DNA of 64,000 bases from Entomomonas asaccharolytica. Its GTDB lineage: Bacteria; Pseudomonadota; Gammaproteobacteria; Pseudomonadales; Pseudomonadaceae. Within the stretch, counting starts at the first letter, position 1; each line of letters opens with the position of its first letter. The notes beneath the pieces were generated by a model. The model did no database searches, was not told the origin of the DNA, and saw only the letters and a program-made list of their open reading frames with translations. A program made the position numbers and the translations under genes. The stretch covers positions 2,495,673-2,559,672 of the forward strand of contig NZ_CP067393.1 in assembly GCF_016653615.1 (NCBI RefSeq), in the 5' to 3' direction. Shown piece by piece: positions 1 through 64,000 of the stretch.

Positions 1-146
1 ACTATCTTTTGTGCTTCATTCATATAGAAAGGTACTATTTCACCATCTTTATCAATGATCTTGAGATTATTAGCAAAATAATAAGCATCATCTGTCATCA
101 TGCGCTTAAAATAGCTATCAGCCATCTTAGATGCACAATTAGACAT
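1..146 (-). CDS. terL: Terminase large subunit, N-terminal fragment (prophage 1)
   Basis: Start of a phage packaging ATPase/nuclease running off the left edge. The DNA is nearly identical to the start of the complete copy at 57340-58890. I chose the ATG at 144-146, which overlaps the terS stop and has GAGG eight bases upstream; an upstream in-frame GTG (158) is also open. Only about 48 codons are visible, so function rests on the second copy. Confidence 0.85.
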   Translation of the reverse strand, partial: MSNCASKMADSYFKRMMTDDAYYFANNLKIIDKDGEIVPFYMNEAQKI

Positions 147-744
147 CTTTTGCCTCACTTGCTAACCGTGCTAATCGTTCTTCATAGGACTCGCCTTCTA
201 CTTCATCTGTTATATTGTAAGCTTGACGTTCTAAAGGGATTAGATTTTTAAGAGTAGTAGATAAATCTCTTAAGGTGCTGGCATGAGTAGGCAAAGCAAC
301 AGCTTTTAACATAGCACTGCGTCTAGCTATGGTTTGATCCTCTTCTGTTTCAGATAAGATAGCTGCTTCTATTTCATTTCGATTAGTAGCTGCTTCTTGG
401 AGTTGCCCCATAAAAAGATTAACTAGCTCTCTACCTGTGCGAATATCATTGCGGTGGTGTTTAATTACTTGGATATTGGTTAATGCTGCTGCTTCGATAT
501 CCTCGCGCGTGGGGGTGGTGCTTTTTGGTGCTTTTTTTGGTGCTTTTTCTTCTTGTAATGTAAGTAAACCAACTTGTGTAAGATTATTGATTTCTTTGGA
601 ATGATCACGAAGCCAACCATACTTATTAGCACGTCTAACTATCACGCTATGATTAGGCATTTTATACTTTTCTGCTATAGCTCTTACAGATAATTGTCCT
701 AATCTGTAGTCTTTTTCTATTGCTTGCCAGTTATATTTAGCCAT
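139..744 (-). CDS. terS: Terminase small subunit (prophage 1)
   Basis: 201-residue DNA-recognition subunit of the packaging terminase, which would bind the packaging site and hand DNA to TerL. The N-terminal ~60 residues look like a helix-turn-helix (RLGQLSVRAIAEKYKMPNHS followed by a basic stretch), then comes a Lys/Pro/Ala linker and a helical region. It differs from the copy at 58883-59488 by one residue (Asn/Ser) that I can see. It overlaps terL by eight bases, so translation is probably coupled. A conserved promoter-like box sits ~53 bp upstream. Assignment rests on this family look and on position directly before terL. Confidence 0.85.
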   Translation of the reverse strand: MAKYNWQAIEKDYRLGQLSVRAIAEKYKMPNHSVIVRRANKYGWLRDHSKEINNLTQVGLLTLQEEKAPKKAPKSTTPTREDIEAAALTNIQVIKHHRNDIRTGRELVNLFMGQLQEAATNRNEIEAAILSETEEDQTIARRSAMLKAVALPTHASTLRDLSTTLKNLIPLERQAYNITDEVEGESYEERLARLASEAKDV

Positions 745-796
745 AACGTATAATCACCTTTATCTCTCCAAGTTATTTCATCTAAAACAGTATCCA

Positions 797-824
797 AATT
801 ATGTCCCTTTATAAGCTTGTCAAG
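797..824 (-). promoter_or_regulatory. 28-bp conserved phage promoter-like box, copy 1
   Basis: On the minus strand it reads TTGACA, then eleven less conserved A/T-rich bases, then GGACATAA. It lies upstream of terS. The same box with identical internal spacing occurs five more times, each upstream of a minus-strand phage gene block. TTGACA is a perfect sigma70 -35, but the conserved GGACATAA does not give a canonical -10 at 17 bp. Confidence 0.7.
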
Positions 825-852
825 TCGTTTTATACTTTTCAGGCAATAAAAA

Positions 853-873
853 CCCACTTAAGAAAGTGGGCTT
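853..873 (-). terminator. Rho-independent terminator (minus)
   Basis: Seven-base-pair stem (853-859 with 864-870), four-base loop, followed on the minus strand by a run of five T. It lies downstream of the gene at 922-1452 and would end that accessory transcript before terS. Confidence 0.75.
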
Positions 874-921
874 ATTAGCGATTTTTTGAGTGATTTAATT
901 TTTTTATTACATAACTTCTTT

Positions 922-1452
922 TTAAATATTTCTTAATCTACGATTACCCATAATTTTACCTTTGATTAACTCTTTATATTTTTCATCCATTAATTTATCA
1001 CATTCTTGTTTGCTCATAGCTTCCCACTGGTTTCTATCAATGATAAAACTGGTAATCTCATCTACATTAACAAACTCTAACCAGTAGTCCACTTGTATTT
1101 GTTGTGTTTTATTTTCTTCTGCTAGTTTTAATCCCTGCCAATAAGTAAAATTTTCAGAGAGAATTACCATTGCAATATCTTCATTGTATCTGGTTGAGAA
1201 TATAAACACTTCAGCAAATAAATGCTTAATATCATCATAGGTTACAGAATTGAGATCAATTACTTCATCGTCCTCATAAGGACTATTTAAATTATTCCAT
1301 ACATGTTCAAAAGCATGAACAGCCGCATAATATTCTGGTGTTCTGTAAGGCTGGCCTACTACATAAGCTATATTGATTAGGTCAATAATATCGCCCATCG
1401 TTTTAGCTCTTAAATAATAAATATCGTAAGGTGGTAAATAGTTGCTTTGCAT
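922..1452 (-). CDS. Hypothetical accessory protein with shared 5' leader
   Basis: 176-residue acidic, soluble protein of a family I do not recognise; no membrane segment or signal peptide. The ATG is preceded by CAGGG at eight bases. Its 5' region carries the same leader box as the three genes to its right (1466-1487), but no palindromic promoter is visible, so it is probably read through from 1522-2061. It sits between terS and the giant gene, where the second prophage carries unrelated cargo. An anti-defence role is inference from position only. Confidence 0.6.
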   Translation of the reverse strand: MQSNYLPPYDIYYLRAKTMGDIIDLINIAYVVGQPYRTPEYYAAVHAFEHVWNNLNSPYEDDEVIDLNSVTYDDIKHLFAEVFIFSTRYNEDIAMVILSENFTYWQGLKLAEENKTQQIQVDYWLEFVNVDEITSFIIDRNQWEAMSKQECDKLMDEKYKELIKGKIMGNRRLRNI

Positions 1453-1465
1453 TTTTATTACCCTG

Positions 1466-1487
1466 CCCCTGATCAGTCGAGGCGCAC
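1466..1487 (-). promoter_or_regulatory. Conserved leader box, copy 1
   Basis: 22-bp element that on the minus strand starts GTGCGCCTCG and ends CAGGGG, just upstream of the ribosome binding site of 922-1452. It matches the copies at 2075-2096, 3031-3052 and 3823-3846. No -35/-10 pair is recognisable at the usual distance. Confidence 0.65.
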
Positions 1488-1521
1488 TAAGTTGTTTAAC
1501 TAAAGGATGAATTGCTAAAAC

Positions 1522-2061
1522 CTATTTAAGTAATTTTTCTTCTAAATCTTTTTGAATAAGGATTTTTGCTCTATTATCTATAATGCGAAAACCATCAACA
1601 GGTTTATTAAGTGATAAAATACTATGCCTAATATCTGTACTAGTTATTAAACTTTTTAAGTTATCAGAAAATTGAATAACACACTCCTCCAATATAGATA
1701 GTATTAGATCAATATTTATATCTTTAATATTGGCAGTATAGTTATTAATGATTTTAGAATAAGTATCACTGATTAGAAAATGGTTTACAGTTTCTTCAAT
1801 ACTTTTATTAAATGATTCTGTAAGTTTTTCTTCACTGTATTTTAATTGACCATGTTCAAAATATAGAGCATCGGTATCCCTAAAGTTTTTAGCATTAGTT
1901 ATACAGAATTTAGGAAGTACAACAGAATAAAAAACTCTTTCTATTTCTTTATTTGTTAAGTTCTTAGCGTCCTCTGCTTTTAGTTTACCCCATAGTCTAC
2001 CTAACAAAGTCATTTTATTAGCTAATACTTTTTGTAAATCTATTGTAATTATATCTCTCAT
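1522..2061 (-). CDS. Hypothetical accessory protein
   Basis: 179-residue, mostly helical-looking protein of unknown family. I start at the ATG 2059-2061 because it has AGGA seven bases upstream and follows the leader box; the open frame extends to 2175, but that extension would run through the promoter. It has its own promoter with a palindromic operator (2108-2136) and belongs to a set of four neighbouring genes with the same upstream architecture. Confidence 0.6.
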   Translation of the reverse strand: MRDIITIDLQKVLANKMTLLGRLWGKLKAEDAKNLTNKEIERVFYSVVLPKFCITNAKNFRDTDALYFEHGQLKYSEEKLTESFNKSIEETVNHFLISDTYSKIINNYTANIKDINIDLILSILEECVIQFSDNLKSLITSTDIRHSILSLNKPVDGFRIIDNRAKILIQKDLEEKLLK

Positions 2062-2074
2062 TTTAAGTTCCTTA

Positions 2075-2096
2075 CCCCTGATCAGTCGAGGCGCAC
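2075..2096 (-). promoter_or_regulatory. Conserved leader box, copy 2
   Basis: 22-bp leader element beginning about five bases after the expected transcription start of the 2108-2136 promoter and ending before the AGGA of the gene at 1522-2061. Identical to copy 1 over all 22 bases. Confidence 0.65.
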
Positions 2097-2107
2097 CATT
2101 TGATTTT

Positions 2108-2136
2108 ATAATACGTCTTTTAGACGTACTAGTCAA
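2108..2136 (-). promoter_or_regulatory. Sigma70 promoter with palindromic operator in the spacer
   Basis: On the minus strand, TTGACT (2131-2136) and TATTAT (2108-2113) are separated by exactly 17 bp. A 17-bp palindrome, TACGTCT-N3-AGACGTA (2112-2128), fills the spacer and touches the -10. A bound dimer would block RNA polymerase. The same layout occurs at 3065-3092 and 3859-3887. Confidence 0.75.
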
Positions 2137-2164
2137 ACATTTTTTTAAATTATTTAAAATAAAA

Positions 2165-2184
2165 AAACTCACCAAAGTGAGTTT
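2165..2184 (-). terminator. Rho-independent terminator (minus)
   Basis: Eight-base-pair perfect stem (2165-2172 with 2177-2184), four-base loop and an A/T tail that is T-rich on the minus strand. It overlaps the stop codon of the gene at 2183-3016, which makes that gene a separate transcription unit. Confidence 0.7.
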
Positions 2185-3016
2185 AATGAATTATGACGTT
2201 ATCTTGATCACTAGAAGCTACAGATACTTTTTTATTCTTGTAGAATGATGTACTGTTAATTAATCTAAATATTTGTGCGCCTATAGAACGTAAACCATTT
2301 TCAGGAATATTATGTAAATCCCCCTTTCTGTAGAGTTCTAAATTAATCTCATATTCAGGGTATAACTTTTTAATTTCATTGATTGCTAATAGCTTTAGTT
2401 CATCACTAGAGTTTCTAGTTAAGGATACTCCATCAACACCACCGTATATTTCATTAAATGGTGATGGTTCATAATCCCTATAATCACCTGTTAATTCATC
2501 TGTATAATAAGCATTAAACTTGCCTATTACATTGTATACCTCTTCCTCAGTCGCACCATCAGTCCATTCAACATAGGTTCTATTACGGTCTTTTGATACT
2601 TTAAACTTAATGTCTTTAAAATGTTTTTTTAAATCGCTACGAATATTTTTATTAACTGCACCAGTACCATGACTATCGGTTAAAACTTCTAAATGAGTAT
2701 ATTCATCACTGGTAAGTATTCTTTGTTTTTCTAATATTCTAGTTTTTTTAGCTTCAGCTTCTTCTTTAGCATTAAATAGCTCAGACATTGTAGCGAGTAA
2801 CTTTAACTCGTGATCTGTGGCTATTGCTTCATAAATCTTAAAAGAATAACCATTATTTAATTGATTATGATTAATTTGTGTACTTGATCCATCTTCATAG
2901 ATAATATGGTAGTGGTTTAAATTATTTTCTTCTGTAATCTGTGTAATATATCCATATTTAAAACCATACAATGAAGAATCCCATACTTTAGTACCTACAA
3001 CAATTGATTTTTCCAT
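2183..3016 (-). CDS. LPD29-like domain accessory protein
   Basis: 277 residues. The first ~60 look like a small beta-rich domain (KVWDSSLYGFKYGYI). After a charged helix (~75-100), residues ~118-200 resemble the large polyvalent-protein-associated domain LPD29: IRSDLKKHF, then FKVSKDRNRTYVEWTDG, then a Tyr/Asp-rich stretch. LPD29 is known from phage and plasmid proteins found near anti-restriction genes; its biochemical role is not established. The start has AGG ten bases upstream and follows leader copy 3. I infer an early anti-defence or DNA-handling role. Confidence 0.6.
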   Translation of the reverse strand: MEKSIVVGTKVWDSSLYGFKYGYITQITEENNLNHYHIIYEDGSSTQINHNQLNNGYSFKIYEAIATDHELKLLATMSELFNAKEEAEAKKTRILEKQRILTSDEYTHLEVLTDSHGTGAVNKNIRSDLKKHFKDIKFKVSKDRNRTYVEWTDGATEEEVYNVIGKFNAYYTDELTGDYRDYEPSPFNEIYGGVDGVSLTRNSSDELKLLAINEIKKLYPEYEINLELYRKGDLHNIPENGLRSIGAQIFRLINSTSFYKNKKVSVASSDQDNVIIH

Positions 3017-3030
3017 TTTACTATAACCTG

Positions 3031-3052
3031 CCCCTGACTAGCCGAGGCGCAC
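3031..3052 (-). promoter_or_regulatory. Conserved leader box, copy 3
   Basis: 22-bp leader element with three substitutions relative to copies 1 and 2. It begins about six bases after the expected transcription start of the 3065-3092 promoter and precedes the gene at 2183-3016. Confidence 0.6.
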
Positions 3053-3064
3053 TATTTATGCTAA

Positions 3065-3092
3065 ATAATACGTCATTTAGACGTATTGTCAA
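3065..3092 (-). promoter_or_regulatory. Sigma70 promoter with palindromic operator in the spacer
   Basis: Minus-strand TTGACA (3087-3092) and TATTAT (3065-3070) with a 16-bp spacer containing the 17-bp near-palindrome TACGTC-N5-GACGTA at 3069-3085, which extends into the -10. It drives the LPD29-like gene. Confidence 0.75.
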
Positions 3093-3098
3093 GTATTT

Positions 3099-3809
3099 CT
3101 ATTCAGCATTGTTTTTACGTGCTTCCGATTCACTGGTGATAGTGTTATATTCTGCTTTTAGCCTAAACAGTTCTAACATGGCAATATTCATTTCATTAGT
3201 ACCACCTTCCCAACGTTGCCATTGTCTTAATAAGGCATAAACTAATTTACTTGCTTGTGTCTGTGTTAATCCTTTAGTTTCTCTTAATGCTTTTATTTCA
3301 CTAGGTAAAGGAAATTTACTTTCGTCTATACGGTGTTGTGTTTCACTAATTATTGATTCTATAGTAACTTTTAACTGTAAAAGCTCCCAAGTTGCCAAGC
3401 TCATCTTACCTGTACCAGTTTCCCACTTCATCCATGTATTGAGAGAAATATATACTAAATCACTTGCTTGCTGTGAAGTAAGTCCTACTGACTCCCGAAA
3501 AGCTATAATCTCTTCAGGTGTTGGTGAGTATTTTTTATCTCTATTTCTATTCTGGTGATTCGCCATTTCATACTCGATTGATTTTTGATCTATAAATTCT
3601 TTGAGTTTCTGAATGACCTGCTGTTTAACTATTTCACGGCTCATTAATTTAACTTGTTCAGTAGAATCAATAATATCCTGAGTAAATAATTTAAAATACT
3701 TAACTAAAAAAGTAGTTATATCTTCACAGATACATAAACTTCTATTAGCTAAATCCTCTACTAACAAGTTAAGTAAATCATGCTTATTTGAAATGTTTAA
3801 TGCTGTCAT
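3099..3809 (-). CDS. Tandem double-HTH regulator, candidate controller of the block
   Basis: 236 residues from the preferred ATG at 3809, which has AGGA seven bases upstream (the ATG at 3815 is too close). The N-terminal ~100 residues are helical. Two homologous XRE-like helix-turn-helix units follow: SPTPEEIIAFRESVGLTSQQ with WMKWETG, and PLPSEIKALRETKGLTQTQ with WQRWEGG. Each ends in a similar helix (WELLQLK, LELFRLK). Two HTH units in one chain would suit the 17-bp palindromes at its own promoter and at two neighbours, so I infer autoregulation plus control of the block, much like anti-CRISPR-associated (Aca) regulators in other phages. Specific binding is not shown. Confidence 0.75.
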   Translation of the reverse strand: MTALNISNKHDLLNLLVEDLANRSLCICEDITTFLVKYFKLFTQDIIDSTEQVKLMSREIVKQQVIQKLKEFIDQKSIEYEMANHQNRNRDKKYSPTPEEIIAFRESVGLTSQQASDLVYISLNTWMKWETGTGKMSLATWELLQLKVTIESIISETQHRIDESKFPLPSEIKALRETKGLTQTQASKLVYALLRQWQRWEGGTNEMNIAMLELFRLKAEYNTITSESEARKNNAE

Positions 3810-3822
3810 TCTCATATCCTTA

Positions 3823-3846
3823 CCCCTGAAAATAGTCGAGGCGCAC
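3823..3846 (-). promoter_or_regulatory. Conserved leader box, copy 4
   Basis: 24-bp variant of the leader box: GTGCGCCTCGACT and TCAGGGG are kept, while the middle is changed and two bases longer. It lies about six bases after the expected start of the double-HTH transcript. Confidence 0.6.
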
Positions 3847-3858
3847 CACCAACTCTAG

Positions 3859-3887
3859 ATATTACGTCATTCTGACGTACTGGTCAA
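3859..3887 (-). promoter_or_regulatory. Sigma70 promoter with palindromic operator (regulator gene)
   Basis: Minus-strand TTGACC (3882-3887) and TAATAT (3859-3864), 17-bp spacer, with TACGTCA-N3-TGACGTA at 3863-3879. It drives the double-HTH gene, which suggests autoregulation. Confidence 0.75.
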
Positions 3888-3892
3888 TAAAT

Positions 3893-3917
3893 TTACAAAT
3901 ACCTTCTTACCCTTTTA
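3893..3917. repeat. Decayed copy of the giant gene's 3' end
   Basis: The first 22 bases match the true 3' end of the giant gene at 4917 with two differences, including its stop codon. It borders the left side of the cargo genes 4057-4893, whose right side meets the true gene end. A comparable remnant is at 60962-61026 in prophage 2. Confidence 0.55.
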
Positions 3918-3923
3918 TTATAC

Positions 3924-4005
3924 ATATCAATAAAAACTCATAATATTATGTATTTAAAGTCATTATTAAAAATAAAATCCTTTTGTTATATTAATTAAAT
4001 TAAAA
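3924..4005 (+). repeat. 82-bp A/T-rich segment shared by both cargo blocks
   Basis: Closely matches 61050-61131. In both prophages it lies just after the decayed gene end and just upstream of plus-strand cargo genes, so it probably carries their promoter. I see no unambiguous -35/-10 pair in such A/T-rich DNA. Confidence 0.55.
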
Positions 4006-4056
4006 ACTAAATTTATATATTCGGACTCCATTCTAAACTCAGTTTATGGAAATATT

Positions 4057-4428
4057 ATGATCAATACTGTTACAGGAATAATTATTGCGTTAGCAACTTT
4101 AGCTTCTGTTTGTTTTCAATTTACCAAACTCCCAGAACACACCAAAAACTATTTTAAATCCAGATTTGGTTATTATTTTTCTTTTAGTATATGTTTAGCA
4201 GTCGCAGCTTATTTTGTATATTTAAGCATTGACTTTGGCCTTTCAAATAAACCTATTAATAGGTTTGACTTGTTTCTTCCACCACTCTACTTGTTTAATA
4301 TAATTTCTTATTTAATTCTTGCTAAATTATTTCACTCATCAAAACAAGAGATATTGAACTCATTTGAAAAACCATACAAGGAAACCGTTAAAAATAAAAA
4401 TGAATCCAAAGCACATATTTTACATTAA
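4057..4428 (+). CDS. Small multi-pass membrane protein (cargo)
   Basis: 123 residues. Three hydrophobic stretches are visible: residues ~3-22 (a possible signal anchor), ~45-65 and ~77-95. A basic, charged tail follows. I do not recognise the family. It is read opposite to the phage late genes and is followed 39 bp later by the secreted-protein gene at 4468, so the two are probably one small cargo operon expressed in the lysogen. A superinfection-exclusion role is one possibility suggested only by location and membrane topology. Confidence 0.55.
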   Translation: MINTVTGIIIALATLASVCFQFTKLPEHTKNYFKSRFGYYFSFSICLAVAAYFVYLSIDFGLSNKPINRFDLFLPPLYLFNIISYLILAKLFHSSKQEILNSFEKPYKETVKNKNESKAHILH

Positions 4429-4467
4429 TACTGCACTTGGGCTTAGACAACTACTTTTGGCAAATAT

Positions 4468-4893
4468 ATGTCTCGTTATATCCTAACTTTACTGTTATTT
4501 ATTCATTGTATTGCTTATTCTCAAGAAGAAATTAATATTATTGATGCTAATATAGTGAATAAGCAAAACCTTGGTATTCCATTAGAAATATGCTTTAAAC
4601 AGCCATTCACTAACCAATTAGCTGCAAAAATAACTATCGTTACTAAAGATAATTTAACATTTTCTAGACAAGATATAATTTTATCCTTTGACTATCAAAA
4701 TAAAACAAACTGCCTACATCTAAATGCAGGAGTATATTTACTTCCTAAAAGAGCATCTAATGAATTACAGGAACAGGCAAAAAATAGTTTAAAATTTGGA
4801 AATATTAAGAGTATTAATATTAAATTATCTAGAGGGCATGGATTTTATTATAATCCAGAAAATAAAATAACAGAGTATTCAAAATCTTTTTAA
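4468..4893 (+). CDS. Predicted secreted protein (cargo)
   Basis: 141 residues starting with a signal peptide: a short basic start, LTLLLFIHCIA, and a likely cleavage after the Ser/Gln region near residue 18. The mature part is beta-rich with two cysteines (in EICFKQP and TNCLHLN) that could form a disulfide in the periplasm. I do not recognise the family. It ends 23 bp before the giant gene's stop and converges with it. It is probably co-expressed with the membrane protein at 4057-4428. Confidence 0.55.
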   Translation: MSRYILTLLLFIHCIAYSQEEINIIDANIVNKQNLGIPLEICFKQPFTNQLAAKITIVTKDNLTFSRQDIILSFDYQNKTNCLHLNAGVYLLPKRASNELQEQAKNSLKFGNIKSINIKLSRGHGFYYNPENKITEYSKSF

Positions 4894-4916
4894 TTCATTA
4901 TCAAATTTTTATTGTC

Positions 4917-7900
4917 TTACAAATACCCTCTTGCCCTTGCTATCCTATCTACAGATTCAGCCAACTTATTACGTCTTTTTTGTAGTACCTCGATACGTTC
5001 ATTTTTCATACTGGCACTAATTTGTTTATTAGCTCTAATCACATTTATTTGCTGCGAATATTTATCTATTCTAGTTTTGGCATTATTATACAATCGCCTT
5101 GATTTCAAACTATTATCTTGAGCTAACTCCTTGGCATACTCTAGCTCGCCATTTTTGCGAGCATTTGATAGAGAAGCATAGACTTGATCTATTTTCTGTT
5201 GTGACTCATAGAACCTCGTCAAATACTTACTACCTGTACCAACATTTGAATTTTTAATAAAATCTCCTACCATAAACAGATTATTAACTTTGCTTAAATC
5301 TCGATTAGGATTACTAGGTAAATCTACTAAAGGTCTAGCAGCTAGATCAGTAATATTTAACACCTGTAAACCAAGCCAACCAAAATAACCACGTACAAGG
5401 TACTCTATACGCTGTGGTGAAATATTTAATACTTTTCCTGCTGCTATAGCTCCTGCACTGGTGGCTGCTGTATAGCGGTCTTTAGCTGCAAGTCGTTGTT
5501 GCCCCATATTATCAATAGGTGAGCCAAGGAAAGAGTTATAATTATTAGTTGCTTCTAAAGCTGGTTTTATTAACTGTGGCATAGGATTCATAGCTAGTTG
5601 ATCAGCCAGTAAAGTAGTCAATGATCCTACAAAATCTTTGGTCGTGTAATCATTACTAGCTAAAGCGAACTCTAAACCACGTTCAACTACTGTGCCTAAT
5701 GCGCCAATTTCAAATGGTTTAGGAATATATAACGCTTTATCTGCTAGTTTCACATACCAATAGTTATCCCGTACCCAGTCTGGCAGTTGTTTATAATCAT
5801 CGTCATCTTTTGTAGTAAATACAGTAAAGATGAAGCTAAAGCGACAGCCCCTGTTACCATAGCAAAACGTTTAGGATCATGTTTAGCTGCACGACCAAGT
5901 TTATACATGCCTTGTAGCCTTGCATTAAAAAAGGTACTACCTGACTGAGAAAACGAATAGAAGCCCATTTGCCATGAGCTGTAAAGTTCATTAAATCACG
6001 TGCTTCAAAGCTTGCTTGTAAATGACTTTTTCCTGCTGCTATGGCTTGCTGATAGATAGCTGCCCGATTAACAGTTTCTGCTCTGTCTCCGACCTCCTTA
6101 TACCAATTCCATGCTTCAAATAGAGCATGTTCTACTTTGGAGCGAGTATTTAATATCTGTCCTTCTTTGATACTAAGTTCTTTCATTAGTTTACGTAGTT
6201 GATAACCTTGGTTGCCATCATTCATAGAGCCAAAGCGAATAGCACCACCACCAGCCATTAGATGATTTAAGGTATTAGTGCCTATTTTAGAAGCATTAAA
6301 ACCATCTATTACATTACTGATAGGATTATATTTTAGGTTAGCTACTGCGGTAGCCTGTAATGTATCTCTGATTAAATTTCTTAATCTAAAGGTAGGTGAG
6401 ATTGTAACACCAACGGTTAAAGCTTTTTAAAGCTACCCATGATATTAATCAGAGGATTATTCCAACCTTTGTGATTAATCATATTCAGCGCATCAAATAC
6501 CAACGGATCGTTGACTTGGTAATATTCTTGTTGCCCACCTTCCATCACCCAAACAATATTTTGGCCTCCTTTACGGTAGCCATTGGTGGATTGGTTGATA
6601 TACTCACCTGCTCCTATAGATTTATCTAACTTATCAGCAATACCTAGATTAACCGCAGATTTAAGAGAGGTAACACCAGCTTGATTTTTCATGGAGGCAG
6701 TAAGTAGATGTGACCAATTACTGACGATATTGACTAATAAGTCATCCAGTGCCTTAGTACCCCCTTTAAGTTTTTTAAATGCTTTCTGCCCCACTAGTTT
6801 ATTAACATTACCTATACTGAAATTAGTATCTTCATCAGCAATACGATAAAAAGGTAAGTAAAAACCACTTTCCCACGTTTTACGGTTTTCACCATCTATT
6901 AGTCCTGATTGTTCAGCAATATCCAATACTGCTTTGTTATAGGCCATGAATTGTTTTCTAACTTGATTATATACCTTTGCCCTGCTTCGACCATCAGTCA
7001 TAGTACCATCACTTAATTTTTTAAGCTCTTGTATATCATTATCTGTAAATAGGTTTTCTCGATCCTGTTGTTTTAATCGTTCTGCTCGATTAGCTGCCAT
7101 CCAGCTTAACCATTCGTTAAGTTCATTGGTTTCGCCTGAATTTAGTTCTGATAAAATACCAAATAATCCTCGCCCATCCGAATCTATATCTAATGCACCT
7201 TGGCTAAGCTTAGGTTTACCAAAGCGCAATAAAGCTTCTACTGCTCCCTCTGTGCCTTTTGACAGATGAGCTTGCATATAAGCAGTTTCACTCAATTCTT
7301 TTAGTGGTGCAAAGGAATCAAATACACCTTGCACAAACTTTTTGCCTAGGTTTTCAGTTATGCCTTCAATTTTATTTTTAATGCTTTCATGCTGGAACAT
7401 AGCAAACTTATTTTTCATAATGCTACGTTGAGCTGGTGAAAGACGATCCGCTAAAGGCTGTGATCTATCAATTTTATTATCTAACCAACTAAGGCCACTA
7501 TCAATAAATTGGCTGAGACGTGAATATTGTTGATTATTATCGCCAATAGATACTTTCTTACCATTCTCTATAAAACGCCTCGCATTACCTAATAAGGAAG
7601 CTATATCATTAGTAGACCAATTAACAGGTAGTCCAAGTTTTCTTGAGAAATTTCTAAAAGCAGCCACTAATTTATTCCAAAAAGACATATTTTGAATATC
7701 ATCTGTGGCTGCCATATCAGCAAGCACTTCTTCAGTCGCTAATAATTTACTATAGCCATACTGTTTTGACAGTTGATCTGCTTGTTGTTTAACTGCTGGA
7801 TTAGTATTGTAGATATTATTTAAGATTGGATTTAAGGCATTACCAAATAATCCTCTTAATCCATAATGGCCTAATATCTCATGTTCAACCACAAAGGATG

Positions 7901-10900
7901 CATGTTGAGTCGATTCGATATTATCGGCAATTAAATAGACTGTGCCATTATGTTGAATACCACTGGCATCATCGGCATTATCTTTGTTTATTTTATGACG
8001 GATCGCTTCAGGTAAATCTTCTATAGACTGAACAACGGTAGTAGCAGGTACATTTTTCCAATGTTTGGTAGTATTATTAATAAATGATCGTAAAGTTACT
8101 GCATTGCTCCCCTGGTTAATTTCTTTTCGTGAATACTGCTGATCTAAATGTAAGTTACCATTTTCATCTAAATACTCTTCACGAATAAAGAAGCCACCCT
8201 CTTTCTGGAAAGTATATTTATCAATTGCTTTTGCTTGCTCCTTGCTGATATTAGCTACAATCCCTTTGATGACTTTACCTCTAGCTGTTATATGTTCAAC
8301 AATTAAAGATTTACCATCACCAGCTAAGTTAATCACTGGTTTATTTTCTGTATTATTATTACTGATAATAAAATTATTATTTTCGTCTAAATAACTTTCA
8401 CGAATGAAATAGCCATTTGGTTTTTTAATTGCATAAGGGTCTATTGCTTGTGCTTGGGTTTTAGTCAACTTAGCAATAACACCTTTTAGCACCTTACCAT
8501 ATTTAGTGGTATGTTCGGCAAAAATAGGATTATTATCTTCATCAAACTTTATCACCGACCTAGTATCTATAGAGTCAACAGTAGCTAGTTCTTGTTGTTT
8601 TGCTTTTTCAAAGGCGGCTAACTTCTGCTGCCTTTTAAACTCTTTTTCTTGTTCTTTTCTGGCTTCAGCTTCTTCCTTAGTTTCTCTAGTGCGTTTGAGA
8701 ATGTCGATATGTTCTATTCGATCAAATAATTCATTGATGGTTTTAGTTCTTGTTAAATCAATATTGGTAGTACCTTGATCTAAGGTATTATTATCAATGA
8801 TTAAAACTTGTGTCACCACACCAGTACCAGCTTTTTCAAAAGTGATACTAGGTAATAGTATTTTTGCCACAATATTAATATTACTGGCTTCTTTGGATTC
8901 TAAGAATTTATCGAAACGTTTATCAAATTGTCCAATTGGCACAATTGCTACAACACGACCATTAGGTTTTAAATGATGGATAGCTTTTTGTAAATGCTCC
9001 ATTGCCGTTTTACCCCCTGCGCCATAGGGAGGATTCATAACAATAGCATCATATTTATTGACTATATTATGGTTTTCAAAACGGTCATTGATTATTGCTG
9101 CATCAGCATTACTTAAACCAATTCTTTGCGATAAATTATAACTAGGCTCAATCGCTGTAATTTTTGCCCCTTCAGGTATAAAACGAGCAATTGCGCCATG
9201 ACCAGCCGAAGGCTCTAATGCTTTATCGCCTCGAACAATATCAGCCCATTCAGTTACCTTAAAACCAACAGGTTCAGGCGTGGCATAGTAATCTAAACCT
9301 TCTCTTTGATCTCTTCGTTTGGCATTTTTCTGTTGTCCATAATAATACGTTTTGGCTGCCTCGAAAGGACTAATCGCACTAGATTTAGCAAGCTGTTGAT
9401 CATACTCTTTACCACCAGTTCCATCTAAATCACTAACTTCTATATCTGAGGCATTGGCATAGGCATCTAAGAAGGATTTTTTTAAAGCTCTGGCTTCTCT
9501 ACCTAATGCAAGGTTTTCTGCTGTACCTGATCTTTCTGCTACCTTGTGGGTAAATGCGCTAGATTCCCAACCAGTACCTGTTGTAAAGTACCTAAAAATT
9601 GCATCAGATGCTTGGCCTGTACGGTAAATACGTCCTTCTATTTGAGTAGCTTTAACGGGTCTTGTAGGCATACCCAAGTTAATAAGTACACGCTTATGTA
9701 GGCTAGTAGTATCATGCATACTAGAGCCTTCACGGGCAGCATCAGATTGTGCTATTAGTAAATCATAGCCTGAATTATCATCATTAAATTTTGCTAAATT
9801 TGTTCTACGCTGTTTTTTTGTCAACGTGCCATTGACAAATAGCACCTTGTCAAAATCTCTACTAAATCTATCAATAGGTGATATCAAATCAGAAAAATCA
9901 GCTTTAAATTCTGGCCTTGCTAGAATTGCCGCTATTTTTTTTCTATGACTACTATCTTTAATACGGCTTAACATCAGTTCATAGGGATTCCAAGCACCTC
10001 CCTTGTTAAAGTCATGAAATACTACAATCTTTCGACCTAATGCTAAATTTTGCTTGATATAATCTACTGAATGTTTAGCTTTGATAGCTTCCAACAAGTA
10101 CATTCTTTCATGATGTGGAAATAAATCATATAAGCTAGGTATATTTCTTAAAGTTTTATCTTTTTGTTGAGCTTCAGATATTGCTGCAAAAGCTAAATCT
10201 AGTTTTGTACCTGCTGCATCTTCTGTATAGAAGAATTTACGATCATAATCATAAGGAATATCTAAGCGTCTACCTGATAAAGCTCCACTAGCCTGTAACT
10301 TTTCATTAAATTGTTGTTCCATTAACTCATTATTAACATTACCATCTGGTCTTGTTAATTTGTTATAGCGCATTCTATAGCCAAAGTTTTCCATGAAAAA
10401 TCTTTCTCTAGCATTACCTGAATTATAACCACCTGTATCAGAGTCTGGTATAGTTGAATAATCGAACAAATAGCCTTCGGCATAGTCAACACTTTTTACA
10501 TAAGAGAAAGGTGTTGCTGAGAGCATTACTACTTTTGACTTCGGTCTTTTATCAAAAATGGCATTAGCTTCTTCTTCTTTTAATCGCCATTTTTTATGTA
10601 ACTTATCTATTTTATTCCTTAGTCCTTCGATAGCTACCTTGTCTTTTTCAGAATCTAATTTTTCTATTTTGTCATATAGATTATCAACATTATCACTATA
10701 CTCTTTGTATTCAGTATCAAAATAGGATTCAGCAAAATAGTGTTTGCCTCTCTTATGTCCAGTGAGTAATCTAAGTTTATTTAGATAGTTGGTATTACCT
10801 CCATTTTCTTCACTGGATAAGTAGTGACTTTCATCAGCAACAATTAAGTCATTAGCTCGCTTAGTAATAGCATCATTTAGACCAAAATTGGCATAAGTTG

Positions 10901-13900
10901 TAACTACTACCCCTTCACCGCCACTATCAGTAATACCTGTTAGTTGTCTAGCAGAAACATCTAATTTATTTTTTAGAAAATCTAACCAATCTCCAGCAAT
11001 ACTATTATTAGGCACTACTATAATAATGTTATTTTTACCAGCACTAACAAAACGTCTAACTACCCCTGATCCTGTACCTGTTTTACCAGTACCAGTACCA
11101 TTGGTAAACATCATTCCATTTTTTTTATCTTTATAAAAACGTTTTTCAGCTTTGTAAACATCGTCTATTTGAGCATCGAAAAGAACAGGTAATGCTTTTT
11201 CTATATTATCTTTATCAGCAAAATTAGTTGTTATTGTTTTATTAGCTTCTAATTGCCTTGCATATAAGGCTTCTGCATCTCGCTGTCTACTATCTTCAAT
11301 AATTTCTGTTGTTCTTGCTGACTCAACATCTTGTCGTAGGTCGCTATCGCTACTAACTCTGCTTTGCTCGCTATCTCTGGTAGTGGACTCCGTAGTTCTA
11401 CTTGCTGGGTTTTCTCGATATATTCTGCTATCGTTAGGCTCTCCATTAGTAATGGCATCAGTGTTTGGTAACTGGTTATCACTGATTGGCTGTCTGGATA
11501 CTCTCTTTCCAACTGGTTCGCTTGCTGTTCCAGTGCTTTGTCTAGTTCCTGTTGATTCATCTGAAATAGTTTCTTGTACAATGGTGTTTCCAACTCCACT
11601 GTTTTCGCTATCTCGTTCCATAGATATGCTGGCATCTGATACATCTATATTTCCCTCTCTAAGGTCTTGGGCAAACCGCATAATGTGTGGTTTAATACCT
11701 GTTCCAAAATTATCTAATATTGCCCTAATAAAGTCACGTAAGTTTTTACCTGCACTCTGGAAATCCTTTAACATAGCGACAAAGTGTGGCTTTGCTTTGT
11801 TATAGGTTTGCTCATCAAAAGTTAAGCCACTAGATAACTTACCTTTACCACCAAATAATTCTACTAATCCTTTTACAGCATTTTTACCAGCACTAGTTAG
11901 GTCAACACCAATATCTTTAGCAATACGCGAGGCTGTTCTATCAACAGACTGCTTATTATTAGTATCTGATCTTTCTGCTTTGGATACTGTACGTTTAGTA
12001 GTAGCTTGTTTTTTCTTAACACGTTGTTTACGTTCTTTAAGTGGCTTGTCTGTTTCTACTGCTTTAGTTTCGTTAGCTATCTCATCAAATAAAGCACTAA
12101 GATCATTTTCTGATATATTAACCAACTCATCCGTTAAAGTATTGTTTTGCTCAATAGAAGCATTTTTTTTGCTCTCAGATATTTTTTTTACTTTATTAGT
12201 ATTTTTTGTACTGTCATTAATAGCAAGTGCTTGCTGACCATTAGCAGCAGCAATATCAATATCACGATCTGATCCAGTTAATTGAAAGTTGTTAAGATCA
12301 TTATCTGCTTGTTGTTTTTGTTGCTGTTGTTTTGTTTCATTAGCTAATTTTTGCTCTTTAACTAATCTAGCTTCTAGCTCCTGCCTAAGTGATTGTTCAG
12401 TCTGTTGCTGTAGATTAAAGTTAGTTATTTCTTGTTGGTTGCTAGTTGTTCTTTCAACTTCTGAAGTTGTTGTTCCTTCAGTTTGATTAACTCGCTGATC
12501 GTATTGCCGTAACTGGTCGTTAATTCTGGTTGAATCGGCTTCTGTGACTGGTTCACCTTCGAGGATGGTTGTTTGTCTTTGGAGTTCATTGAGTTGTTCC
12601 TCTAGTTGTATAAAGTAGTTGCTGGCATTTTCATCATAGAAACGTGCCTGTTGTTCAGCTTCTACGCCATACTGTTCACGTATGATACTATATTCTTCTT
12701 CTCGTAGCGCATTATCTTGTTCTAGCTTATTTAATAGGTCTTGCTCATACTGCTGTAAATAAGCCATTTCAGAGTTAAGGGCATAATGTTTTTTTCTACC
12801 TGCTAGCTCATCTGCTATTGCTTGTTGAAGCCATCTAACACCATCATTATTATTTATTTCATTAGGTGGTATATAACCTTCATCAGCTAATCTTCTGGCA
12901 ACATCATCTATACTAGTACCCTTTTTATTACTCCAGAGATAGCCAACACCTACTATAGATTTATTACCTACGGTGTCACCTGTAGTATCTAATTTATAAT
13001 CAGGTGAAATACCTCCTAATTTGATAATAGCATCGGTAAGAGTATCTTTTTCAGGATTGATTTTACGTCTTTTAAGCTGTTTTTGCTTTTTGTCATATTG
13101 AGCTTGGTAGTTTTTTAGTTCTGCTTCAGTTAATAAGTTATCATTAGTAGGCAGTTGATTAGGCTGCGCCATTTTCTCTTGATTAACTTGATTAATCGCT
13201 TTAACCGCTTGAATATAGTTACTTCCTGTATATTCCATTAGTTGTTTTGTACTAATATTGTCATACTGCCGAGCAATATCTTTTAATTGGTTTAAAGTTA
13301 CTTCTTTAGCTTTACTATTTGGCTCATACTGTTTTGGAAGATTAACATGTTGATCTAGTTGTGAAGTAACTTGATTAGTAGAAGGCAGTAATTGGTTAAT
13401 TTCACTCGTTGGAGTAGTAGGATATTGGTTGGTTACATTATCTACTACGGGAGATTGCAAATTTTGTTGTTGTCCAAGTCCACCAGCCCATAAAGCTTTG
13501 GTAATTGTACCACTAGGTTTACTAGGTTCTGGCATACCGTAGAAATCAGCTTGTTTATTTAAACCTTCAATCACAGGATCATACTGATTAGATAAGTTAG
13601 GATTAAAATTAGCTGACTGTGGATTATTAGGGTTATCAAAACCTATCTGTGCTGGAGGTGGTGGTTGATAGTCTGTACCCTGATAAATAATATCTGGTGC
13701 AGGTTGTAATCCTTCATAGCCTAGTTTTGGTGTTGCATCATAGCCTAACTTTAATAGTTCTTTACTGGTAGTAGGTGATTGTTGTTCTGGTCTACTGTGT
13801 CTACTATGCGCTAAGTTTGCACCTGCCCCCATAAAACCACCTGCTAATAAACCTGTGGCTGCGGCTTCAGGTACACTTTCTAATAGTGGTTTATCTTGAG

Positions 13901-14708
13901 CATAATTTTGCCACATTTGTTCCGTAGCTGATTGAGGTAGTTCTTGAAATGCACCTTCGGAGATAGCACCTTTAATAATATTACTAAAGGTCTTTTGGCT
14001 TAGTCCTTTGGGTAACTGACTACCACCTGCTAATAACGTTTGTGGATCTAAAATACCTATTTTTTGTGCTAATCGACCACCACCATAACCTATTAAACCT
14101 GTAGTTAAACCTGAAGCAGCAGAGGCTAAACTTTGCTTACCTGTTAATAAGTTATCTGGATTTTCTTGCCTAATTTGTTCTGCTGTTTGTCCTGCACCTA
14201 CTAAACCTTCACCTATTGCACCTCTAGCAACAGGATTATTAGCTAATACCCCTGCTTTACCTAATAACCTTGCATAAGCACCACCACCTAACATGGAGGG
14301 TGCAGACTCCAGAACTGTACCTACAAGAGTAGAAGGATTTTTTAACATAGCCGTAGCCGTATCAATAAATCCATCTGCTTTTTCTACTTCTTGATTAGCT
14401 TGTTGCCTTGCAGTAGAGTAATTATTACTCAATACTTCCTTAGTACGCTTGGGATCATAACCTACATAATCTTGTAATAATTTCCCTACTCTACCTCCTG
14501 TGGCTAAATTACCCAGTCCGACTACAGCTTCACCTGTACCTACTACACCTTTAGCTAAATCTAAACCAGCATCACCAACACGGCCTAATATGCTTGAGTT
14601 ATTTTCTTGAGTTGGTGTTAAATCAATATTATATCGTTGAGCAAACTCTTCAACGGTTGGTTTTCTCTTTTTTTGATTCCCAATAGGTAATAAATCATAA
14701 TTTGCCAT
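4917..14708 (-). CDS. Giant polyvalent protein: SNF2-like helicase, DNA methylase, zincin-like motif, LPD38 (three apparent frameshifts)
   Basis: About 3,264 residues when three single-base losses are restored: T-run 5808-5811, A-run 5927-5932 and T-run 6424-6428. The prophage 2 copy has one more base at each. N-terminal ~60-320: Gly/Ala-rich, as in ejected virion proteins. ~430-1150: Gln-rich, low-complexity linkers. ~1165-1720: superfamily 2 helicase with Walker A GTGTGKTGTG (~1200), DESH (~1290), SATPF (~1398) and EGRIYRTGQ (~1690). ~1810-1960: N6-adenine methylase with EPSAGHGA and NPPY (~1890). ~2265: HEILGH, a zincin-like motif. The C-terminal ~520 residues resemble LPD38. Similar giant proteins (DarB-like, Bcep22-like gp75) enter the cell with the phage DNA and protect it from restriction. 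Start: ATG with AGG seven bases upstream and promoter box copy 2 at -31. Confidence 0.8.
11249..11644 (-). CDS. Possible nested gene inside the giant gene (alternate frame)
   Basis: A 131-codon frame lies on the same strand as the giant gene but in a different frame. Its ATG has GAGGG eight bases upstream. The product looks like an ordinary folded, helical protein (MYQMPAYLWNEIAKTVELE; later LMPLLMESLTIAEYIEKTQQ), whereas the giant protein's own frame here is a Ser/Thr/Arg-rich, disordered-looking linker just before the helicase. The local base composition is less A/T-rich, and a long open frame also exists on the other strand here, so chance is not excluded. No family is recognised. Confidence 0.35.
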   Translation of the reverse strand: MYQMPAYLWNEIAKTVELETPLYKKLFQMNQQELDKALEQQANQLEREYPDSQSVITSYQTLMPLLMESLTIAEYIEKTQQVELRSPLPEIASKAELVAIATYDKMLSQQEQQKLLKIVDSEMQKPYMQGN

Positions 14709-14738
14709 AACTAAACCTGCTAATCTTATTTAAATAGC

Positions 14739-14766
14739 AAGTTATGTCCCTTTTGGGTGTTGTCAA
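14739..14766 (-). promoter_or_regulatory. 28-bp conserved promoter-like box, copy 2
   Basis: Same box (TTGACA ... GGGACATAAC) on the minus strand, ending about 30 bp before the start codon of the giant gene. The inner A/T segment differs most from the other copies, while the ends are kept. Confidence 0.7.
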
Positions 14767-14831
14767 TTATTTTTATATTTTCTAATCAATAAAATCACTT
14801 GATATGATTTATAATTATGTATTTGCTGAGA

Positions 14832-15473
14832 TCACTTCACTACATGAATACTTTGTTCCGCTACAGGTATTTCGATAACCTTATTATTTGTCATTTTGCT
14901 TTCAATAGCTCTTCTTACAATATATTTAATATCATCATTAGTATGATCAGGAGTAATTTCAACATATCCAACTCCTGCTTTACGTAAAGCTTCTTTTTTT
15001 ATGGCATCCCTCAGTGCAGCACTGCTCTGATAGTGACCCTCTCCCTGATATTCAACAGCTAAAATAGGATTACCAGCACCATCAATAATTAATATATCGA
15101 CACGTTTTGTATTTATACAACGATATGCATAACGAGTTTCACTGGATAAAATTTCTCCAAGACTCACTTGGGCAAATACTCTGTAATATTTGAACTCTTT
15201 AATTACTCCTTTTTCAATTACGTTAAAAACTCTATATTCCTGACGACCCATAATTTTTTGAGCAGAAAATGCTATTTTCTCATCAGAGACTATTTTTAAC
15301 TGATCTCGAGGATCACTAATATCAAGGTAAGAACTAGAACGCTGATTTGACTGTTCTCTTACAGGAGGATTCCACTTATTTTTTCTTGAGTATTTTTTAT
15401 TGTGTGGTCTAAGAAAATCTTTTAAGCCTAAAACAATACCTAATGCGATAATTATTGATAAGATGGTAAGCAT
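14832..15473 (-). CDS. DUF2726-like membrane-anchored nuclease-fold protein
   Basis: 213 residues. Residues 2-18 form one hydrophobic anchor (LTILSIIIALGIVLG), followed by a basic linker. Residues ~60-195 match the pattern of DUF2726, a restriction-endonuclease-like fold: KRVDILIIDGAGNPILAVEYQGEGHY carries the D...E.Q core, and KKEALRKAGVGYVEI the following strand. It lies between the giant gene and the 354-residue virion-type gene, and its ~180-bp upstream gap may hold its own promoter. It may be bacterial-type cargo rather than a virion gene. Confidence 0.65.
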   Translation of the reverse strand: MLTILSIIIALGIVLGLKDFLRPHNKKYSRKNKWNPPVREQSNQRSSSYLDISDPRDQLKIVSDEKIAFSAQKIMGRQEYRVFNVIEKGVIKEFKYYRVFAQVSLGEILSSETRYAYRCINTKRVDILIIDGAGNPILAVEYQGEGHYQSSAALRDAIKKEALRKAGVGYVEITPDHTNDDIKYIVRRAIESKMTNNKVIEIPVAEQSIHVVK

Positions 15474-15657
15474 TTAATCTCCCTATAAACAACAAAAACA
15501 GCTAAAATATATTTTTTACTATTTGTTATTGTCTTTATAATGAATTTTTTAACTATCTGTAATTCTATTCGTCATGCTAATGTATAACAAAACATAAAAA
15601 ACTCATGGTATTAGTTAGTTAAACTCAATATAAAAATAATTGCTTTTTATTATGTGA

Positions 15658-16722
15658 TTAAGTACCACTTATTAATTGTTTATGTATTTCCTCTTTTGAT
15701 TTACCTGTACGCTTCGCTATTTCATTAATATAATCTTCTGTATTAGCACTTGCCCAATCAATATTACTAACTTCCTGCCCTGTACTTGGATCAGTCACAA
15801 TGACTCTTTGTTTCTTACTACTATCTGGCATTTCATCAGTAACCACATTGACTGCATTTCTTTGAGCTTTTTGTGCGCCACTAGCTAATAAGTTTCGAGT
15901 TTGTAAGGCTGCTAACCGTTGCTGTGGTGTTGCATTAAAATCTGCTAATAATCTTTCTAAACCACCTACTCGTTCTGCTGATTCGATATTAGACCCTAAT
16001 AATCTTCTGCTTAAAGAATCATTTTGTAACTGGCTATTATCTAAAGCAGCTTGTCTATTGATTTGCCAATTGTCCTTACCTCGGTTATTGAGGCGATCTA
16101 TGGTTTTCTTATTGGCTCTATCTGCTTTTTTACGTTGATAATAACCACCTGTTGTAGAGTCTTCGATAACAGTTGATTGTGTTCCAGCATTATAAGCAGG
16201 AATTTGTGTAGCTGCTGCTGATTGTAAAATATCTCTAACACTAGGAGAATTTTGCCTTATAGAAGGAATAATACCTAGACCACTTGCGTCTTGATTAGGT
16301 ACATTACTATAGGTAGGAACACCATTTATTAATTGTTTAGTAACACCTTGTACACTTGTAGGCTCACTATTTTGTACAGAAGAAGAGGCTGTTCTTGGTA
16401 TAGGACTAACAGCATTTTTACCCAGTGCTTCAAAATCAGATATTTGCCTTGTGGAAGATGACTGAACAGGTGGGATTGATGCTATCTCAGTACCAATCCT
16501 ACTAGCGGAAGGATAATTGTTTGTATAAGGATTCATACCTAATAATTTTCGGAATGAGCCTCTTAGTCCATCTGCTTGATAAGCATAATTTTTAGCTTCA
16601 TTATTCCATTGTTGTAATTGCTCTGGACTAGGTTTTGGTAGATTAGCTGATTGATTTAATAATTGCCTAGTTAGACCTTGATTATTTCGTCTCTGTAGTA
16701 AAGGATCATCAGATAAGGCCAC
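15658..16722 (-). CDS. Putative internal virion / ejection protein
   Basis: 354 residues, rich in Gln, Asn and Ser, predicted to be largely disordered or helical, with no membrane segment. Repeated short motifs such as TRQLLNQ and TKQLING appear in the first 140 residues, and a basic stretch (YYQRKKADRANKKTIDRLNN) lies at ~195-215. It overlaps the 92-residue gene upstream by 14 bases and is read in the same direction as the giant gene, so it probably belongs to the virion-protein operon served by promoter box copy 3. No recognised family; the ejection role is inferred from composition and place. Confidence 0.45.
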   Translation of the reverse strand: MALSDDPLLQRRNNQGLTRQLLNQSANLPKPSPEQLQQWNNEAKNYAYQADGLRGSFRKLLGMNPYTNNYPSASRIGTEIASIPPVQSSSTRQISDFEALGKNAVSPIPRTASSSVQNSEPTSVQGVTKQLINGVPTYSNVPNQDASGLGIIPSIRQNSPSVRDILQSAAATQIPAYNAGTQSTVIEDSTTGGYYQRKKADRANKKTIDRLNNRGKDNWQINRQAALDNSQLQNDSLSRRLLGSNIESAERVGGLERLLADFNATPQQRLAALQTRNLLASGAQKAQRNAVNVVTDEMPDSSKKQRVIVTDPSTGQEVSNIDWASANTEDYINEIAKRTGKSKEEIHKQLISGT

Positions 16723-16987
16723 TGGCGATCTCCTTTAATGTCTCTTCTGCTTCTGTTGAATAACTATATATTCCTGTAGTATCTTTTTTTTCTTTTAATT
16801 TAGCTAAAAAACTCTCAAGTCCATTGATAATATTGTTATTAATATTACCACCAAATTCTATATAAACTTTTTCACCATCTATTACTGAACACAGAAAAAA
16901 TTCTAAATCTTTATCGTTTAAACAAATTTCTGCATTTTGCGCTGCCTCCAGTGCAAAGGCAAAAGCTGTACCGTGTTTAGTTGCCAT
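16709..16987 (-). CDS. Small phage protein of unknown function
   Basis: 92 residues, acidic, compact alpha/beta appearance. First gene after promoter box copy 3 (17021-17048), overlapping the 354-residue gene by 14 bases, which implies coupled translation. It could be a head or tail accessory factor or a chaperone for the protein downstream. No family recognised. Confidence 0.55.
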   Translation of the reverse strand: MATKHGTAFAFALEAAQNAEICLNDKDLEFFLCSVIDGEKVYIEFGGNINNNIINGLESFLAKLKEKKDTTGIYSYSTEAEETLKEIASGLI

Positions 16988-17020
16988 AGTCCTACCTATA
17001 ATATAAATGAATAATAGATA

Positions 17021-17048
17021 AAGCTATGTCCATTTATAAGCTTGTCAA
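17021..17048 (-). promoter_or_regulatory. 28-bp conserved promoter-like box, copy 3
   Basis: Minus-strand TTGACA ... TGGACATAGC, 28 bp with the same spacing as the other copies. It lies 34 bp before the small gene at 16709-16987 and is the rightmost copy in prophage 1. Confidence 0.7.
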
Positions 17049-17264
17049 GTGTTATTTTAAATTACTATAATTAATACTAAACTACCTACCTCTGAAGTTT
17101 AATGCAAATAAAACAAAGCTATAACTATATACTGCTTCTGCTAACACAACTATACAACCCATATGCAAACATACTATGAATAGGTTTCTCATTTTACAAT
17201 AGTTTTTTATACATAATGAGAGTATCGTTAATTAATTTTTTACAAGAATATATAGGAAATTAAA

Positions 17265-18083
17265 ATGCTAAAAGGTAATGCATTCCATTCTTCCATCATT
17301 AAAAAACAACAACAAAACCGTGAAGCATTTATAGAACATAGTAATGCTACTACCCTAATAAAAAAACGCGAAAATCTATGGTGCTATTTTAATTGGTTTT
17401 ACTTTAATTTAGATCCACAAAATAATATGGAACTTATCTTATCAAAATGTGAAGATGGCTCTAATAAGGTTCGCTCATTTCCGCCTGAAAAAGTAAGAGT
17501 AGACCGACTATTTATTAATTTTTTGTTTGGTGAAGAAAATACATATGACCAAATTATCTGTGGTAATTATATACAAGCTGCTAACTTAGTAAGACAAGAA
17601 TTAGAAATATTAGCATCTATGAGAGAAGAGAGTAAAAATGCAAATAGAAAGAAACCTCCAAATATTAGACCAACAGATAAACTTAATATTTTTTATGGAA
17701 CACTATCAGAAGCAGCCCATGTTAGAAATGAAAAATTAAGACATGCTATAGGAACAAAAGACTTTAAACGTACACCTACAGGAGTATCATTAACACCACC
17801 TTTTGATATAAATATGTCAGTTGCCTTATTAAATTTACATCTTTTGATATCAAATCAACTACTTTTAGATTTTATAAAAAATGCACAAAAACTTTATAGT
17901 GAAATCATAAATAATAAAAAAATAATAGAAAATATAAAGATGTTTGAAAAGGAACTATCTGATGACTATGAAGAATCAACTCAAAATTTAAATATTTTAA
18001 TAGAAAAAATTAACGATAATAGGACATCTTTTGATAAACAATGGGATGCTATATGTAATTTTTTTGATTCTAATCATTCGTAA
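17265..18083 (+). CDS. Hypothetical cargo protein (plus strand)
   Basis: 272 residues, hydrophilic and helical with a C-terminal coiled-coil-like region (~205-265). A central AAHVRNEKLRHAIGTKDFK stretch resembles the RNxxxH-like signatures seen in HEPN-type RNases and abortive-infection proteins, but the match is loose. It is read against the phage late direction and converges with the PIN-domain gene at 18197-19330. The pair lies between the virion operon and the recombination genes, so it is probably lysogen-expressed cargo. Defence function is inference. Confidence 0.55.
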   Translation: MLKGNAFHSSIIKKQQQNREAFIEHSNATTLIKKRENLWCYFNWFYFNLDPQNNMELILSKCEDGSNKVRSFPPEKVRVDRLFINFLFGEENTYDQIICGNYIQAANLVRQELEILASMREESKNANRKKPPNIRPTDKLNIFYGTLSEAAHVRNEKLRHAIGTKDFKRTPTGVSLTPPFDINMSVALLNLHLLISNQLLLDFIKNAQKLYSEIINNKKIIENIKMFEKELSDDYEESTQNLNILIEKINDNRTSFDKQWDAICNFFDSNHS

Positions 18084-18147
18084 ATTAAATCTATATCTCT
18101 CAATGTATACATGAAACATGCCTTAAAATACTTATAGATATCCTAAA

Positions 18148-18198
18148 AGCTAGCAGTTAACCAACAGATTTAAGATATTAATTGGTTGACAACTAGCT
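18148..18198. terminator. Inverted repeat between convergent cargo genes
   Basis: 17-base arms (18148-18164 and 18182-18198) with three mismatches and a 17-base loop; the right arm overlaps the stop of the PIN gene. It probably serves as a bidirectional terminator. There is no long T-run. Confidence 0.45.
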
Positions 18199-19330
18199 AA
18201 TCATATTCAAGCTCTAGCGACCCAAAATTAACTGTGCTTGGTCTATCCAAAATTTCTATATCTGTAAGTTCTAAGTTGTCTAGGGATTGCTCTGTATTTA
18301 TTTTCCCCTCAAAAGTAAGTAATATATCAGTATCGAAATCAGTTTCAACTTCTGGGTTACAAGAACCTAGATTAAAATTACCTTTATCGATTGGGTCATA
18401 AACAAATAAAGAAAAAATTCCCTCTGCACCAACTACTATATTTATATTAGCTTTAACAACAAGTAAATCACTATCTGTCTGAATGACTTGACAATCATTT
18501 GTATTATAAGTAAACGACTTAAACCATGTTGTGAGTTGCTCTGACTCCCAATAAAAATTAGACTCGGCCTCTGGTTCTACTGAAAAATCTTCTAATTTTG
18601 CAATTAGATAATCCTCTATCTCTCCACGCAAAGTACTATCATCATCCTCAATCAACTTTTCAATCTGTACCAATACAACATATGGTGCATTTAAAGTATT
18701 AAGTTTTGATAATACATCTCCCAAATCTTCTGTGTAGTCTATAAACGAAGTTATTTTACAGTAAGAATCCCAATCATTATCGCTTGATATAGCTAATACT
18801 TTGGCATTATTTTCTTCAGCCCACTTCTCAATAGCATATAAAACAATTGCATCAGGAAATTCACTTTTCTTTTTACCTTCTTTAGAGAAGGGAGGGCTGG
18901 ATGAAAAATATTTTTCTAAAATTTTTGTAACATCAACCAATAAGCCACACTCAATAAAAATAGCCCCTGTACTTTCAATGAATTCATCTAACTTCTTTTT
19001 TACTATATTTTTTGCATTTAGATTTTTTTTAAAATCATCTAAGGTTTTTAAAACCTCTTGATTAACTAAAGAGTAGCCTTTAAAGTCATTAATTAATTTA
19101 TCATTCGATTGTATAATTTCGCTTACTTTTTTTTCTAGATGGCTTTTTACTTCATTTAAAATAACATCGGGCATTAATAATTTAATTGGGCTTTTTTTAA
19201 ATTGAGATAATGACTTTAATAATCCTCTATCAAATTTCAAACCATTTTTTTCATAGATGGAAGTATCTATTATTATGGCTTTATATTCATACTGACTTGA
19301 AGATTTCAGATTACTCATTTTATTCTCCAT
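18197..19330 (-). CDS. PIN-domain (DUF4935-like) RNase candidate
   Basis: 377 residues from the ATG at 19330, which has GGAGA eight bases upstream (the open frame extends to 19366). Residues ~18-200 look like a PIN domain: IIIDTSIYE at the start, an acidic FPDAIVLYAIEKWAEE in the middle, and LAISSDNDWDSY at the end. This gives the spaced aspartates that bind metal in PIN nucleases. The C-terminal ~150 residues form a separate acidic domain of unknown type. DUF4935 proteins occur as stand-alone cargo in phages and genomic islands. No small antitoxin gene lies next to it, but the plus-strand gene at 17265 is a possible partner. Confidence 0.65.
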   Translation of the reverse strand: MENKMSNLKSSSQYEYKAIIIDTSIYEKNGLKFDRGLLKSLSQFKKSPIKLLMPDVILNEVKSHLEKKVSEIIQSNDKLINDFKGYSLVNQEVLKTLDDFKKNLNAKNIVKKKLDEFIESTGAIFIECGLLVDVTKILEKYFSSSPPFSKEGKKKSEFPDAIVLYAIEKWAEENNAKVLAISSDNDWDSYCKITSFIDYTEDLGDVLSKLNTLNAPYVVLVQIEKLIEDDDSTLRGEIEDYLIAKLEDFSVEPEAESNFYWESEQLTTWFKSFTYNTNDCQVIQTDSDLLVVKANINIVVGAEGIFSLFVYDPIDKGNFNLGSCNPEVETDFDTDILLTFEGKINTEQSLDNLELTDIEILDRPSTVNFGSLELEYD

Positions 19331-19463
19331 ATAAGCGTCTCCTATTAATTTCTTAGAGATCACCATCTATACTGTCAATTATAAGCTATAGGTATTATCA
19401 TATTTATTAAGTTTCAGGCTATCAAACCTGACCATATGATCTAGTATTATAATTATAGATTAA

Positions 19464-19754
19464 TTAAATTTCACCCCACAAACTCAATTGTTGAAAATAG
19501 TAACAAGGGGCATTTCTTTTGTATTTATGTCTCTTCTTTTTTTGTTTAATTAATTTAAACTTGAATAATTGGTATTGTTTTGGCAATAGATCATCTTCAT
19601 TTAGATTGAGTGCCTTACACCAACCAGAGCCACGCTGAACACGCTTTTTAACGGTTTCCCAAGATACCCCTTTTCTATCTGCCCATTCAATAGCTGGTTT
19701 TACAATGCCATTGTATTCAACAGGCTCATATTTTGAACACCAAAAAGCTGCCAT
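19464..19754 (-). CDS. Small basic phage protein
   Basis: 96 residues, strongly basic at the C-terminus (KLIKQKKKRHKYKRN). The N-terminal part (IEWADRKGVSWETVKKRV) looks like a helix-turn-helix that would bind DNA. It is the last gene of the recombination/replication operon and starts 10 bp after the Ref-like gene ends. In lambdoid phages this place is taken by nin-region or late-regulator (Q-like) genes, so a late regulator is possible, but nothing in the sequence proves it. Confidence 0.5.
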   Translation of the reverse strand: MAAFWCSKYEPVEYNGIVKPAIEWADRKGVSWETVKKRVQRGSGWCKALNLNEDDLLPKQYQLFKFKLIKQKKKRHKYKRNAPCYYFQQLSLWGEI

Positions 19755-19763
19755 TAACTACAC

Positions 19764-20165
19764 CTACTTGCATGTTTTTTGATCTTTAAGAGAAATTAAA
19801 ATATCAGTTGAAAACTTCCCTTTTATACTGTCTAAAAGAGTTAATATATTTTCAGGAATATCAACACCTCTCTTTTTTAATAGTGTTATACAATCCACTA
19901 TTAGCTGATATTGATTCCCGTATTTTTGTTCAAACTGTTTTTTATAGGGATGGATGGCGATTGTTGTACCATTATCTTGATGATGACCAGCACAAAGCGG
20001 TAAAACTAGCCAGTGAGCATTTTTCTTAGTACGCCCTTCAATATGGTGAATAGAGCAATAATTATTAAATCTACCTTCTTTAATACAGGCAATACAGCCA
20101 ACAAATTGAGCAAGATTGTCCCAATAGCGTTTTTGGCTATCTGTTACTGAGCGTCCTTGTATCAT
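19764..20165 (-). CDS. Ref-like HNH nuclease (recombination enhancement)
   Basis: 133 residues. Cysteines at CIACIKEG, then HHIEGRTKKNAHWLVLPLC and GHHQDN, match the HNH core of the P1 Ref / RecA-dependent nuclease family, followed by a helical FEQKYGNQYQL segment. Ref makes RecA-directed double-strand cuts and boosts recombination. The start overlaps the NinB stop by four bases (ATGA-type junction). Its place beside NinB and the replication genes fits a phage recombination cluster. Confidence 0.75.
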   Translation of the reverse strand: MIQGRSVTDSQKRYWDNLAQFVGCIACIKEGRFNNYCSIHHIEGRTKKNAHWLVLPLCAGHHQDNGTTIAIHPYKKQFEQKYGNQYQLIVDCITLLKKRGVDIPENILTLLDSIKGKFSTDILISLKDQKTCK

Positions 20166-20620
20166 ATATTTCTTTTTCCATAGATAGCGTTCATTAAGTC
20201 TTGTGGATGAGGAAGTAATAAACCAAAACTAGCACAGTAAGCATCTAGCATTTCTAAATATTCGGTCATTTTTTTGGTATTAAATTTACTGGTTCTAGTA
20301 CGTTCTTGAATAGATACAGTTTCTCCATTAGGTAGAGTTATTTCTTTATTAACTGTAGGGCATAACCTTTCGACCATTGTTTCATGCCAATCAAAGGCTG
20401 AAGCGGTAATACCTGAATGATCAAACATAAATTGTTGTATTTCATTATTCCAAAGCCACAAAAGTCTATTCTGTGCAGCTGTTCTGCTATTTTTCTGATC
20501 TTCAATTATTATTTTCTTAGGTATGGTTAAATCCAATGCAGTAAAAAAATTAATAAAACTATTTTTATCAAATTCATTTTTTATGGTGAGTTCTTTTTTC
20601 TCCATTGCTTTACAATTCAT
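20162..20620 (-). CDS. ninB: NinB-like recombination protein
   Basis: 152 residues from the ATG at 20620 (GGAG at a normal distance). The longer open frame to 20710 would overlap the helicase gene and is not preferred. The signature RTAAQNRLLWLWNNEI followed by a DWHETMVERLC segment matches the NinB family, a single-stranded-DNA-binding recombination mediator in lambda's nin region. It follows dnaB by four bases and overlaps the Ref-like gene. Confidence 0.75.
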   Translation of the reverse strand: MNCKAMEKKELTIKNEFDKNSFINFFTALDLTIPKKIIIEDQKNSRTAAQNRLLWLWNNEIQQFMFDHSGITASAFDWHETMVERLCPTVNKEITLPNGETVSIQERTRTSKFNTKKMTEYLEMLDAYCASFGLLLPHPQDLMNAIYGKRNI

Positions 20621-20624
20621 CGTT

Positions 20625-22004
20625 TTATCTCCTTCCCCTATATCTATTAGAAAAGCTATTATCATTGGTATCTTCTGGGTCTGGCTGCCAACCTTTAGCC
20701 AGTAGATCAAAGCGACTCATGGCTCCATTAAATGCCATAAATACGGTGGTAACTTCACCATCTCGATATTTGCCTAAAATTGCTTCTGCAATTCCCTTGT
20801 AACGGCTATTTTCTTTGTTATACACTTCGTCTCGGTAGAGAAAGATGATGACATCAGCATCTTGCTCAATTGCACCTGACTCTCTTAGATCACTTAATAT
20901 AGGTCGTTTATTGGCTCTTTGTTCTAATTGCCTATTTAGTTGTGAAAGTAAAACCACAGGAATATTGAGTTCACGGGCTAATAGTTTACATTGGCGTGAC
21001 ATTTCACTGACTTCTGTTACTCGATTTTCATTTTTCCCTGTTCCCTGCATCAGTTGTAAATAGTCAACCACTAATAAATCTAGGCCATGTTTTACTTTAT
21101 GCCTACGGGCAATTGAGCGTAATTGCATAATATTGATACTTGGCCTATCTGCCATATATAATTTCGAGTTTGCAATTAGGTTACTGGCTGAAGCCAGTTG
21201 TGAAGCGTAGTTACAAGCAGCCTGACCAGTTTTTAGCTCAGTTAATGGAATACTACCAACAGAGGCTAATGCCCTATCCATTAACTTGCCATTAGTCATT
21301 TCAAGACTAACAATAAGCGTAGATTTATTAGCATGGATTGCATTATGGGTAGCTATGTTCATGGCTAAAACTGTTTTACCCATAGATGGCCTTGCAGCAA
21401 TCACTATTAGCTCTCCAGCTTTTAATCCCATTAGCTTATCATCTAGGTCACTTAGTCCTGTTGATAAACCATCAATTTGCCCACCTAAATCAAAACGTCT
21501 TTGTAGTTCTTCCACATGATTTACTAATACATCACTGGCATGAACTACATCATGTGAGGTAGTAGCTGAATCTAGTGATAATGCTTTGCTTTGAATAAGA
21601 CTAATCTTATCTGGTAGGTCTTGTTTAGATAGTGCTATCTCTCTTGCTACCAGTCCTAATTTTTCTATTTCTCGGCAGACTGAGCGTTCTCTGACAATAT
21701 CAGCATATAATTTAGCATTGACTACGCTGGGTGTGTTTTTAGCAATTTCAACTAAATAAATTAATGGATTAGTTACTTCACCATTAGAGAATCTAAGTAA
21801 CTCTATAGTTTCTGCAACACTGATTACATCAATTTGAATATTTTTTTTATAAAGGTTTAATATAGCTCGGTAGATTTCACTATGTTCGGTGTAGTAAAAA
21901 TCTTCTGCCACTAGATCAGTTGAAATAATATCAATGAGTTCAGGTCGTAACAGTAATGCCCCTATAACGCTTTGTTCTGCTTCTTGGCTAAATAGTTCAG
22001 ACAT
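20625..22004 (-). CDS. dnaB: Replicative DNA helicase DnaB-type
   Basis: 459 residues from the ATG at 22004 (GAGG seven bases upstream), overlapping the initiator gene by eight bases. The N-terminal domain (SQEAEQSVIGALLLRP) and the RecA-like C-terminal domain are both complete: Walker A ARPSMGKTVLA, Walker B LLVVDYLQLMQG, the VVLLSQLNRQLE segment and the C-terminal ADVIIFLYRDE. It would unwind the phage replication fork as a hexamer, so the phage replicates with its own helicase. Upstream gene 21997-22848 is the likely initiator/loader. Confidence 0.93.
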   Translation of the reverse strand: MSELFSQEAEQSVIGALLLRPELIDIISTDLVAEDFYYTEHSEIYRAILNLYKKNIQIDVISVAETIELLRFSNGEVTNPLIYLVEIAKNTPSVVNAKLYADIVRERSVCREIEKLGLVAREIALSKQDLPDKISLIQSKALSLDSATTSHDVVHASDVLVNHVEELQRRFDLGGQIDGLSTGLSDLDDKLMGLKAGELIVIAARPSMGKTVLAMNIATHNAIHANKSTLIVSLEMTNGKLMDRALASVGSIPLTELKTGQAACNYASQLASASNLIANSKLYMADRPSINIMQLRSIARRHKVKHGLDLLVVDYLQLMQGTGKNENRVTEVSEMSRQCKLLARELNIPVVLLSQLNRQLEQRANKRPILSDLRESGAIEQDADVIIFLYRDEVYNKENSRYKGIAEAILGKYRDGEVTTVFMAFNGAMSRFDLLAKGWQPDPEDTNDNSFSNRYRGRR

Positions 22005-22848
22005 ATTTACCCTCAATCACTTTCACAAAGTTACTAGAATTTATAAGCCATTCAAAATCAGCTCGAAAGGGTTTACTACCCTCTTTAGAAATAGAGAGCC
22101 CTAGTAAGAATTGAGATTTTCTAACAAATTTAAAATAATCCTCCCAAAATGCTAAACTTTGGTGGTTTTTATGTTCTCGCCAACGAGCATTTAGATAGCG
22201 TTTTCGCTTCTCAGTAAGAATGGCTACCCTTGGTAGTTCTGGCAGTATTTCTTCGTAGAGTTCTACAATTTTTTGATAAGGGCAATTTGGCGTATTTTGT
22301 TTTTTATTTTTAGGTTGAACAATATTAGGTATATTTTCTTCTGAACAATCATCATCAAGTTTGACGATTTTTTTATCGTCAACAAATATTGATTTATCAG
22401 TATTAAAAATATCTGTTGTATTCTCTGATGTATTCTCTGTATATAACGAACTTCCCAATGAGTTATTGCCGAAATTACCAATAGGATTTTCCCCAAATGC
22501 CGTTTGGGAATATGGCGAGTTTTCAATAGTGTTTTCTAAAAGTTCATTAACACGATCAAGATTTATCTTATAATAGATTCTATGTTCTAATCGTTTATTT
22601 GTCTCACTTAGTACACCTAATGCTATTAATTGTTTTCTAGCCGTTAGTTGTTCTTTATAGGTAAGCCCTGTTTCCTCTGTAATTTCTTCAGTAGTTTTAT
22701 AAATACCTAATTCTGAATGAGCTTTATCATGCCAATAAAAAAATTGGCAGAATAAAACTGTAGCTGTCACACTTTTAAATTGCTTTACTAAATTAGGATA
22801 ATAAGCAACAGGCCGACCAAGCTGCCTTAATACATCAGTTGCTTTCAT
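21997..22848 (-). CDS. Phage replication initiator-like protein
   Basis: 283 residues. Residues ~1-115 form a winged-helix-type domain (VLFCQFFYWHDKAHSE, TTEEITEETGLTYKEQLTAR, LGVLSETNKRL) as in lambda O-like and DnaD-like phage initiators. A disordered Asn/Ser/Thr linker (~115-195) follows, then a C-terminal domain (LTEKRKRYLNARWREH) typical of primosomal phage replication proteins. Directly coupled to dnaB, it would bind the phage origin and load DnaB. I did not find clear iterons inside the gene. Confidence 0.7.
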   Translation of the reverse strand: MKATDVLRQLGRPVAYYPNLVKQFKSVTATVLFCQFFYWHDKAHSELGIYKTTEEITEETGLTYKEQLTARKQLIALGVLSETNKRLEHRIYYKINLDRVNELLENTIENSPYSQTAFGENPIGNFGNNSLGSSLYTENTSENTTDIFNTDKSIFVDDKKIVKLDDDCSEENIPNIVQPKNKKQNTPNCPYQKIVELYEEILPELPRVAILTEKRKRYLNARWREHKNHQSLAFWEDYFKFVRKSQFLLGLSISKEGSKPFRADFEWLINSSNFVKVIEGKYV

Positions 22849-22899
22849 TTACTGCCCCATAATCAAAATGATATGAATCTGCTCTAAATCTTGTCTTTT

Positions 22900-23112
22900 T
22901 TATGCTATTTCTTCAGGAGGAAACACATCATCAAAACAACAATCAATGCCTAACTTATTTAGTGTAGAGATTATTTTTCTAGCATCGGGAATACTGGGTA
23001 TCCTTTTTCGTTTTTCATAATGACTGATAGTTGACTGGCAAAAACCTGCTTTATGTCCAAACGCTTTTTGGGAAAGCTTTAAACGTTTTCTATATTTTGT
23101 AAGGGGTGACAT
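22900..23112 (-). CDS. Cro-like XRE repressor
   Basis: 70 residues from the ATG at 23112 (AGGA six bases upstream). One XRE helix-turn-helix fills most of the protein: YRKRLKLSQKAFGHKAGF, then CQSTISHYEKRKRIPS. It is the first gene of the leftward replication operon and is divergent from the cI-type repressor, the classic position of cro or a cII-like regulator. Confidence 0.8.
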   Translation of the reverse strand: MSPLTKYRKRLKLSQKAFGHKAGFCQSTISHYEKRKRIPSIPDARKIISTLNKLGIDCCFDDVFPPEEIA

Positions 23113-23148
23113 TCCAATTCCTTTCAATAAAAAATATTACATATCGAA

Positions 23149-23316
23149 ATGATTTTTAACGATTATCTTGTGCCTATTGCAAAAACAAATACACGTTGTA
23201 ATACTATTAAAAAGAATGACTGGAAAATACTTGCTAGAGCAAAAATCAATAAGCTAGGAATTTTTCAATATAATCTAGCTGAAAAAAAAATTACTCTTGA
23301 TAAAAATCACACATAG
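23149..23316 (+). CDS. Possible small ORF in the cro/cI intergenic region
   Basis: 55 codons on the plus strand, Lys/Asn-rich, with no visible Shine-Dalgarno sequence before the ATG. It could be a remnant of an earlier gene or a chance frame in the operator region. No family recognised. Confidence 0.2.
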   Translation: MIFNDYLVPIAKTNTRCNTIKKNDWKILARAKINKLGIFQYNLAEKKITLDKNHT

Positions 23317-23403
23317 ATATAACCCTAATTATACAATCAATATCATCAACTACATTTTTAAGTTAATTGTATAGATGCATCATAATCATTAATGTACTTT
23401 CAC

Positions 23404-23421
23404 TACATATAAATAAATGTA
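23404..23421. promoter_or_regulatory. Candidate cI operator (near palindrome)
   Basis: TACAT and ATGTA arms separated by eight bases, followed by further ATGTA-type half sites, directly upstream of the cI-like start at 23433. The half-site matches the perfect palindrome at 24291-24307. Confidence 0.45.
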
Positions 23422-23432
23422 ATAATGTATAA

Positions 23433-24125
23433 ATGAAGAAATCGGAACTCATAAGAGAACAATTCTCAAAAAGATTAAAACAAGCCCTTGCTCAAAATGG
23501 TAAAGATGGTTGGGGTAGTGGTACTTTTTTAAAAAATATTACTGGAGTCACCCAAAAAGCTGCTAATAACTGGTTGAATGGTGAATCTATACCTAATAAA
23601 GAAAAAATAACTCTTATATCAAAAGCATTAGGTATCTCAAGTGCATGGTTAGAATATGGAGAAGATGAAACTAGCCATTTTTCTACTAGTCTTTCAGGTT
23701 TTAAAAATATAAAGTCTGAAATGATTGAAGTATTCTATTATCCAGTTATAGAATGGAATGATATAGAAAATTTTTTAGATGGGCATTTATCTCAAAGTAA
23801 ATTAAAAAAAACTGTATCTACAAAAAAGATAGAACAAGGTTTCTGGCTCGAAGTTAAAGATGATCTTATGAGTAATCCCAGTCTACCATCCTTTCCAAAA
23901 GGTTCATTAATTCTTGTCGATAAAAATTATAATCAATTAGAAAATGGAAAATTTTTATTAATTCAACTATTAAATGGTGATAAAATTTTTAGACAAATTG
24001 TAAAAAACTCAAATAACACTTATTTAAAGACATTAAATGAAAAATATTTACCTGTTTTAATTAAGGATGATGATGGTAAAGTTTTAGGAAAAATCACTGA
24101 TTTATATATACAAATATTAGATTAA
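23433..24125 (+). CDS. cI-like repressor with degenerate S24 peptidase domain
   Basis: 230 residues. The N-terminal ~75 form an HTH domain (TGVTQKAANNWLNGES). The C-terminal half has the LexA/S24 layout: FWLEVKDDLMSNPS, FPKGSLILVD, GDKIFRQIVK, YLKTLNEKYLPVLI. In functional S24 repressors the first motif reads GDSM, with a nucleophilic Ser, and the third reads TFKQ, with a Lys general base. Here Leu145 and Arg187 take those places. The protein should still dimerise but is not expected to cleave itself. It maintains lysogeny and probably represses both early operons. Confidence 0.85.
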   Translation: MKKSELIREQFSKRLKQALAQNGKDGWGSGTFLKNITGVTQKAANNWLNGESIPNKEKITLISKALGISSAWLEYGEDETSHFSTSLSGFKNIKSEMIEVFYYPVIEWNDIENFLDGHLSQSKLKKTVSTKKIEQGFWLEVKDDLMSNPSLPSFPKGSLILVDKNYNQLENGKFLLIQLLNGDKIFRQIVKNSNNTYLKTLNEKYLPVLIKDDDGKVLGKITDLYIQILD

Positions 24126-24290
24126 TAATATACCTTTATAAATAAACTCATTGAGACTCATCGTCTTTGCTTATTGGTAATGTGATATCACTCTTTTTCT
24201 CAACTACACTCAAATATATTGTTCTTCGCTAGTGAACCCATAAATTAAAAAACAATAATTTATTATTTAATTCATATAGATATAAATAAA

Positions 24291-24307
24291 ATGTATTAAT
24301 AATACAT
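24291..24307. promoter_or_regulatory. Perfect 17-bp palindrome upstream of the rightward early operon
   Basis: ATGTATTA-A-TAATACAT, about 90 bp before the gene at 24394. Additional ATGTA half-sites follow before the gene. It is a likely cI or Cro operator controlling the exonuclease/integrase-side operon. Confidence 0.6.
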
Positions 24308-24393
24308 AATAATATGTAGTTTTTCTTTACAAATATGTATTTTAACTTCATAATCATTTCAACAAATGAAATAATCTATTGAGGATTCCTAAA

Positions 24394-24657
24394 ATGCTCA
24401 GTCAAGTTCAAGAATTATTAGAAAACAGAACATGTAATAACTTAATTATTCCTACTAATTATGCATTAGATGCTGCTGCGGAAGCTATCAACGGTTTAGT
24501 TGGAAATAACCTTACTGCTGATATTGATCTTTATGCAGCAATTGAACGTAAAGACTGGAATGAAGTTAGTCGCATTTATCAAACAGTTTTTAGACCACAC
24601 CTTAAAAAATTTGCAGAAGAAACAATTTTAAAAGTACTTGGTAAACAAGCTGCTTAG
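24394..24657 (+). CDS. Small early phage protein
   Basis: 87 residues from the ATG at 24394 (GAG-type ribosome site; the longer frame to 24379 lacks one). All-helical look with an ALDAAAEAINGLVG segment and a KDWNEVSRIYQTVF segment. It is the first gene of the rightward early operon, nine bases before 24667. No family recognised; a recombination or host-takeover helper is possible. Confidence 0.6.
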   Translation: MLSQVQELLENRTCNNLIIPTNYALDAAAEAINGLVGNNLTADIDLYAAIERKDWNEVSRIYQTVFRPHLKKFAEETILKVLGKQAA

Positions 24658-24666
24658 GAGAACATC

Positions 24667-24897
24667 ATGTTTGATTTAGTTAAAGCTGCTGAAATTTCTG
24701 TATTACAAGCAAAGGTAGTACAACAAGAACCGAGGTTACAACCCTATTTTGAATATGGTTTTGGCTCTGTATCTGCATCCATTAAAAACTCAAAAGGTCA
24801 TGTGTTAATGAACCTTTATGTTTCTGAAGATACAGAAAATGCTCAAAGGGAAATAGATCACTATCACCAAAAATTATTACTTATGTTAATGCCATGA
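24667..24897 (+). CDS. Small early phage protein
   Basis: 76 residues, alpha/beta (YFEYGFGSVSASIKNSKGHV), with GGAG eight bases upstream. Second gene of the early operon. No family recognised. Confidence 0.55.
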   Translation: MFDLVKAAEISVLQAKVVQQEPRLQPYFEYGFGSVSASIKNSKGHVLMNLYVSEDTENAQREIDHYHQKLLLMLMP

Positions 24898-24946
24898 TTT
24901 TATTTCTAAAAAGTCAGGTTAAAAAATTGTAGTTTTTTTACTATCC

Positions 24947-24999
24947 GCTTAATACAGAAGGTTTGTAAGCCTCTCCCATTAGCAACAGTGGTATTAAGC
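24947..24999 (+). other. Intergenic inverted repeat in the early operon
   Basis: A nine-base perfect inverted repeat (24947-24955 and 24991-24999) with a 35-base loop lies in the 130-bp gap before the recombination pair. It could be an attenuator or mRNA-stability element. There is no T-run after it. Confidence 0.35.
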
Positions 25000-25027
25000 A
25001 AAATGAATACTAGCAGAGGTATTGAGA

Positions 25028-25552
25028 ATGTCATCGAACAATCAACCAAGTAAAACACATTTTAGAAAGGCTTTTAAGTCACCGTACTTAAGCAGTGCCG
25101 ATATAGTTGAACCCATTGTACTCACGATCAAGTATGTGAAACTGGAATTAGACAAGACCAAGAAAACAAAAGAAGCGTTTAATACGGCTTATTTTGTAGA
25201 AAAAGAAATTAGAGTAGGTGAACCATTAAAGCCTATGATTTTAAATGTCTCTAACAGTAAGGTTATGAGACAACTTACTGGCTCTTCATTTTTAGAGGAC
25301 TGGCAGGATGTAAAAGTTACTATCTATGTTGATACTAATGTTAAATTTGGTCGTGATACAGTAGAAGGCTTAAGAATTTCACCCTTTAGCTCTGAAAAGG
25401 TTAAGTTATTACCTGAACATACAATCCAATGGGAAAATGCTAAAAAATCCTATAAGAAAAATGGCAATTTAGACAAAGTACTTGCTAAAGTAAGTATGTC
25501 TCAGGAACATCAAGCTCAATTAATTGAGGAGTGTAGCTATGAAATGGCATAA
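25028..25552 (+). CDS. Putative recombination partner (ssDNA-binding/annealing candidate)
   Basis: 174 residues from the ATG at 25028. The N-terminus HFRKAFKSPYLSSADI leads into a beta-rich region (IVLTIKYVKLEL; GEPLKPMILNVSNSKVM) and a C-terminal helix. It overlaps the YqaJ exonuclease gene by 14 bases. Phage exonucleases of this type usually work with an annealing or ssDNA-binding protein encoded next door, so I infer that role. I do not see a clear RecT, Erf or Rad52 signature. Confidence 0.55.
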   Translation: MSSNNQPSKTHFRKAFKSPYLSSADIVEPIVLTIKYVKLELDKTKKTKEAFNTAYFVEKEIRVGEPLKPMILNVSNSKVMRQLTGSSFLEDWQDVKVTIYVDTNVKFGRDTVEGLRISPFSSEKVKLLPEHTIQWENAKKSYKKNGNLDKVLAKVSMSQEHQAQLIEECSYEMA

Positions 25553-26162
25553 CATTCAGCAAAATAGTGAAGCTTGGGAGCAGGTCAGACTAGGCAAAGT
25601 TACTGCTTCTAACTTTGGCCATATCATGGCTAATGATGGTGGTGCATTTGGTGATACAGCAAAGAAATATGCTTTACAAGTAGCTTTAGAGCTAGCTACA
25701 GGCCAAAAAGCAGAGCATAGCTTTAGTAATAGACACATGGAAAGAGGCCATGAACAAGAACCAGTAGCAAGGATGCTTTACGAAAACACCTATTTTGTTG
25801 ATGTGACTAATGGTGGCTTTTTCGATCATAGCAATTATGGTGACTCTCCTGATGGACTAGTTGATGATGATGGTGTAATCGAAATTAAAAGTGTTATTGC
25901 TGCAACTCATTATGCCACTCTTAAAAGAAAATCCTTTGACCCTACCTATAGATGGCAATTGATAGGCCACTTAGATTGTACTAATCGTGACTGGGTAGAC
26001 TTTATAAGCTACTGCTCAGATTTCCCCGAAGATTCAAGGTTATTTGTTTATCGACTTAATAGAAGTGATTATTTAGAAGATATAGAAAGATTGAGAGAAA
26101 GACGATCACAGTTTATTAAGTTAGTACAAGATGTTTTACACAATATTCGGAGTAACTACTAG
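25539..26162 (+). CDS. YqaJ-type (lambda-like) 5'-3' exonuclease
   Basis: 207 residues from the ATG at 25539 (GAGG upstream). The YqaJ fold motifs are all present: SEAWEQVRLGKVTASNFG at the N-terminus, MERGHEQEPVARMLY, the catalytic SPDGLVDDDGVIEIKS (D ... ExK), and WQLIGHLDCT. It would resect double-strand ends to make 3' tails for phage recombination and circularisation. Partnered with the gene at 25028. Confidence 0.88.
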   Translation: MKWHNIQQNSEAWEQVRLGKVTASNFGHIMANDGGAFGDTAKKYALQVALELATGQKAEHSFSNRHMERGHEQEPVARMLYENTYFVDVTNGGFFDHSNYGDSPDGLVDDDGVIEIKSVIAATHYATLKRKSFDPTYRWQLIGHLDCTNRDWVDFISYCSDFPEDSRLFVYRLNRSDYLEDIERLRERRSQFIKLVQDVLHNIRSNY

Positions 26163-26210
26163 CACAATACCTCTTTAGTTGGAAATCGAATTACATATGA
26201 CCGATAAAAT

Positions 26211-26257
26211 TAATTATTGGTTTAGTTATAGAACTTTCTCTACTAAGCCAGTAATTA
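26211..26257 (+). other. Stem-loop upstream of the excisionase gene
   Basis: 15-base arms (26211-26225 and 26243-26257) with a 17-base loop. The two departures from perfect complementarity are both G-U pairs when read as plus-strand RNA. It ends 35 bp before the gene at 26293 and could modulate xis/int expression or act as an operator. Confidence 0.45.
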
Positions 26258-26292
26258 AAAAAGTAATTTAATTCTTAGTAAAGAGAGGCTAG

Positions 26293-26553
26293 ATGACTGA
26301 ATTAAAAGAGGAAAAAAGCAATAAATCAATATTTGTCAGCAAAGAACTTTTAGAAGAATTAACTGGATATAAAGCACCATATAAACAAATAGAGTGGCTT
26401 ACTCGCAAAAACTACCCTTTTGAAGTTAATGGTGCTAACCATCCAAAGCTTTTAATGGAAGTAATGTTCAGTAAGTTAGGTTCACCATCCACTAAAACGA
26501 TTGAAGATGAACCTAAACAAAAATGGAAACTAGATTTAAGTAAATTGACTTAA
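26293..26553 (+). CDS. Excisionase-like DUF4224 protein
   Basis: 86 residues. KELLEELTGYKAPYKQIEWL followed by YPFEVNGANHPKLLMEVMF matches the DUF4224 pattern (LTGY...QI.WL...P..VN..G.P), a small winged-helix-like protein usually found just before tyrosine integrases. It ends 16 bp before the integrase gene, so it probably acts as the directionality factor. Confidence 0.75.
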   Translation: MTELKEEKSNKSIFVSKELLEELTGYKAPYKQIEWLTRKNYPFEVNGANHPKLLMEVMFSKLGSPSTKTIEDEPKQKWKLDLSKLT

Positions 26554-26569
26554 GGCCATTGTATAGTAT

Positions 26570-27637
26570 ATGAGAAAGAAAAAACCTGAAAATAGGGACT
26601 TACCTCCTCATATGTTTAGACGAAACAGATTGCTTAAAAATGGCAAAATGTGGATTGGTTATTATTATGACTGTCGAAAAAATGGGAAACGGAAAGAAAT
26701 CCCTTTAGGTACTGATCTTGATAAAGCAAAAATAAAATGGGCTGAACTTGAAATGACAGAGGCTCCCAAAGATATTAAAACTTTAGGCTATGTATTTGAC
26801 AGATATGAAAATGAAATTATACCTAGTAAAGCACCTAAAACCCAAAGTGACAACAGGGATTCATTAAGACAACTAAGAAAAGTATTTGATGATGCACCAA
26901 TTGATGAAATAACCTCCCATCATATAGCGCAGTACCGTGACGCAAGGACCGCCAAAGTAAGAGCTAATAGAGAAATGTCTTTGCTTTCCCATATTTATAA
27001 TATAGCTAAAGAATGGGGGTATGTAACATATAATCCTGTTACTGGTGTACGTAAAAATAAAGAAAAACTAAGAGATTACTATGCCGATGATGAAGTATTT
27101 CTTGCAGTATATAAACATTCTCCTCAAGAACTAAAAGATGCGATGATGATTGCCTATTTTACTGGTCAGCGTCCAGCAGATGCTATAAAAATCAGGTTAT
27201 CACATATTACGGAAGATCATTTATTTATAGGACAAAATAAAACAACTCACAAATTAAGAATCAAGCTTAACAATGAAACTGGACGTACTGGTTTAGGATT
27301 ACTTATTGATGATATTTTGAAAAGAAAAAATGATAGTTCTCCCTACTTAATTACTATTAAAGACAGAGGCATGACCTACTCAATGCGAAGGTATAGATTC
27401 GAAAATGCCAGAAACACTGCTATCAACGAGGCTCTAGCGAATAATGATGAAGAGTTTGCAAAGCATATTAAAGAGTTTCAATTTAAAGATTTACGTCCCA
27501 AAGCAGCTAGTGATATGAATAATATTGAATTAGCCAGTAAGCTACTAGGCCATACAAAAGAGGAAATTACTAAGAAGATTTATATTAGGGTTGGTCAAGA
27601 AGTAGAGCCAGTAAATAGAGGCATTAGTAACAAATAA
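26570..27637 (+). CDS. int: Tyrosine integrase (prophage 1)
   Basis: 355 residues. N-terminal arm-binding part (WIGYYYDCRKNGKRKEIP), SAM-like core-binding part (~70-150), and a catalytic part with Arg in FTGQRPADAIKIR, a KDLRPKAASD box, LLGH and the nucleophile region KKIYIR. The usual His of the HxxR box is Lys here (KDLR), a known variation. It would recombine the phage site with the 3' end of a tRNA-Ser gene, whose fragment lies 100 bp downstream. It follows the excisionase. Confidence 0.92.
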   Translation: MRKKKPENRDLPPHMFRRNRLLKNGKMWIGYYYDCRKNGKRKEIPLGTDLDKAKIKWAELEMTEAPKDIKTLGYVFDRYENEIIPSKAPKTQSDNRDSLRQLRKVFDDAPIDEITSHHIAQYRDARTAKVRANREMSLLSHIYNIAKEWGYVTYNPVTGVRKNKEKLRDYYADDEVFLAVYKHSPQELKDAMMIAYFTGQRPADAIKIRLSHITEDHLFIGQNKTTHKLRIKLNNETGRTGLGLLIDDILKRKNDSSPYLITIKDRGMTYSMRRYRFENARNTAINEALANNDEEFAKHIKEFQFKDLRPKAASDMNNIELASKLLGHTKEEITKKIYIRVGQEVEPVNRGISNK

Positions 27638-27667
27638 TTGCGGAAACTCGTTAAATAATTGCGGAAA
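27632..27667 (+). repeat. Two 15-bp direct repeats, 21 bp apart
   Basis: AAATAATTGCGGAAA occurs at 27632-27646 and 27653-27667. The 21-bp period equals two DNA turns. Lying between int and the attachment core, these are candidate arm-type integrase or excisionase sites. Confidence 0.55.
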
Positions 27668-27706
27668 TGATTTGTTTTTTTCATACAGTCATTTAAAAAC
27701 AAAAAA

Positions 27707-27732
27707 GCCCTGTATCTATTGTGATACAGGGC
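27707..27732 (-). terminator. tRNA terminator at the attachment site
   Basis: Ten-base-pair perfect stem (27707-27716 with 27723-27732), six-base loop, then six T on the minus strand. It lies immediately after the 3' end of the tRNA-Ser fragment, as a natural tRNA terminator would. Confidence 0.85.
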
Positions 27733-27737
27733 ATATT

Positions 27738-27799
27738 TGGCGGAAGCGCAGAGATTCGAACTCTGGGAGGGCGTTAACCCTCGCCGGTTTTCAAGACCG
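27738..27799 (-). tRNA. tRNA-Ser(TGA) 3' fragment: attachment-site core
   Basis: 62 bases equal to the part of tRNA-Ser(TGA) from the anticodon stem (CGGTCTTGAAAACCGG), through the long variable arm and T arm, to the CCA end. Nothing resembling the acceptor 5' strand or D arm lies to its right, so it cannot make a tRNA. Fragments like this are left when an element integrates into a tRNA 3' end. Its orientation puts the missing 5' half to the right, beyond the window. Confidence 0.9.
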
Positions 27800-28029
27800 A
27801 GAATGATTCATTTAAAATCAATTACTTAATATAAAATCATTTCCTCATTATTCAATATTATTATCCCCTATAAGCCTTAATTGCCAAGTATTACTTTTTT
27901 TGATGGGGGAAGATTTTTGGCTGTTTTTTAATTAACTTTTAGGCCTTGTCATCATAAACTACCTCTCTTTAAACCTATTATAGTCTGGATACCAACCACA
28001 GAAATATTATTGCTTTTTTGCTTGCAAAG

Positions 28030-28046
28030 TTTCCTAATTTAGGAAA
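28030..28046. promoter_or_regulatory. Perfect 17-bp palindrome before the HTH/ImmA pair
   Basis: TTTCCTAA-T-TTAGGAAA, 50 bp upstream of the regulator start at 28096. It is a probable operator for autoregulation. Confidence 0.6.
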
Positions 28047-28095
28047 TAATGTAGTCAAGTAAGGAAGTATATTTATACGGAAATAAATTTACGGG

Positions 28096-28473
28096 ATGGG
28101 ACAGAAAATGATTACTATATTTGGTAAATTACTAAGAAGGGTAAGACTTGACAGAGATTTATTATTAAAAGATATGGCTGACGGTATTGGAATATCATCT
28201 GCTCATTTATCAGGAATTGAGACAGGAAGAAAACCAATCCCACAAGGACTTGTTGAAAAAATAAATGAATTCTTGGGTTATGATCCAAATTCAAAAAATT
28301 ATTTTGATTTAAAAGAAGCAGAAGCATTAACACGCCAAGAAGTTGTCATTGACTTAAATAATATTGATAACCAAAGAGTTGATGCTGCAATGGTCTTTGC
28401 AAGAAAGTTTAAAGAAGTTGATAAAGATGTATTGAAGAAGATAATTCAAAGTTTAGAAGGTAATAATAAGTAA
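28096..28473 (+). CDS. XRE-family regulator
   Basis: 125 residues with one N-terminal HTH (LLLKDMADGIGISSAHLSGI) and a helical C-terminus. A second start at 28108 is possible. It is 12 bp ahead of an ImmA/IrrE-type peptidase gene. This pairing (ImmR/ImmA-like) controls mobile elements, or acts as an XRE-COG2856 toxin-antitoxin-like switch in which the peptidase cleaves the regulator. It is the first gene of element 2 after the attachment core. Confidence 0.75.
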   Translation: MGQKMITIFGKLLRRVRLDRDLLLKDMADGIGISSAHLSGIETGRKPIPQGLVEKINEFLGYDPNSKNYFDLKEAEALTRQEVVIDLNNIDNQRVDAAMVFARKFKEVDKDVLKKIIQSLEGNNK

Positions 28474-28485
28474 AGGGGATTAATT

Positions 28486-29031
28486 ATGGATGGAATTTAT
28501 GTACCTCCATTATCAAGAAAAAATATCAGGGAGCAAGCAATTTTTTTAAGAGATAGCTTGCAGATAACAGGGTATTTTCCAATTATTAAGGTGCTTGAAA
28601 ATACAATGTACAAAATACTCCATCCAAACGACTATTATTTTGATATTAGAGATTGTATGGAGATGGGTGACTATCATGGAAGAACAGGTAAAAACTTTAT
28701 CCATCTAAGAGAAGATGTCTATGATGGTGCATGTTTTGGTAATGGTAGAGATAGATTCACTGCTGCTCACGAGTTAGGACACTATATATTTCACCGTGAT
28801 TATATAGGCTTATTACATAGACAGATTTGCACAAGTGAAACAAAGTCATATTGTAATAGTGAATGGCAAGCCAATACTTTTGCGTCAGAATTACTTATGC
28901 CTGCATGTTTATTTGAGCGATGTCGCTGTATAGAAGAAGTTCAAGAATATTTAGGTGTTACCTATTCTGCTGCTATAGCTAGAAATGATATTTTATTAAG
29001 AGATGGTTTAATTACTAAAAGTTTATGCTGA
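28486..29031 (+). CDS. ImmA/IrrE-type metallopeptidase
   Basis: 181 residues. FTAAHELGHYIFHRD carries the HExxH zinc site, and SEWQANTFASELLMP supplies the third ligand and the conserved AN.FA..LLMP motif of the IrrE/ImmA (DUF955) family. Six cysteines are unusual. The likely substrate is the neighbouring XRE regulator, which would be cleaved to derepress target genes under stress. RBS GGGGA seven bases before the ATG. Confidence 0.85.
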   Translation: MDGIYVPPLSRKNIREQAIFLRDSLQITGYFPIIKVLENTMYKILHPNDYYFDIRDCMEMGDYHGRTGKNFIHLREDVYDGACFGNGRDRFTAAHELGHYIFHRDYIGLLHRQICTSETKSYCNSEWQANTFASELLMPACLFERCRCIEEVQEYLGVTYSAAIARNDILLRDGLITKSLC

Positions 29032-29056
29032 TTAAAGCGCCAACTTTAACCAGCAT

Positions 29057-29080
29057 GGTGAACTAAGAAAGAGGTTCACC
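29057..29080. terminator. Inverted repeat after the peptidase gene
   Basis: GGTGAAC/GTTCACC arms with a ten-base loop, 26 bp after the peptidase stop and directly before a TTGACA at 29082. It may be a weak terminator or an operator for the next promoter. Confidence 0.35.
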
Positions 29081-29175
29081 CTTGACATATAAAAAATACG
29101 CAAACCTATATTAGGTCACTTTTTTTAATATGGCAAGAAAATTTTCTTTCTTTAACATTCAAAGAGGTGACTATA

Positions 29176-29310
29176 ATGTCAAAAAATAAAGATGCCCCTA
29201 AAGGGTTTAAATGGGTATTTTGTAGATATCGCAGAGTAAAAAACTCTAATAGATATTTAGATGCTTACGAGTATGGCTATGAAGCTTGGTGCTTTTTAGT
29301 TAGAGCTTAA
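29176..29310 (+). CDS. 44-residue basic/aromatic small protein
   Basis: Small gene with GAGGTGA at a good distance before the ATG and a strong terminator directly after the stop. The product is rich in Arg, Tyr and Trp (GFKWVFCRYRRVKNSNRYLD). A TTGACA ~90 bp upstream may be its promoter. Family unknown; similar tiny basic proteins are common in low-GC insect-gut bacteria and islands. Confidence 0.6.
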   Translation: MSKNKDAPKGFKWVFCRYRRVKNSNRYLDAYEYGYEAWCFLVRA

Positions 29311-29316
29311 AACAAG

Positions 29317-29345
29317 AGTCTCCCTTTTATAGGGAGACTTTTTAA
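29317..29345 (+). terminator. Rho-independent terminator
   Basis: AGTCTCCC/GGGAGACT stem with a short A/T loop followed by a T-run, six bases after the stop of the 44-residue gene. Confidence 0.85.
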
Positions 29346-29820
29346 TTAAATCAGAATCCTAAACAATTATTCTAATAATAATTGCTCTTAACATGGGATA
29401 ATTTTATCTGATGGATACTTAATTAGCAGAACCTATAGAATTATAAACTCTTATTTGAATTACAACCCTAGAAACTGGATCATTCACAGCAACACTCTTA
29501 AAGAAATAATTAAATAAGAAAAGAACCGTATTATATCTCCCAAAGTTTTAAGTAATAACATAATTAATTAGCAACTAAGATTATCAATAATTTTTTGCTT
29601 TACTATTTTAAGTATCTACAAACAAAACAATCTAATACTAAAGTCTAATAAAGCAAATAAAACAATAACTTTACAAAGACTTGTTTTTTATATGGACATA
29701 ATGTTTAATTAACGCGCTCTAGCTAAATCGTTAGGGTATGGGTTTGAACGCTCATTTAAGAGAACTACCGCCATAGATACAATTAATGCTTATCTAGTGT
29801 TTTGTTGTGTCCGCTTTTAT
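29346..29820. other. 475-bp A/T-rich non-coding stretch
   Basis: No convincing gene on either strand. A GGACATAAT string near 29694 resembles part of the phage promoter box but lacks its TTGACA at the right spacing. The right end becomes GC-rich and leads into the structured element before vgrG. Confidence 0.5.
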
Positions 29821-29895
29821 GGCGGGTTATGGGCGGGACACTTTCGAGTGTGCCGTTTGTTCTCTTGCGGTCGTTCAACCCGTCCATAACTCGCC
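29821..29895 (+). ncRNA. GC-rich structured RNA-like element upstream of vgrG
   Basis: 17-base arms (29821-29837 and 29879-29895) pair along their whole length as plus-strand RNA, with two G-U pairs and no mismatch. Inside is a perfect ACACT-TTCG-AGTGT hairpin (UUCG tetraloop, 29838-29851) and a weaker CCG/CGG hairpin, giving a three-way junction. It stands out by base composition from the surrounding DNA and ends 59 bp before vgrG. Candidate 5' leader regulator or small RNA; class unknown. Confidence 0.5.
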
Positions 29896-29954
29896 CCCAT
29901 ATTTATATGCTGTTGTAGGGCTTTAATTTAATAATAAATAAGGATGTACCTATT

Positions 29955-32180
29955 ATGTTTCACACAGCTAACGAAACACATTTCTATTTTGATGTACAAG
30001 GTATTTCTAATAATAATCTTCAAGTTTTAGCTTTTGATGGTATAGAAGGTTTAAATAGTGAATATATTTTTGAAGTGACGCTTGTCTCAAATCATTTACG
30101 TTATGATATAACTAAATTACTGAGTCAATCTGCTTATTTATCCTTTACCCCTGATAAGTCTCAAGGTGTGCATGGTAATATCTTATTTGTTAAGCGTGGT
30201 GCAGTAGGTAAAGACTATTCATTATTTAAAGTAATTTTAGCTCCTAAATTTAGTCATTTGCATAAACGCTTTAATCAAAGAGCCTTTATAGATAAATCTG
30301 TTATTGAAATTATTACAACAATACTTAATGAACATGGGCAGCAGCAGACGATAGACTTTAATTTTAAATTGAGAGAAGAATACCCCAAAAGAGAATTTTG
30401 CTGCCAATACGAAGAGACAGATGCTAGTTTTCTATATCGTCTTTGTGAAGAAGAAGGTTTAAGCATTCATTACCAACATAACCAAGATAATCATTTAATG
30501 GTAATTAGTGATGATAATAACTTTTTTTCTAGTAATAATAATGCTTTTCACTATGCCAGTGATACAGGTTTTATAGCAGATTATCCTGTCTTTAAACGGT
30601 TAGATGTTAATTTAACGACTGCTACTACAACGGCTAGTTATAGAAATTATAATTTTGAGACAGCTAAAATCCCTGAAGGTAATGCCCAAGGTAAGCAACA
30701 TAAAAAAGCAAATGAGGCACAAGAGCCTTCATTAGAATTTTATGATTACCCACAGCACCATCTTAATAAAGCCAGAGGTGACTATTATTCAAAAATAGAA
30801 ATAGAGCGTTTACGCACTTTTCATATCCTAGCAGAAGCTTATACGGATATACCTGAACTAAAAAGCGGCTACTGCTTTACAGTAGCGGATTTTCCTGCGC
30901 TAGATACACTCGATAGCAGTGATAAATGGTTAGCTATCCAAGTGTACCATCAAGGTAGGCAACCACAAGTTTTAGAAGCGGTAGGCAGTGAAGTTAGTGC
31001 AATTATGCAACAACCTAACTATTTATTTAAATACTACAAACACCCAATTAACAAAGCTCTACAATTTCCCTTTGATGAATTTGCCCAAGGGTATCGTAAT
31101 TGCTTAGTAGCTATACCCCAAGCTGTACCACACCGTCCACAAAGACTACATCCAAAGCCTAAACTGTTGGGCGCACAGACAGCTATTGTGACAGGTGCAG
31201 CAGGAGAAGAAATCTACTGTGATGAATATGGTCGTATAAAAATTCAATTCCATTGGGATCGTGAAGGAAATTATAACGAAAACTCATCACACTGGGTAAG
31301 AGTAGCCAGTAACTGGGCAGGTGATGGTTATGGTACAGTGGTAGTGCCTCGAGTAGGTATGGAAGTAACGGTTGATTTTTTAGAAGGTGATATTGATAAT
31401 CCCATTGTAACAGGGGCTTTACATAATGGTGTCAACAAAGTCCCTTATGATCTCCCTGCCAATAAAACCAGAAGTGTTTTTAAAACATCCAGTTCCAAAG
31501 GTGGCGTAGGTAGCAATGAACTTAGAATAGAAGATAAAGCAGGTCAAGAACAAATCTTTGTACAATCCCAAAAAGATTTTGACCAACTTACAAAAAATAA
31601 TCACACAGTACAAGTTTTAAATAATAGTCACCTTCAGGTGCAAAATGAACACTCAGAAACCATAGCAAAGAATCGTTACCAACACCAACTTTCTGAAGAA
31701 CATCACCTTACCGCATTTGATCGTAAAACCCAAATCATGATGAATGATTATAAAACAGTGGGTATGGCAGAACATGAAACCATAGGCACAATTAAAACCA
31801 CTGAAGCGGGGATGGAAATTCATTTAAAAGCAGGTTTACAAAGCGTAATTGATGGTGGCTTATCGCTTACACTTAAAGCTGGTGGTCAACATATTGTGCT
31901 AAACCCTGCTGGTATATGGATGACCATGCCAGTATGGACAGGTGGTGTACCAATGGAAGGAACACCAGCAACACCTCTACCACCTATGAGCAAAGCAAAT
32001 ACGGTCGCCGCTACAACAGCACCGCCTGTTAGCTTGCAACCAAGGCCACCTGCTGTAGTACCTAACTTCCAAACTGCTAGCTTGCAAGGTGCAATGATTA
32101 TTCCTGTTTGTGGCAAACAAGCTAATGCCCCATGTACTAGAGGGGAGGCTTGCCCATGCAAGAAAGCATTAACCGCTTAA
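29955..32180 (+). CDS. vgrG: T6SS spike protein VgrG
   Basis: 741 residues. The N-terminal gp27-like part (~1-390) includes CQYEETDASFLYRLCEEEGL. The gp5-like OB fold (~415-500) has EIYCDEYGRIKIQFHWDREG and SHWVRVASNWAGDGYG. The DUF2345-like C-terminal repeats end in LNPAGIWM (~650). A Pro/Ala-rich tail finishes with a Cys-rich CGKQANAPCTRGEACPCKK motif, which probably contacts the adaptor or effector. It caps the T6SS tube and carries the effector encoded downstream. It overlaps the adaptor gene by 25 bases. No T6SS core genes are in the window, so it is an orphan spike module. Confidence 0.95.
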   Translation: MFHTANETHFYFDVQGISNNNLQVLAFDGIEGLNSEYIFEVTLVSNHLRYDITKLLSQSAYLSFTPDKSQGVHGNILFVKRGAVGKDYSLFKVILAPKFSHLHKRFNQRAFIDKSVIEIITTILNEHGQQQTIDFNFKLREEYPKREFCCQYEETDASFLYRLCEEEGLSIHYQHNQDNHLMVISDDNNFFSSNNNAFHYASDTGFIADYPVFKRLDVNLTTATTTASYRNYNFETAKIPEGNAQGKQHKKANEAQEPSLEFYDYPQHHLNKARGDYYSKIEIERLRTFHILAEAYTDIPELKSGYCFTVADFPALDTLDSSDKWLAIQVYHQGRQPQVLEAVGSEVSAIMQQPNYLFKYYKHPINKALQFPFDEFAQGYRNCLVAIPQAVPHRPQRLHPKPKLLGAQTAIVTGAAGEEIYCDEYGRIKIQFHWDREGNYNENSSHWVRVASNWAGDGYGTVVVPRVGMEVTVDFLEGDIDNPIVTGALHNGVNKVPYDLPANKTRSVFKTSSSKGGVGSNELRIEDKAGQEQIFVQSQKDFDQLTKNNHTVQVLNNSHLQVQNEHSETIAKNRYQHQLSEEHHLTAFDRKTQIMMNDYKTVGMAEHETIGTIKTTEAGMEIHLKAGLQSVIDGGLSLTLKAGGQHIVLNPAGIWMTMPVWTGGVPMEGTPATPLPPMSKANTVAATTAPPVSLQPRPPAVVPNFQTASLQGAMIIPVCGKQANAPCTRGEACPCKKALTA

Positions 32181-33022
32181 TAGCACAATCTAAATCAGCA
32201 AAGCCACAATTTGAAGCTAATTTGAATACATGGTTTCTACTGGATAAAGTACGTGGTGAAAAAACCTTACCTGCTTTCTATCAAGGGGGTAACTCTGGGC
32301 TAATTGCTAGTATTGAATACCTAGTGATGGGTACAGACCATGCAGACCTATTAGAAGCAAGTCCTTTACTGATAAAACTTAATCATACTCAACTAACAGA
32401 CTCACTTTATCAACATATCCAACAAGAGCGTAGTGGACTATTTATCCAAGCCAAAGATGACAATATACTACCTCATCTACAATATTTATTTATTATGCAG
32501 AGTAAAGAACAAGGCCAAGTCTATGCTCGTTACTATGATTCAATATTTTGGACAACATTACAGCTCAGTTTGGCCGATCAACAATCCGCTATTTGGGGCA
32601 ACTTACAAAAGGTTTATACCCTAGCTCCTGATAGTAATGACACACAATTAAACTTTTTTAACTGGACAACACCAACTCCAGATATCAACAAATCCTCTAC
32701 TCCACCAATAGAACCAGTTTATCTAAATGCTGATTTTGTAGAGGCTAACGAAATAGTACAACTCTACTGCCTACTCAGCAAAGCTTGTTGTCAGCAACAA
32801 CTAACCATACCTCAAGATAGACTATCTAATGCCCTATTAAATTTTAGGACTATCGTTAAAACAGGTATTAACCAAGTACACTTACTGGAAAAACTAGCCA
32901 AACTCTGTATTGAGCAAACCAATATAGCCTTGATAGCAGAAGTGCAACAGATACTACAACAAGCAGATTTACCAGATTATGACAAAGTTGAACAACTGGT
33001 AGACTTATATAAAGGGAACTAA
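32156..33022 (+). CDS. DUF4123 T6SS adaptor/chaperone
   Basis: 288 residues from the ATG at 32156, preceded by GGGGAGG. The N-terminal ~150 residues match DUF4123: NTWFLLDKVRGE, ASIEYLVMGTDHADLLEASP, and the middle YARYYDSIFWTTLQ. The C-terminal part is helical. DUF4123 proteins (Tap/TEC, VasW) load a specific effector onto the cognate VgrG without being secreted. It is translationally coupled to vgrG and sits two bases before the effector gene. Confidence 0.88.
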   Translation: MQESINRLIAQSKSAKPQFEANLNTWFLLDKVRGEKTLPAFYQGGNSGLIASIEYLVMGTDHADLLEASPLLIKLNHTQLTDSLYQHIQQERSGLFIQAKDDNILPHLQYLFIMQSKEQGQVYARYYDSIFWTTLQLSLADQQSAIWGNLQKVYTLAPDSNDTQLNFFNWTTPTPDINKSSTPPIEPVYLNADFVEANEIVQLYCLLSKACCQQQLTIPQDRLSNALLNFRTIVKTGINQVHLLEKLAKLCIEQTNIALIAEVQQILQQADLPDYDKVEQLVDLYKGN

Positions 33023-33024
33023 TC

Positions 33025-36000
33025 ATGTCAGTAGATCAAGAAAAAAATACAACGGAAACCAAACAACTACCAACAGTCCAACTTACACCTTATGAGCTTA
33101 TCCAATCAACTGATACGATTTGTGCAACCACAGGTACAGGCTGTAGCTCAGACGATAAAGTTTACGAAGATATAATTTATATCCCCATGCAAAAAAAGTT
33201 TTGGCTATTAACTAAGCAAGCCTCTTACGAACTTGAATATGCAACCGTTAGTCTCTACACCAATACCAAAGGTATTTTAGGTGCTTCGGCTGAAGAAAAA
33301 GCCAAACTTATGGAAAAGCTAGATATTTCCCATCTAATGAAATTCTTTTATAACCCTAAACCAGCTAGCTTTCTACCAGAAGAAGATCAAAAACGCTATC
33401 AAGAGCTTACTGCGCAACTTCAAAAGTATGGGGAAGATACGTGGGAAGGTAAGTCTATCTATACTTACAAAATAACCAAAGAACAAATAGAAACACTAGA
33501 TCGTAAAGGCATCCAAATAGCTGAACAACAAGGCTATATAGCTGATAAAGGGGAACTCTATACTCCTGAGCAAGCCACACTAAGAAAACTGCTTGCACAA
33601 TATGTCAAAAACAAACAGCAGATTATGGCTAATGAAGATACCAAGAAGCAATTTACCACTGTTTTTGACAAACTCAATCAACTGCAAAGAACCAAACAGG
33701 GTATGGATAATGTTGGTTATATGCACTACTTTGCACCCAATGTCATACTAGAATTACAAGACGAAATTAAAAAGCTAGATGAACTAATTAAAAACCATAT
33801 CACTGTTATTCTACAGCTAGCCACAATGGGGATTGCCACACCAGAATTTGCTCTTGGACAAAGCTCACCCTCCAAAGAAGGCCAGCATATTGTCGAACGT
33901 GGTATGCAACGTATCTTCTTTATGCAAACTGAAGCAGATAAAAAAGAAGGTGTTATTGATCAAATGAGCCAGCTTTTTGCAGACTGGCAATTCTTTCTAG
34001 GCAATATAGGTGATTCAGTACCAGCTACCGCTTTTATCGAAAAGCTAAAACAACTGATACGAATAGAAAGCAATGTACAAAAATTTGTAGACCATGCCGA
34101 ACAGCTAGCCAGTCAATTTGTACCACCAAAATTATTACTTTGGAATCCAGAAGATTACAAGCCACAACCTAATACGGCATTGCTTAATGCACCCATGTCT
34201 ATGAGAGAGTTTACACGCCCTCTCACCTTCAAAAAATTAAACAGTAAATCAGGGGCAAAAGACCTCTACCAATTTTCCATAGAAGATTTAGCTAAACGCA
34301 CCAAAAATGCGCCTCAATTCCTTAAACGAGTAGCCAACTATGCGGCTGAGTACCCCAAGTTAAAAAAACGTTTAGTTAATCTTAACAACAACCAAGATGA
34401 ACTCTTTGAAATCTACCTAACCGAACTTGGCTGTAAACCTATAGAGATTAAAGGTAATACATGGTTTAACAAAGAAAAGCTATTCGACCCTGAAGCACTG
34501 TATACCTCCCTAACCAACCAAAAAATACAAGTTAAATCGCTAGCCAACCCCGTGGATAGAGAAGCATGGGGTAAACTACTGCAATACACCATCTTCCAAG
34601 ATGATTTTTTAAACAAAATAATGGGCTTTGACCCTGGTTATGGCGCACAACTGGTACGTTTCTTAACCAAACATACTGAACAATATATACCCTTTATGGA
34701 ATATGCGGCTGAATTTTCTACTCGATCGCCCTCTTTACCTAACTTCACAGTAGGCGGTGTAGATGCTAAGTTAGTGGTTTCACCCTACCACAATAAAGCC
34801 TCGTTGGGTCCTTTTTATTTGCCTAACCTAGCCAATGCTATTCATCCTGTAGTTTCATTTAATCACCATAAAACCCAAAAACCCATTGAACTCGATTTTG
34901 GTTACTTTATCTTTAAACTGGTGGTAGAAGGTTCAGGCTTTGTCGGGGCAAGTTTAGCTTTATCAGGTAATTTATCACTTAATGCCAGCCATGGTCGTTT
35001 TCAAGTAGAACTAGAACAACCTGCCTTCTTAGGAGAAAAATCCAGAGGTGTAGTTGCCTCCGCAGGAGGTGAACTCTTTGCAGGGGTACAGGCAGGCGTT
35101 AATGGCACAGTACAATGTAAATGGTGTCCACCCAAAGGAACCAAAGGCCATTTTTGGAAACGTCTCGACCTTACCCTTAGACAACTGCAAGGTGACCAAA
35201 CCATAGCAGGTAGACTAAACGATGACCTAGACCCACTGCAAGAAACAAGCTATAAAACCCTTGCTTCCTTTGCATTAGGTGTGGCTGGTACAGTAGGCGC
35301 AGGGGGCAACGCCATGTTTGCACTAACCGCTAATCGAGAAAAAATTAGGCTCCATTTAGGAGGCGGTTTAACCAATGGTATTGGTGCTAAAGGTAGCTTA
35401 AGCTTTGAACTGGACTATGCCTCTGCTATTGATATTGTTCGCATTGTACTACAAGGCATCCGTAAAAATGATAACCGCCCTATCGGTTGGTATGACGATA
35501 TGGGGCAAGCAGTAGATGACCTACTATCAGGCAGAGATGAAAATAACCAAATTATTATTAGTGATAGCTTCTACCGTTTCTCCACTGCCCTAATGCTAGT
35601 AGGTCGATCAGTAGCCAGTTTAGCCTTTGCTTGGACAATAGGTATTAGCAAAATAGAAACACTCTATAAACAACTAACAGTTGATTATGGAGTATTGCCA
35701 GCCCACTTAGCTAATTCAGGTCTTGAAGATGAACTTCGAGACTGGTTTGCTGAATTACATCCGCAAGCGATTGGTGCATTATTTTACCATTTAACCAAAG
35801 ACTTAAAAGGCAATAACTCATGGCAAAGTAAGGTTTATATGAATCATTCTGATAAATTGACGACTGGAGAATTAATTGCTTATCAACAAATTGCTATCGC
35901 TAATTGTATTAAATGGTTATTAGCCCGTAAAAAACCGAATGAGCGAGATCATCAGCTTTATCCTAATACTGCCCAAGCAATTTTTGGGGAAGCGGTATTG

Positions 36001-36375
36001 CGAATGAATGAAGAAGGCACTAATGGTAGTTTAGATAAATATTATCAAGCCATTAATCCCGATAAAACTCAGGTATGGGCAGAAGATGCGGATAACACCA
36101 ACTACTATAATAATATTAAGTTAATTAATGCAACTATGGAGCGACAAATAACAGAAAATAACACTAATGTAAGAACAAGAGATGAAATTATAAAATATAA
36201 AGATTTAGAAACTAGAAGTAAAGACGCTAAAGAATATTTTCATAATAAATTTAAGCTACTTTTTAAATCTACTTATAGTGATAGTTATACCTTAAATGAC
36301 TTTATAGATCAACGTAATACCCGTATGATTGCTTTAAATATGCAAGGAGGGAATAGCAATGAACAAACAGTATAA
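33025..36375 (+). CDS. Large putative T6SS effector (membrane-active candidate)
   Basis: 1,116 residues. The first ~400 are helical, as in other DUF4123-loaded effectors. The middle (~590-800) holds Gly/Ala-rich, weakly hydrophobic beta-like stretches (FVGASLALSGNLSLNA, GELFAGVQAGVNGTVQ, LGVAGTVGAGGNAMFALTA, LGGGLTNGIGAKGSLSF). A hydrophobic helix (~865-890, ALMLVGRSVASLAFAWTIGI) precedes a hydrophilic C-terminus. No nuclease, lipase or peptidoglycan hydrolase motif is visible. Layout resembles VasX-like pore-forming effectors, but sequence similarity is not evident, so the activity is inferred. The stop overlaps the immunity candidate's start. Confidence 0.65.
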   Translation: MSVDQEKNTTETKQLPTVQLTPYELIQSTDTICATTGTGCSSDDKVYEDIIYIPMQKKFWLLTKQASYELEYATVSLYTNTKGILGASAEEKAKLMEKLDISHLMKFFYNPKPASFLPEEDQKRYQELTAQLQKYGEDTWEGKSIYTYKITKEQIETLDRKGIQIAEQQGYIADKGELYTPEQATLRKLLAQYVKNKQQIMANEDTKKQFTTVFDKLNQLQRTKQGMDNVGYMHYFAPNVILELQDEIKKLDELIKNHITVILQLATMGIATPEFALGQSSPSKEGQHIVERGMQRIFFMQTEADKKEGVIDQMSQLFADWQFFLGNIGDSVPATAFIEKLKQLIRIESNVQKFVDHAEQLASQFVPPKLLLWNPEDYKPQPNTALLNAPMSMREFTRPLTFKKLNSKSGAKDLYQFSIEDLAKRTKNAPQFLKRVANYAAEYPKLKKRLVNLNNNQDELFEIYLTELGCKPIEIKGNTWFNKEKLFDPEALYTSLTNQKIQVKSLANPVDREAWGKLLQYTIFQDDFLNKIMGFDPGYGAQLVRFLTKHTEQYIPFMEYAAEFSTRSPSLPNFTVGGVDAKLVVSPYHNKASLGPFYLPNLANAIHPVVSFNHHKTQKPIELDFGYFIFKLVVEGSGFVGASLALSGNLSLNASHGRFQVELEQPAFLGEKSRGVVASAGGELFAGVQAGVNGTVQCKWCPPKGTKGHFWKRLDLTLRQLQGDQTIAGRLNDDLDPLQETSYKTLASFALGVAGTVGAGGNAMFALTANREKIRLHLGGGLTNGIGAKGSLSFELDYASAIDIVRIVLQGIRKNDNRPIGWYDDMGQAVDDLLSGRDENNQIIISDSFYRFSTALMLVGRSVASLAFAWTIGISKIETLYKQLTVDYGVLPAHLANSGLEDELRDWFAELHPQAIGALFYHLTKDLKGNNSWQSKVYMNHSDKLTTGELIAYQQIAIANCIKWLLARKKPNERDHQLYPNTAQAIFGEAVLRMNEEGTNGSLDKYYQAINPDKTQVWAEDADNTNYYNNIKLINATMERQITENNTNVRTRDEIIKYKDLETRSKDAKEYFHNKFKLLFKSTYSDSYTLNDFIDQRNTRMIALNMQGGNSNEQTV

Positions 36376-37384
36376 ACTATGGTTTGTTTTTTTAATTAGT
36401 TTATTAGTTGCTTTGCCTAGTTGGGCAAAGCTAACCCCCGAGCAAGAAGTAGCCAAACAAAAAGGTATTCTGCTTTATCAACAATCACGATTAAATGAAA
36501 CCACAGAAAATTATTTATTAGAAGCTGCCGAAGCAGGCGATGTAGAGGCTATGGTCTACTTAGGTATTGTAATGAAAGTTACCATGCCCTTAATGGCTAG
36601 TAAATGGTTAGAAAAAGCTGCTAACCAAGGTGATCTCTATGCCATGTATCAACTGAGTATAGATGGGGCGATTTGGGATCAATTTGGTTATACCGAAAAT
36701 ACAAATAAAACTGACTGGAAAAAGAAAGGGACTGAACTAAGTCTTGAACGAGCCAAGCAAGGCGACCCCGAAGCCATGCACCTTTACTATAAATTTACAG
36801 GCGATTTAAATTGGTTAAAAAAATCGGCTGATTTAGGTTGGTTACCTGCTCAAGAAGATATAACTTATCAAGTAGATTCAGGTAAGCCCCCCTTTGATAA
36901 ACTCACCAAGCCAGAGCAAGAAGAACTGTATAGACAATATAGAGACAGAGCGATTGCAAATGGTTCATTAAAAATAAAATATGATACATTTTTAGGGTAT
37001 AACAGTAAATTTCAAAGTCATTTTTATATCGACCACTCTACAGCTCAAAGATACCTATTGGAATTAGTAGAAAAAAGTTATCTCCGTGCAGTAAAAATTT
37101 ATATTTCTGTATTAAATGGTGATAAAGACTATAAAAAACTAGGAGTTAAACCAGCCCCCATAAAAGCCTATGCCTTAACTGCTTTTGTACTAGATTCAGG
37201 GATAAACTCCTTATTAAGCTTAGAATATTATACAGAAGGCGTTACTACAATAGATGGTCGTTATATTCCTCCTTTAACAACCGAGCAAATTAAACAAGGC
37301 TATGCTTTAAAGGAACAATGGGCTAAAACACATCCACCTTTAAGAAATGATAATAATAAATTAACTGATATAAATAAACCTTAA
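36359..37384 (+). CDS. Sel1-repeat periplasmic immunity candidate
   Basis: 341 residues. Signal peptide KLWFVFLISLLVALPSWA, then Sel1/TPR-like repeats (LLEAAEAGDVEAMVYLGIV, WLEKAANQGDLYAMYQLSI, ERAKQGDPEAMHLYY) over ~45-160 and a second helical half. The start lies inside the effector gene (17-bp overlap) with AGGAGG upstream. Immunity proteins with Sel1 repeats and a signal peptide protect the periplasm or membrane from the sister-cell effector. Binding to this effector is inferred from coupling. Confidence 0.75.
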   Translation: MNKQYKLWFVFLISLLVALPSWAKLTPEQEVAKQKGILLYQQSRLNETTENYLLEAAEAGDVEAMVYLGIVMKVTMPLMASKWLEKAANQGDLYAMYQLSIDGAIWDQFGYTENTNKTDWKKKGTELSLERAKQGDPEAMHLYYKFTGDLNWLKKSADLGWLPAQEDITYQVDSGKPPFDKLTKPEQEELYRQYRDRAIANGSLKIKYDTFLGYNSKFQSHFYIDHSTAQRYLLELVEKSYLRAVKIYISVLNGDKDYKKLGVKPAPIKAYALTAFVLDSGINSLLSLEYYTEGVTTIDGRYIPPLTTEQIKQGYALKEQWAKTHPPLRNDNNKLTDINKP

Positions 37385-37413
37385 ATAATGGATATATGGG
37401 TAAGGAAATACTA

Positions 37414-37521
37414 ATGAACAAACGGCTTAAACTAAACATTATTTGGTTATTTTGTTTATTTATTGCCCTACCTAGTTGGGCAAAATCAACCCCTGAAATA
37501 ATGAAAGTGAATAAAACATAA
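37414..37521 (+). pseudogene. Truncated second immunity gene
   Basis: 35 codons encoding a signal peptide (WLFCLFIALPSWAKSTPE) clearly related to the start of the preceding immunity protein (SLLVALPSWAKLTPE). It stops 11 residues after the motif. RBS AAGGAAA is present. It is probably the remnant of a duplicated or exchanged immunity gene. Confidence 0.65.
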
Positions 37522-37686
37522 GTATTTTTAACTCTTAATCAATCTATACTAGATATAAACTAATAGATTTCAAGCCATTAAAAAGATAACAATCTATTTT
37601 AATACATTAGTCTAATATACTTTTGTTAAATAAAAATAGAATAATTCTAATAACCTGTTGTTAGATTAAATATTAAAGGAATAAAT

Positions 37687-38013
37687 ATGGCTAGAAATAA
37701 TCGCAACCAAAATCAAGCTCCCCCTCCAAGATGGACGGTAGATAATTATGATAGAAGAGATAGACTTATTGATGCTCAGCTTGCTAGTTTTCCTAATTTA
37801 ATAAATACTTATAGAGAGTTTGTAGACAATATACATCTACAAGGAATGTCTCCTCGTGCTGCTGTAGATGCTTTAGGTACAGATGCAAATTTAGAGTGCC
37901 TAGATCGTCGATATGATGCATGGTCTATACGATTAAGCCAGTCTCTAAGAGTGACCTTTAGGATAGTTGATAATAATACTGTTCATCTCCAACATGCAGG
38001 AAGCCATTATTAA
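37687..38013 (+). CDS. RelE/BECR-fold small toxin candidate
   Basis: 108 residues. The C-terminal strand pattern WSIRLSQSLRVTFRI, then VHLQHAGSHY, resembles RelE/YoeB-like and other BECR-fold RNases, where a final GG/SHY is common. The N-terminus (~1-25) is disordered and Pro/Gln-rich; the middle is helical. No antitoxin-sized gene flanks it. It could be a stand-alone T6SS-type effector, a displaced toxin tip, or a chromosomal toxin. AAAGGA precedes the ATG. Confidence 0.5.
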   Translation: MARNNRNQNQAPPPRWTVDNYDRRDRLIDAQLASFPNLINTYREFVDNIHLQGMSPRAAVDALGTDANLECLDRRYDAWSIRLSQSLRVTFRIVDNNTVHLQHAGSHY

Positions 38014-38059
38014 TTAGATTATTCATGGTAATATCTTTGTTTTGAAATGAACAAATAAT

Positions 38060-38566
38060 ATGAAACTGTTACCTATACTCTTACTCTGCCCTATCCTTTC
38101 TTTTGCTGATACTATCACTTGTAAAGTTGTGGGAATATCTGATGGCGATACTATTACTTGCCTAACTTATGAAAAAGTTCAACATAAGATTAGGCTATAT
38201 CAGATAGATGCGCCTGAGAATAAACAAGACTTCGGTACTGCATCCAAAAAAGCCTTATCTGACTTAATATTTAATAAGGATGTTCGTATTTTAACCTTTG
38301 GTAAAGATAAATATAAAAGAACACTAGGAACTGTATATATTGGAATTAAAAAATCGTGTGGTGGCGATTTAGCAGCTTATACCTGTATAAATTATTCTGA
38401 TGTCAATTTAAAAATGATTAGAAGTGGTATGGCTTGGTATTATCCTTTTGCCAAGAAAAATAAACAATATGAAAAAATGGAACAATACGCCAAAAATAAT
38501 AAAATAGGCTTATGGTCTCAAAAAGCTATAGCCCCGTGGGAGTTTAGAAAGAGCAAGAGAAAATAA
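38060..38566 (+). CDS. Secreted thermonuclease (SNase-like)
   Basis: 168 residues with a signal peptide (LLPILLLCPILSFA). The SNase domain shows VVGISDGDTITC, IRLYQIDAPENKQDFG (catalytic Arg/Asp/Glu region), KDKYKRTLGTVYI (second Arg) and MIRSGMAWYYP. It would hydrolyse DNA or RNA in the periplasm or outside the cell with Ca2+. Two cysteine pairs are consistent with export. It may be lysogenic-conversion cargo. Confidence 0.88.
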   Translation: MKLLPILLLCPILSFADTITCKVVGISDGDTITCLTYEKVQHKIRLYQIDAPENKQDFGTASKKALSDLIFNKDVRILTFGKDKYKRTLGTVYIGIKKSCGGDLAAYTCINYSDVNLKMIRSGMAWYYPFAKKNKQYEKMEQYAKNNKIGLWSQKAIAPWEFRKSKRK

Positions 38567-38612
38567 CTTCTCTATTACATGTATATCCAAAGACTACCTA
38601 TACAAGTCTAAT

Positions 38613-39077
38613 TTAAATACCAAAATGTAAAATGTAAAAACCCTCGTCTAGCGTAACAACTTCTGACATTTCACTAATAGCTTTAAGCTTTTGTAAAATG
38701 TAATCTTTTTTATATATTAGTTTTTCGTAATATCCACCATCCTCACTCTCTTCGTCAGTAACCCAACAGCCAGTTAGATTTAACTCTTCTTCTGGTGCAA
38801 TAGAAAAAAGTGCTAACCACGAATCTACAATATTTTGTAAATACTTTGCTTGATTCTTTGTGATTTTCGTAATTCCATACAAATTCAACCCTGTATTATC
38901 CCCTTCAGAATAAGCAGGAATCCATAATAAAGTATCTCTCATATACCATATTAAATCATCGTCTAACGTTACAGCACCACGCCTAATAGTATCGTAAGTT
39001 TTGAGCATAGCCTTGAAACTCATATCAAGAGGATAGTTTTTCTTATCTAGCAATATAAACTCATGATCTAATCCCAT
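38613..39077 (-). CDS. Hypothetical acidic protein at the prophage 2 left end
   Basis: 154 residues, acidic, soluble, Tyr/Trp-rich (DDDLIWYMRDTLLWIPAYSE). Family not recognised. It faces the tail operon's direction but is separated from it by 160 bp. It could be the last prophage gene or an immunity-type protein. Confidence 0.5.
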   Translation of the reverse strand: MGLDHEFILLDKKNYPLDMSFKAMLKTYDTIRRGAVTLDDDLIWYMRDTLLWIPAYSEGDNTGLNLYGITKITKNQAKYLQNIVDSWLALFSIAPEEELNLTGCWVTDEESEDGGYYEKLIYKKDYILQKLKAISEMSEVVTLDEGFYILHFGI

Positions 39078-39239
39078 ATAATCGCCTTAATATTATTGAT
39101 TAATTTAATCTATATAATCCCTTAACTTCGCAAGCTTAACAAGACATTGTTCATTGGAAGTTCCGTAAAGCTAGCAAAAAGAAGTGATTATTTACAATGA
39201 TAATTTGTTATAGTTAAAGATTAAAATAGAAATATGGTA

Positions 39240-40096
39240 TTATATTTTTATACCAATATTTCCATGAGTTACCCCTTGCTCAATATATTCAGGCTTAACC
39301 GAATCATTCGGATAGGAAATAGCATAGCCAGCAAGTCCTACTTGAGAACCATCACCAGCTAATCCCACCACAGAACCTAAAGAGCCATTTTGCCCTAGAT
39401 CACCGCCCTTGCCCCCTGCAATAGTATATCCATTAGCGAGCGTTTGACCTTTACCACCTTCTTCGATAGTAGCATCAATAGCACCATTACCAGCAGGTGT
39501 AGTACCTATTTCTTCACCAGCACCGCCACCACCATGAGCTAGACCTACTGTAATCTGGTTATTGCCAACTACTCTAAAACCTCTAGCAGTACCACCACCT
39601 CCACCACCACCACCAATGACGGCATAGTTTTCAATAGTAGTAAGAGGATAAAGGTTACGAATAGCATCACCACCATTATAGGCTTTCCCCCCTACTAATG
39701 GTGGGATACCATGACCGCCTTTACCAACAATGTATCCAACATTTAAAATAATGACCATGCTACCATCAGGAAAGTTATCATCAATTAATAAGGCTGGTTT
39801 AGTTATATCTTGTGAGCCTATTATGCCTTCATTCACTAATACAAAATTTTTAGACAATTTACTCATATCAAATAAACTGGACAAGGTAATATTGTATAAC
39901 GTTTGATCGACTGGATTATGATAAAGCTGATCATCTTTCAAATTTCCATCTGGCAATGGGAAAAATTGATATTTTCTACCCCAATCCCTATATTAATAAC
40001 ACCCTTTTTTACTTCGTGCATTTTGCCATTAAGATTTAAAATAATTTTATTTACTTTATGATAGGCATTATTCCAAGCTAGTTTTACAAGTATCAT
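39240..40096 (-). CDS. Glycine-rich tail-tip adhesin (one apparent frameshift)
   Basis: 285 residues when one base is restored in the A-run 39961-39965; the open frame 39240-39956 then continues upstream to the ATG at 40096. The N-terminal ~100 residues are a small fibre-like domain. The rest alternates Gly runs (GGGGGGGG, AHGGGGAGEE, EGGKGQ, GGKGGDLGQNG) as in T-even gp38-type adhesins, which bind the host surface at fibre tips. Its place at the end of the fibre genes agrees. Confidence 0.65.
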
Positions 40097-40102
40097 AATC
40101 AA

Positions 40103-40362
40103 CTAATTCCAGTAGGGATTAGGGTCATAAATAAGATAGCCTTCTAAATGCTCACCCGTTCCATCAGGAGGCACTTCTGTTGCTATATTCCATTTAATTT
40201 GACGATCTAAAAATAGGGAATACTACCTGCTACCCTTGTACTACGTTCAGGATTTTCTCTTTCGTAGGCAATACATACACTGTCTACTTCTGTATCTTTG
40301 GCTTGTGCAATAACATTATTAGCCGTTCCTAGAACCAGTGGCTTTTTCTTTTCATCTGCCAT
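40103..40362 (-). CDS. Small tail protein (one apparent frameshift)
   Basis: 86 residues if one base is restored in the A-run 40209-40213: MADEKKKPLVLGTAN at the start, IKWNIATEVPPDG and YLIYDPNPYWN at the end. Too short for the open-frame list because of the shift. It lies between two fibre genes on the same strand. Function unknown. Confidence 0.5.
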
Positions 40363-40372
40363 AATAAACACC

Positions 40373-40887
40373 TTATAGTTGTGTATAATCTTCTTGAATG
40401 GTCATTAATTCGGTAGCAGATTTTGCTTTTCCCACATATTGATGAATTTTCCCATCATTAGTGTTAGGGTCTAAAGGCGTAGTAACAATTTGTCCTGTTG
40501 TACCTAAATAATAGCGTGAACCAATGGTTAATCCTGATAATGCAGCATTAACAGTGCCTAATGGATAAACGGCTACTGTCTCGCCTGAAGCTACCGCTTC
40601 TTTAATAAATCCCTCCCTGGTCGAGTATTAGAATTATCTGCCATCCGAATAGAGGCTGTACCGCTATCCTCAAAGATATTAACAAATGATCCTGCACTAA
40701 TCGCTTCACTTGCCATAATAATATCAGGTGTTTCGGTAGTATCAGGTAGCATTGAAACATCCAGTTTACCTTCACTGTCTAACGCAGGGATTTTTCCTGC
40801 ATCAGCCGCACCTGTACTGATCGTAATTGCACTCACTAACTTACGTACACCATTTACTAATGTTAAAATCTTTTGTACTGCCATCAT
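40373..40887 (-). CDS. Tail fibre protein (one apparent frameshift)
   Basis: 171 residues when one base is restored in the C-run 40615-40617. Begins AVQKILTLVNGVRKLVSAI with an SSTGAADAGK-like linker (STGAADAGKIPALDSEGKLD), continuing past the shift as GFIKEAVASGETVAVYPLG to a stop at 40373. This start and linker pattern is typical of phage tail-fibre or head-fibre proteins. Confidence 0.6.
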
Positions 40888-40895
40888 TTACCTAC

Positions 40896-41351
40896 CTATA
40901 ATTCAATGGGGTCTTGGATATTTAATAAAATTGTTTTGTCTGCTATTGCTGTACCAATAAGTACACAATAACCTTTATTTAAAGGTGTTTGAGTCAATGC
41001 ACCCTCTACCCCTAAATAAACTCTATCTAAATTAAAGTTAAAAGATTGGTCTGTTAGTTCACCCTGTCTTTTAATTTTTATAGGATTATTTTGCATAGCT
41101 CCAGTTACTGCTATACCTGCAATAAAGAATATATTGTCACTGTCTGAACTATCGAGTTGATAAGCCTTACCTGTTTTTACATAGACTACTTTTAAAGCTG
41201 AAATAGTTTGCCCTGCATTCACTGTCAACAGATCGGTATCACCATCCTTACCTGCTGCCCCTCTAATACCAGCCATGACAATGTGTGGTTGTTTTGTGAT
41301 TGTATTATTAACCACGATTTGAGAGGTATTATCCGCATCAATTACTTTCAT
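40896..41351 (-). CDS. Tail fibre-associated protein with collagen-like turn
   Basis: 151 residues. A short G-X-Y stretch (GIRGAAGKDGDTD) follows the N-terminal ~30 residues, then a beta-rich domain. Such segments trimerise at the virion-proximal part of fibres. The start overlaps the upstream gene by four bases. Confidence 0.6.
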   Translation of the reverse strand: MKVIDADNTSQIVVNNTITKQPHIVMAGIRGAAGKDGDTDLLTVNAGQTISALKVVYVKTGKAYQLDSSDSDNIFFIAGIAVTGAMQNNPIKIKRQGELTDQSFNFNLDRVYLGVEGALTQTPLNKGYCVLIGTAIADKTILLNIQDPIEL

Positions 41352-41920
41352 CGCGTGACCTCTGGTTCAATAGTTACGCTACTTGGACTAACTACTGATA
41401 ACACTTCACCTGAAGGAGCAATAGCTTCTATATCATAGATAGCATTACGCCAACAAAACGTTGCTGTTACTTCCGCAGGAATTTGTAAGATAATTACATG
41501 GTTTTGAGCATCTACAATAACCTGATCCCATTGATAAAATATTTCTTTACTGTTGATATGGGGTCTAATGCTTGCTCTTGCTGTAAATCCTGTTAAGTCA
41601 TAAGGTTTATAGTAAGAAATCATGCCATTTCCTAAATAAGGACGTTTGCAACAGACTGTCATTTGGTTGATTTCAATAATATCTTTATCTATAACCATAG
41701 CTATTACAGGGCATTCTGTATTTAACTCAAAAGGATTTTTGACACAGCTAATAGTCACAGGCCAATTATCAGGAATACCATGATCTTTTACTAAGAGACG
41801 AACAGGTGCTTTACTAATAAGTTCTGAAATAGGTCTATAAACTATTTCGTTATCAGCTAGTTTAAATCCATAATTAAAGGTTTTACCTTGTTGTATGGTT
41901 ATATCTATTGGTTGTGTCAT
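41348..41920 (-). CDS. Baseplate/fibre-attachment protein (BppU-like)
   Basis: 190 residues. The C-terminal half has the pattern DLTGFTARASIRPH ... IILQIPAEVTATFCWRNAIYDIEAI ... VTIEPEVTR, common in phage proteins that sit upstream of fibre genes and link them to the tail. Promoter box copy 4 lies 22 bp upstream. Confidence 0.6.
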   Translation of the reverse strand: MTQPIDITIQQGKTFNYGFKLADNEIVYRPISELISKAPVRLLVKDHGIPDNWPVTISCVKNPFELNTECPVIAMVIDKDIIEINQMTVCCKRPYLGNGMISYYKPYDLTGFTARASIRPHINSKEIFYQWDQVIVDAQNHVIILQIPAEVTATFCWRNAIYDIEAIAPSGEVLSVVSPSSVTIEPEVTR

Positions 41921-41941
41921 AGCTATCCTCTTTTAAGGATA

Positions 41942-41969
41942 AAATTATGTCCCTTTATGGTCTTGTCAA
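41942..41969 (-). promoter_or_regulatory. 28-bp conserved promoter-like box, copy 4
   Basis: Minus-strand TTGACA ... GGGACATAAT. Its TTGACA contains the restored stop codon (TGA at 41966-41968) of the upstream fibre gene. It drives the fibre-attachment block 39240-41920. Confidence 0.7.
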
Positions 41970-44007
41970 GATTTTTTGTTATTATTGTCTGCAAAAGCAT
42001 TACTATAATTGATTGCATAGAACTCATTGCCTAAAAATACAGTCCTCCCCTGCGGTATAAGGACTGTCTATAATTTTATGAAAAGTTTTAGCTGAGTCTT
42101 TAGAAATATAAACTTTGCCACTTTTTCCCTGCGTTCCCACTCTGTAGATAATCCCTGCTGGAATAATCTCTTTACCGTTCTTATCGGTTACTTTTTCTGG
42201 TAGCAGGTAGCCACAATATCACCATCTGCTTTAGGTGTCCTTTTGAGGACTTCAAAGGTCTGTGTTTCAATATCAAATTTAACCAGTAGATTTTCTTCAT
42301 GCTTGGGGTAAGACCTAAAACAAAATAATACTTCAGTATCACTAATGACCGTGCCATACTTTCTACCCCATGTTATAGGAAAAATATCTGCATAAAGCCA
42401 TAAATATTTATGGTGACGATAGGTAGTATCATTTTCTGAAATTAAGTTTGCCCCAAACTTTAATTTTGCAGTATCAAATTTATATATTTTTCCATCAATA
42501 TAGAGATGGAAGAAGGTTTCCAAATTGGTATCAGGATCATTCATATCTTCTATAGAACTTTCCCCTGCATAGTTTGCCGCCGCTTCATCATATCTTTTGT
42601 GTCGAGTATTAGACACTAATACAATTTCTTTATCGCCAACTGTATCAGCCCAAAGGGTATGGTATATATTCCAGAATGCACCATCAGTACCACCAAACTT
42701 TTTACTCGTCTGTGAGTTACCAGAAGCATCATGTTCAATCACTTTGGTTTCTTCAAAGGCTAATGCCCCATCTTCACGTAGTTTAAAATAAACTCTTAAC
42801 ACTGCCGTTTGTGAGTCATAAACATTATAGGTTCCACCACCACTCGTACTTGTTCTTTCACTATAGTGACTACGAACACCTGATAGATAGATGGCGAATC
42901 CCTTACTTGTACCTACTATTAATGGCTGCCCTAGTAGATTAGGTAAATAGCCAAGCCATTTACCACCCTCTTTTGGTGGTACGCTTATCAATGATGCCGC
43001 ATCACGCCATTTATCAGCATTTTCTTCATATTTTTCTAAATAAAAAAATGCTTCTTCTGAAGAGTGAGTTGGCGTTACCTGTAGTCTTATAGGTGTATAT
43101 GAGCCATTTCTTGTATCCAGTACAAAAATAAACAACGCCGCTTGTCCATAACCAGCATAATAATCTTTATAGGTAATACTGGTCGATGTTTCTTTTAGTA
43201 TCTCAGGGTTAGGATTTTCACAAAAACAAACACCGCCCATAATTCTAAGTGAGTTGTAAGCCATTGCATAGCTGCCACCTATTGCTATATAGGGTAATAA
43301 CGCTCCGCCTCTTGGCTTTCTTTGAGCAATGGATATATCTAATTGTTTTAATGTATTTGAGTTTTCAAAAATTGTCATCGCTAAATTACCCAAGTAGCCA
43401 TTGCCTTTTAGCTCTTTTCTTGCAATGCCTCTTTCAATAAAAAAATAACTCCAACACCTTGAGCGTTTTGCACCTTTGTAACCATCAGGCCAGCTATCAG
43501 CATCATTCCAGCCATCTAGTGAGCCTGTATTATTATCTTTATATCTGATATTTTCACTGACTGAAATAATAGATCGCTCTACTGCTGAAGCCCTATATTC
43601 AACATAGGGTTTTTCACTGCTTTCACTACCCAAAGAGTAATATAAATAACCTAATTTTTAGGTTCTCTTTTGATTTTTATAGAACCTTCTTTTATTTTAT
43701 TTTTTACATTGGGGTTAAACACATCACGCCCTGTATTTAGTTCTATTACATGGGTTTCTGCTTGTTGTTGTAACCACTGAACCTCGTTAAAGGTAGCCAG
43801 TATGCCAACTAAACATACATTGCTATCAATCACTTTGGTATTAATAAATTGTCCTGATTTTATGCTTTTCCCTATATAGCCTTTATAAAAATGATTCATG
43901 TACAGAGCATTACTATAATCTAATGTTTTAGCCCTGTTTTTAAAATAGGAAGCATATTTTTGACCACTGACTGAGGCGATAGATAACGAATGTAAGTATT
44001 TACTCAT
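41966..44007 (-). CDS. Large tail fibre/tail protein (four apparent frameshifts)
   Basis: 681 residues when four single-base losses are restored: T-run 43655-43659, CC at 42211-42212, C-run 42047-42050 and A-run 42033-42037. The open pieces are 43651-44007, 42188-43633 and the tail to 41966. Restored joins read naturally (KREPKKLGYLYYSLGSES; DIVGYLLPEKVTDKNG; YTAGGGLYFLGNEF). The body looks beta-propeller-like with Trp/Tyr-rich blades. A receptor-binding or tail-sheath-like role is possible; no enzyme motif seen. Confidence 0.6.
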
Positions 44008-44983
44008 CTATCAGTTCCTCTGAATACACGAACTCTTTCCAAAATCCATTGGTGGTATCGTAGTAAATTTCATACGATTGGTGGGCTGCTGAACCAAAAT
44101 AATTAATGCCCAACTCAGGGTATAGGCTTGGCAAATCAGGCTTGGTTAGCTCAGTTTTGTCTGACTTATTAATAAAAAATAGTTGTCTATCCCATGAGGT
44201 AGGATTTCTACCATTCCATAGCACATAACAGCTTTCTTCATTAACAGGTAATACTAAACTTCTACGAAAGCCCATATTTTTAACAGTAGCAATATAGCCA
44301 CTGGTATTTTGTTTTATAGCCCATTCATTAGCAGGGTAGATAATATTTAAGTAATCAGTACTTTCAAAAGGTATCAACCCTTTAAAAATTTGTTGTCCTG
44401 CATAAGTAAATTGTTCATTGTCTTTTAAACCACCACTATTAAGCTTTTGGTTATCTAATAAGATACCATCGCCATTGTCTTTAAAAGTAAATAATGCCAG
44501 CTGCATACCTGTATCTGTAATAACTGCATTAAAATAACTTTGAGGATAATATTCATCAGGTAAGATATAGCGAATAACATTATTATTAACATCCTCTAAA
44601 GATAAGGTTTTATCTATTCGATTTGTTTTAAAGTATCCATATAAATTAGGGATACCACAAATAGAAGAGGTATTGAATCCTTTGCTATGTTTGGCGTGTA
44701 CGATTGAGTTTTTATAAGCTCCAATAGTTATATCATTATCAGTAATCCAGTTAATTCTTGCTTTATATTTATCCGTTATCGTTCCTGCACCACCATAGTC
44801 AAAACACATAAAATGTAGATAATCGTCATGGATAACAAAAGTATAACTGTATGTACTATTATATTTTGGGTATGGTTCACCACTCACTACTGTATCATAG
44901 GGCGTATGAGCAAAATCTAAGATAATTCTTTCAACAATACCCATTTTGAGAATCGCACCGTTGAAAGGGTCTGTTAATAACAA
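44000..44983 (-). CDS. Tail protein, beta-rich
   Basis: 327 residues from TTG 44983, and probably longer. An ATG at 45044, overlapping the previous stop (ATGATTAG), starts MIRPVELSLFF, which would join this frame after a length error in the T6 or A5 runs near 45005-45020. Beta-rich and aromatic, similar in style to the fibre gene downstream, which it overlaps by eight bases. No family recognised. Confidence 0.5.
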   Translation of the reverse strand: MLLTDPFNGAILKMGIVERIILDFAHTPYDTVVSGEPYPKYNSTYSYTFVIHDDYLHFMCFDYGGAGTITDKYKARINWITDNDITIGAYKNSIVHAKHSKGFNTSSICGIPNLYGYFKTNRIDKTLSLEDVNNNVIRYILPDEYYPQSYFNAVITDTGMQLALFTFKDNGDGILLDNQKLNSGGLKDNEQFTYAGQQIFKGLIPFESTDYLNIIYPANEWAIKQNTSGYIATVKNMGFRRSLVLPVNEESCYVLWNGRNPTSWDRQLFFINKSDKTELTKPDLPSLYPELGINYFGSAAHQSYEIYYDTTNGFWKEFVYSEELIDE

Positions 44984-45036
44984 TAATAATAATTGATCAT
45001 GTATCTTTTTGAAAAAATAACGATAATTCTACGGGT

Positions 45037-45996
45037 CTAATCATCAGATACGGTCTCCATTTGTGCCACAAGAATAGAGTTGGCATTGGAGGCAGCAGCA
45101 GCTATTTGTGCAAAAGACTCTGCTGCTCTAGCTACGGCTGGATTAAAGGAAGGATCAGGACGATAAGCATCTATTTTAAGTTTTTCGTAGGTATTACCAG
45201 CATCCAATTGAGCGGTGGCAGCCGTTAGTTTTAAACGCTCAAAACCCAGTTCATTATCATAGTAACTGCCTAATGCTCTGTAGTAAGCATTATAGATATT
45301 GGCTTTGGCTTCGGCTATTCTGGTTTGATAGTTAGGCATATCCATGAATAATTTATAGAAATCAGCCATTGCTTTTAATAGGGCAATTTTTAAATTAATC
45401 GCCTGTTCTACTGCAAATTTGAGTAAATCGAGTTTGACATTGATCTCATTGATCATGATTTCTTTATTGGCTACTGAAATAGTATCACTGGCATTTTCTT
45501 CTACTTGGGCAATGGCTGATACCATTGCACCCATAGGAAGAGTAAAGCCACGACTAGAGAATTCAGCATAGATTTGATTTTTCTCTATGTGAGCCGTTTT
45601 ATAAGCATTATCCCTTGCCTGATTCCACACTGCCCTAAACACTTGTTCACTGTTGCCATACGGGTCTTCGCCTGAAATCACTTTGCATAGCCATTCTTCA
45701 GGTAATGTTCTTAGGCAGCATTTGAGCAATGGGAAGTATTTATCTATAAGCTTCTCTGCTTCAGTATCTAGCCATTTAATAAAATCATTATCTAACCCAT
45801 CAGGAATAAGGTCATCTATAGATAAAGAAGGTGGTGGTATATAAGGTTTATTAAATTGATAAGATAGATTATGTCTGCTGACATTGCCCAAATAATCAGA
45901 AAATCGTATTCTGCTAGCTGTTTGTCTGGCTTGACTGATGCCTTCGCTAACAGTTTGCATGTTGCTATTTAATACTGTATCTACTGTAACAGCCAT
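45037..45996 (-). CDS. Helical virion/tail protein
   Basis: 319 residues, rich in long helices (EINVKLDLLKFAVEQAINLK; ANIYNAYYRALGSYYDNEL) and ending in an Ala-rich stretch. Coiled-coil-like tail or ejection proteins of podoviruses look similar. It lies five bases after the gene upstream. Confidence 0.5.
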   Translation of the reverse strand: MAVTVDTVLNSNMQTVSEGISQARQTASRIRFSDYLGNVSRHNLSYQFNKPYIPPPSLSIDDLIPDGLDNDFIKWLDTEAEKLIDKYFPLLKCCLRTLPEEWLCKVISGEDPYGNSEQVFRAVWNQARDNAYKTAHIEKNQIYAEFSSRGFTLPMGAMVSAIAQVEENASDTISVANKEIMINEINVKLDLLKFAVEQAINLKIALLKAMADFYKLFMDMPNYQTRIAEAKANIYNAYYRALGSYYDNELGFERLKLTAATAQLDAGNTYEKLKIDAYRPDPSFNPAVARAAESFAQIAAAASNANSILVAQMETVSDD

Positions 45997-46001
45997 TTTA
46001 A

Positions 46002-47764
46002 CTACCTTCTAATTCTACGCTGTGATAAGCCCACTTCAAATTCAAGGCTATCTATTTCTGCATACGTTATATCTTCTAATACTAAGTTCATGCGCCAATA
46101 TCGCCCTGCCACACCTTTGGCCATAAAGGTTCTGCGCTGGCTTTGAGTATCCTCGAATCTGTAAACGTTGGTATGTTTGTCATCTACCACGACTTTTAAA
46201 TACACATCACCATCACTACGAATACCAAGATAAGCAGATGAAACACGTTTGATATTAGGCATTCCCCAGTCTTTTGCGCCTATATCTAGTTCGGCATTGA
46301 TTAGTTGTCCGTTATCGGTAATACCCGTTAGGCGATAGAGGCCATCTGACTTAATGCCATAGGTAACACCATTACAATTAGCGAAAGATGTAAAATCAAA
46401 GTTGTCATACAAAGATAATGCGAAATTAGCGACATTGACTGCATACTGGTAATTTTTAGTATCCTGTGGTGAAACTTGGCTAATTAATTTGATTTTTCTT
46501 CAAACAGGAGTTGCAAAGTGGTAGCAAAATCAATTTGTTCATTAATATAAATTGATTCATTTCCATCAATGGTAAATACTAAAGCAACCTCTATGCTATC
46601 TTGTATTTCAATGGTTTCAGTAAATAATAGAACGGTTATGCTGTCGGTAGTTTGTTCGGTATTGATAACGATATATTCTTGTAAGTCTATGGTGTCGCCT
46701 GTCTCGTTACTACTGGTAAATGATCCCGTTGGTAGTGGTAATTGGTTTATAAACTCAGCATAGTATTTCCTATCCGACATGATCATATTACGAAGAGGAA
46801 TAGGTGTTAAAGCTAGATCAGCTACACCACCATTAATAGCTAGCATAGGTAGCTGAACAAGAGCTGGCATCATGCCAAGAAAAACACCTATTTGTATTGG
46901 TGGTGAAGGATCACTGGTAAAGGGTTCTGTCTGGATAGGTATAGCTGATTCAAAACCACCATAAAATTCTTGAAAGAAATTACCCTTTAAATTAAGTGGA
47001 TTAAAAAAGTAGTTACCTACATCTAACTCGCCTGTTAATGCTGGCATCACGCCATTAAGTAAATTACTATCAATATTGGAAAAGCCACCAGTCATTGTTA
47101 TTTTTGCTATAGCGAGATTATTATCAATGCTGATAAATTCAGGATTATCAACAAAGTCATTAATCATATAGAGGGTAGATTCTGCAAAGATATTGCCCTT
47201 TATGGTGTTATTACTTTTATAGACTGTTTCAAACTCTCCGTCTATTTCAGCAAAGTAGCTTATCTCACCTGATAAAGCTCTGATCATAAAGCGTGGTCGG
47301 TACATTAGCTCTACATTGACAATCTGTTTTATAACACCTGATTCAATAATATAGCTATGCAAACTACCATCTAGCTCATTGACCTTAAATAGAAAGCCAT
47401 GTGCTACATGGTAATAATTTCTTATGTCTTTACCATCAGATAAACCGCAAATAATACCTATAAAGTTCTGTGGCACATTAAAAGAGAATTGGCAATTATC
47501 AGCAAAACTGACTACACTAACTGCACCAGCGTTCCAGCCTGTCATCGGTTTAACAGATTCTTGTGAAGGTACTGCTGGTTTGCCAGGTATTGCTGGGTAG
47601 CATACGGTTTCTGGTCGATACTCGGACACAAAGCGTACTGTACCATTTTCAAAGACTATTTCTGTATGTAGCTTATATTCCACTCTACAAAAAGCAGGTC
47701 TACCAACTTCAGCAGGTATTTTAGGAATATAAGAATAAATACCTGTTTTAATTAATTTGTTCAT
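46002..47764 (-). CDS. Large tail/structural protein (one apparent frameshift)
   Basis: 587 residues when one base is restored in the T-run 46493-46497, joining 46484-47764 to 46002-46412 through LFEEKIKLISQVSPQDTKNY. The first half is beta-rich with a Pro-rich loop. The end has GVTYGIKSDGLYRLTGI and a WRMNLVLEDITYAEIDSLEF strand segment typical of phage structural repeats. Overlaps the upstream gene by four bases. Confidence 0.55.
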
Positions 47765-48198
47765 GCAATCGTTGGGAAGTAATAACCACCTGACCCAATA
47801 GGGATAATTGCACCTGTTGTAATATCAGGGTTGGTAATAGTTAAGTCTGCGCCCATATCACTGACTGTTCCCTGTATTCTGACTTCGGTTGTCGCTACAC
47901 CGTTAGTATCAGATTCTTTTACCAATCTATAAAACGTTGCACGCCCCGTATTGATGGCTGTTCCATTCCACTGTTGATTACTGCTTTTAATCACTCGCCC
48001 TAATGAGTCCACTTCAAATTGAAGCGGTGAACCATCAGATGCCCTAATCTCTACTAACATAGTGGCTGATCCAATAGAATCATCTGCGGTATCTGGTACA
48101 TTACCTGCAAAGAGGCGTAATACAGTATTGTCGATAGCCTCTTTTAATGAGGATGTACTACCTATTTGCAGTGCTAATGCTTTTGAAATTTTAATCAT
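47761..48198 (-). CDS. Structural protein, small
   Basis: 145 residues. Begins MIKISKALALQIGSTSSLK and ends in IPIGSGGYYFPTIA; beta-rich in between. A tail accessory protein by position between the tail hub and the large tail gene. Confidence 0.5.
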   Translation of the reverse strand: MIKISKALALQIGSTSSLKEAIDNTVLRLFAGNVPDTADDSIGSATMLVEIRASDGSPLQFEVDSLGRVIKSSNQQWNGTAINTGRATFYRLVKESDTNGVATTEVRIQGTVSDMGADLTITNPDITTGAIIPIGSGGYYFPTIA

Positions 48199-48207
48199 AG
48201 TGTCACC

Positions 48208-48711
48208 TTATAAACTTGTACCTGATAAATAAGAAAGTCTGGTTTTAACCTTTAGTTCTTCTGAAACGGTTTTTGGCGTAGATAACCTTGCAATGGATAA
48301 TAAAATGCCATTACTAGAGCCTTTAATGTCACTGGATACTAAGAAATAGCCATTGATCGTTTGTTCTTCAGCAAAGGTAAAGATGGCTGGATTACTGATA
48401 TTTGAAAAGGTATTATTGCTATCAAATAATTTATTCCATAAAGGGCGGCTAGTTTCCTGATAGCTGATTACTTCTCCTATATTGGGAATATCAGCAGCTT
48501 TAGAAGCAGCAGTTGGCACATAGTTACCCTTAAAGATACCGCAATAAAAATTACTAATAGGTGGTGCATCACCAAAAGGAGAACGCATTAAGAAAGCAAC
48601 ACCTTCATTGGGGATCAGGTTATGTTCTTGCCATTGATCCACGATATTGCCTTGTTTGTCGTAGACTGTTGACTCCCATACAAAACCATCTAATACAATA
48701 CGGTCTAACAT
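48208..48711 (-). CDS. Tail accessory protein
   Basis: 167 residues from the ATG at 48711, preferred over 48717 because GAGG is then seven bases away. Starts MLDRIVLDGFVWES. It overlaps the stop of the tail-hub gene (ATGTTAG). Beta-rich; no family recognised. Confidence 0.5.
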   Translation of the reverse strand: MLDRIVLDGFVWESTVYDKQGNIVDQWQEHNLIPNEGVAFLMRSPFGDAPPISNFYCGIFKGNYVPTAASKAADIPNIGEVISYQETSRPLWNKLFDSNNTFSNISNPAIFTFAEEQTINGYFLVSSDIKGSSNGILLSIARLSTPKTVSEELKVKTRLSYLSGTSL

Positions 48712-49886
48712 GTGCATACCTCGCCATCTATTTCAATTTCCCAATAATCACCAATGGCAAGGTTATTATCAGCATGACTATTTTTATCTAATGAATTAAC
48801 AATAAGTTGTCGTCCATTGTGTTCTAAGTACCCTGCTGCACCTGATGCCTTGACTTCTGGGGCATAGATACCTTTGTTGGGAGTTGCTAGTTCGCCACTC
48901 ATACCAGCGACCACTTGTCCATAACGACAAAACCAAGCAGCACGCCCATCAGGTAATGGGGTATATGTACCTTTGATTGCATCTGTATCAGATACTTTGA
49001 CTTGGTTTATTTGGTCGTTTTCGAGGCTGGATATAAAGTATGTCTTATCTGCTACTACATAAATACCATCTGCTACAGGTGCGATAATGCTAATAGGTGA
49101 TGGATACTGTAAGAATCCTCTATCTGCTCTAATTAAATGAGGCATAAAAGGTGCTGAGAAATACAGGTAGTTGTCGATACTACCAATAATCACACCATGA
49201 TAATTAACTAGGTTGGTGACATAAGGGAAGGGATACATATTGCCAGTAGCAAGACGTTTAGTATCTGATTCAATGTTAAGAATGGTATAACTATCATCAG
49301 CAATACCTTGATAATATAGAATCTCTGAATTTTGTTCAGTGGCGTAAACGTTGCTTCTAATGTTACTGTTAATTTGAATAGAGCTATTATCAGGTACATC
49401 TATAAAATAAATATCTGCACCTGATTCTTCGCCCCCTTCGCCATTGCTAGTCACTGCTATCTTATAGCGTCCACCCTGTAAATTACCTGATCCTAATGTT
49501 ATGTTGAATTTAGGATTAGCAATTATCCATTGCTTAACTACTCGGCCTTTAATCCGATAAGATTGGTTGGCAATAATAAGATAAAGCTGCTCGTTAAATA
49601 ACGTACCAGCTACAGTTCCATTCTCAGGCACATTAATTAATGTATCTGAAGTACCTGTTAATGTATCAAAACAAATTAGCTGATCACCATCGACAATGAT
49701 TAAATCATTGCCAATGCTAAATAATGCTCTGATATTTTTTCCTGCTAATACTTTTTCAAAGCCAGTACGTAAACTAAGTAAATCACCAGCATCTAAATTA
49801 ACAATGCTTCGTACAAAGCCATCTGGTAATCGTTCAATGGCTGTCACATTATTTGATCCTAACGACCAATTAATTACACGTTCCAT
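48705..49886 (-). CDS. Tail hub / stabilisation protein (P22 gp10-like propeller)
   Basis: 393 residues from the ATG at 49886 (GGAG five bases before). Repeated blades such as ALFSIGNDLIIVDGDQLICF, GTLFNEQLYLIIANQSYRI and PVADGIYVVADKTYFI indicate a beta-propeller, as in the tail hubs of P22-like podoviruses. Located right after the gp4-like head-completion gene. Confidence 0.6.
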   Translation of the reverse strand: MERVINWSLGSNNVTAIERLPDGFVRSIVNLDAGDLLSLRTGFEKVLAGKNIRALFSIGNDLIIVDGDQLICFDTLTGTSDTLINVPENGTVAGTLFNEQLYLIIANQSYRIKGRVVKQWIIANPKFNITLGSGNLQGGRYKIAVTSNGEGGEESGADIYFIDVPDNSSIQINSNIRSNVYATEQNSEILYYQGIADDSYTILNIESDTKRLATGNMYPFPYVTNLVNYHGVIIGSIDNYLYFSAPFMPHLIRADRGFLQYPSPISIIAPVADGIYVVADKTYFISSLENDQINQVKVSDTDAIKGTYTPLPDGRAAWFCRYGQVVAGMSGELATPNKGIYAPEVKASGAAGYLEHNGRQLIVNSLDKNSHADNNLAIGDYWEIEIDGEVCTC

Positions 49887-50512
49887 ATCCACTCCATAGC
49901 TATAGGTTGAATAGCTGAACGTCTACGTAAATTTTGGTCTTTAATTTGTTGGCATTTTTGTTCAAATAAAGCTAAGTTAGTAGCGGCTCGATTAGGATCA
50001 AATATGTCAGCATCAGCAACACTAAAGGCTGAATACTTAATGTAATGCAGTAATACACGATAATCTTCTTCATCAATGTCTGGTATTGCTTGATTAATAT
50101 CTTCTAAAGTTAATCGTTTAAGTGGTTTTCTAATGACTCTTAACTGGATATTAACTGGATAATGGTATTTTTTAGTTAGGATCATTTCCCCTGCTTCGCT
50201 ATTCAGTAATAATGAATAGGGGTTAGGATCAGCTACATTAGCAGAGATAATACGAAGATTATCCCCAGTTTCTCTAACAATAGCATTTTTGATCTCTAAA
50301 ATACGTTGATCAAAAGGTAAAATATGCTGCCCAACAGCTACATAGAGTTGAGTTAATGCACTTGTTGAGTCGTAGAACGACATTGTTTTTTTTGCAAACT
50401 CAGTTAAAGCATCGTTTAGATAATTTACCAACATAAAATCACTGGTAAAGTAAGGTGCTTGAGTGTCCTTTTCTTCTTCTCGATAAACTTTAACGAGTTC
50501 GCAAGCTTTCAT
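49874..50512 (-). CDS. Head completion / tail adaptor protein
   Basis: 212 residues from the ATG at 50512 (the open frame begins at 50545). The start overlaps the previous stop (TAATG). It begins MKACELVKVYREEE and has a helical core typical of head-to-tail adaptor proteins that bind under the portal ring. The position between capsid genes and tail hub supports this. Confidence 0.6.
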   Translation of the reverse strand: MKACELVKVYREEEKDTQAPYFTSDFMLVNYLNDALTEFAKKTMSFYDSTSALTQLYVAVGQHILPFDQRILEIKNAIVRETGDNLRIISANVADPNPYSLLLNSEAGEMILTKKYHYPVNIQLRVIRKPLKRLTLEDINQAIPDIDEEDYRVLLHYIKYSAFSVADADIFDPNRAATNLALFEQKCQQIKDQNLRRRSAIQPIAMEWIWNV

Positions 50513-50886
50513 TACTGTGTGGCCTCTTCTTGGAAAGCTGCCCATGCTTTATTTAATTGAGCCGAACTCACTTTAAAGCCAGCATGTTTAGTGACTGCAT
50601 CAAGATTAGGATAACCAGCACTGTTATATTCATCAGGTTGTAATTTCTTAATGGCTTCCACAATAGAAGTAATTACCTGATCTTTATTAGGCTTATCTTC
50701 TTGCTTAATTTCTACCATATTTTTGATAATACAGCCCATCAACGCTGCTTTTTGCTGGAAGCGTGAGCTAATATCTGTTCCCTTGCCGCCTTTTTTTTCA
50801 ACAAGTGCTGAATGCCCTGATTCCAAACAAATAACTACTTTTTCTTTACCCACTGGTGGTAATACGGTAATAGTTGCTATAGACAT
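50512..50886 (-). CDS. Small head protein
   Basis: 124 residues: a beta N-terminus (ATITVLPPVGKEKVVICLES), then helices. Overlaps the adaptor gene by one base and lies three bases after the gene upstream. Role in the capsid is inferred from position. Confidence 0.5.
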   Translation of the reverse strand: MSIATITVLPPVGKEKVVICLESGHSALVEKKGGKGTDISSRFQQKAALMGCIIKNMVEIKQEDKPNKDQVITSIVEAIKKLQPDEYNSAGYPNLDAVTKHAGFKVSSAQLNKAWAAFQEEATQ

Positions 50887-50889
50887 TAT

Positions 50890-51321
50890 TTAATCCTTAC
50901 TAACGTTATTAATAATCCAGTTGGATTTATCTACACCAACGTGGTCTACAATTAAAATCGCCTTACCTACTTCATCCGTAATGACAGCATCAAGGGTTAA
51001 TTTAATTTTGTTTAATACATTGGTTACTTTGCCTGTCACTAATAATGGCTTAACAGTTTCTGTATTAAGTGGCGTACCTGCTAGATAACAATCAGCCGTT
51101 TCATCATCACCAATCTTGATAGTGCCACTATCAAATGCTTCTTCTACAATAAAATACCCACCTGTAATAATGGTGTCGGGATGAAGAGCTAAAGCATAAC
51201 GTTCCGTACGTACTGAAAAATCACTAGGGTATAATTCAATAACGGTGCTACCACTGTATTGATGACGTGAATGTTTAGTGATAAATGCCTTATCTGGCTT
51301 GTTACTTGGTTGTCTGTTCAT
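50890..51321 (-). CDS. Capsid decoration/stabilising protein candidate
   Basis: 143 residues, beta-rich (HSRHQYSGSTVIELYPSDFS; YFIVEEAFDSGTIKIGDDE). It starts at the stop of the major capsid gene. Small beta-rich genes in this place often encode decoration proteins. Not recognised at sequence level. Confidence 0.5.
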   Translation of the reverse strand: MNRQPSNKPDKAFITKHSRHQYSGSTVIELYPSDFSVRTERYALALHPDTIITGGYFIVEEAFDSGTIKIGDDETADCYLAGTPLNTETVKPLLVTGKVTNVLNKIKLTLDAVITDEVGKAILIVDHVGVDKSNWIINNVSKD

Positions 51322-52428
51322 TAGTCATCTCCTAGTATTGCACAATCAACAGTAAGCACACCAAAGTCTTCTACCGTGCCTGAGTAGCTAGAGGGGAATG
51401 TTGGTTTTAGGAAGCCAATAATACGACCATGTGCTACACCTATTTGGTTACCATAGTTAAATTTCTCAGTATCCCAAGTACCATCACCAATACGGGCAAA
51501 GGCTACCGCCTGACAACCAGCTAAACCTATACGCACACCGTTGACTTTACCATCTGCGCCCCATTTCTCACCTGCTGGAGCATGTAAAGTATTAAAGACT
51601 CGTTCGGTTTCGTGAATTACTGCACCATCATGGGTAACGATAGCACCCGTAAACCAAGGGTTATTTTTGCCACGTTCAGAGGCATTGATAATAGACTTCA
51701 TAAAATCAGGGTCTTTTTTAGTTCCCCAATAGCAGTAGCATCCATAAAGATGATGTAGTGCTTTTTACCACTGACAATTAATGGCTTGATATTGTGACGC
51801 TTAGCCATTGTAATCATGTCGGTAAGCATTTTATGGTTAGGCGTATCAGTTGCAGTTAGTACGTTATTCCCCGCTTTTACAAGTTTGCCACCTGACCAAA
51901 CACGATAACGGTTTTCAGAAGGTGCTTTGACATCTTTAGCAAAGGCTAGTTGTTGGAAGGTAGGATCATTACGTTTAGAACCATCTAGGTTGTAGTCATA
52001 GCTAATGCCTAACAAGGTTAAAAATGCTAGTTGATCTACACGATCAGCTAACCATTCAGAGAGTTGTGGATTAGCTACTTTGGCAAATTGAATATTACCT
52101 CGCTGGTCATCCATACGACCTACGTTTTTAACCGCATGACTTAAACGATCTAGGGTAATCTCCTGATCATGGGCAGTCATTTCTTCTTCATTGCCCACTA
52201 ATTGATTATCACCAGCTACCCTGTCTTTCATGAGAGGAGCTAATAATTGAAAGATAGCTTTTGCACCTTGCTTAGTTTGAGTAAGTTCAGTGACATAGGT
52301 AAATACAGCCTTTGCACCTTTACCTAAAAACTTAGGAAGTTCTGATTGTTTTTAGCTTCATACCAGATGTCTTTACACCAAGCTATTTTTTGCTTGGATT
52401 GCTGTTCGGCAAAAGAGGTTTCCGCCAT
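51321..52428 (-). CDS. Major capsid protein, N4-gp56-like (two apparent frameshifts)
   Basis: 369 residues when one base is restored near 52340 (GAACTT to GAAACTT) and one in the T-run 51714-51719. ATG at 52428 with GGAGA seven bases upstream. Segments FLGKGAKAVFTYVTEL, GDNQLVGNEEEMTAHDQEIT and MDDQRGNIQFAKVANPQLSE match the N4-gp56 family of HK97-fold capsids. The second site also contains A AAA AAG in frame, a classical -1 slippery heptamer, so programmed frameshifting cannot be ruled out from sequence alone, though it would lie in the fold's core. Directly downstream of promoter box copy 5. Confidence 0.75.
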
Positions 52429-52661
52429 AATAAAATCTCCAATATTTAAATTTAGTTTCAATGTCTTTGATTTAACGTCCATTGACGAAGAAACGACCTT
52501 TAAATGCTGTCGGCGCATACCTGTTTTACGTCCAGCAGACGAAGAACACTATTCTTAGTGAACGAGCTTTAAATTAATAAAGCGAGGATTATGGATAGAG
52601 GATAAGTTTTAGACTATCGAATAGGAATAAATATAGTAAACTTCCTCTATCCATGTGAATT

Positions 52662-52689
52662 AAGTTATGTCCTTTTTAAGGTTTGTCAA
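52662..52689 (-). promoter_or_regulatory. 28-bp conserved promoter-like box, copy 5
   Basis: Minus-strand TTGACA ... AGGACATAAC. It lies between the capsid gene and the inserted plus-strand cargo gene at 52821, so the capsid operon has its own promoter even though cargo interrupts the late unit. Confidence 0.7.
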
Positions 52690-52820
52690 GTTTTTTCATA
52701 TATTTTTAAAATACTCTAAAATTATAAAATAAATAAAAGATACTTTTTATTTAAGTCAAAATAACTAAGATAAACAAAGCTATCATATATAAATTACAAC
52801 TTAATAAAGGAATAAATATT

Positions 52821-54137
52821 ATGGATGATTTATATCAGACGCTTGGTTCTTACGATCCTTACTCTTTGAGAATAAAAATAAATAAAACATATAGAGAACC
52901 TTCTGAAAGAGGCTTGGGAATAGATTCATTTAACAAACGTGATTGTGCAACTTTATTTCATGAATTTATACATCAATTGCAAAATACATCATCAATTGTT
53001 GGTTTTCAGCAATTCAATGCTATGGTATCTATTTGGCATAATACAAGAAATATCATATACGATCCTAATGATAAAGAAAGCCATACCCATCGAAACGAAG
53101 CAATAAAAATATTAAAATACTATCAATACTATAATAATGACAAGCCACAAAAAAATGGTTTACTAAAAATAACCTCAATAGGTGGCGTCCAAGAAATAGC
53201 AGAACAAAAGTTTACAAATAATCCAATTAAAATAAATTATTGTTTCAACGACTCGAAATTCGAGTTAAATTTTGGTATTGAAGAGTTTTATGAAAGTTGT
53301 GCTGATGCCCTAGAACGATTTTTTTGTACACGCATAAAATTAGATATTACTCCTGAGTTTGAATCAGATTCAATCCCTTATAAAATAGGCGAGAGTATAG
53401 CTAAAAAAATCCATCCAGAATGTAGCGATTATCGTTTGATTGTTTTTATGCTCACAGCATTACAACATTCTTCACCTCATCAATGTTTTGTTTATTTAGT
53501 GAACCTTTATGGTAATGATCAGTTTACTGATGAACAAATTAGAGGGCTTTGTGAAAAACATACTAAAGAACTTATTGAAGGTAATGTAACGTGGATAGAA
53601 GATACGAAAAATATATTAGAAATTGGATTTCCTCTTCCTGACCCCTGTTTAGGTGATGTTGTTAAAACATTCAATAACTCCATAAATAACAATCTTAATA
53701 AGCGGAAAGTTACCCCTTTTGTAGAGCTAGATTTTTTAGAGCGTATAGATGAAAATAATTTTAAAGAAGAAATAAAATTACTTATTGAGTCTTTTGGAGG
53801 TTGCATAATTTATGCTATAGATCAATCTGGTAATTTACCACCTAAACCAGATAAAATAGTAATAGGTGATAGTGAGTCAAATTACCACAACAATCATAAA
53901 GGATGGCTAACATTTATCGTTTCTATATATCTTGCAATAAAAAATAAAATAGAGATTAATTATGATGGAAATTATGAATGCCCTGCTATTTTATATTGTG
54001 ATCATGAATACAAGAGCAATAATCTTGCTTTTTGCAAAAAAACACCACATAAACATCCTGAAGCATCAGGGAATAGAGATAATTGCGCACATCAACTAGC
54101 CAAATACAAAGCATTAAATTTCCCCACACAAACTTGA
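52821..54137 (+). CDS. Metallopeptidase-like cargo protein
   Basis: 438 residues. LFHEFIHQLQN at ~46-56 contains an HExxH zinc motif, and EEFYESCADALERFF (~155-170) could supply a glutamate ligand. The C-terminal ~150 residues contain cysteines and histidines (ILYCDHEYKS, CKKTPHKHPEASGNRDNCAH). It is inserted opposite to the late genes between scaffold and capsid. Probably lysogen-expressed cargo; substrate unknown. AAAGGA precedes the ATG. Confidence 0.6.
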   Translation: MDDLYQTLGSYDPYSLRIKINKTYREPSERGLGIDSFNKRDCATLFHEFIHQLQNTSSIVGFQQFNAMVSIWHNTRNIIYDPNDKESHTHRNEAIKILKYYQYYNNDKPQKNGLLKITSIGGVQEIAEQKFTNNPIKINYCFNDSKFELNFGIEEFYESCADALERFFCTRIKLDITPEFESDSIPYKIGESIAKKIHPECSDYRLIVFMLTALQHSSPHQCFVYLVNLYGNDQFTDEQIRGLCEKHTKELIEGNVTWIEDTKNILEIGFPLPDPCLGDVVKTFNNSINNNLNKRKVTPFVELDFLERIDENNFKEEIKLLIESFGGCIIYAIDQSGNLPPKPDKIVIGDSESNYHNNHKGWLTFIVSIYLAIKNKIEINYDGNYECPAILYCDHEYKSNNLAFCKKTPHKHPEASGNRDNCAHQLAKYKALNFPTQT

Positions 54138-54196
54138 GAGCAGCTTCGCGACTACTACAGCTAAGTTGAAGAAAAGCGATAATAACTACACAATTT

Positions 54197-54223
54197 AGAG
54201 ATCGCTAGACCAAAACGATCTCT
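54197..54223. terminator. Inverted repeat after the cargo gene
   Basis: AGAGATCG/CGATCTCT arms with an 11-base loop between the convergent cargo and scaffold genes. Likely a terminator, though no T-run follows. Confidence 0.45.
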
Positions 54224-54252
54224 ATGACTTGCATGATTAAGCTAACCTCTTA

Positions 54253-55185
54253 TTAACTTTCAAAATCAAACCTACCACCATTATCTCTAAACTTTTCATA
54301 CTCTTCTTCAGTCATATCAGCAGGATCAACAATTATATCTTTACCTGATGTGCCTTTTTTGGAGATTTGTGGTGTAGCTTTATTAGCACGTGCTAACTGT
54401 TCTTCAACTTGTTCCTTGGTTAAGGTTGGTTTTTTCTGCGTAGACTGAGTAGTTTGTCTATTGGTTAGCTTCTCTACTTTAGCTACTGCATAATCTAAAC
54501 TTTCCTTAAAAGTTTTAGTACCACTTTCAAGACTAGACTTAAAGAATGCACTAAATACTTCAAAGGCATCAGGATCAAAGTTAGCTGATTCATCATTTAA
54601 ATAATCATACTTTTCTAAAAACTCATTAGCATATTGTTGATTTTCAGCCTGAATAGTCTTTGCTTGTTCTTGTTGCTTAACCTCTTCCCTTTCTTTAATC
54701 ACTTTTTCAGCAATTTTTAGTGCTTTCTCTTCAGTTAGCTTGTCATGGTAAGCATCCATTTGTTCTTGGATTTCCAGTGCTTTATCATCATCACCCATTG
54801 CCATTGCTTCATAGTAATCACGTCTCAGTTGCTTAATATTTACTTCTGGCTCTTTTGGTGGCTCTGGTTCTTTTTTGCTTTCAGTAACAGAAGCAACTCC
54901 TTTCAAACGAGCAAGCTCTAATTCCATTTCACGATACTTTTGGCTAAGTTCATTAGCTTCATGTACTTTTTGCTGAAATCGCTGATAAGGTACAGTTTTA
55001 GGAGGTTGATTAGTTGTTTCCTTGACCTCTTCTTGTTGTTCATCAATTATTTCTTCTGTTGATTTATCTACTGTTTCTTTATTGGCTTCTGCCTCATCTG
55101 TTACTATTTCTTCATTGGTAACTTCATCAGCATCAGGGTCATAAGGTAAATCATCATTGATAGTGTTAATTGCTTCATTTGACAT
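54253..55185 (-). CDS. Capsid scaffolding protein
   Basis: 310 residues, very acidic N-terminus (DLPYDPDADEVTNEEIVTDE), long Glu/Lys/Gln coiled coil (~60-180) and a helical C-terminus ending in DPADMTEEEYEKFRDNGGRF. This is the usual look of scaffolds that direct capsid assembly and then leave. Between portal and capsid, as expected. Confidence 0.8.
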   Translation of the reverse strand: MSNEAINTINDDLPYDPDADEVTNEEIVTDEAEANKETVDKSTEEIIDEQQEEVKETTNQPPKTVPYQRFQQKVHEANELSQKYREMELELARLKGVASVTESKKEPEPPKEPEVNIKQLRRDYYEAMAMGDDDKALEIQEQMDAYHDKLTEEKALKIAEKVIKEREEVKQQEQAKTIQAENQQYANEFLEKYDYLNDESANFDPDAFEVFSAFFKSSLESGTKTFKESLDYAVAKVEKLTNRQTTQSTQKKPTLTKEQVEEQLARANKATPQISKKGTSGKDIIVDPADMTEEEYEKFRDNGGRFDFES

Positions 55186-55208
55186 AGTAAATACTCTCTC
55201 TTAGGTTA

Positions 55209-57338
55209 TTAATCAATTTGTGGTGTTCTAATTCCCTGCATCATCCCCACATCAGGATTAGCAGGTGTTAAAGGATTGGTATTAGTTGGATTAGCTAGTT
55301 CAGCTTCGGGCATTTGTTGTTCAGGTGCAGCTACAATAGGTGGTTGATCTTTATCTTGATAACCTGCTGATTTTAATAATTGGTCAGCTATAGGTGCTGT
55401 TTGTGGTGTAGCAGCTATAACATTAGCAGCCTGTACACCGCTATAGACTGATTCAATACCTTTATTAACTGAATCAGCTTTGATTCTTTCGGCTTCAGCT
55501 TGTAGTTTTTCAATCTTAGCCATCACTTCCTGTAGTTTTGCTTCATCTAATGGATTAGATTGTGGTTCTTGCATTTTGGTGAGTGCATCTAACATGTCTT
55601 GTTTATCAGTAATATTGCTGTATCTAATTAAAATACGGATAAATTCAGGACTAACTACTTGTGGTACTTTGGAAGCTAGTTCTATTAGTTGGTTAAACTG
55701 GCTATTATCAAAGGTGATCTGCATAGGTTGTTCACTGATCACTACATCATATTCACCAATGGTAAGATCATTTAAAACACGACCATCATCTAAGGGATAG
55801 TTAAGATAAATCTCTTCACTGATTTGTTGACCGTCTATATCAGTGTTGGTAATACGTCTAGTACGTGGCAAATCATAGAAGGTCTGGATTAGTTCAATAA
55901 ATAATCGTCCTACCATATTTCTAGTACGAGATAATGAGTCTAAAGCTAAAGCAAGTTGTTGCTGTGCTGCAAATTGGCGACTCTGGATAGCTACCCCACT
56001 TATTTCCTGTCCTTGTTGCCCTAACATGACTTCATTGATACCTGTTACATCATGAATTGCTACAGTTGCTCTATCAGTTAAGTTGGTAATACCTGAAGGA
56101 ATAGGATTAGGTTGTAATTTAAAAGGTACTTTTTCTGATGGAGTATCTTTCTTCAAAATTAAATTAATGCCAGTGGTAGAGCCTACTTCGCTTAATTGCT
56201 CATTGGACATATTAGCAAGGGTATTTTCCCAGCTAACAAAACCACTGTTAGCCGTAGTATTCACAATATGCAGTGATTGACTTAGTGTTTTATTGAGTAG
56301 TTTTTGTGGGTCTTTGGCATTATCGACTAGGCCAAGGGTAAGACCACGCCTAAACATAGGGAAGTATGGTATTACGGTAAAATGGTTGTAAGGTGAAATT
56401 TCGTTGTATAGCACTGCATTGGAGGTAGTAGCCACTCTTCTTACTACCCTACGTTTCATTTTATGCAGAAAATATCCATTTGCTACTAAGTGGTTTTTTT
56501 GCTCATCTTTGAGAGCATGAGCCATTCTAATGTCGCCTGTAGGTGTAATAAATACTTCTACTTCTTCAGTTACCCAATATTGACGATCAATAATTCTATA
56601 ACGTTTTATGCCATCACTACATAATCTGGCACTGTTGGAATAACTACCTGCAAAACTATTACGTGTTTCTTCTTCATCTAGTCCATCACCAAAGTTGTTA
56701 GAGGGTTCTTGTGCCTCTAATAATGTTTTTAATTGTGATGGGTTAATATCATAAGTACTAGCAATTTCATCTATGGTAAACCAACGAGTAACTATAACAT
56801 CTTGCCAGTTATCAGGGTCATAGTCGTTAGCATCAGGATCAGGTATAACATCCAGTGGATCAAGTATATTTATTGAGATTTCACCAAGAATAGTATCATC
56901 GTAGCTAATACCTATATCATAGTAACCACGCTTCATTATTAAACCATCTGCAAAAAGCTCTGTTTCTTTCCAATGAAAATTAATATTGTCGGCTATTTGC
57001 ATTGCTAGCTTGGATAAAGTAGCTGCTAGTTCATCATTAGCCATACCACCACGAGGACGATAGCTAATATCTGCTCGATTGGCGATCTGATAGCCAATGG
57101 CTGCATTAATCCTCGGTAGAATTTGGTTAATGGTTAAGGCAGGTTTTTTAAGGCGTTGCATGACTGCTAGGGCAGCATCTGACCACTGCTTACCGAGATA
57201 GAAGGCTTCATTTTCTTTGGCTTCTTGGCAATAATCACTATGTCCTTTACGCATACCATAGTTATAACGTTGCCAATTCATAGCACATAGTTGACTATCA
57301 TCAGCTTCTTTTATATCAGGTTCTTCATCTACTATCAT
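55209..57338 (-). CDS. Portal protein (P22-like)
   Basis: 709 residues. The N-terminal YGMRKGHSDYCQEAKENEAF and GKQWSDAALAVMQRLKKPAL, the GYQIANRADISYRPRGG region, and the C-terminal helical, Gln-rich barrel are typical of P22-like podoviral portals, which are long. It forms the dodecameric DNA gate to which TerL docks. ATG one base after the TerL stop. Confidence 0.88.
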   Translation of the reverse strand: MIVDEEPDIKEADDSQLCAMNWQRYNYGMRKGHSDYCQEAKENEAFYLGKQWSDAALAVMQRLKKPALTINQILPRINAAIGYQIANRADISYRPRGGMANDELAATLSKLAMQIADNINFHWKETELFADGLIMKRGYYDIGISYDDTILGEISINILDPLDVIPDPDANDYDPDNWQDVIVTRWFTIDEIASTYDINPSQLKTLLEAQEPSNNFGDGLDEEETRNSFAGSYSNSARLCSDGIKRYRIIDRQYWVTEEVEVFITPTGDIRMAHALKDEQKNHLVANGYFLHKMKRRVVRRVATTSNAVLYNEISPYNHFTVIPYFPMFRRGLTLGLVDNAKDPQKLLNKTLSQSLHIVNTTANSGFVSWENTLANMSNEQLSEVGSTTGINLILKKDTPSEKVPFKLQPNPIPSGITNLTDRATVAIHDVTGINEVMLGQQGQEISGVAIQSRQFAAQQQLALALDSLSRTRNMVGRLFIELIQTFYDLPRTRRITNTDIDGQQISEEIYLNYPLDDGRVLNDLTIGEYDVVISEQPMQITFDNSQFNQLIELASKVPQVVSPEFIRILIRYSNITDKQDMLDALTKMQEPQSNPLDEAKLQEVMAKIEKLQAEAERIKADSVNKGIESVYSGVQAANVIAATPQTAPIADQLLKSAGYQDKDQPPIVAAPEQQMPEAELANPTNTNPLTPANPDVGMMQGIRTPQID

Positions 57339-57339
57339 A

Positions 57340-58890
57340 TTATGCAGCCATATAGTCTAAATCTGAGTTGTTAAGGTTTTTCTGCCAATCTGGTGTGTAA
57401 CTGTCATCTGCTTGGATAGGTGTAGCAAAGGTTAAAGCTAGAGCATCACCATCATCAGGGGATTTACCTGTTTCTTTTTTGATTTTTTCTTTTGAATCTA
57501 ATTTGATTTGCCCATTGTGGGTAAAGGAGTAACTAGGTGCGGTTAAATCCATGTGTAAACGGTCAATGTCTGGAATGCTTGGCGTAATAGGGTCTACTAT
57601 CCAATCAGCCATTTCTCCCCACATTTCAGCACGTTTATTGTAGTATTTACGTGGATCGCTAGGTTTTGCATTGAATATCACAGGTGTTACACGATCACCA
57701 AAGCCCCACAATACTAATAAATCGTAAACACCAGCACCTAAACCGCCTGTAATATCAATAAACATCATACGAATGGTAGGATCATTGCGTAATAGATTGG
57801 CACAGATACTAGCTACTTCTGGCACAGATAAACCGTTATATGATCCTTCTTTCCAAGCTACACGTCCTTGCCTGTGGTAAATACTGGTATCATCATCACC
57901 ATAGCGAGCCACATCTACACCTACTACATGCGCTCCTATGCGTTGCACATTGGTTGCTAATTGCTTTCTTGCTCTGGTTACTGCAAACGTATTAACTAAT
58001 GGCTGATGGCCTACTTTTTGGAAGGCTAGATCACAGGTAGCAGGGTATTCTTGGTTAAATACGTCTTTACTACCGTTAAAATCTGAGAATATTTTGTTAG
58101 CTCGCCATGCCATTTGCTGAATATCAAGGCCATAGGTTTCCATATACTCAAGATCATATTCATTTAGCTCTAAATCTTTGCTTGGTTGTTTCCTATATTC
58201 TTCTTGGATATACCAAGGCACAAAGATAGGGATATAATCAGACTTACCTGCTACTGCTAATTTCCAACGCTCATGGAAAAAGTTCATACCATTGGCAGTA
58301 GATTCTAAAAATATTTCTGTACCTTCTTTATCAGGTATGGCTTGCCCTAGACCTGCCATAATGTCGATACCAAAAGGCCAGTAAGCTACTTCTGAGCCAT
58401 GAAAAAATTGTGCAGTAAATGAACGTCCAGTTGATTTATTACGCGCTGTAGCAACTCGATAACTACTATTTAGCTCCGAAAAGGATAAAGCTTTAGCATT
58501 TCTACTTTTAATCTTTGGCTTAAACTCATCATGGCTAAGATCATAGTAGTTTTTAGCCATCTGGAATAAGTTATCAGTAGCATCAAGATCATGGGTAAGA
58601 ATAAAGGTTTTCTTATGAAATTTACTAGAGGTACGTTTGTAAAATCTAGCACCTACATAGGTACTTACGCCTTGTTGTCTACCCTTCACACAGATAGCTC
58701 TTACTTTGCCTGTCTCTGATAATTGTCTCTCTACGGCATCATGTACTATCTTTTGTGCTTCATTCATATAGAAAGGTACTATTTCACCATCTTTATCAAT
58801 GATCTTAAGATTATTAGCAAAATAATAAGCATCATCTGTCATCATGCGCTTAAAATAGCTGTCAGCCGTTTTAGATGCACAATTAGACAT
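57340..58890 (-). CDS. terL: Terminase large subunit (prophage 2)
   Basis: 516 residues from the ATG at 58890 (GAGG eight bases upstream); a GTG at 58902 would add four. ATPase: Walker A-like CVKGRQQGVSTYVGARF, Walker B-like AQFFHGSEVAYW. RNase H-fold nuclease: VVGVDVARYGDDDTS, MMFIDITGGLGAGVYD and KSPDDGDALALTF supply the acidic residues. It pumps DNA into the head and cuts it. Overlaps terS. Confidence 0.93.
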   Translation of the reverse strand: MSNCASKTADSYFKRMMTDDAYYFANNLKIIDKDGEIVPFYMNEAQKIVHDAVERQLSETGKVRAICVKGRQQGVSTYVGARFYKRTSSKFHKKTFILTHDLDATDNLFQMAKNYYDLSHDEFKPKIKSRNAKALSFSELNSSYRVATARNKSTGRSFTAQFFHGSEVAYWPFGIDIMAGLGQAIPDKEGTEIFLESTANGMNFFHERWKLAVAGKSDYIPIFVPWYIQEEYRKQPSKDLELNEYDLEYMETYGLDIQQMAWRANKIFSDFNGSKDVFNQEYPATCDLAFQKVGHQPLVNTFAVTRARKQLATNVQRIGAHVVGVDVARYGDDDTSIYHRQGRVAWKEGSYNGLSVPEVASICANLLRNDPTIRMMFIDITGGLGAGVYDLLVLWGFGDRVTPVIFNAKPSDPRKYYNKRAEMWGEMADWIVDPITPSIPDIDRLHMDLTAPSYSFTHNGQIKLDSKEKIKKETGKSPDDGDALALTFATPIQADDSYTPDWQKNLNNSDLDYMAA

Positions 58891-59488
58891 CTTTGGCCTC
58901 ACTTGCTAAGCGTGCTAATCGTTCTTCATAGGACTCGCCTTCTACTTCATCTGTTATATTGTAAGCTTGACGTTCTAAAGGGATTAGATTTTTAAGAGTA
59001 GTAGATAAATCACGTAAGGTACTGGCATGAGTAGGCAAAGCAACAGCTTTTAACATAGCACTGCGCCTAGCTATGGTTTGATCCTCTTCTGTTTCAGATA
59101 AGATAGCTGCTTCTATTTCATTTCGATTAGTAGCTGCTTCTTGGAGTTGCCCCATAAATAGATTAACTAGCTCTCGTCCTGTGCGAATATCATTACGGTG
59201 GTGTTTAATCACTTGGATATTGGTTAATGCTGCTGCTTCGATATCCTCGCGCGTGGGGGTGGTGCTTTTTGGTGCTTTTTTTGGTGCTTTTTCTTCTTGT
59301 AATGTTAGTAAACCAACTTGTGTAAGACTATTGATTTCTTTGGAATGATCACGAAGCCAACCATACTTATTAGCACGTCTAACTATTACGCTATGATTAG
59401 GCATTTTGTACTTTTCTGCTATAGCTCTTACAGATAATTGCCCTAATCTGTAGTCTTTTTCTATTGCTTGCCAGTTATATTTAGCCAT
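58883..59488 (-). CDS. terS: Terminase small subunit (prophage 2)
   Basis: 201 residues, one difference from the copy at 139-744 that I can see. HTH-like N-terminus, Lys/Pro/Ala linker (KAPKKAPKSTTPTRED), helical C-terminus. Such near-identity next to unrelated accessory blocks points to recent exchange between the prophages. Preceded by promoter box copy 6. Confidence 0.85.
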   Translation of the reverse strand: MAKYNWQAIEKDYRLGQLSVRAIAEKYKMPNHSVIVRRANKYGWLRDHSKEINSLTQVGLLTLQEEKAPKKAPKSTTPTREDIEAAALTNIQVIKHHRNDIRTGRELVNLFMGQLQEAATNRNEIEAAILSETEEDQTIARRSAMLKAVALPTHASTLRDLSTTLKNLIPLERQAYNITDEVEGESYEERLARLASEAKDV

Positions 59489-59539
59489 AACCTATAATCA
59501 CCTTTATCTCTCCAAGTTATTCCACTGATAACAATATTC

Positions 59540-59567
59540 AAATTATGTCCCTTTATAATGTTGTCAA
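59540..59567 (-). promoter_or_regulatory. 28-bp conserved promoter-like box, copy 6
   Basis: Minus-strand TTGACA ... GGGACATAAT, 52 bp upstream of terS as in prophage 1. The two terS boxes differ in only a few inner bases. Confidence 0.7.
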
Positions 59568-59593
59568 GCCGTTTTTATAATTTTCAGGCAATA

Positions 59594-59617
59594 AAAAACC
59601 CACTAAAGTGGGGTTTT
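59594..59617 (-). terminator. Bidirectional rho-independent terminator
   Basis: CCCAC/GTGGG stem with a four-base loop, flanked by A-run and T-run on both sides, so it can work on either strand. It ends the transcript of 59637-60362 before terS. Confidence 0.8.
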
Positions 59618-59636
59618 TATTAGATTCAATTTAATG

Positions 59637-60362
59637 TTATTTTAAGTTATTAATTTCATAATTTATCCACTGTTCATTTACTTTCATTAAACTATTTAAT
59701 TTGTTTTTCACAAATTCAAGCATTACACCATCCTCTTTGCTTAACACTTCAAGCTCCTCCTCTATATCTACATAATCTAAATAGTCTTCGAGCTCACGGA
59801 TAAATTTAAAAATTACTCTTGATGTTACCTGTGTTGAAAATAAAATGTTAATCAGTTCTCTAATTAAACCCATGTTAAACTCTAAAACATTTTTATCGTT
59901 AGCTAAATCATCATAAAGATCATGATCATCAATATAATCTCTTTTTTCTTCTATTTTATTAATTAATATTATTTTTTGGAGTTTCACTACATATTGTTCA
60001 AACAAAATGTTACTTTGTTCAATTATTTTTAATATATTCATTAAATTATCTTTTTTTCGTTTTTGATCTAACTTTTCAGCTTGAATGACTACTTGTGCAT
60101 TTTGATACATTACAATTAATGTAGATAGTATTATCGAAAAAATGATTCCTACTGCTTGTACCCCAGCGAAAAAATCCTGTTTATGGCTCTCACCACCTGT
60201 ATAAAAATAGACAAATATTAAAGCTAGGACAAAGTATAAAGTTATTGATATAATAGCTTCACCAGTAGTAGTAGCTTTACTCCAACATGTTTTTGGCCAA
60301 AGGTATATTTTTCTTAATATAAATAGAAACCAACTTTTATTAAAATCTAATAACACTTTCAT
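59637..60362 (-). CDS. Membrane protein with two TM segments (cargo)
   Basis: 241 residues. Two hydrophobic helices: ISITLYFVLALIFVYFY (~37-53) and VGIIFSIILSTLIVMY (~71-86), then a long basic and acidic helical cytoplasmic part. Two-TM anchors followed by a soluble effector or sensor part are common in phage-defence and exclusion proteins, but nothing catalytic is visible. It is 21 bp after the gene at 60384 and probably works with it. Confidence 0.55.
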   Translation of the reverse strand: MKVLLDFNKSWFLFILRKIYLWPKTCWSKATTTGEAIISITLYFVLALIFVYFYTGGESHKQDFFAGVQAVGIIFSIILSTLIVMYQNAQVVIQAEKLDQKRKKDNLMNILKIIEQSNILFEQYVVKLQKIILINKIEEKRDYIDDHDLYDDLANDKNVLEFNMGLIRELINILFSTQVTSRVIFKFIRELEDYLDYVDIEEELEVLSKEDGVMLEFVKNKLNSLMKVNEQWINYEINNLK

Positions 60363-60383
60363 AAATTATTTTCGTTTCTGATA

Positions 60384-60893
60384 TTATTTGAATGCTGTAA
60401 ACTGCGATTTTGCATATATCTTCCCACTATCTGTCAATCTGATATATTTATGCTCAAAAGTATTAGGATTGACAAAGTTATCATCTACTAAAAAGTTATA
60501 TGCTTGTTGTATATCAACAATATTACAAGATATATTCATACAGAGTTCCTCACATATTTTTCCCCCTATTAACATATTATTATTTTGACGCAAACATGTT
60601 AGGAGTATTTCATGTGCAAGACCATAGACATCTGGAAATATTCTAATTCTTCCTTGATTCGTAATTTTATAGTTGGAAGGACAAATAACATTCAAATCTC
60701 CCCTATTAATTTCTCCTTGAATGAATTCATTTTCAATCAAATACTCATGAATACATATTAGTTCTGAACTTGGATATTCTATTTTGAAATTATTACATAT
60801 TTCTATAGCTTTTTCATTTGATAACTCACCATTATATAAACAGTTTAAAAACTCTAAAGCTATATCTTCTACTTTTTCTTGATTAATGTTCAT
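60384..60893 (-). CDS. Winged-helix-like cargo protein
   Basis: 169 residues with two similar half-units, each ending in a wing-like segment: YKITNQGRIRI and YIRLTDSGKIYAKS. This suggests two winged helices, either DNA-binding or protein-interaction. First gene of the minus-strand pair with the two-TM protein. Family unknown. Confidence 0.5.
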   Translation of the reverse strand: MNINQEKVEDIALEFLNCLYNGELSNEKAIEICNNFKIEYPSSELICIHEYLIENEFIQGEINRGDLNVICPSNYKITNQGRIRIFPDVYGLAHEILLTCLRQNNNMLIGGKICEELCMNISCNIVDIQQAYNFLVDDNFVNPNTFEHKYIRLTDSGKIYAKSQFTAFK

Positions 60894-60961
60894 ATTAAAT
60901 CCTTTTAAACATATTAGATTTCGAACTATAACAATTTACTCGTAAATATTAAAAGCAATTT

Positions 60962-61026
60962 TTACAAATACCCTCTTGTTTTTGTCATTTTTTATAGTAT
61001 CTCAATAAACTCATCTTTCATATTCA
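60962..61026. repeat. Decayed copy of the giant gene's 3' end (prophage 2)
   Basis: The first 17 bases are identical to the true end at 62413. A further match to its ...TAGTATCTCGA..CTCATTTTTCATACT part follows after a deletion of about 35 bases. It borders the left side of cargo 61162-62407, as 3893-3917 does in prophage 1. Confidence 0.6.
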
Positions 61027-61049
61027 CTAAGAATAATCATTAATTTTAT

Positions 61050-61131
61050 ATATCAATAAAAACTCATAATACTATGCATTTAAAATCATTATTAAAAATA
61101 AAATCCTTTTGATATATTGATTAAATTGAAA
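61050..61131 (+). repeat. 82-bp segment shared with prophage 1 cargo
   Basis: Counterpart of 3924-4005 with a handful of differences. It lies 30 bp upstream of the small secreted-protein gene, so it is the likely cargo promoter region. Confidence 0.55.
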
Positions 61132-61161
61132 GCCAAATAATGTTAGAGTTAAAGACCTGCA

Positions 61162-61293
61162 ATGAAAAAAGTGATATTTATTATTCTTATAAGTAGTTTG
61201 TTAATAAGTAATTTAGGTATGGCTCACTCTGGACGTACTGATAAAAACGGTTGTCATAGAGATAAGTCAACAAATACTAGACATTGCCATTAA
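61162..61293 (+). CDS. YHYH-type small secreted protein
   Basis: 43 residues: signal peptide VIFIILISSLLISNLGMA, then HSGRTDKNGCHRDKSTNTRHCH. The HSGRTD..GCH...RHCH pattern is a short 'YHYH' or excalibur-like metal-binding motif seen in small exported proteins of phages and plasmids. Too short to stand out as an open frame but well formed. Confidence 0.65.
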   Translation: MKKVIFIILISSLLISNLGMAHSGRTDKNGCHRDKSTNTRHCH

Positions 61294-61333
61294 TCAATAA
61301 TTATCTCCAAGACACTCCAGCAGTAATAAAGAA

Positions 61334-62407
61334 ATGGTATACCTAAATATGGATAAAGAACTTGAACACCCAATAAACCATCCTTGGCCTGAGTCTATTA
61401 AAAGATTGCAAGAGTTGACTAAATTTACATCTTTACCTTTCTTTGAATCTGAAACAATGCGTTCAATCCAAAAACTTAATGAGGCCGCTACTAATAATCT
61501 AGCTTCCTTGGCTACAAGACAATCTGGACTTATGAAATTAGCTCAGTTGGCAGCAGAAAACAATAAATTGGCATTCGCTTGGCGTGAATCAACAGCTATA
61601 AAACTAGCTGGCGACCTCGCAAAATCAAATAAGTTTGCTTCTCTTGCACTACAAACACCAGAAGTTATAAGCTCACTAAAAATGTTTGTAGAAGCAACTA
61701 AATTATCAGGTTTATATTTTCAGCAGCCAGAAGCAGTAAAACACCTAGAAAATTTTAGTAAAACATTTCAATTACCCTCAATTGCCAAAAGTCAAATTGA
61801 GGTACTAAAACAATTTTCTGAGATAAGTAATCTTGCCTCGTTCAAAGCATTAACCAATTTAAAAAACTCTCCATTATTTAATCTTCCATCAGTAGACTGT
61901 TTATCAAATATTAGTCCCGAACAGATAATTGATAAATCTTTTTTAGAAATAGATTCCCAAATACGTGAAGAAGTGTTATCTACAACAGATTTTAATACTC
62001 TTTCAGAAAAAACTAAGAACATTCTTACTTATCTTTATCATTATTACTTTTTGCCTTTTTTTCTCAGTTGTTTAGTTACACACATGATGACCCAATCTTC
62101 TGAAGTTAGGAAAGAATTAGAACATGTATCAACTCCCGCAGAGGCAAAAGCATATGTCCGATCTTATAGTAAAAGTTCTGATTGGTTATCTCTAAAAGGA
62201 TATCGTGTCACAATTGCAGATTCTCTTAACCTTAGGAATAAACCCAGTATAAAATCAGAAGTAATTACAACTTTGCCTTTAGGAACACTTGTTGAGGTTA
62301 TAGATAAAAAAACTCACCGCTCTTGGCTTCTAGTTGAAGTTGAGGTAAATGGTGAGTTTGTACAAGGATGGGTTTCCAGACGTTATACAGATTATTTTAG
62401 ATATTAA
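61334..62407 (+). CDS. SH3-domain membrane protein with leucine/phenylalanine repeats (cargo)
   Basis: 357 residues; the start may instead be the ATG at 61349. Residues ~25-190 contain short, loosely repeated helical units (e.g. KLAQLAAENNKLAF, KLAGDLAKSNKFASLAL). A hydrophobic segment (YLYHYYFLPFFLSCLV, ~235-250) is followed by a bacterial SH3 domain (~290-355: VTIADSLNLRNKPSIKSEVI, PLGTLVEVIDKK, SWLLVEVEV, GWVSRRY). It stops five bases before the giant gene's stop. Exclusion or sensing role is speculative. Confidence 0.6.
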   Translation: MVYLNMDKELEHPINHPWPESIKRLQELTKFTSLPFFESETMRSIQKLNEAATNNLASLATRQSGLMKLAQLAAENNKLAFAWRESTAIKLAGDLAKSNKFASLALQTPEVISSLKMFVEATKLSGLYFQQPEAVKHLENFSKTFQLPSIAKSQIEVLKQFSEISNLASFKALTNLKNSPLFNLPSVDCLSNISPEQIIDKSFLEIDSQIREEVLSTTDFNTLSEKTKNILTYLYHYYFLPFFLSCLVTHMMTQSSEVRKELEHVSTPAEAKAYVRSYSKSSDWLSLKGYRVTIADSLNLRNKPSIKSEVITTLPLGTLVEVIDKKTHRSWLLVEVEVNGEFVQGWVSRRYTDYFRY

Positions 62408-62412
62408 TGCTA

Positions 62413-64000
62413 TTACAAATACCCTCTTGCCCTTGCCATTTTATCTACAGACTCAGCCAACTTATTACGTCTTTTTTGTAGTATCTCGACACGCTCATTT
62501 TTCATACTGGCAGTTAATTGTTTATTAGCTCTAATTGCATTTATTTGCTGTGAATACTTATCTATTCTAGTTTTAGCATTGTTATACAACTGACGTGATT
62601 TTAATCTATTATCCTGCGCTAACTCTTTGGCATACTCTAGCTCGCCATTTTTGCGAGCATTTGATAGAGAAGCATAGACTTGATCTATTTTCTGTTGTGA
62701 CTCATAGAACCTCGTCAAATACTTACTACCTGTACCAACATTTGAATTTTTAATAAAATCTCCTACCATAAACAGATTATTAACTTTGCTTAAATCTCGA
62801 TTAGGATTACTAGGTAAATCTACTAAAGGTCTAGCAGCTAGATCAGTAATATTTAACACCTGTAAACCAAGCCAACCAAAATAACCACGTACAAGGTACT
62901 CTATACGCTGTGGTGAAATATTTAATACTTTTCCTGCTGCTATAGCTCCTGCACTGGTGGCTGCTGTATAGCGGTCTTTAGCTGCAAGTCGTTGTTGCCC
63001 CATATTATCAATAGGTGAGCCAAGGAAAGAGTTATAATTATTAGTTGCTTCTAAAGCTGGTTTTATTAACTGTGGCATAGGATTCATAGCTAGTTGATCA
63101 GCCAGTAAAGTAGTCAATGATCCTACAAAATCTTTGGTCGTGTAATCATTACTAGCTAAAGCGAACTCTAAACCACGTTCAACTACTGTGCCTAATGCGC
63201 CAATTTCAAATGGTTTAGGAATATATAACGCTTTATCTGCTAGTTTCACATACCAATAGTTATCCCGTACCCAGTCTGGCAGTTGTTTATAATCATCGTC
63301 ATCTTTTTGTAGTAAATACAGTAAAGATGAAGCTAAAGCGACAGCCCCTGTTACCATAGCAAAACGTTTAGGATCATGTTTAGCTGCACGACCAAGTTTA
63401 TACATGCCTTGTAGCCTTGCATTAAAAAAAGGTACTACCTGACTGAGAAAACGAATAGAAGCCCATTTGCCATGAGCTGTAAAGTTCATTAAATCACGTG
63501 CTTCAAAGCTTGCTTGTAAATGACTTTTTCCTGCTGCTATGGCTTGCTGATAGATAGCTGCCCGATTAACAGTTTCTGCTCTGTCTCCGACCTCCTTATA
63601 CCAATTCCATGCTTCAAATAGAGCATGTTCTACTTTGGAGCGAGTATTTAATATCTGTCCTTCTTTGATACTAAGTTCTTTCATTAGTTTACGTAGTTGA
63701 TAACCTTGGTTGCCATCATTCATAGAGCCAAAGCGAATAGCACCACCACCAGCCATTAGATGATTTAAGGTATTAGTGCCTATTTTAGAAGCATTAAAAC
63801 CATCTATTACATTACTGATAGGATTATATTTTAGGTTAGCTACTGCGGTAGCCTGTAATGTATCTCTGATTAAATTTCTTAATCTAAAGGTAGGTGAGAT
63901 TGTAACACCAACGGTTAAAGCTTTTTTAAAGCTACCCATGATATTAATCAGAGGATTATTCCAACCTTTGTGATTAATCATATTCAGCGCATCAAATACC
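62413..64000 (-). CDS. Giant polyvalent protein, C-terminal part (prophage 2)
   Basis: Uninterrupted 3' part (522 residues visible, continuing beyond the window). LPD38-like features: LRNLIRDTLQATAVA, FNARLQGMYKLGRAAK and LPDWVRDNYWYVKLADKALY. It matches prophage 1 nearly base for base from about 62650 to the edge, but the last ~200 bases of the gene differ more. It has one extra base at each of the three sites where the prophage 1 copy is shifted, which identifies those as single-base losses. Confidence 0.85.
   Translation of the reverse strand, partial: VFDALNMINHKGWNNPLINIMGSFKKALTVGVTISPTFRLRNLIRDTLQATAVANLKYNPISNVIDGFNASKIGTNTLNHLMAGGGAIRFGSMNDGNQGYQLRKLMKELSIKEGQILNTRSKVEHALFEAWNWYKEVGDRAETVNRAAIYQQAIAAGKSHLQASFEARDLMNFTAHGKWASIRFLSQVVPFFNARLQGMYKLGRAAKHDPKRFAMVTGAVALASSLLYLLQKDDDDYKQLPDWVRDNYWYVKLADKALYIPKPFEIGALGTVVERGLEFALASNDYTTKDFVGSLTTLLADQLAMNPMPQLIKPALEATNNYNSFLGSPIDNMGQQRLAAKDRYTAATSAGAIAAGKVLNISPQRIEYLVRGYFGWLGLQVLNITDLAARPLVDLPSNPNRDLSKVNNLFMVGDFIKNSNVGTGSKYLTRFYESQQKIDQVYASLSNARKNGELEYAKELAQDNRLKSRQLYNNAKTRIDKYSQQINAIRANKQLTASMKNERVEILQKRRNKLAESVDKMARARGYL

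Follow-up and report, generated by a model that had tools for sequence, protein, structure and literature searches.

A probable Aca10-like autoregulated accessory locus in Entomomonas asaccharolytica, with candidate promoter-spacer operators and a leader RNA recurring in phage loci

A 64,000-nucleotide stretch of Entomomonas asaccharolytica DNA (the window, meaning the whole stretch that was analysed) carries four adjacent minus-strand genes, one of which encodes a protein with two helix-turn-helix (HTH) units. The locus raises the question of what kind of regulatory unit combines a palindrome repeated in three promoters with a leader found before all four genes. The genes and the hairpins that follow two of them are:

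3099..3809, minus strand: g1, tandem Aca10-type HTH regulator of 236 aa, its start picked by leader/Shine-Dalgarno spacing
2183..3016, minus strand: g2, 277 aa, with an LPD29 domain at residues 121-202
1522..2061, minus strand: g3, 179 aa, without family assignment
922..1452, minus strand: g4, 176 aa, without family assignment
2165-2184, minus strand: terminator-like hairpin 3′ of g2, from a scan for such hairpins
853..870, minus strand: inverted repeat followed by a T run, 3′ of g4, spotted by eye and absent from the hairpin scan list

An accessory unit in a prophage cargo slot is the best explanation of this locus, whose host is probably an insect gut bacterium; g3 and g4 are presumed to be co-transcribed. 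The cassette adjoins a 2,763-aa ORF that was read as a polyvalent protein. The LPD29-like neighbor noted earlier was borne out, as g2 scores 41.8 bits against the 27-bit Pfam cut-off. The entire locus is also present in a second genome (G029, presumed to be Entomomonas sp. E2T0), where the cassette is near-identical, so that this pair alone gives no evolutionary depth. When g2 was searched in 390 genomes of the order, it was found in its own genome only, in a draw that evidently did not hold G029. Neither the locus nor its HTH protein matched the viral contigs and named phages searched, and the plasmid search returned 82 partial HTH matches.

The sequence-only reading had placed 17-bp palindromes at 2112, 3069, and 3863, each filling the −35/−10 spacer of a good sigma70 promoter, as follows:

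3863-3879, no strand: operator O1, exact TACGTC-N5-GACGTA, in the spacer of the g1 promoter
3069-3085, no strand: operator O2, exact TACGTC-N5-GACGTA, in the spacer of the g2 promoter
2112-2128, no strand: operator O3, exact TACGTC-N5-GACGTA, in the spacer of the g3 promoter
3887-3859, minus strand: g1 promoter, sigma70-like TTGACC-17-TAATAT
3092-3065, minus strand: g2 promoter, sigma70-like TTGACA-16-TATTAT
2136-2108, minus strand: g3 promoter, sigma70-like TTGACT-17-TATTAT

All three palindromes were found to be exact and to lie within the spacers, and a genome-wide search identified no further exact copy in the 3.24-Mb genome. With up to two mismatches allowed, the palindrome occurs four times in the window, compared with a shuffled mean of 0.66 and a single shuffle of 100 reaching four. 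The three promoters were likewise recovered on the minus strand; promoter-like sites as a class, however, are not enriched in the window (12 found versus a shuffled mean of 20.1), and the support therefore comes from the repeated palindrome in the spacer rather than from the hexamers. A separate operator for each gene, as had been proposed, is seen at g1, g2, and g3 but not at g4, nor is such a layout distinctive, as another locus (L120/G158) has three genes arranged in this way and L122 has two. The published Aca10 site, ATACGCTCATTGAGCGTAT, shares with the window operators the outline TACG-9-CGTA, with the same length and outer letters. Among 54 distinct regions upstream of leaders near Aca10-type proteins, a 17-bp palindrome in which 7 or more of the 8 positions pair is present in 35, compared with a mean of 0.7 on shuffling. 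Its common form, TACGCGCAATGCGCGTA, is similar to the published site; the other 19 regions are without a good palindrome. The TACG-9-CGTA palindromes in the three spacers are considered candidate Aca10-type operators. A combined pattern of operator plus GCGCCTC hit five loci, all GC-rich, and was set aside as chance.

MerR-type activators bind between the −35 and −10 elements, which is also where the sites in the window sit. That the HTH protein activates from the spacer in this style nevertheless appears most improbable, as the spacers are of a normal 16 to 17 bp. Moreover, in the available portion of PMC9410906, the bacterial Aca families tested repress their own promoters.

The g1 ORF can also be read from 3815 (238 aa), but the start at 3809 favored by the sequence-only reading suits the leader/Shine-Dalgarno spacing better and was retained. 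Its two consecutive HTH units, likewise predicted, match a profile of the phage relatives at 69.0 and 68.8 bits, and are preceded by an N-terminal extra region without a family match:

3348..3566, minus strand: HTH1, which includes the MANHQNR stretch
3132..3344, minus strand: HTH2, the second Aca10-type HTH of g1

The best PDB match of g1 is Aca10 (7XI5), with an E-value of 3.7e-10 for the window protein and 4.1e-27 for the profile of its phage relatives. By sequence, g1 would belong to the Aca10 family, as a tandem variant (236 aa, two HTHs) rather than a plain member (a single 65-aa HTH). The DNA-contact residues of Aca10 given in the accessible part of PMC9410881 are Q22, R34, Q37, and R44, with R44 the most critical. 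Measured against these four, HTH1 retains none (S114, N126, M129, and G136 in the numbering of the 238-aa ORF), while HTH2 retains three (Q185, R197, and Q200) and has N207 at the R44 position, such that the R44 equivalent is lost from both. Since three of the four contact residues are kept, HTH2 is likely the DNA-reading domain of g1. Single-sequence structure prediction of the HTH protein gave a pLDDT of 38.5, too low for use, and the NCBIfam VC1465 family Xer activation factor matched g1 at 63 bits, below its curated cut-off of 70. The HTH does exceed the cut-offs of Pfam MqsA and NCBIfam TIGR03830, which would fit a toxin-antitoxin or addiction module with an MqsA-like antitoxin; yet this match is limited to the HTH part, the translation has no CxxCG zinc motif, no MqsR match was detected among g2-g4, and Aca10 is far closer (E-value 3.7e-10 versus 0.23 for MqsA). 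An addiction module is, on these grounds, very unlikely.

A leader of the form GCGCCTCG...CAGGGGC-NGGAG-n7-ATG precedes all four genes, the bit scores below being those of sequences on which the covariance model was trained:

3820..3849, minus strand: leader 1, 5′UTR of g1, 26.2 bits (training sequence)
3028..3055, minus strand: leader 2, 5′UTR of g2, 38.3 bits (training sequence)
2072..2099, minus strand: leader 3, 5′UTR of g3, 31.5 bits (training sequence)
1463-1490, minus strand: leader 4, immediately 5′ of g4, 36.4 bits (training sequence)

Leader 4 has neither an operator nor a listed promoter of its own. A scan of 4,227 Rfam families gave no match at the leader positions of the window or of eight other loci (L120, L215, L163, L170, L331, L184, L336, and L283), and a literature search on the leader, on RNA control by Aca10 or Aca2, and on Aca pseudoknots found no report of it. 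Of 161 leader instances, 130 were left after duplicates and those without an ORF start were dropped. Three bases on either side of an invariant GCGCCUCG loop pair with many compensatory changes, giving 61 double-change cells versus 22.4 when shuffled (0 of 500 shuffles as high) and 0 to 22 when the stem was slid out of register. The short stem is supported by this covariation. Two of its pairs are strong; the third is weak in the set that was not chosen by pattern (10/25 versus 6.3 shuffled), a count that still includes, unless their ORF start is absent, the four rows excluded from set A3 as coding-like (L181, L183, L227, and L352 on the minus strand). The GCCUC of the loop is complementary to the GGGGC just before the Shine-Dalgarno site. 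Of these five pairs, three never vary, one varies on one side, and one departs once, with the caveat that the search patterns partly fixed this pairing. One change from U-G to U-A occurs in L332, and the case for an H-type pseudoknot, which the leader may form through this pairing, rests on the complementarity together with this one change.

Taken together, we favor an Aca10-like autoregulated accessory locus as the probable answer, in which HTH2 dimers would repress the promoters and the leader would gate translation. Dimers of g1, mainly through HTH2, would bind the palindromes that fill the spacers and silence g1, g2, and g3-g4 once these have been briefly expressed early on; this part of the model is drawn from the Aca10 homology and the match and position of the operators. 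On each mRNA, the leader would fold into its short stem, and the loop would pair ahead of the Shine-Dalgarno site into the pseudoknot, which may either open or block ribosome entry.

Whether the leader belongs to the HTH system was examined in both directions. Starting from the HTH, the exact leader was found in 50 of 80 phage loci and the reversed pattern in none; as the query had been built from leader-linked proteins, 18 loci to which the leader itself had already led were taken out, leaving 32 of 62 and again no reversed match. At up to one mismatch these loci contain 68 leaders. Of the 65 on the HTH strand, 64 precede the HTH gene, 58 at a distance of no more than 1 kb. At this stringency, 23 of the 80 loci had no leader ahead of an ORF, several of them retaining the operator, and the leader is missing from 15 of 57 HTH-first clusters. 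Starting from the leader, the HTH was present in 24 of 84 loci (including two from the window itself, and with L040 and L120 having supplied seeds) versus 0 of 70 control loci, and in 11 of 36 set-aside loci (L242-L277) that were checked for HTH content only. In phage relatives, the leader-bearing gene is usually 5′ of the HTH gene. Among 398 genomes of the family, the leader was detected at up to one mismatch in 33, compared with 3 for the reversed pattern, and exactly in G000, G029, and G158 only; these three were also the only ones with the promoter-leader-gene layout among 30 loci read (L132-L161). The leader regions of G158, L163, and L170 gave no usable match to named phages. Two early searches were rejected: the first leader pattern (GRCT form) hit 32 loci in viral contigs, whose contexts pointed to chance in coding DNA, and a narrow pattern plus ATG, used before the consensus was widened, hit 38 loci in bacterial genome contigs, 36 of them inside ORFs of at least 60 aa and none convincing.

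The strongest competitor, judged slightly less probable than an even chance, is that the leader is a general phage element for translation or mRNA stability (an enhancer or ribosome-recruiting hairpin), unconnected to the HTH protein and merely used by Aca10-type operons. Of 50 leader records whose fetched locus had no HTH, 5 have one anywhere in the record and 45 have none detected, leader 4 has no operator, and the loop stays constant while operators differ between loci; in contrast, the two-way association with Aca10-type genes is strong, none of 38 control records holds an HTH, and many of the leader records are only fragments. With so few of those 50 records containing an HTH, the leader does not depend on it, and its frequency in phage records where no Aca10 gene was detected makes it probably a wider phage translation-control element. 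The same association would suit a single protein that acts at both levels, binding the operator in DNA and the leader in RNA, as Aca2 of phage ZF40 reportedly regulates through DNA and RNA. The duplicated HTH1, its contact residues lost, would be free for another role, and the published Aca10 operon, which lacks this leader, has, like L337 and L365, a different structured 5′UTR of similar layout. We nonetheless regard such dual control as somewhat unlikely, given that leaders also occur where the record has no Aca10 gene detected and that the loop is unchanged when the operator changes. A more far-reaching version, doubtful as it stands, is that early counter-defense genes across phages form one translational regulon defined by the leader, with two levels of control by Aca10-type proteins over their units, one at the DNA operator and the other at the leader pseudoknot; HTH2 would then serve DNA and the diverged HTH1 RNA within the one fused protein of the window.

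The 116 leader-bearing genes sampled fall into 96 families. Among 92 representative proteins (set A4, with L181, L183, and g1 dropped from 95), matches to RadC, ArdC-N, DUF932, and an anti-restriction PHROG come from single members. The LPD29 match in this set is g2 itself. No named anti-CRISPR match was obtained for g2, g3, or g4 in the libraries scanned, and the 35 CRISPR spacers of the host matched neither the window, its 20-kb flanks, nor the G029 copy, with no self-targeting seen. By association, early counter-defense or host-takeover proteins are the most likely products of the controlled genes, and an anti-defense role for g2-g4, proposed earlier, is plausible only on that basis. For small uncharacterized phage genes, frequently located next to an anti-CRISPR-type repressor, the leader provides a short searchable RNA signature and could act as bait for counter-defense genes independently of protein homology. 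It also makes testable whether RNA-level control, which is said to operate for Aca2, is a more general Aca trait, and the tandem HTHs of g1 offer a natural separation of functions for such a test.

Comparison with known systems places the locus closest to Aca regulation. The Aca2 system is said to include a structured leader, as in the window. Aca2 also resembles g1 as an HTH autorepressor with its operator in the promoter, but sequence similarity is weak (PF08965, 19.5 bits, under the cut-off of 23.8). The likeness to anti-CRISPR operons drawn by the sequence-only reading is largely right, since the best solved relative of g1 is Aca10 and the site outline is shared; it fails in gene order, as in acr-aca operons the aca gene lies downstream of acr in one transcription unit, while g1 comes first with its own promoter. 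As far as the available text of PMC9410881 describes it, the acrIC7-acrIC6-aca10 operon of Pseudomonas citronellolis (7XI5) encodes a regulator of the same HTH family as g1, and has in common with the window small genes in the unit and a palindromic operator that overlaps the promoter and agrees in length and outer letters. It differs in that Aca10 is a single 65-aa HTH ending one operon, whereas g1 fuses two HTHs to an N-terminal region, stands first, and is accompanied by three separate operators. Large Aca9-like proteins (232 to 273 aa), in the portion of PMC9410906 at hand, similarly embed an Aca-type HTH within a longer protein; several carry an S24 peptidase domain, whereas g1 has a further HTH and an N-terminal region that matches no family. 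Finally, the phage and plasmid polyvalent-protein systems covered by the accessible sections of PMC5512222 share LPD29 with g2, which lies near the presumed polyvalent ORF, but g2 is free-standing and under an Aca-type candidate operator.

Re-reading of the sequence bore out the positions that the sequence-only reading had given for three 17-bp palindromes (TACGTC-N5-GACGTA), the promoters surrounding them and two HTH units in one protein, and a genome-wide search found the three window sites to be the sole exact copies of the palindrome in the 3,236,906-base genome. The same reading had assigned each gene its own operator, which holds for g1, g2 and g3 but not for g4, whose only element is the leader, the conserved 5′UTR element found before each of the four genes.

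Features of the g1-g4 locus (window positions)
139-744: terminase small-subunit gene, bordering the four-gene locus on one side
922-1452, minus strand: g4, leader alone, close behind g3
1522-2061, minus strand: g3, with promoter, operator and leader
2183-3016, minus strand: g2 (LPD29), with promoter, operator and leader, then a terminator-like hairpin
3099-3809, minus strand: g1 (HTH protein), with promoter, operator and leader

A 2763-aa ORF, read as a polyvalent protein, borders the locus on the other side, and from its ORFs the window was read as one prophage plus the structural region of a second, related prophage, which has different cargo in the slot occupied by g1-g4. These two related prophages lie close together and share the stretches 1-877/58745-59619 and 4917-6501/62413-64000 at 95.4% and 98.2% identity, respectively, with differing cargo between them. 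Another member of the genus (G029) was found to have g1-g4 with their three operators and all four leaders in almost identical sequence, while the blocks flanking the locus are 88.6% and 95.3% identical; a near-identical cassette between more diverged flanks is a pattern such as recent exchange might leave. The leader was absent from the other genus members examined (G012 and G041).

The leader is a widespread 5′UTR element with a covarying stem and is the more novel part of the locus compared with the regulator and operators; no Rfam match was detected at the leaders scanned, and no account of the element was found in the literature searched. The g1 protein was matched in 7 of 298 family genomes (the protein's own genome, G029 with a full-length match, and five with partial ones), and in G158 the partial match lies next to a similar leader present three times, with TACGCGGAAACCGCGTA in the spacer of the promoter ahead of each copy. 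These copies were the starting point for a wider leader search, in which the patterns were widened stepwise until the last matched at least 120 viral loci; 93 distinct leader instances were read in 84 loci, and two of these loci are the window's own. In stem 1, three bases 5′ of GCGCCTCG pair with three bases 3′ of it. Standard pairs 1, 2 and 3 were present in 75, 73 and 50 of 77 unique combinations (shuffled means 65.3, 38.4 and 27.2), and a fourth pair was unsupported (29 vs 26.9 shuffled). When examining 25 combinations reached only by searching from an Aca10-type HTH profile (HTH-first), where the flanks were unconstrained, pairs 1 and 2 each held in 24 (shuffled 18.1 and 16.3) and the third was weak (10 vs 6.3 shuffled; 74 of 2000 shuffles). 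On an alignment of 57 leader sequences that includes the window's four, 61 double-change cells were counted for stem 1 vs 22.4 shuffled (0 of 500 shuffles), dropping to 0-22 when the partner was slid. We infer a second stem, in which loop GCCUC can pair with GGGGC directly before the SD, and grade it so because it is nearly invariant and partly fixed by the search patterns. L290 (extra loop base), L318 (changed linker) and L332 (GAGGC for GGGGC) are compatible with this stem, and clean compensation was not shown by L307/L309 (GCACCTC with GGGGAT).

The association of the leader with Aca10-type HTH genes was examined from both directions. Among the matches listed, the leader-first search detected the HTH in 24 of 84 leader loci vs 0 of 70 control loci (two query seeds came from loci inside the 84), in 25 of 84 vs 0 of 70 with a profile of A2, an alignment of ten phage relatives of the HTH protein, and in 11 of 36 further leader loci outside the 84. 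In the HTH-first search, the best 80 of 195 viral loci were kept; the exact leader was present in 50 (reversed pattern 0), or 57 vs 1 with one mismatch and 66 vs 17 with two, and by cluster in 37 of 57 (42 with one mismatch). Since the A2 proteins came from loci reached through the leader, the 18 of these 80 loci sharing sequence with leader-pattern loci were removed, leaving the exact leader in 32 of 62 (reversed 0), or 39 with one mismatch (reversed 1), and by cluster in 25 of 45 and 30 of 45, respectively. Of the leaders with at most one mismatch in the best 80, 65 of 68 share the strand of the HTH gene; 64 of the 65 lie upstream of it, and 58 within 1 kb. A test with the leader covariance model is not independent, as the model was trained on many HTH-first leader sequences. 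A good 17-bp palindrome was found in 35 of 54 upstream regions from the best 80 of 195 (shuffled 0.7), in 3 of 12 pattern-first regions with the HTH (duplicates removed) and in 14 of 55 leader loci without it. Elsewhere in the record, the HTH was detected for only 5 of 50 leader records that lacked it in the fetched locus, many being fragments, and this low count speaks against strict coupling; the same query gave 0 of 38 in control records.

In 85 of 89 leader instances with an ORF, the ATG follows GGGGY at a distance of 10-15 bases, peaking at 11-13 (the search pattern allowed 7-17). Among the matches listed, the genes behind the leader numbered 89 in 70 families, or 116 in 96 families with the HTH-first set added (median 86 aa among 95 representatives). 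For 92 representatives, 17 Pfam families were listed in all. Single members match RadC, ArdC-N, DUF932, DUF2958, DUF6948, LPD29 (g2 itself) or an anti-restriction PHROG, and further matches are to tail-fibre, collagen-like, AAA or clamp-loader families. An M-x-NHPNR N-terminal peptide is common to several families (L123, L184, L202, L215, L217, L237 and others) and to all ten A2 proteins, whose starts were chosen in this analysis; NHP or HPN occurs near the start of 21 of 89 leader-borne proteins. In L215 (9648-9725, minus strand), an HDV-ribozyme-like match close 5′ of a leader scored 29.1 bits, below the cut-off of 50.

The host carries a CRISPR array (genome 973885-976200; 35 repeats, 30-base spacers) beside ORFs read as Cas9 (1086 aa), Cas1 and Cas2 (L356 9343-13823; Cas1 confirmed by Pfam); in size and gene order the locus resembles type II-C. 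No host spacer matches the prophage region compared, so anti-CRISPR activity is neither supported nor excluded. A C4 antisense RNA (Rfam RF01695, 62.7 bits) was detected at window 29815-29901, just upstream of an ORF at 29955 read as VgrG, with 15 matches in the genome, 8, 9 and 2 in other genus members and none in 14 control genomes. C4 RNA is known from phages P1 and P7.

By Pfam and NCBIfam, the g1 protein falls among MqsA/HTH_31 proteins, with its Aca2_YdiL match below the cut-off. The A2 profile matched 7XI5 in the PDB at 4.1e-27; this structure is Aca10, whose dimer binds ATACGCTCATTGAGCGTAT across the acrIC7-acrIC6-aca10 promoter (PMC9410881). The two HTH units of g1 scored 69.0 and 68.8 bits with this profile; of the four Aca10 contact residues, HTH2 has counterparts to Q22, R34 and Q37, with R44 lost, and HTH1 has none. 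Because the operator is symmetric and contact residues are kept in HTH2, the g1 protein may form homodimers that read DNA through HTH2. An Aca10-type gene of a Klebsiella plasmid (L047 3456-3472) lacks the leader, and its operator, TACGCTCATTGAGCGTA, is identical to the core of the site published for Aca10.

Among 25 genomes searched, G165 has a protein that differs from 7XI5 at none of the 57 residues compared; it belongs to the published Aca10 operon (L360 1-3171), whose promoter carries the published site. The window-type leader is absent from this operon; instead, its structured 5′UTR has CCG-CCCCGG-CGG-AA-CCGGG before the SD, where a pseudoknot is possible in a sequence unlike the window leader's. 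At L337/L365 the corresponding sequence is CTG-CCCCGG-CAG, in the same frame. Searching for this 5′UTR by pattern gave 5 loci (L361-L365): the published operon recurs in L361, the element stands before other genes in L362, L363 and L365, and no gene follows it in L364; Aca10-type genes occur in L361 and L365, with a weak match (20 bits) in L363. On these few examples, the element seems to be a second type of leader with a similar layout. The likening of the locus to operons with Aca regulators stands in part, as the regulator matches Aca10 and the operators fit, but the form is new (two HTH units, three separate operators and the regulator first). Based on the regulator and operators, the locus is Aca10-like, putatively autoregulated and of a new form.
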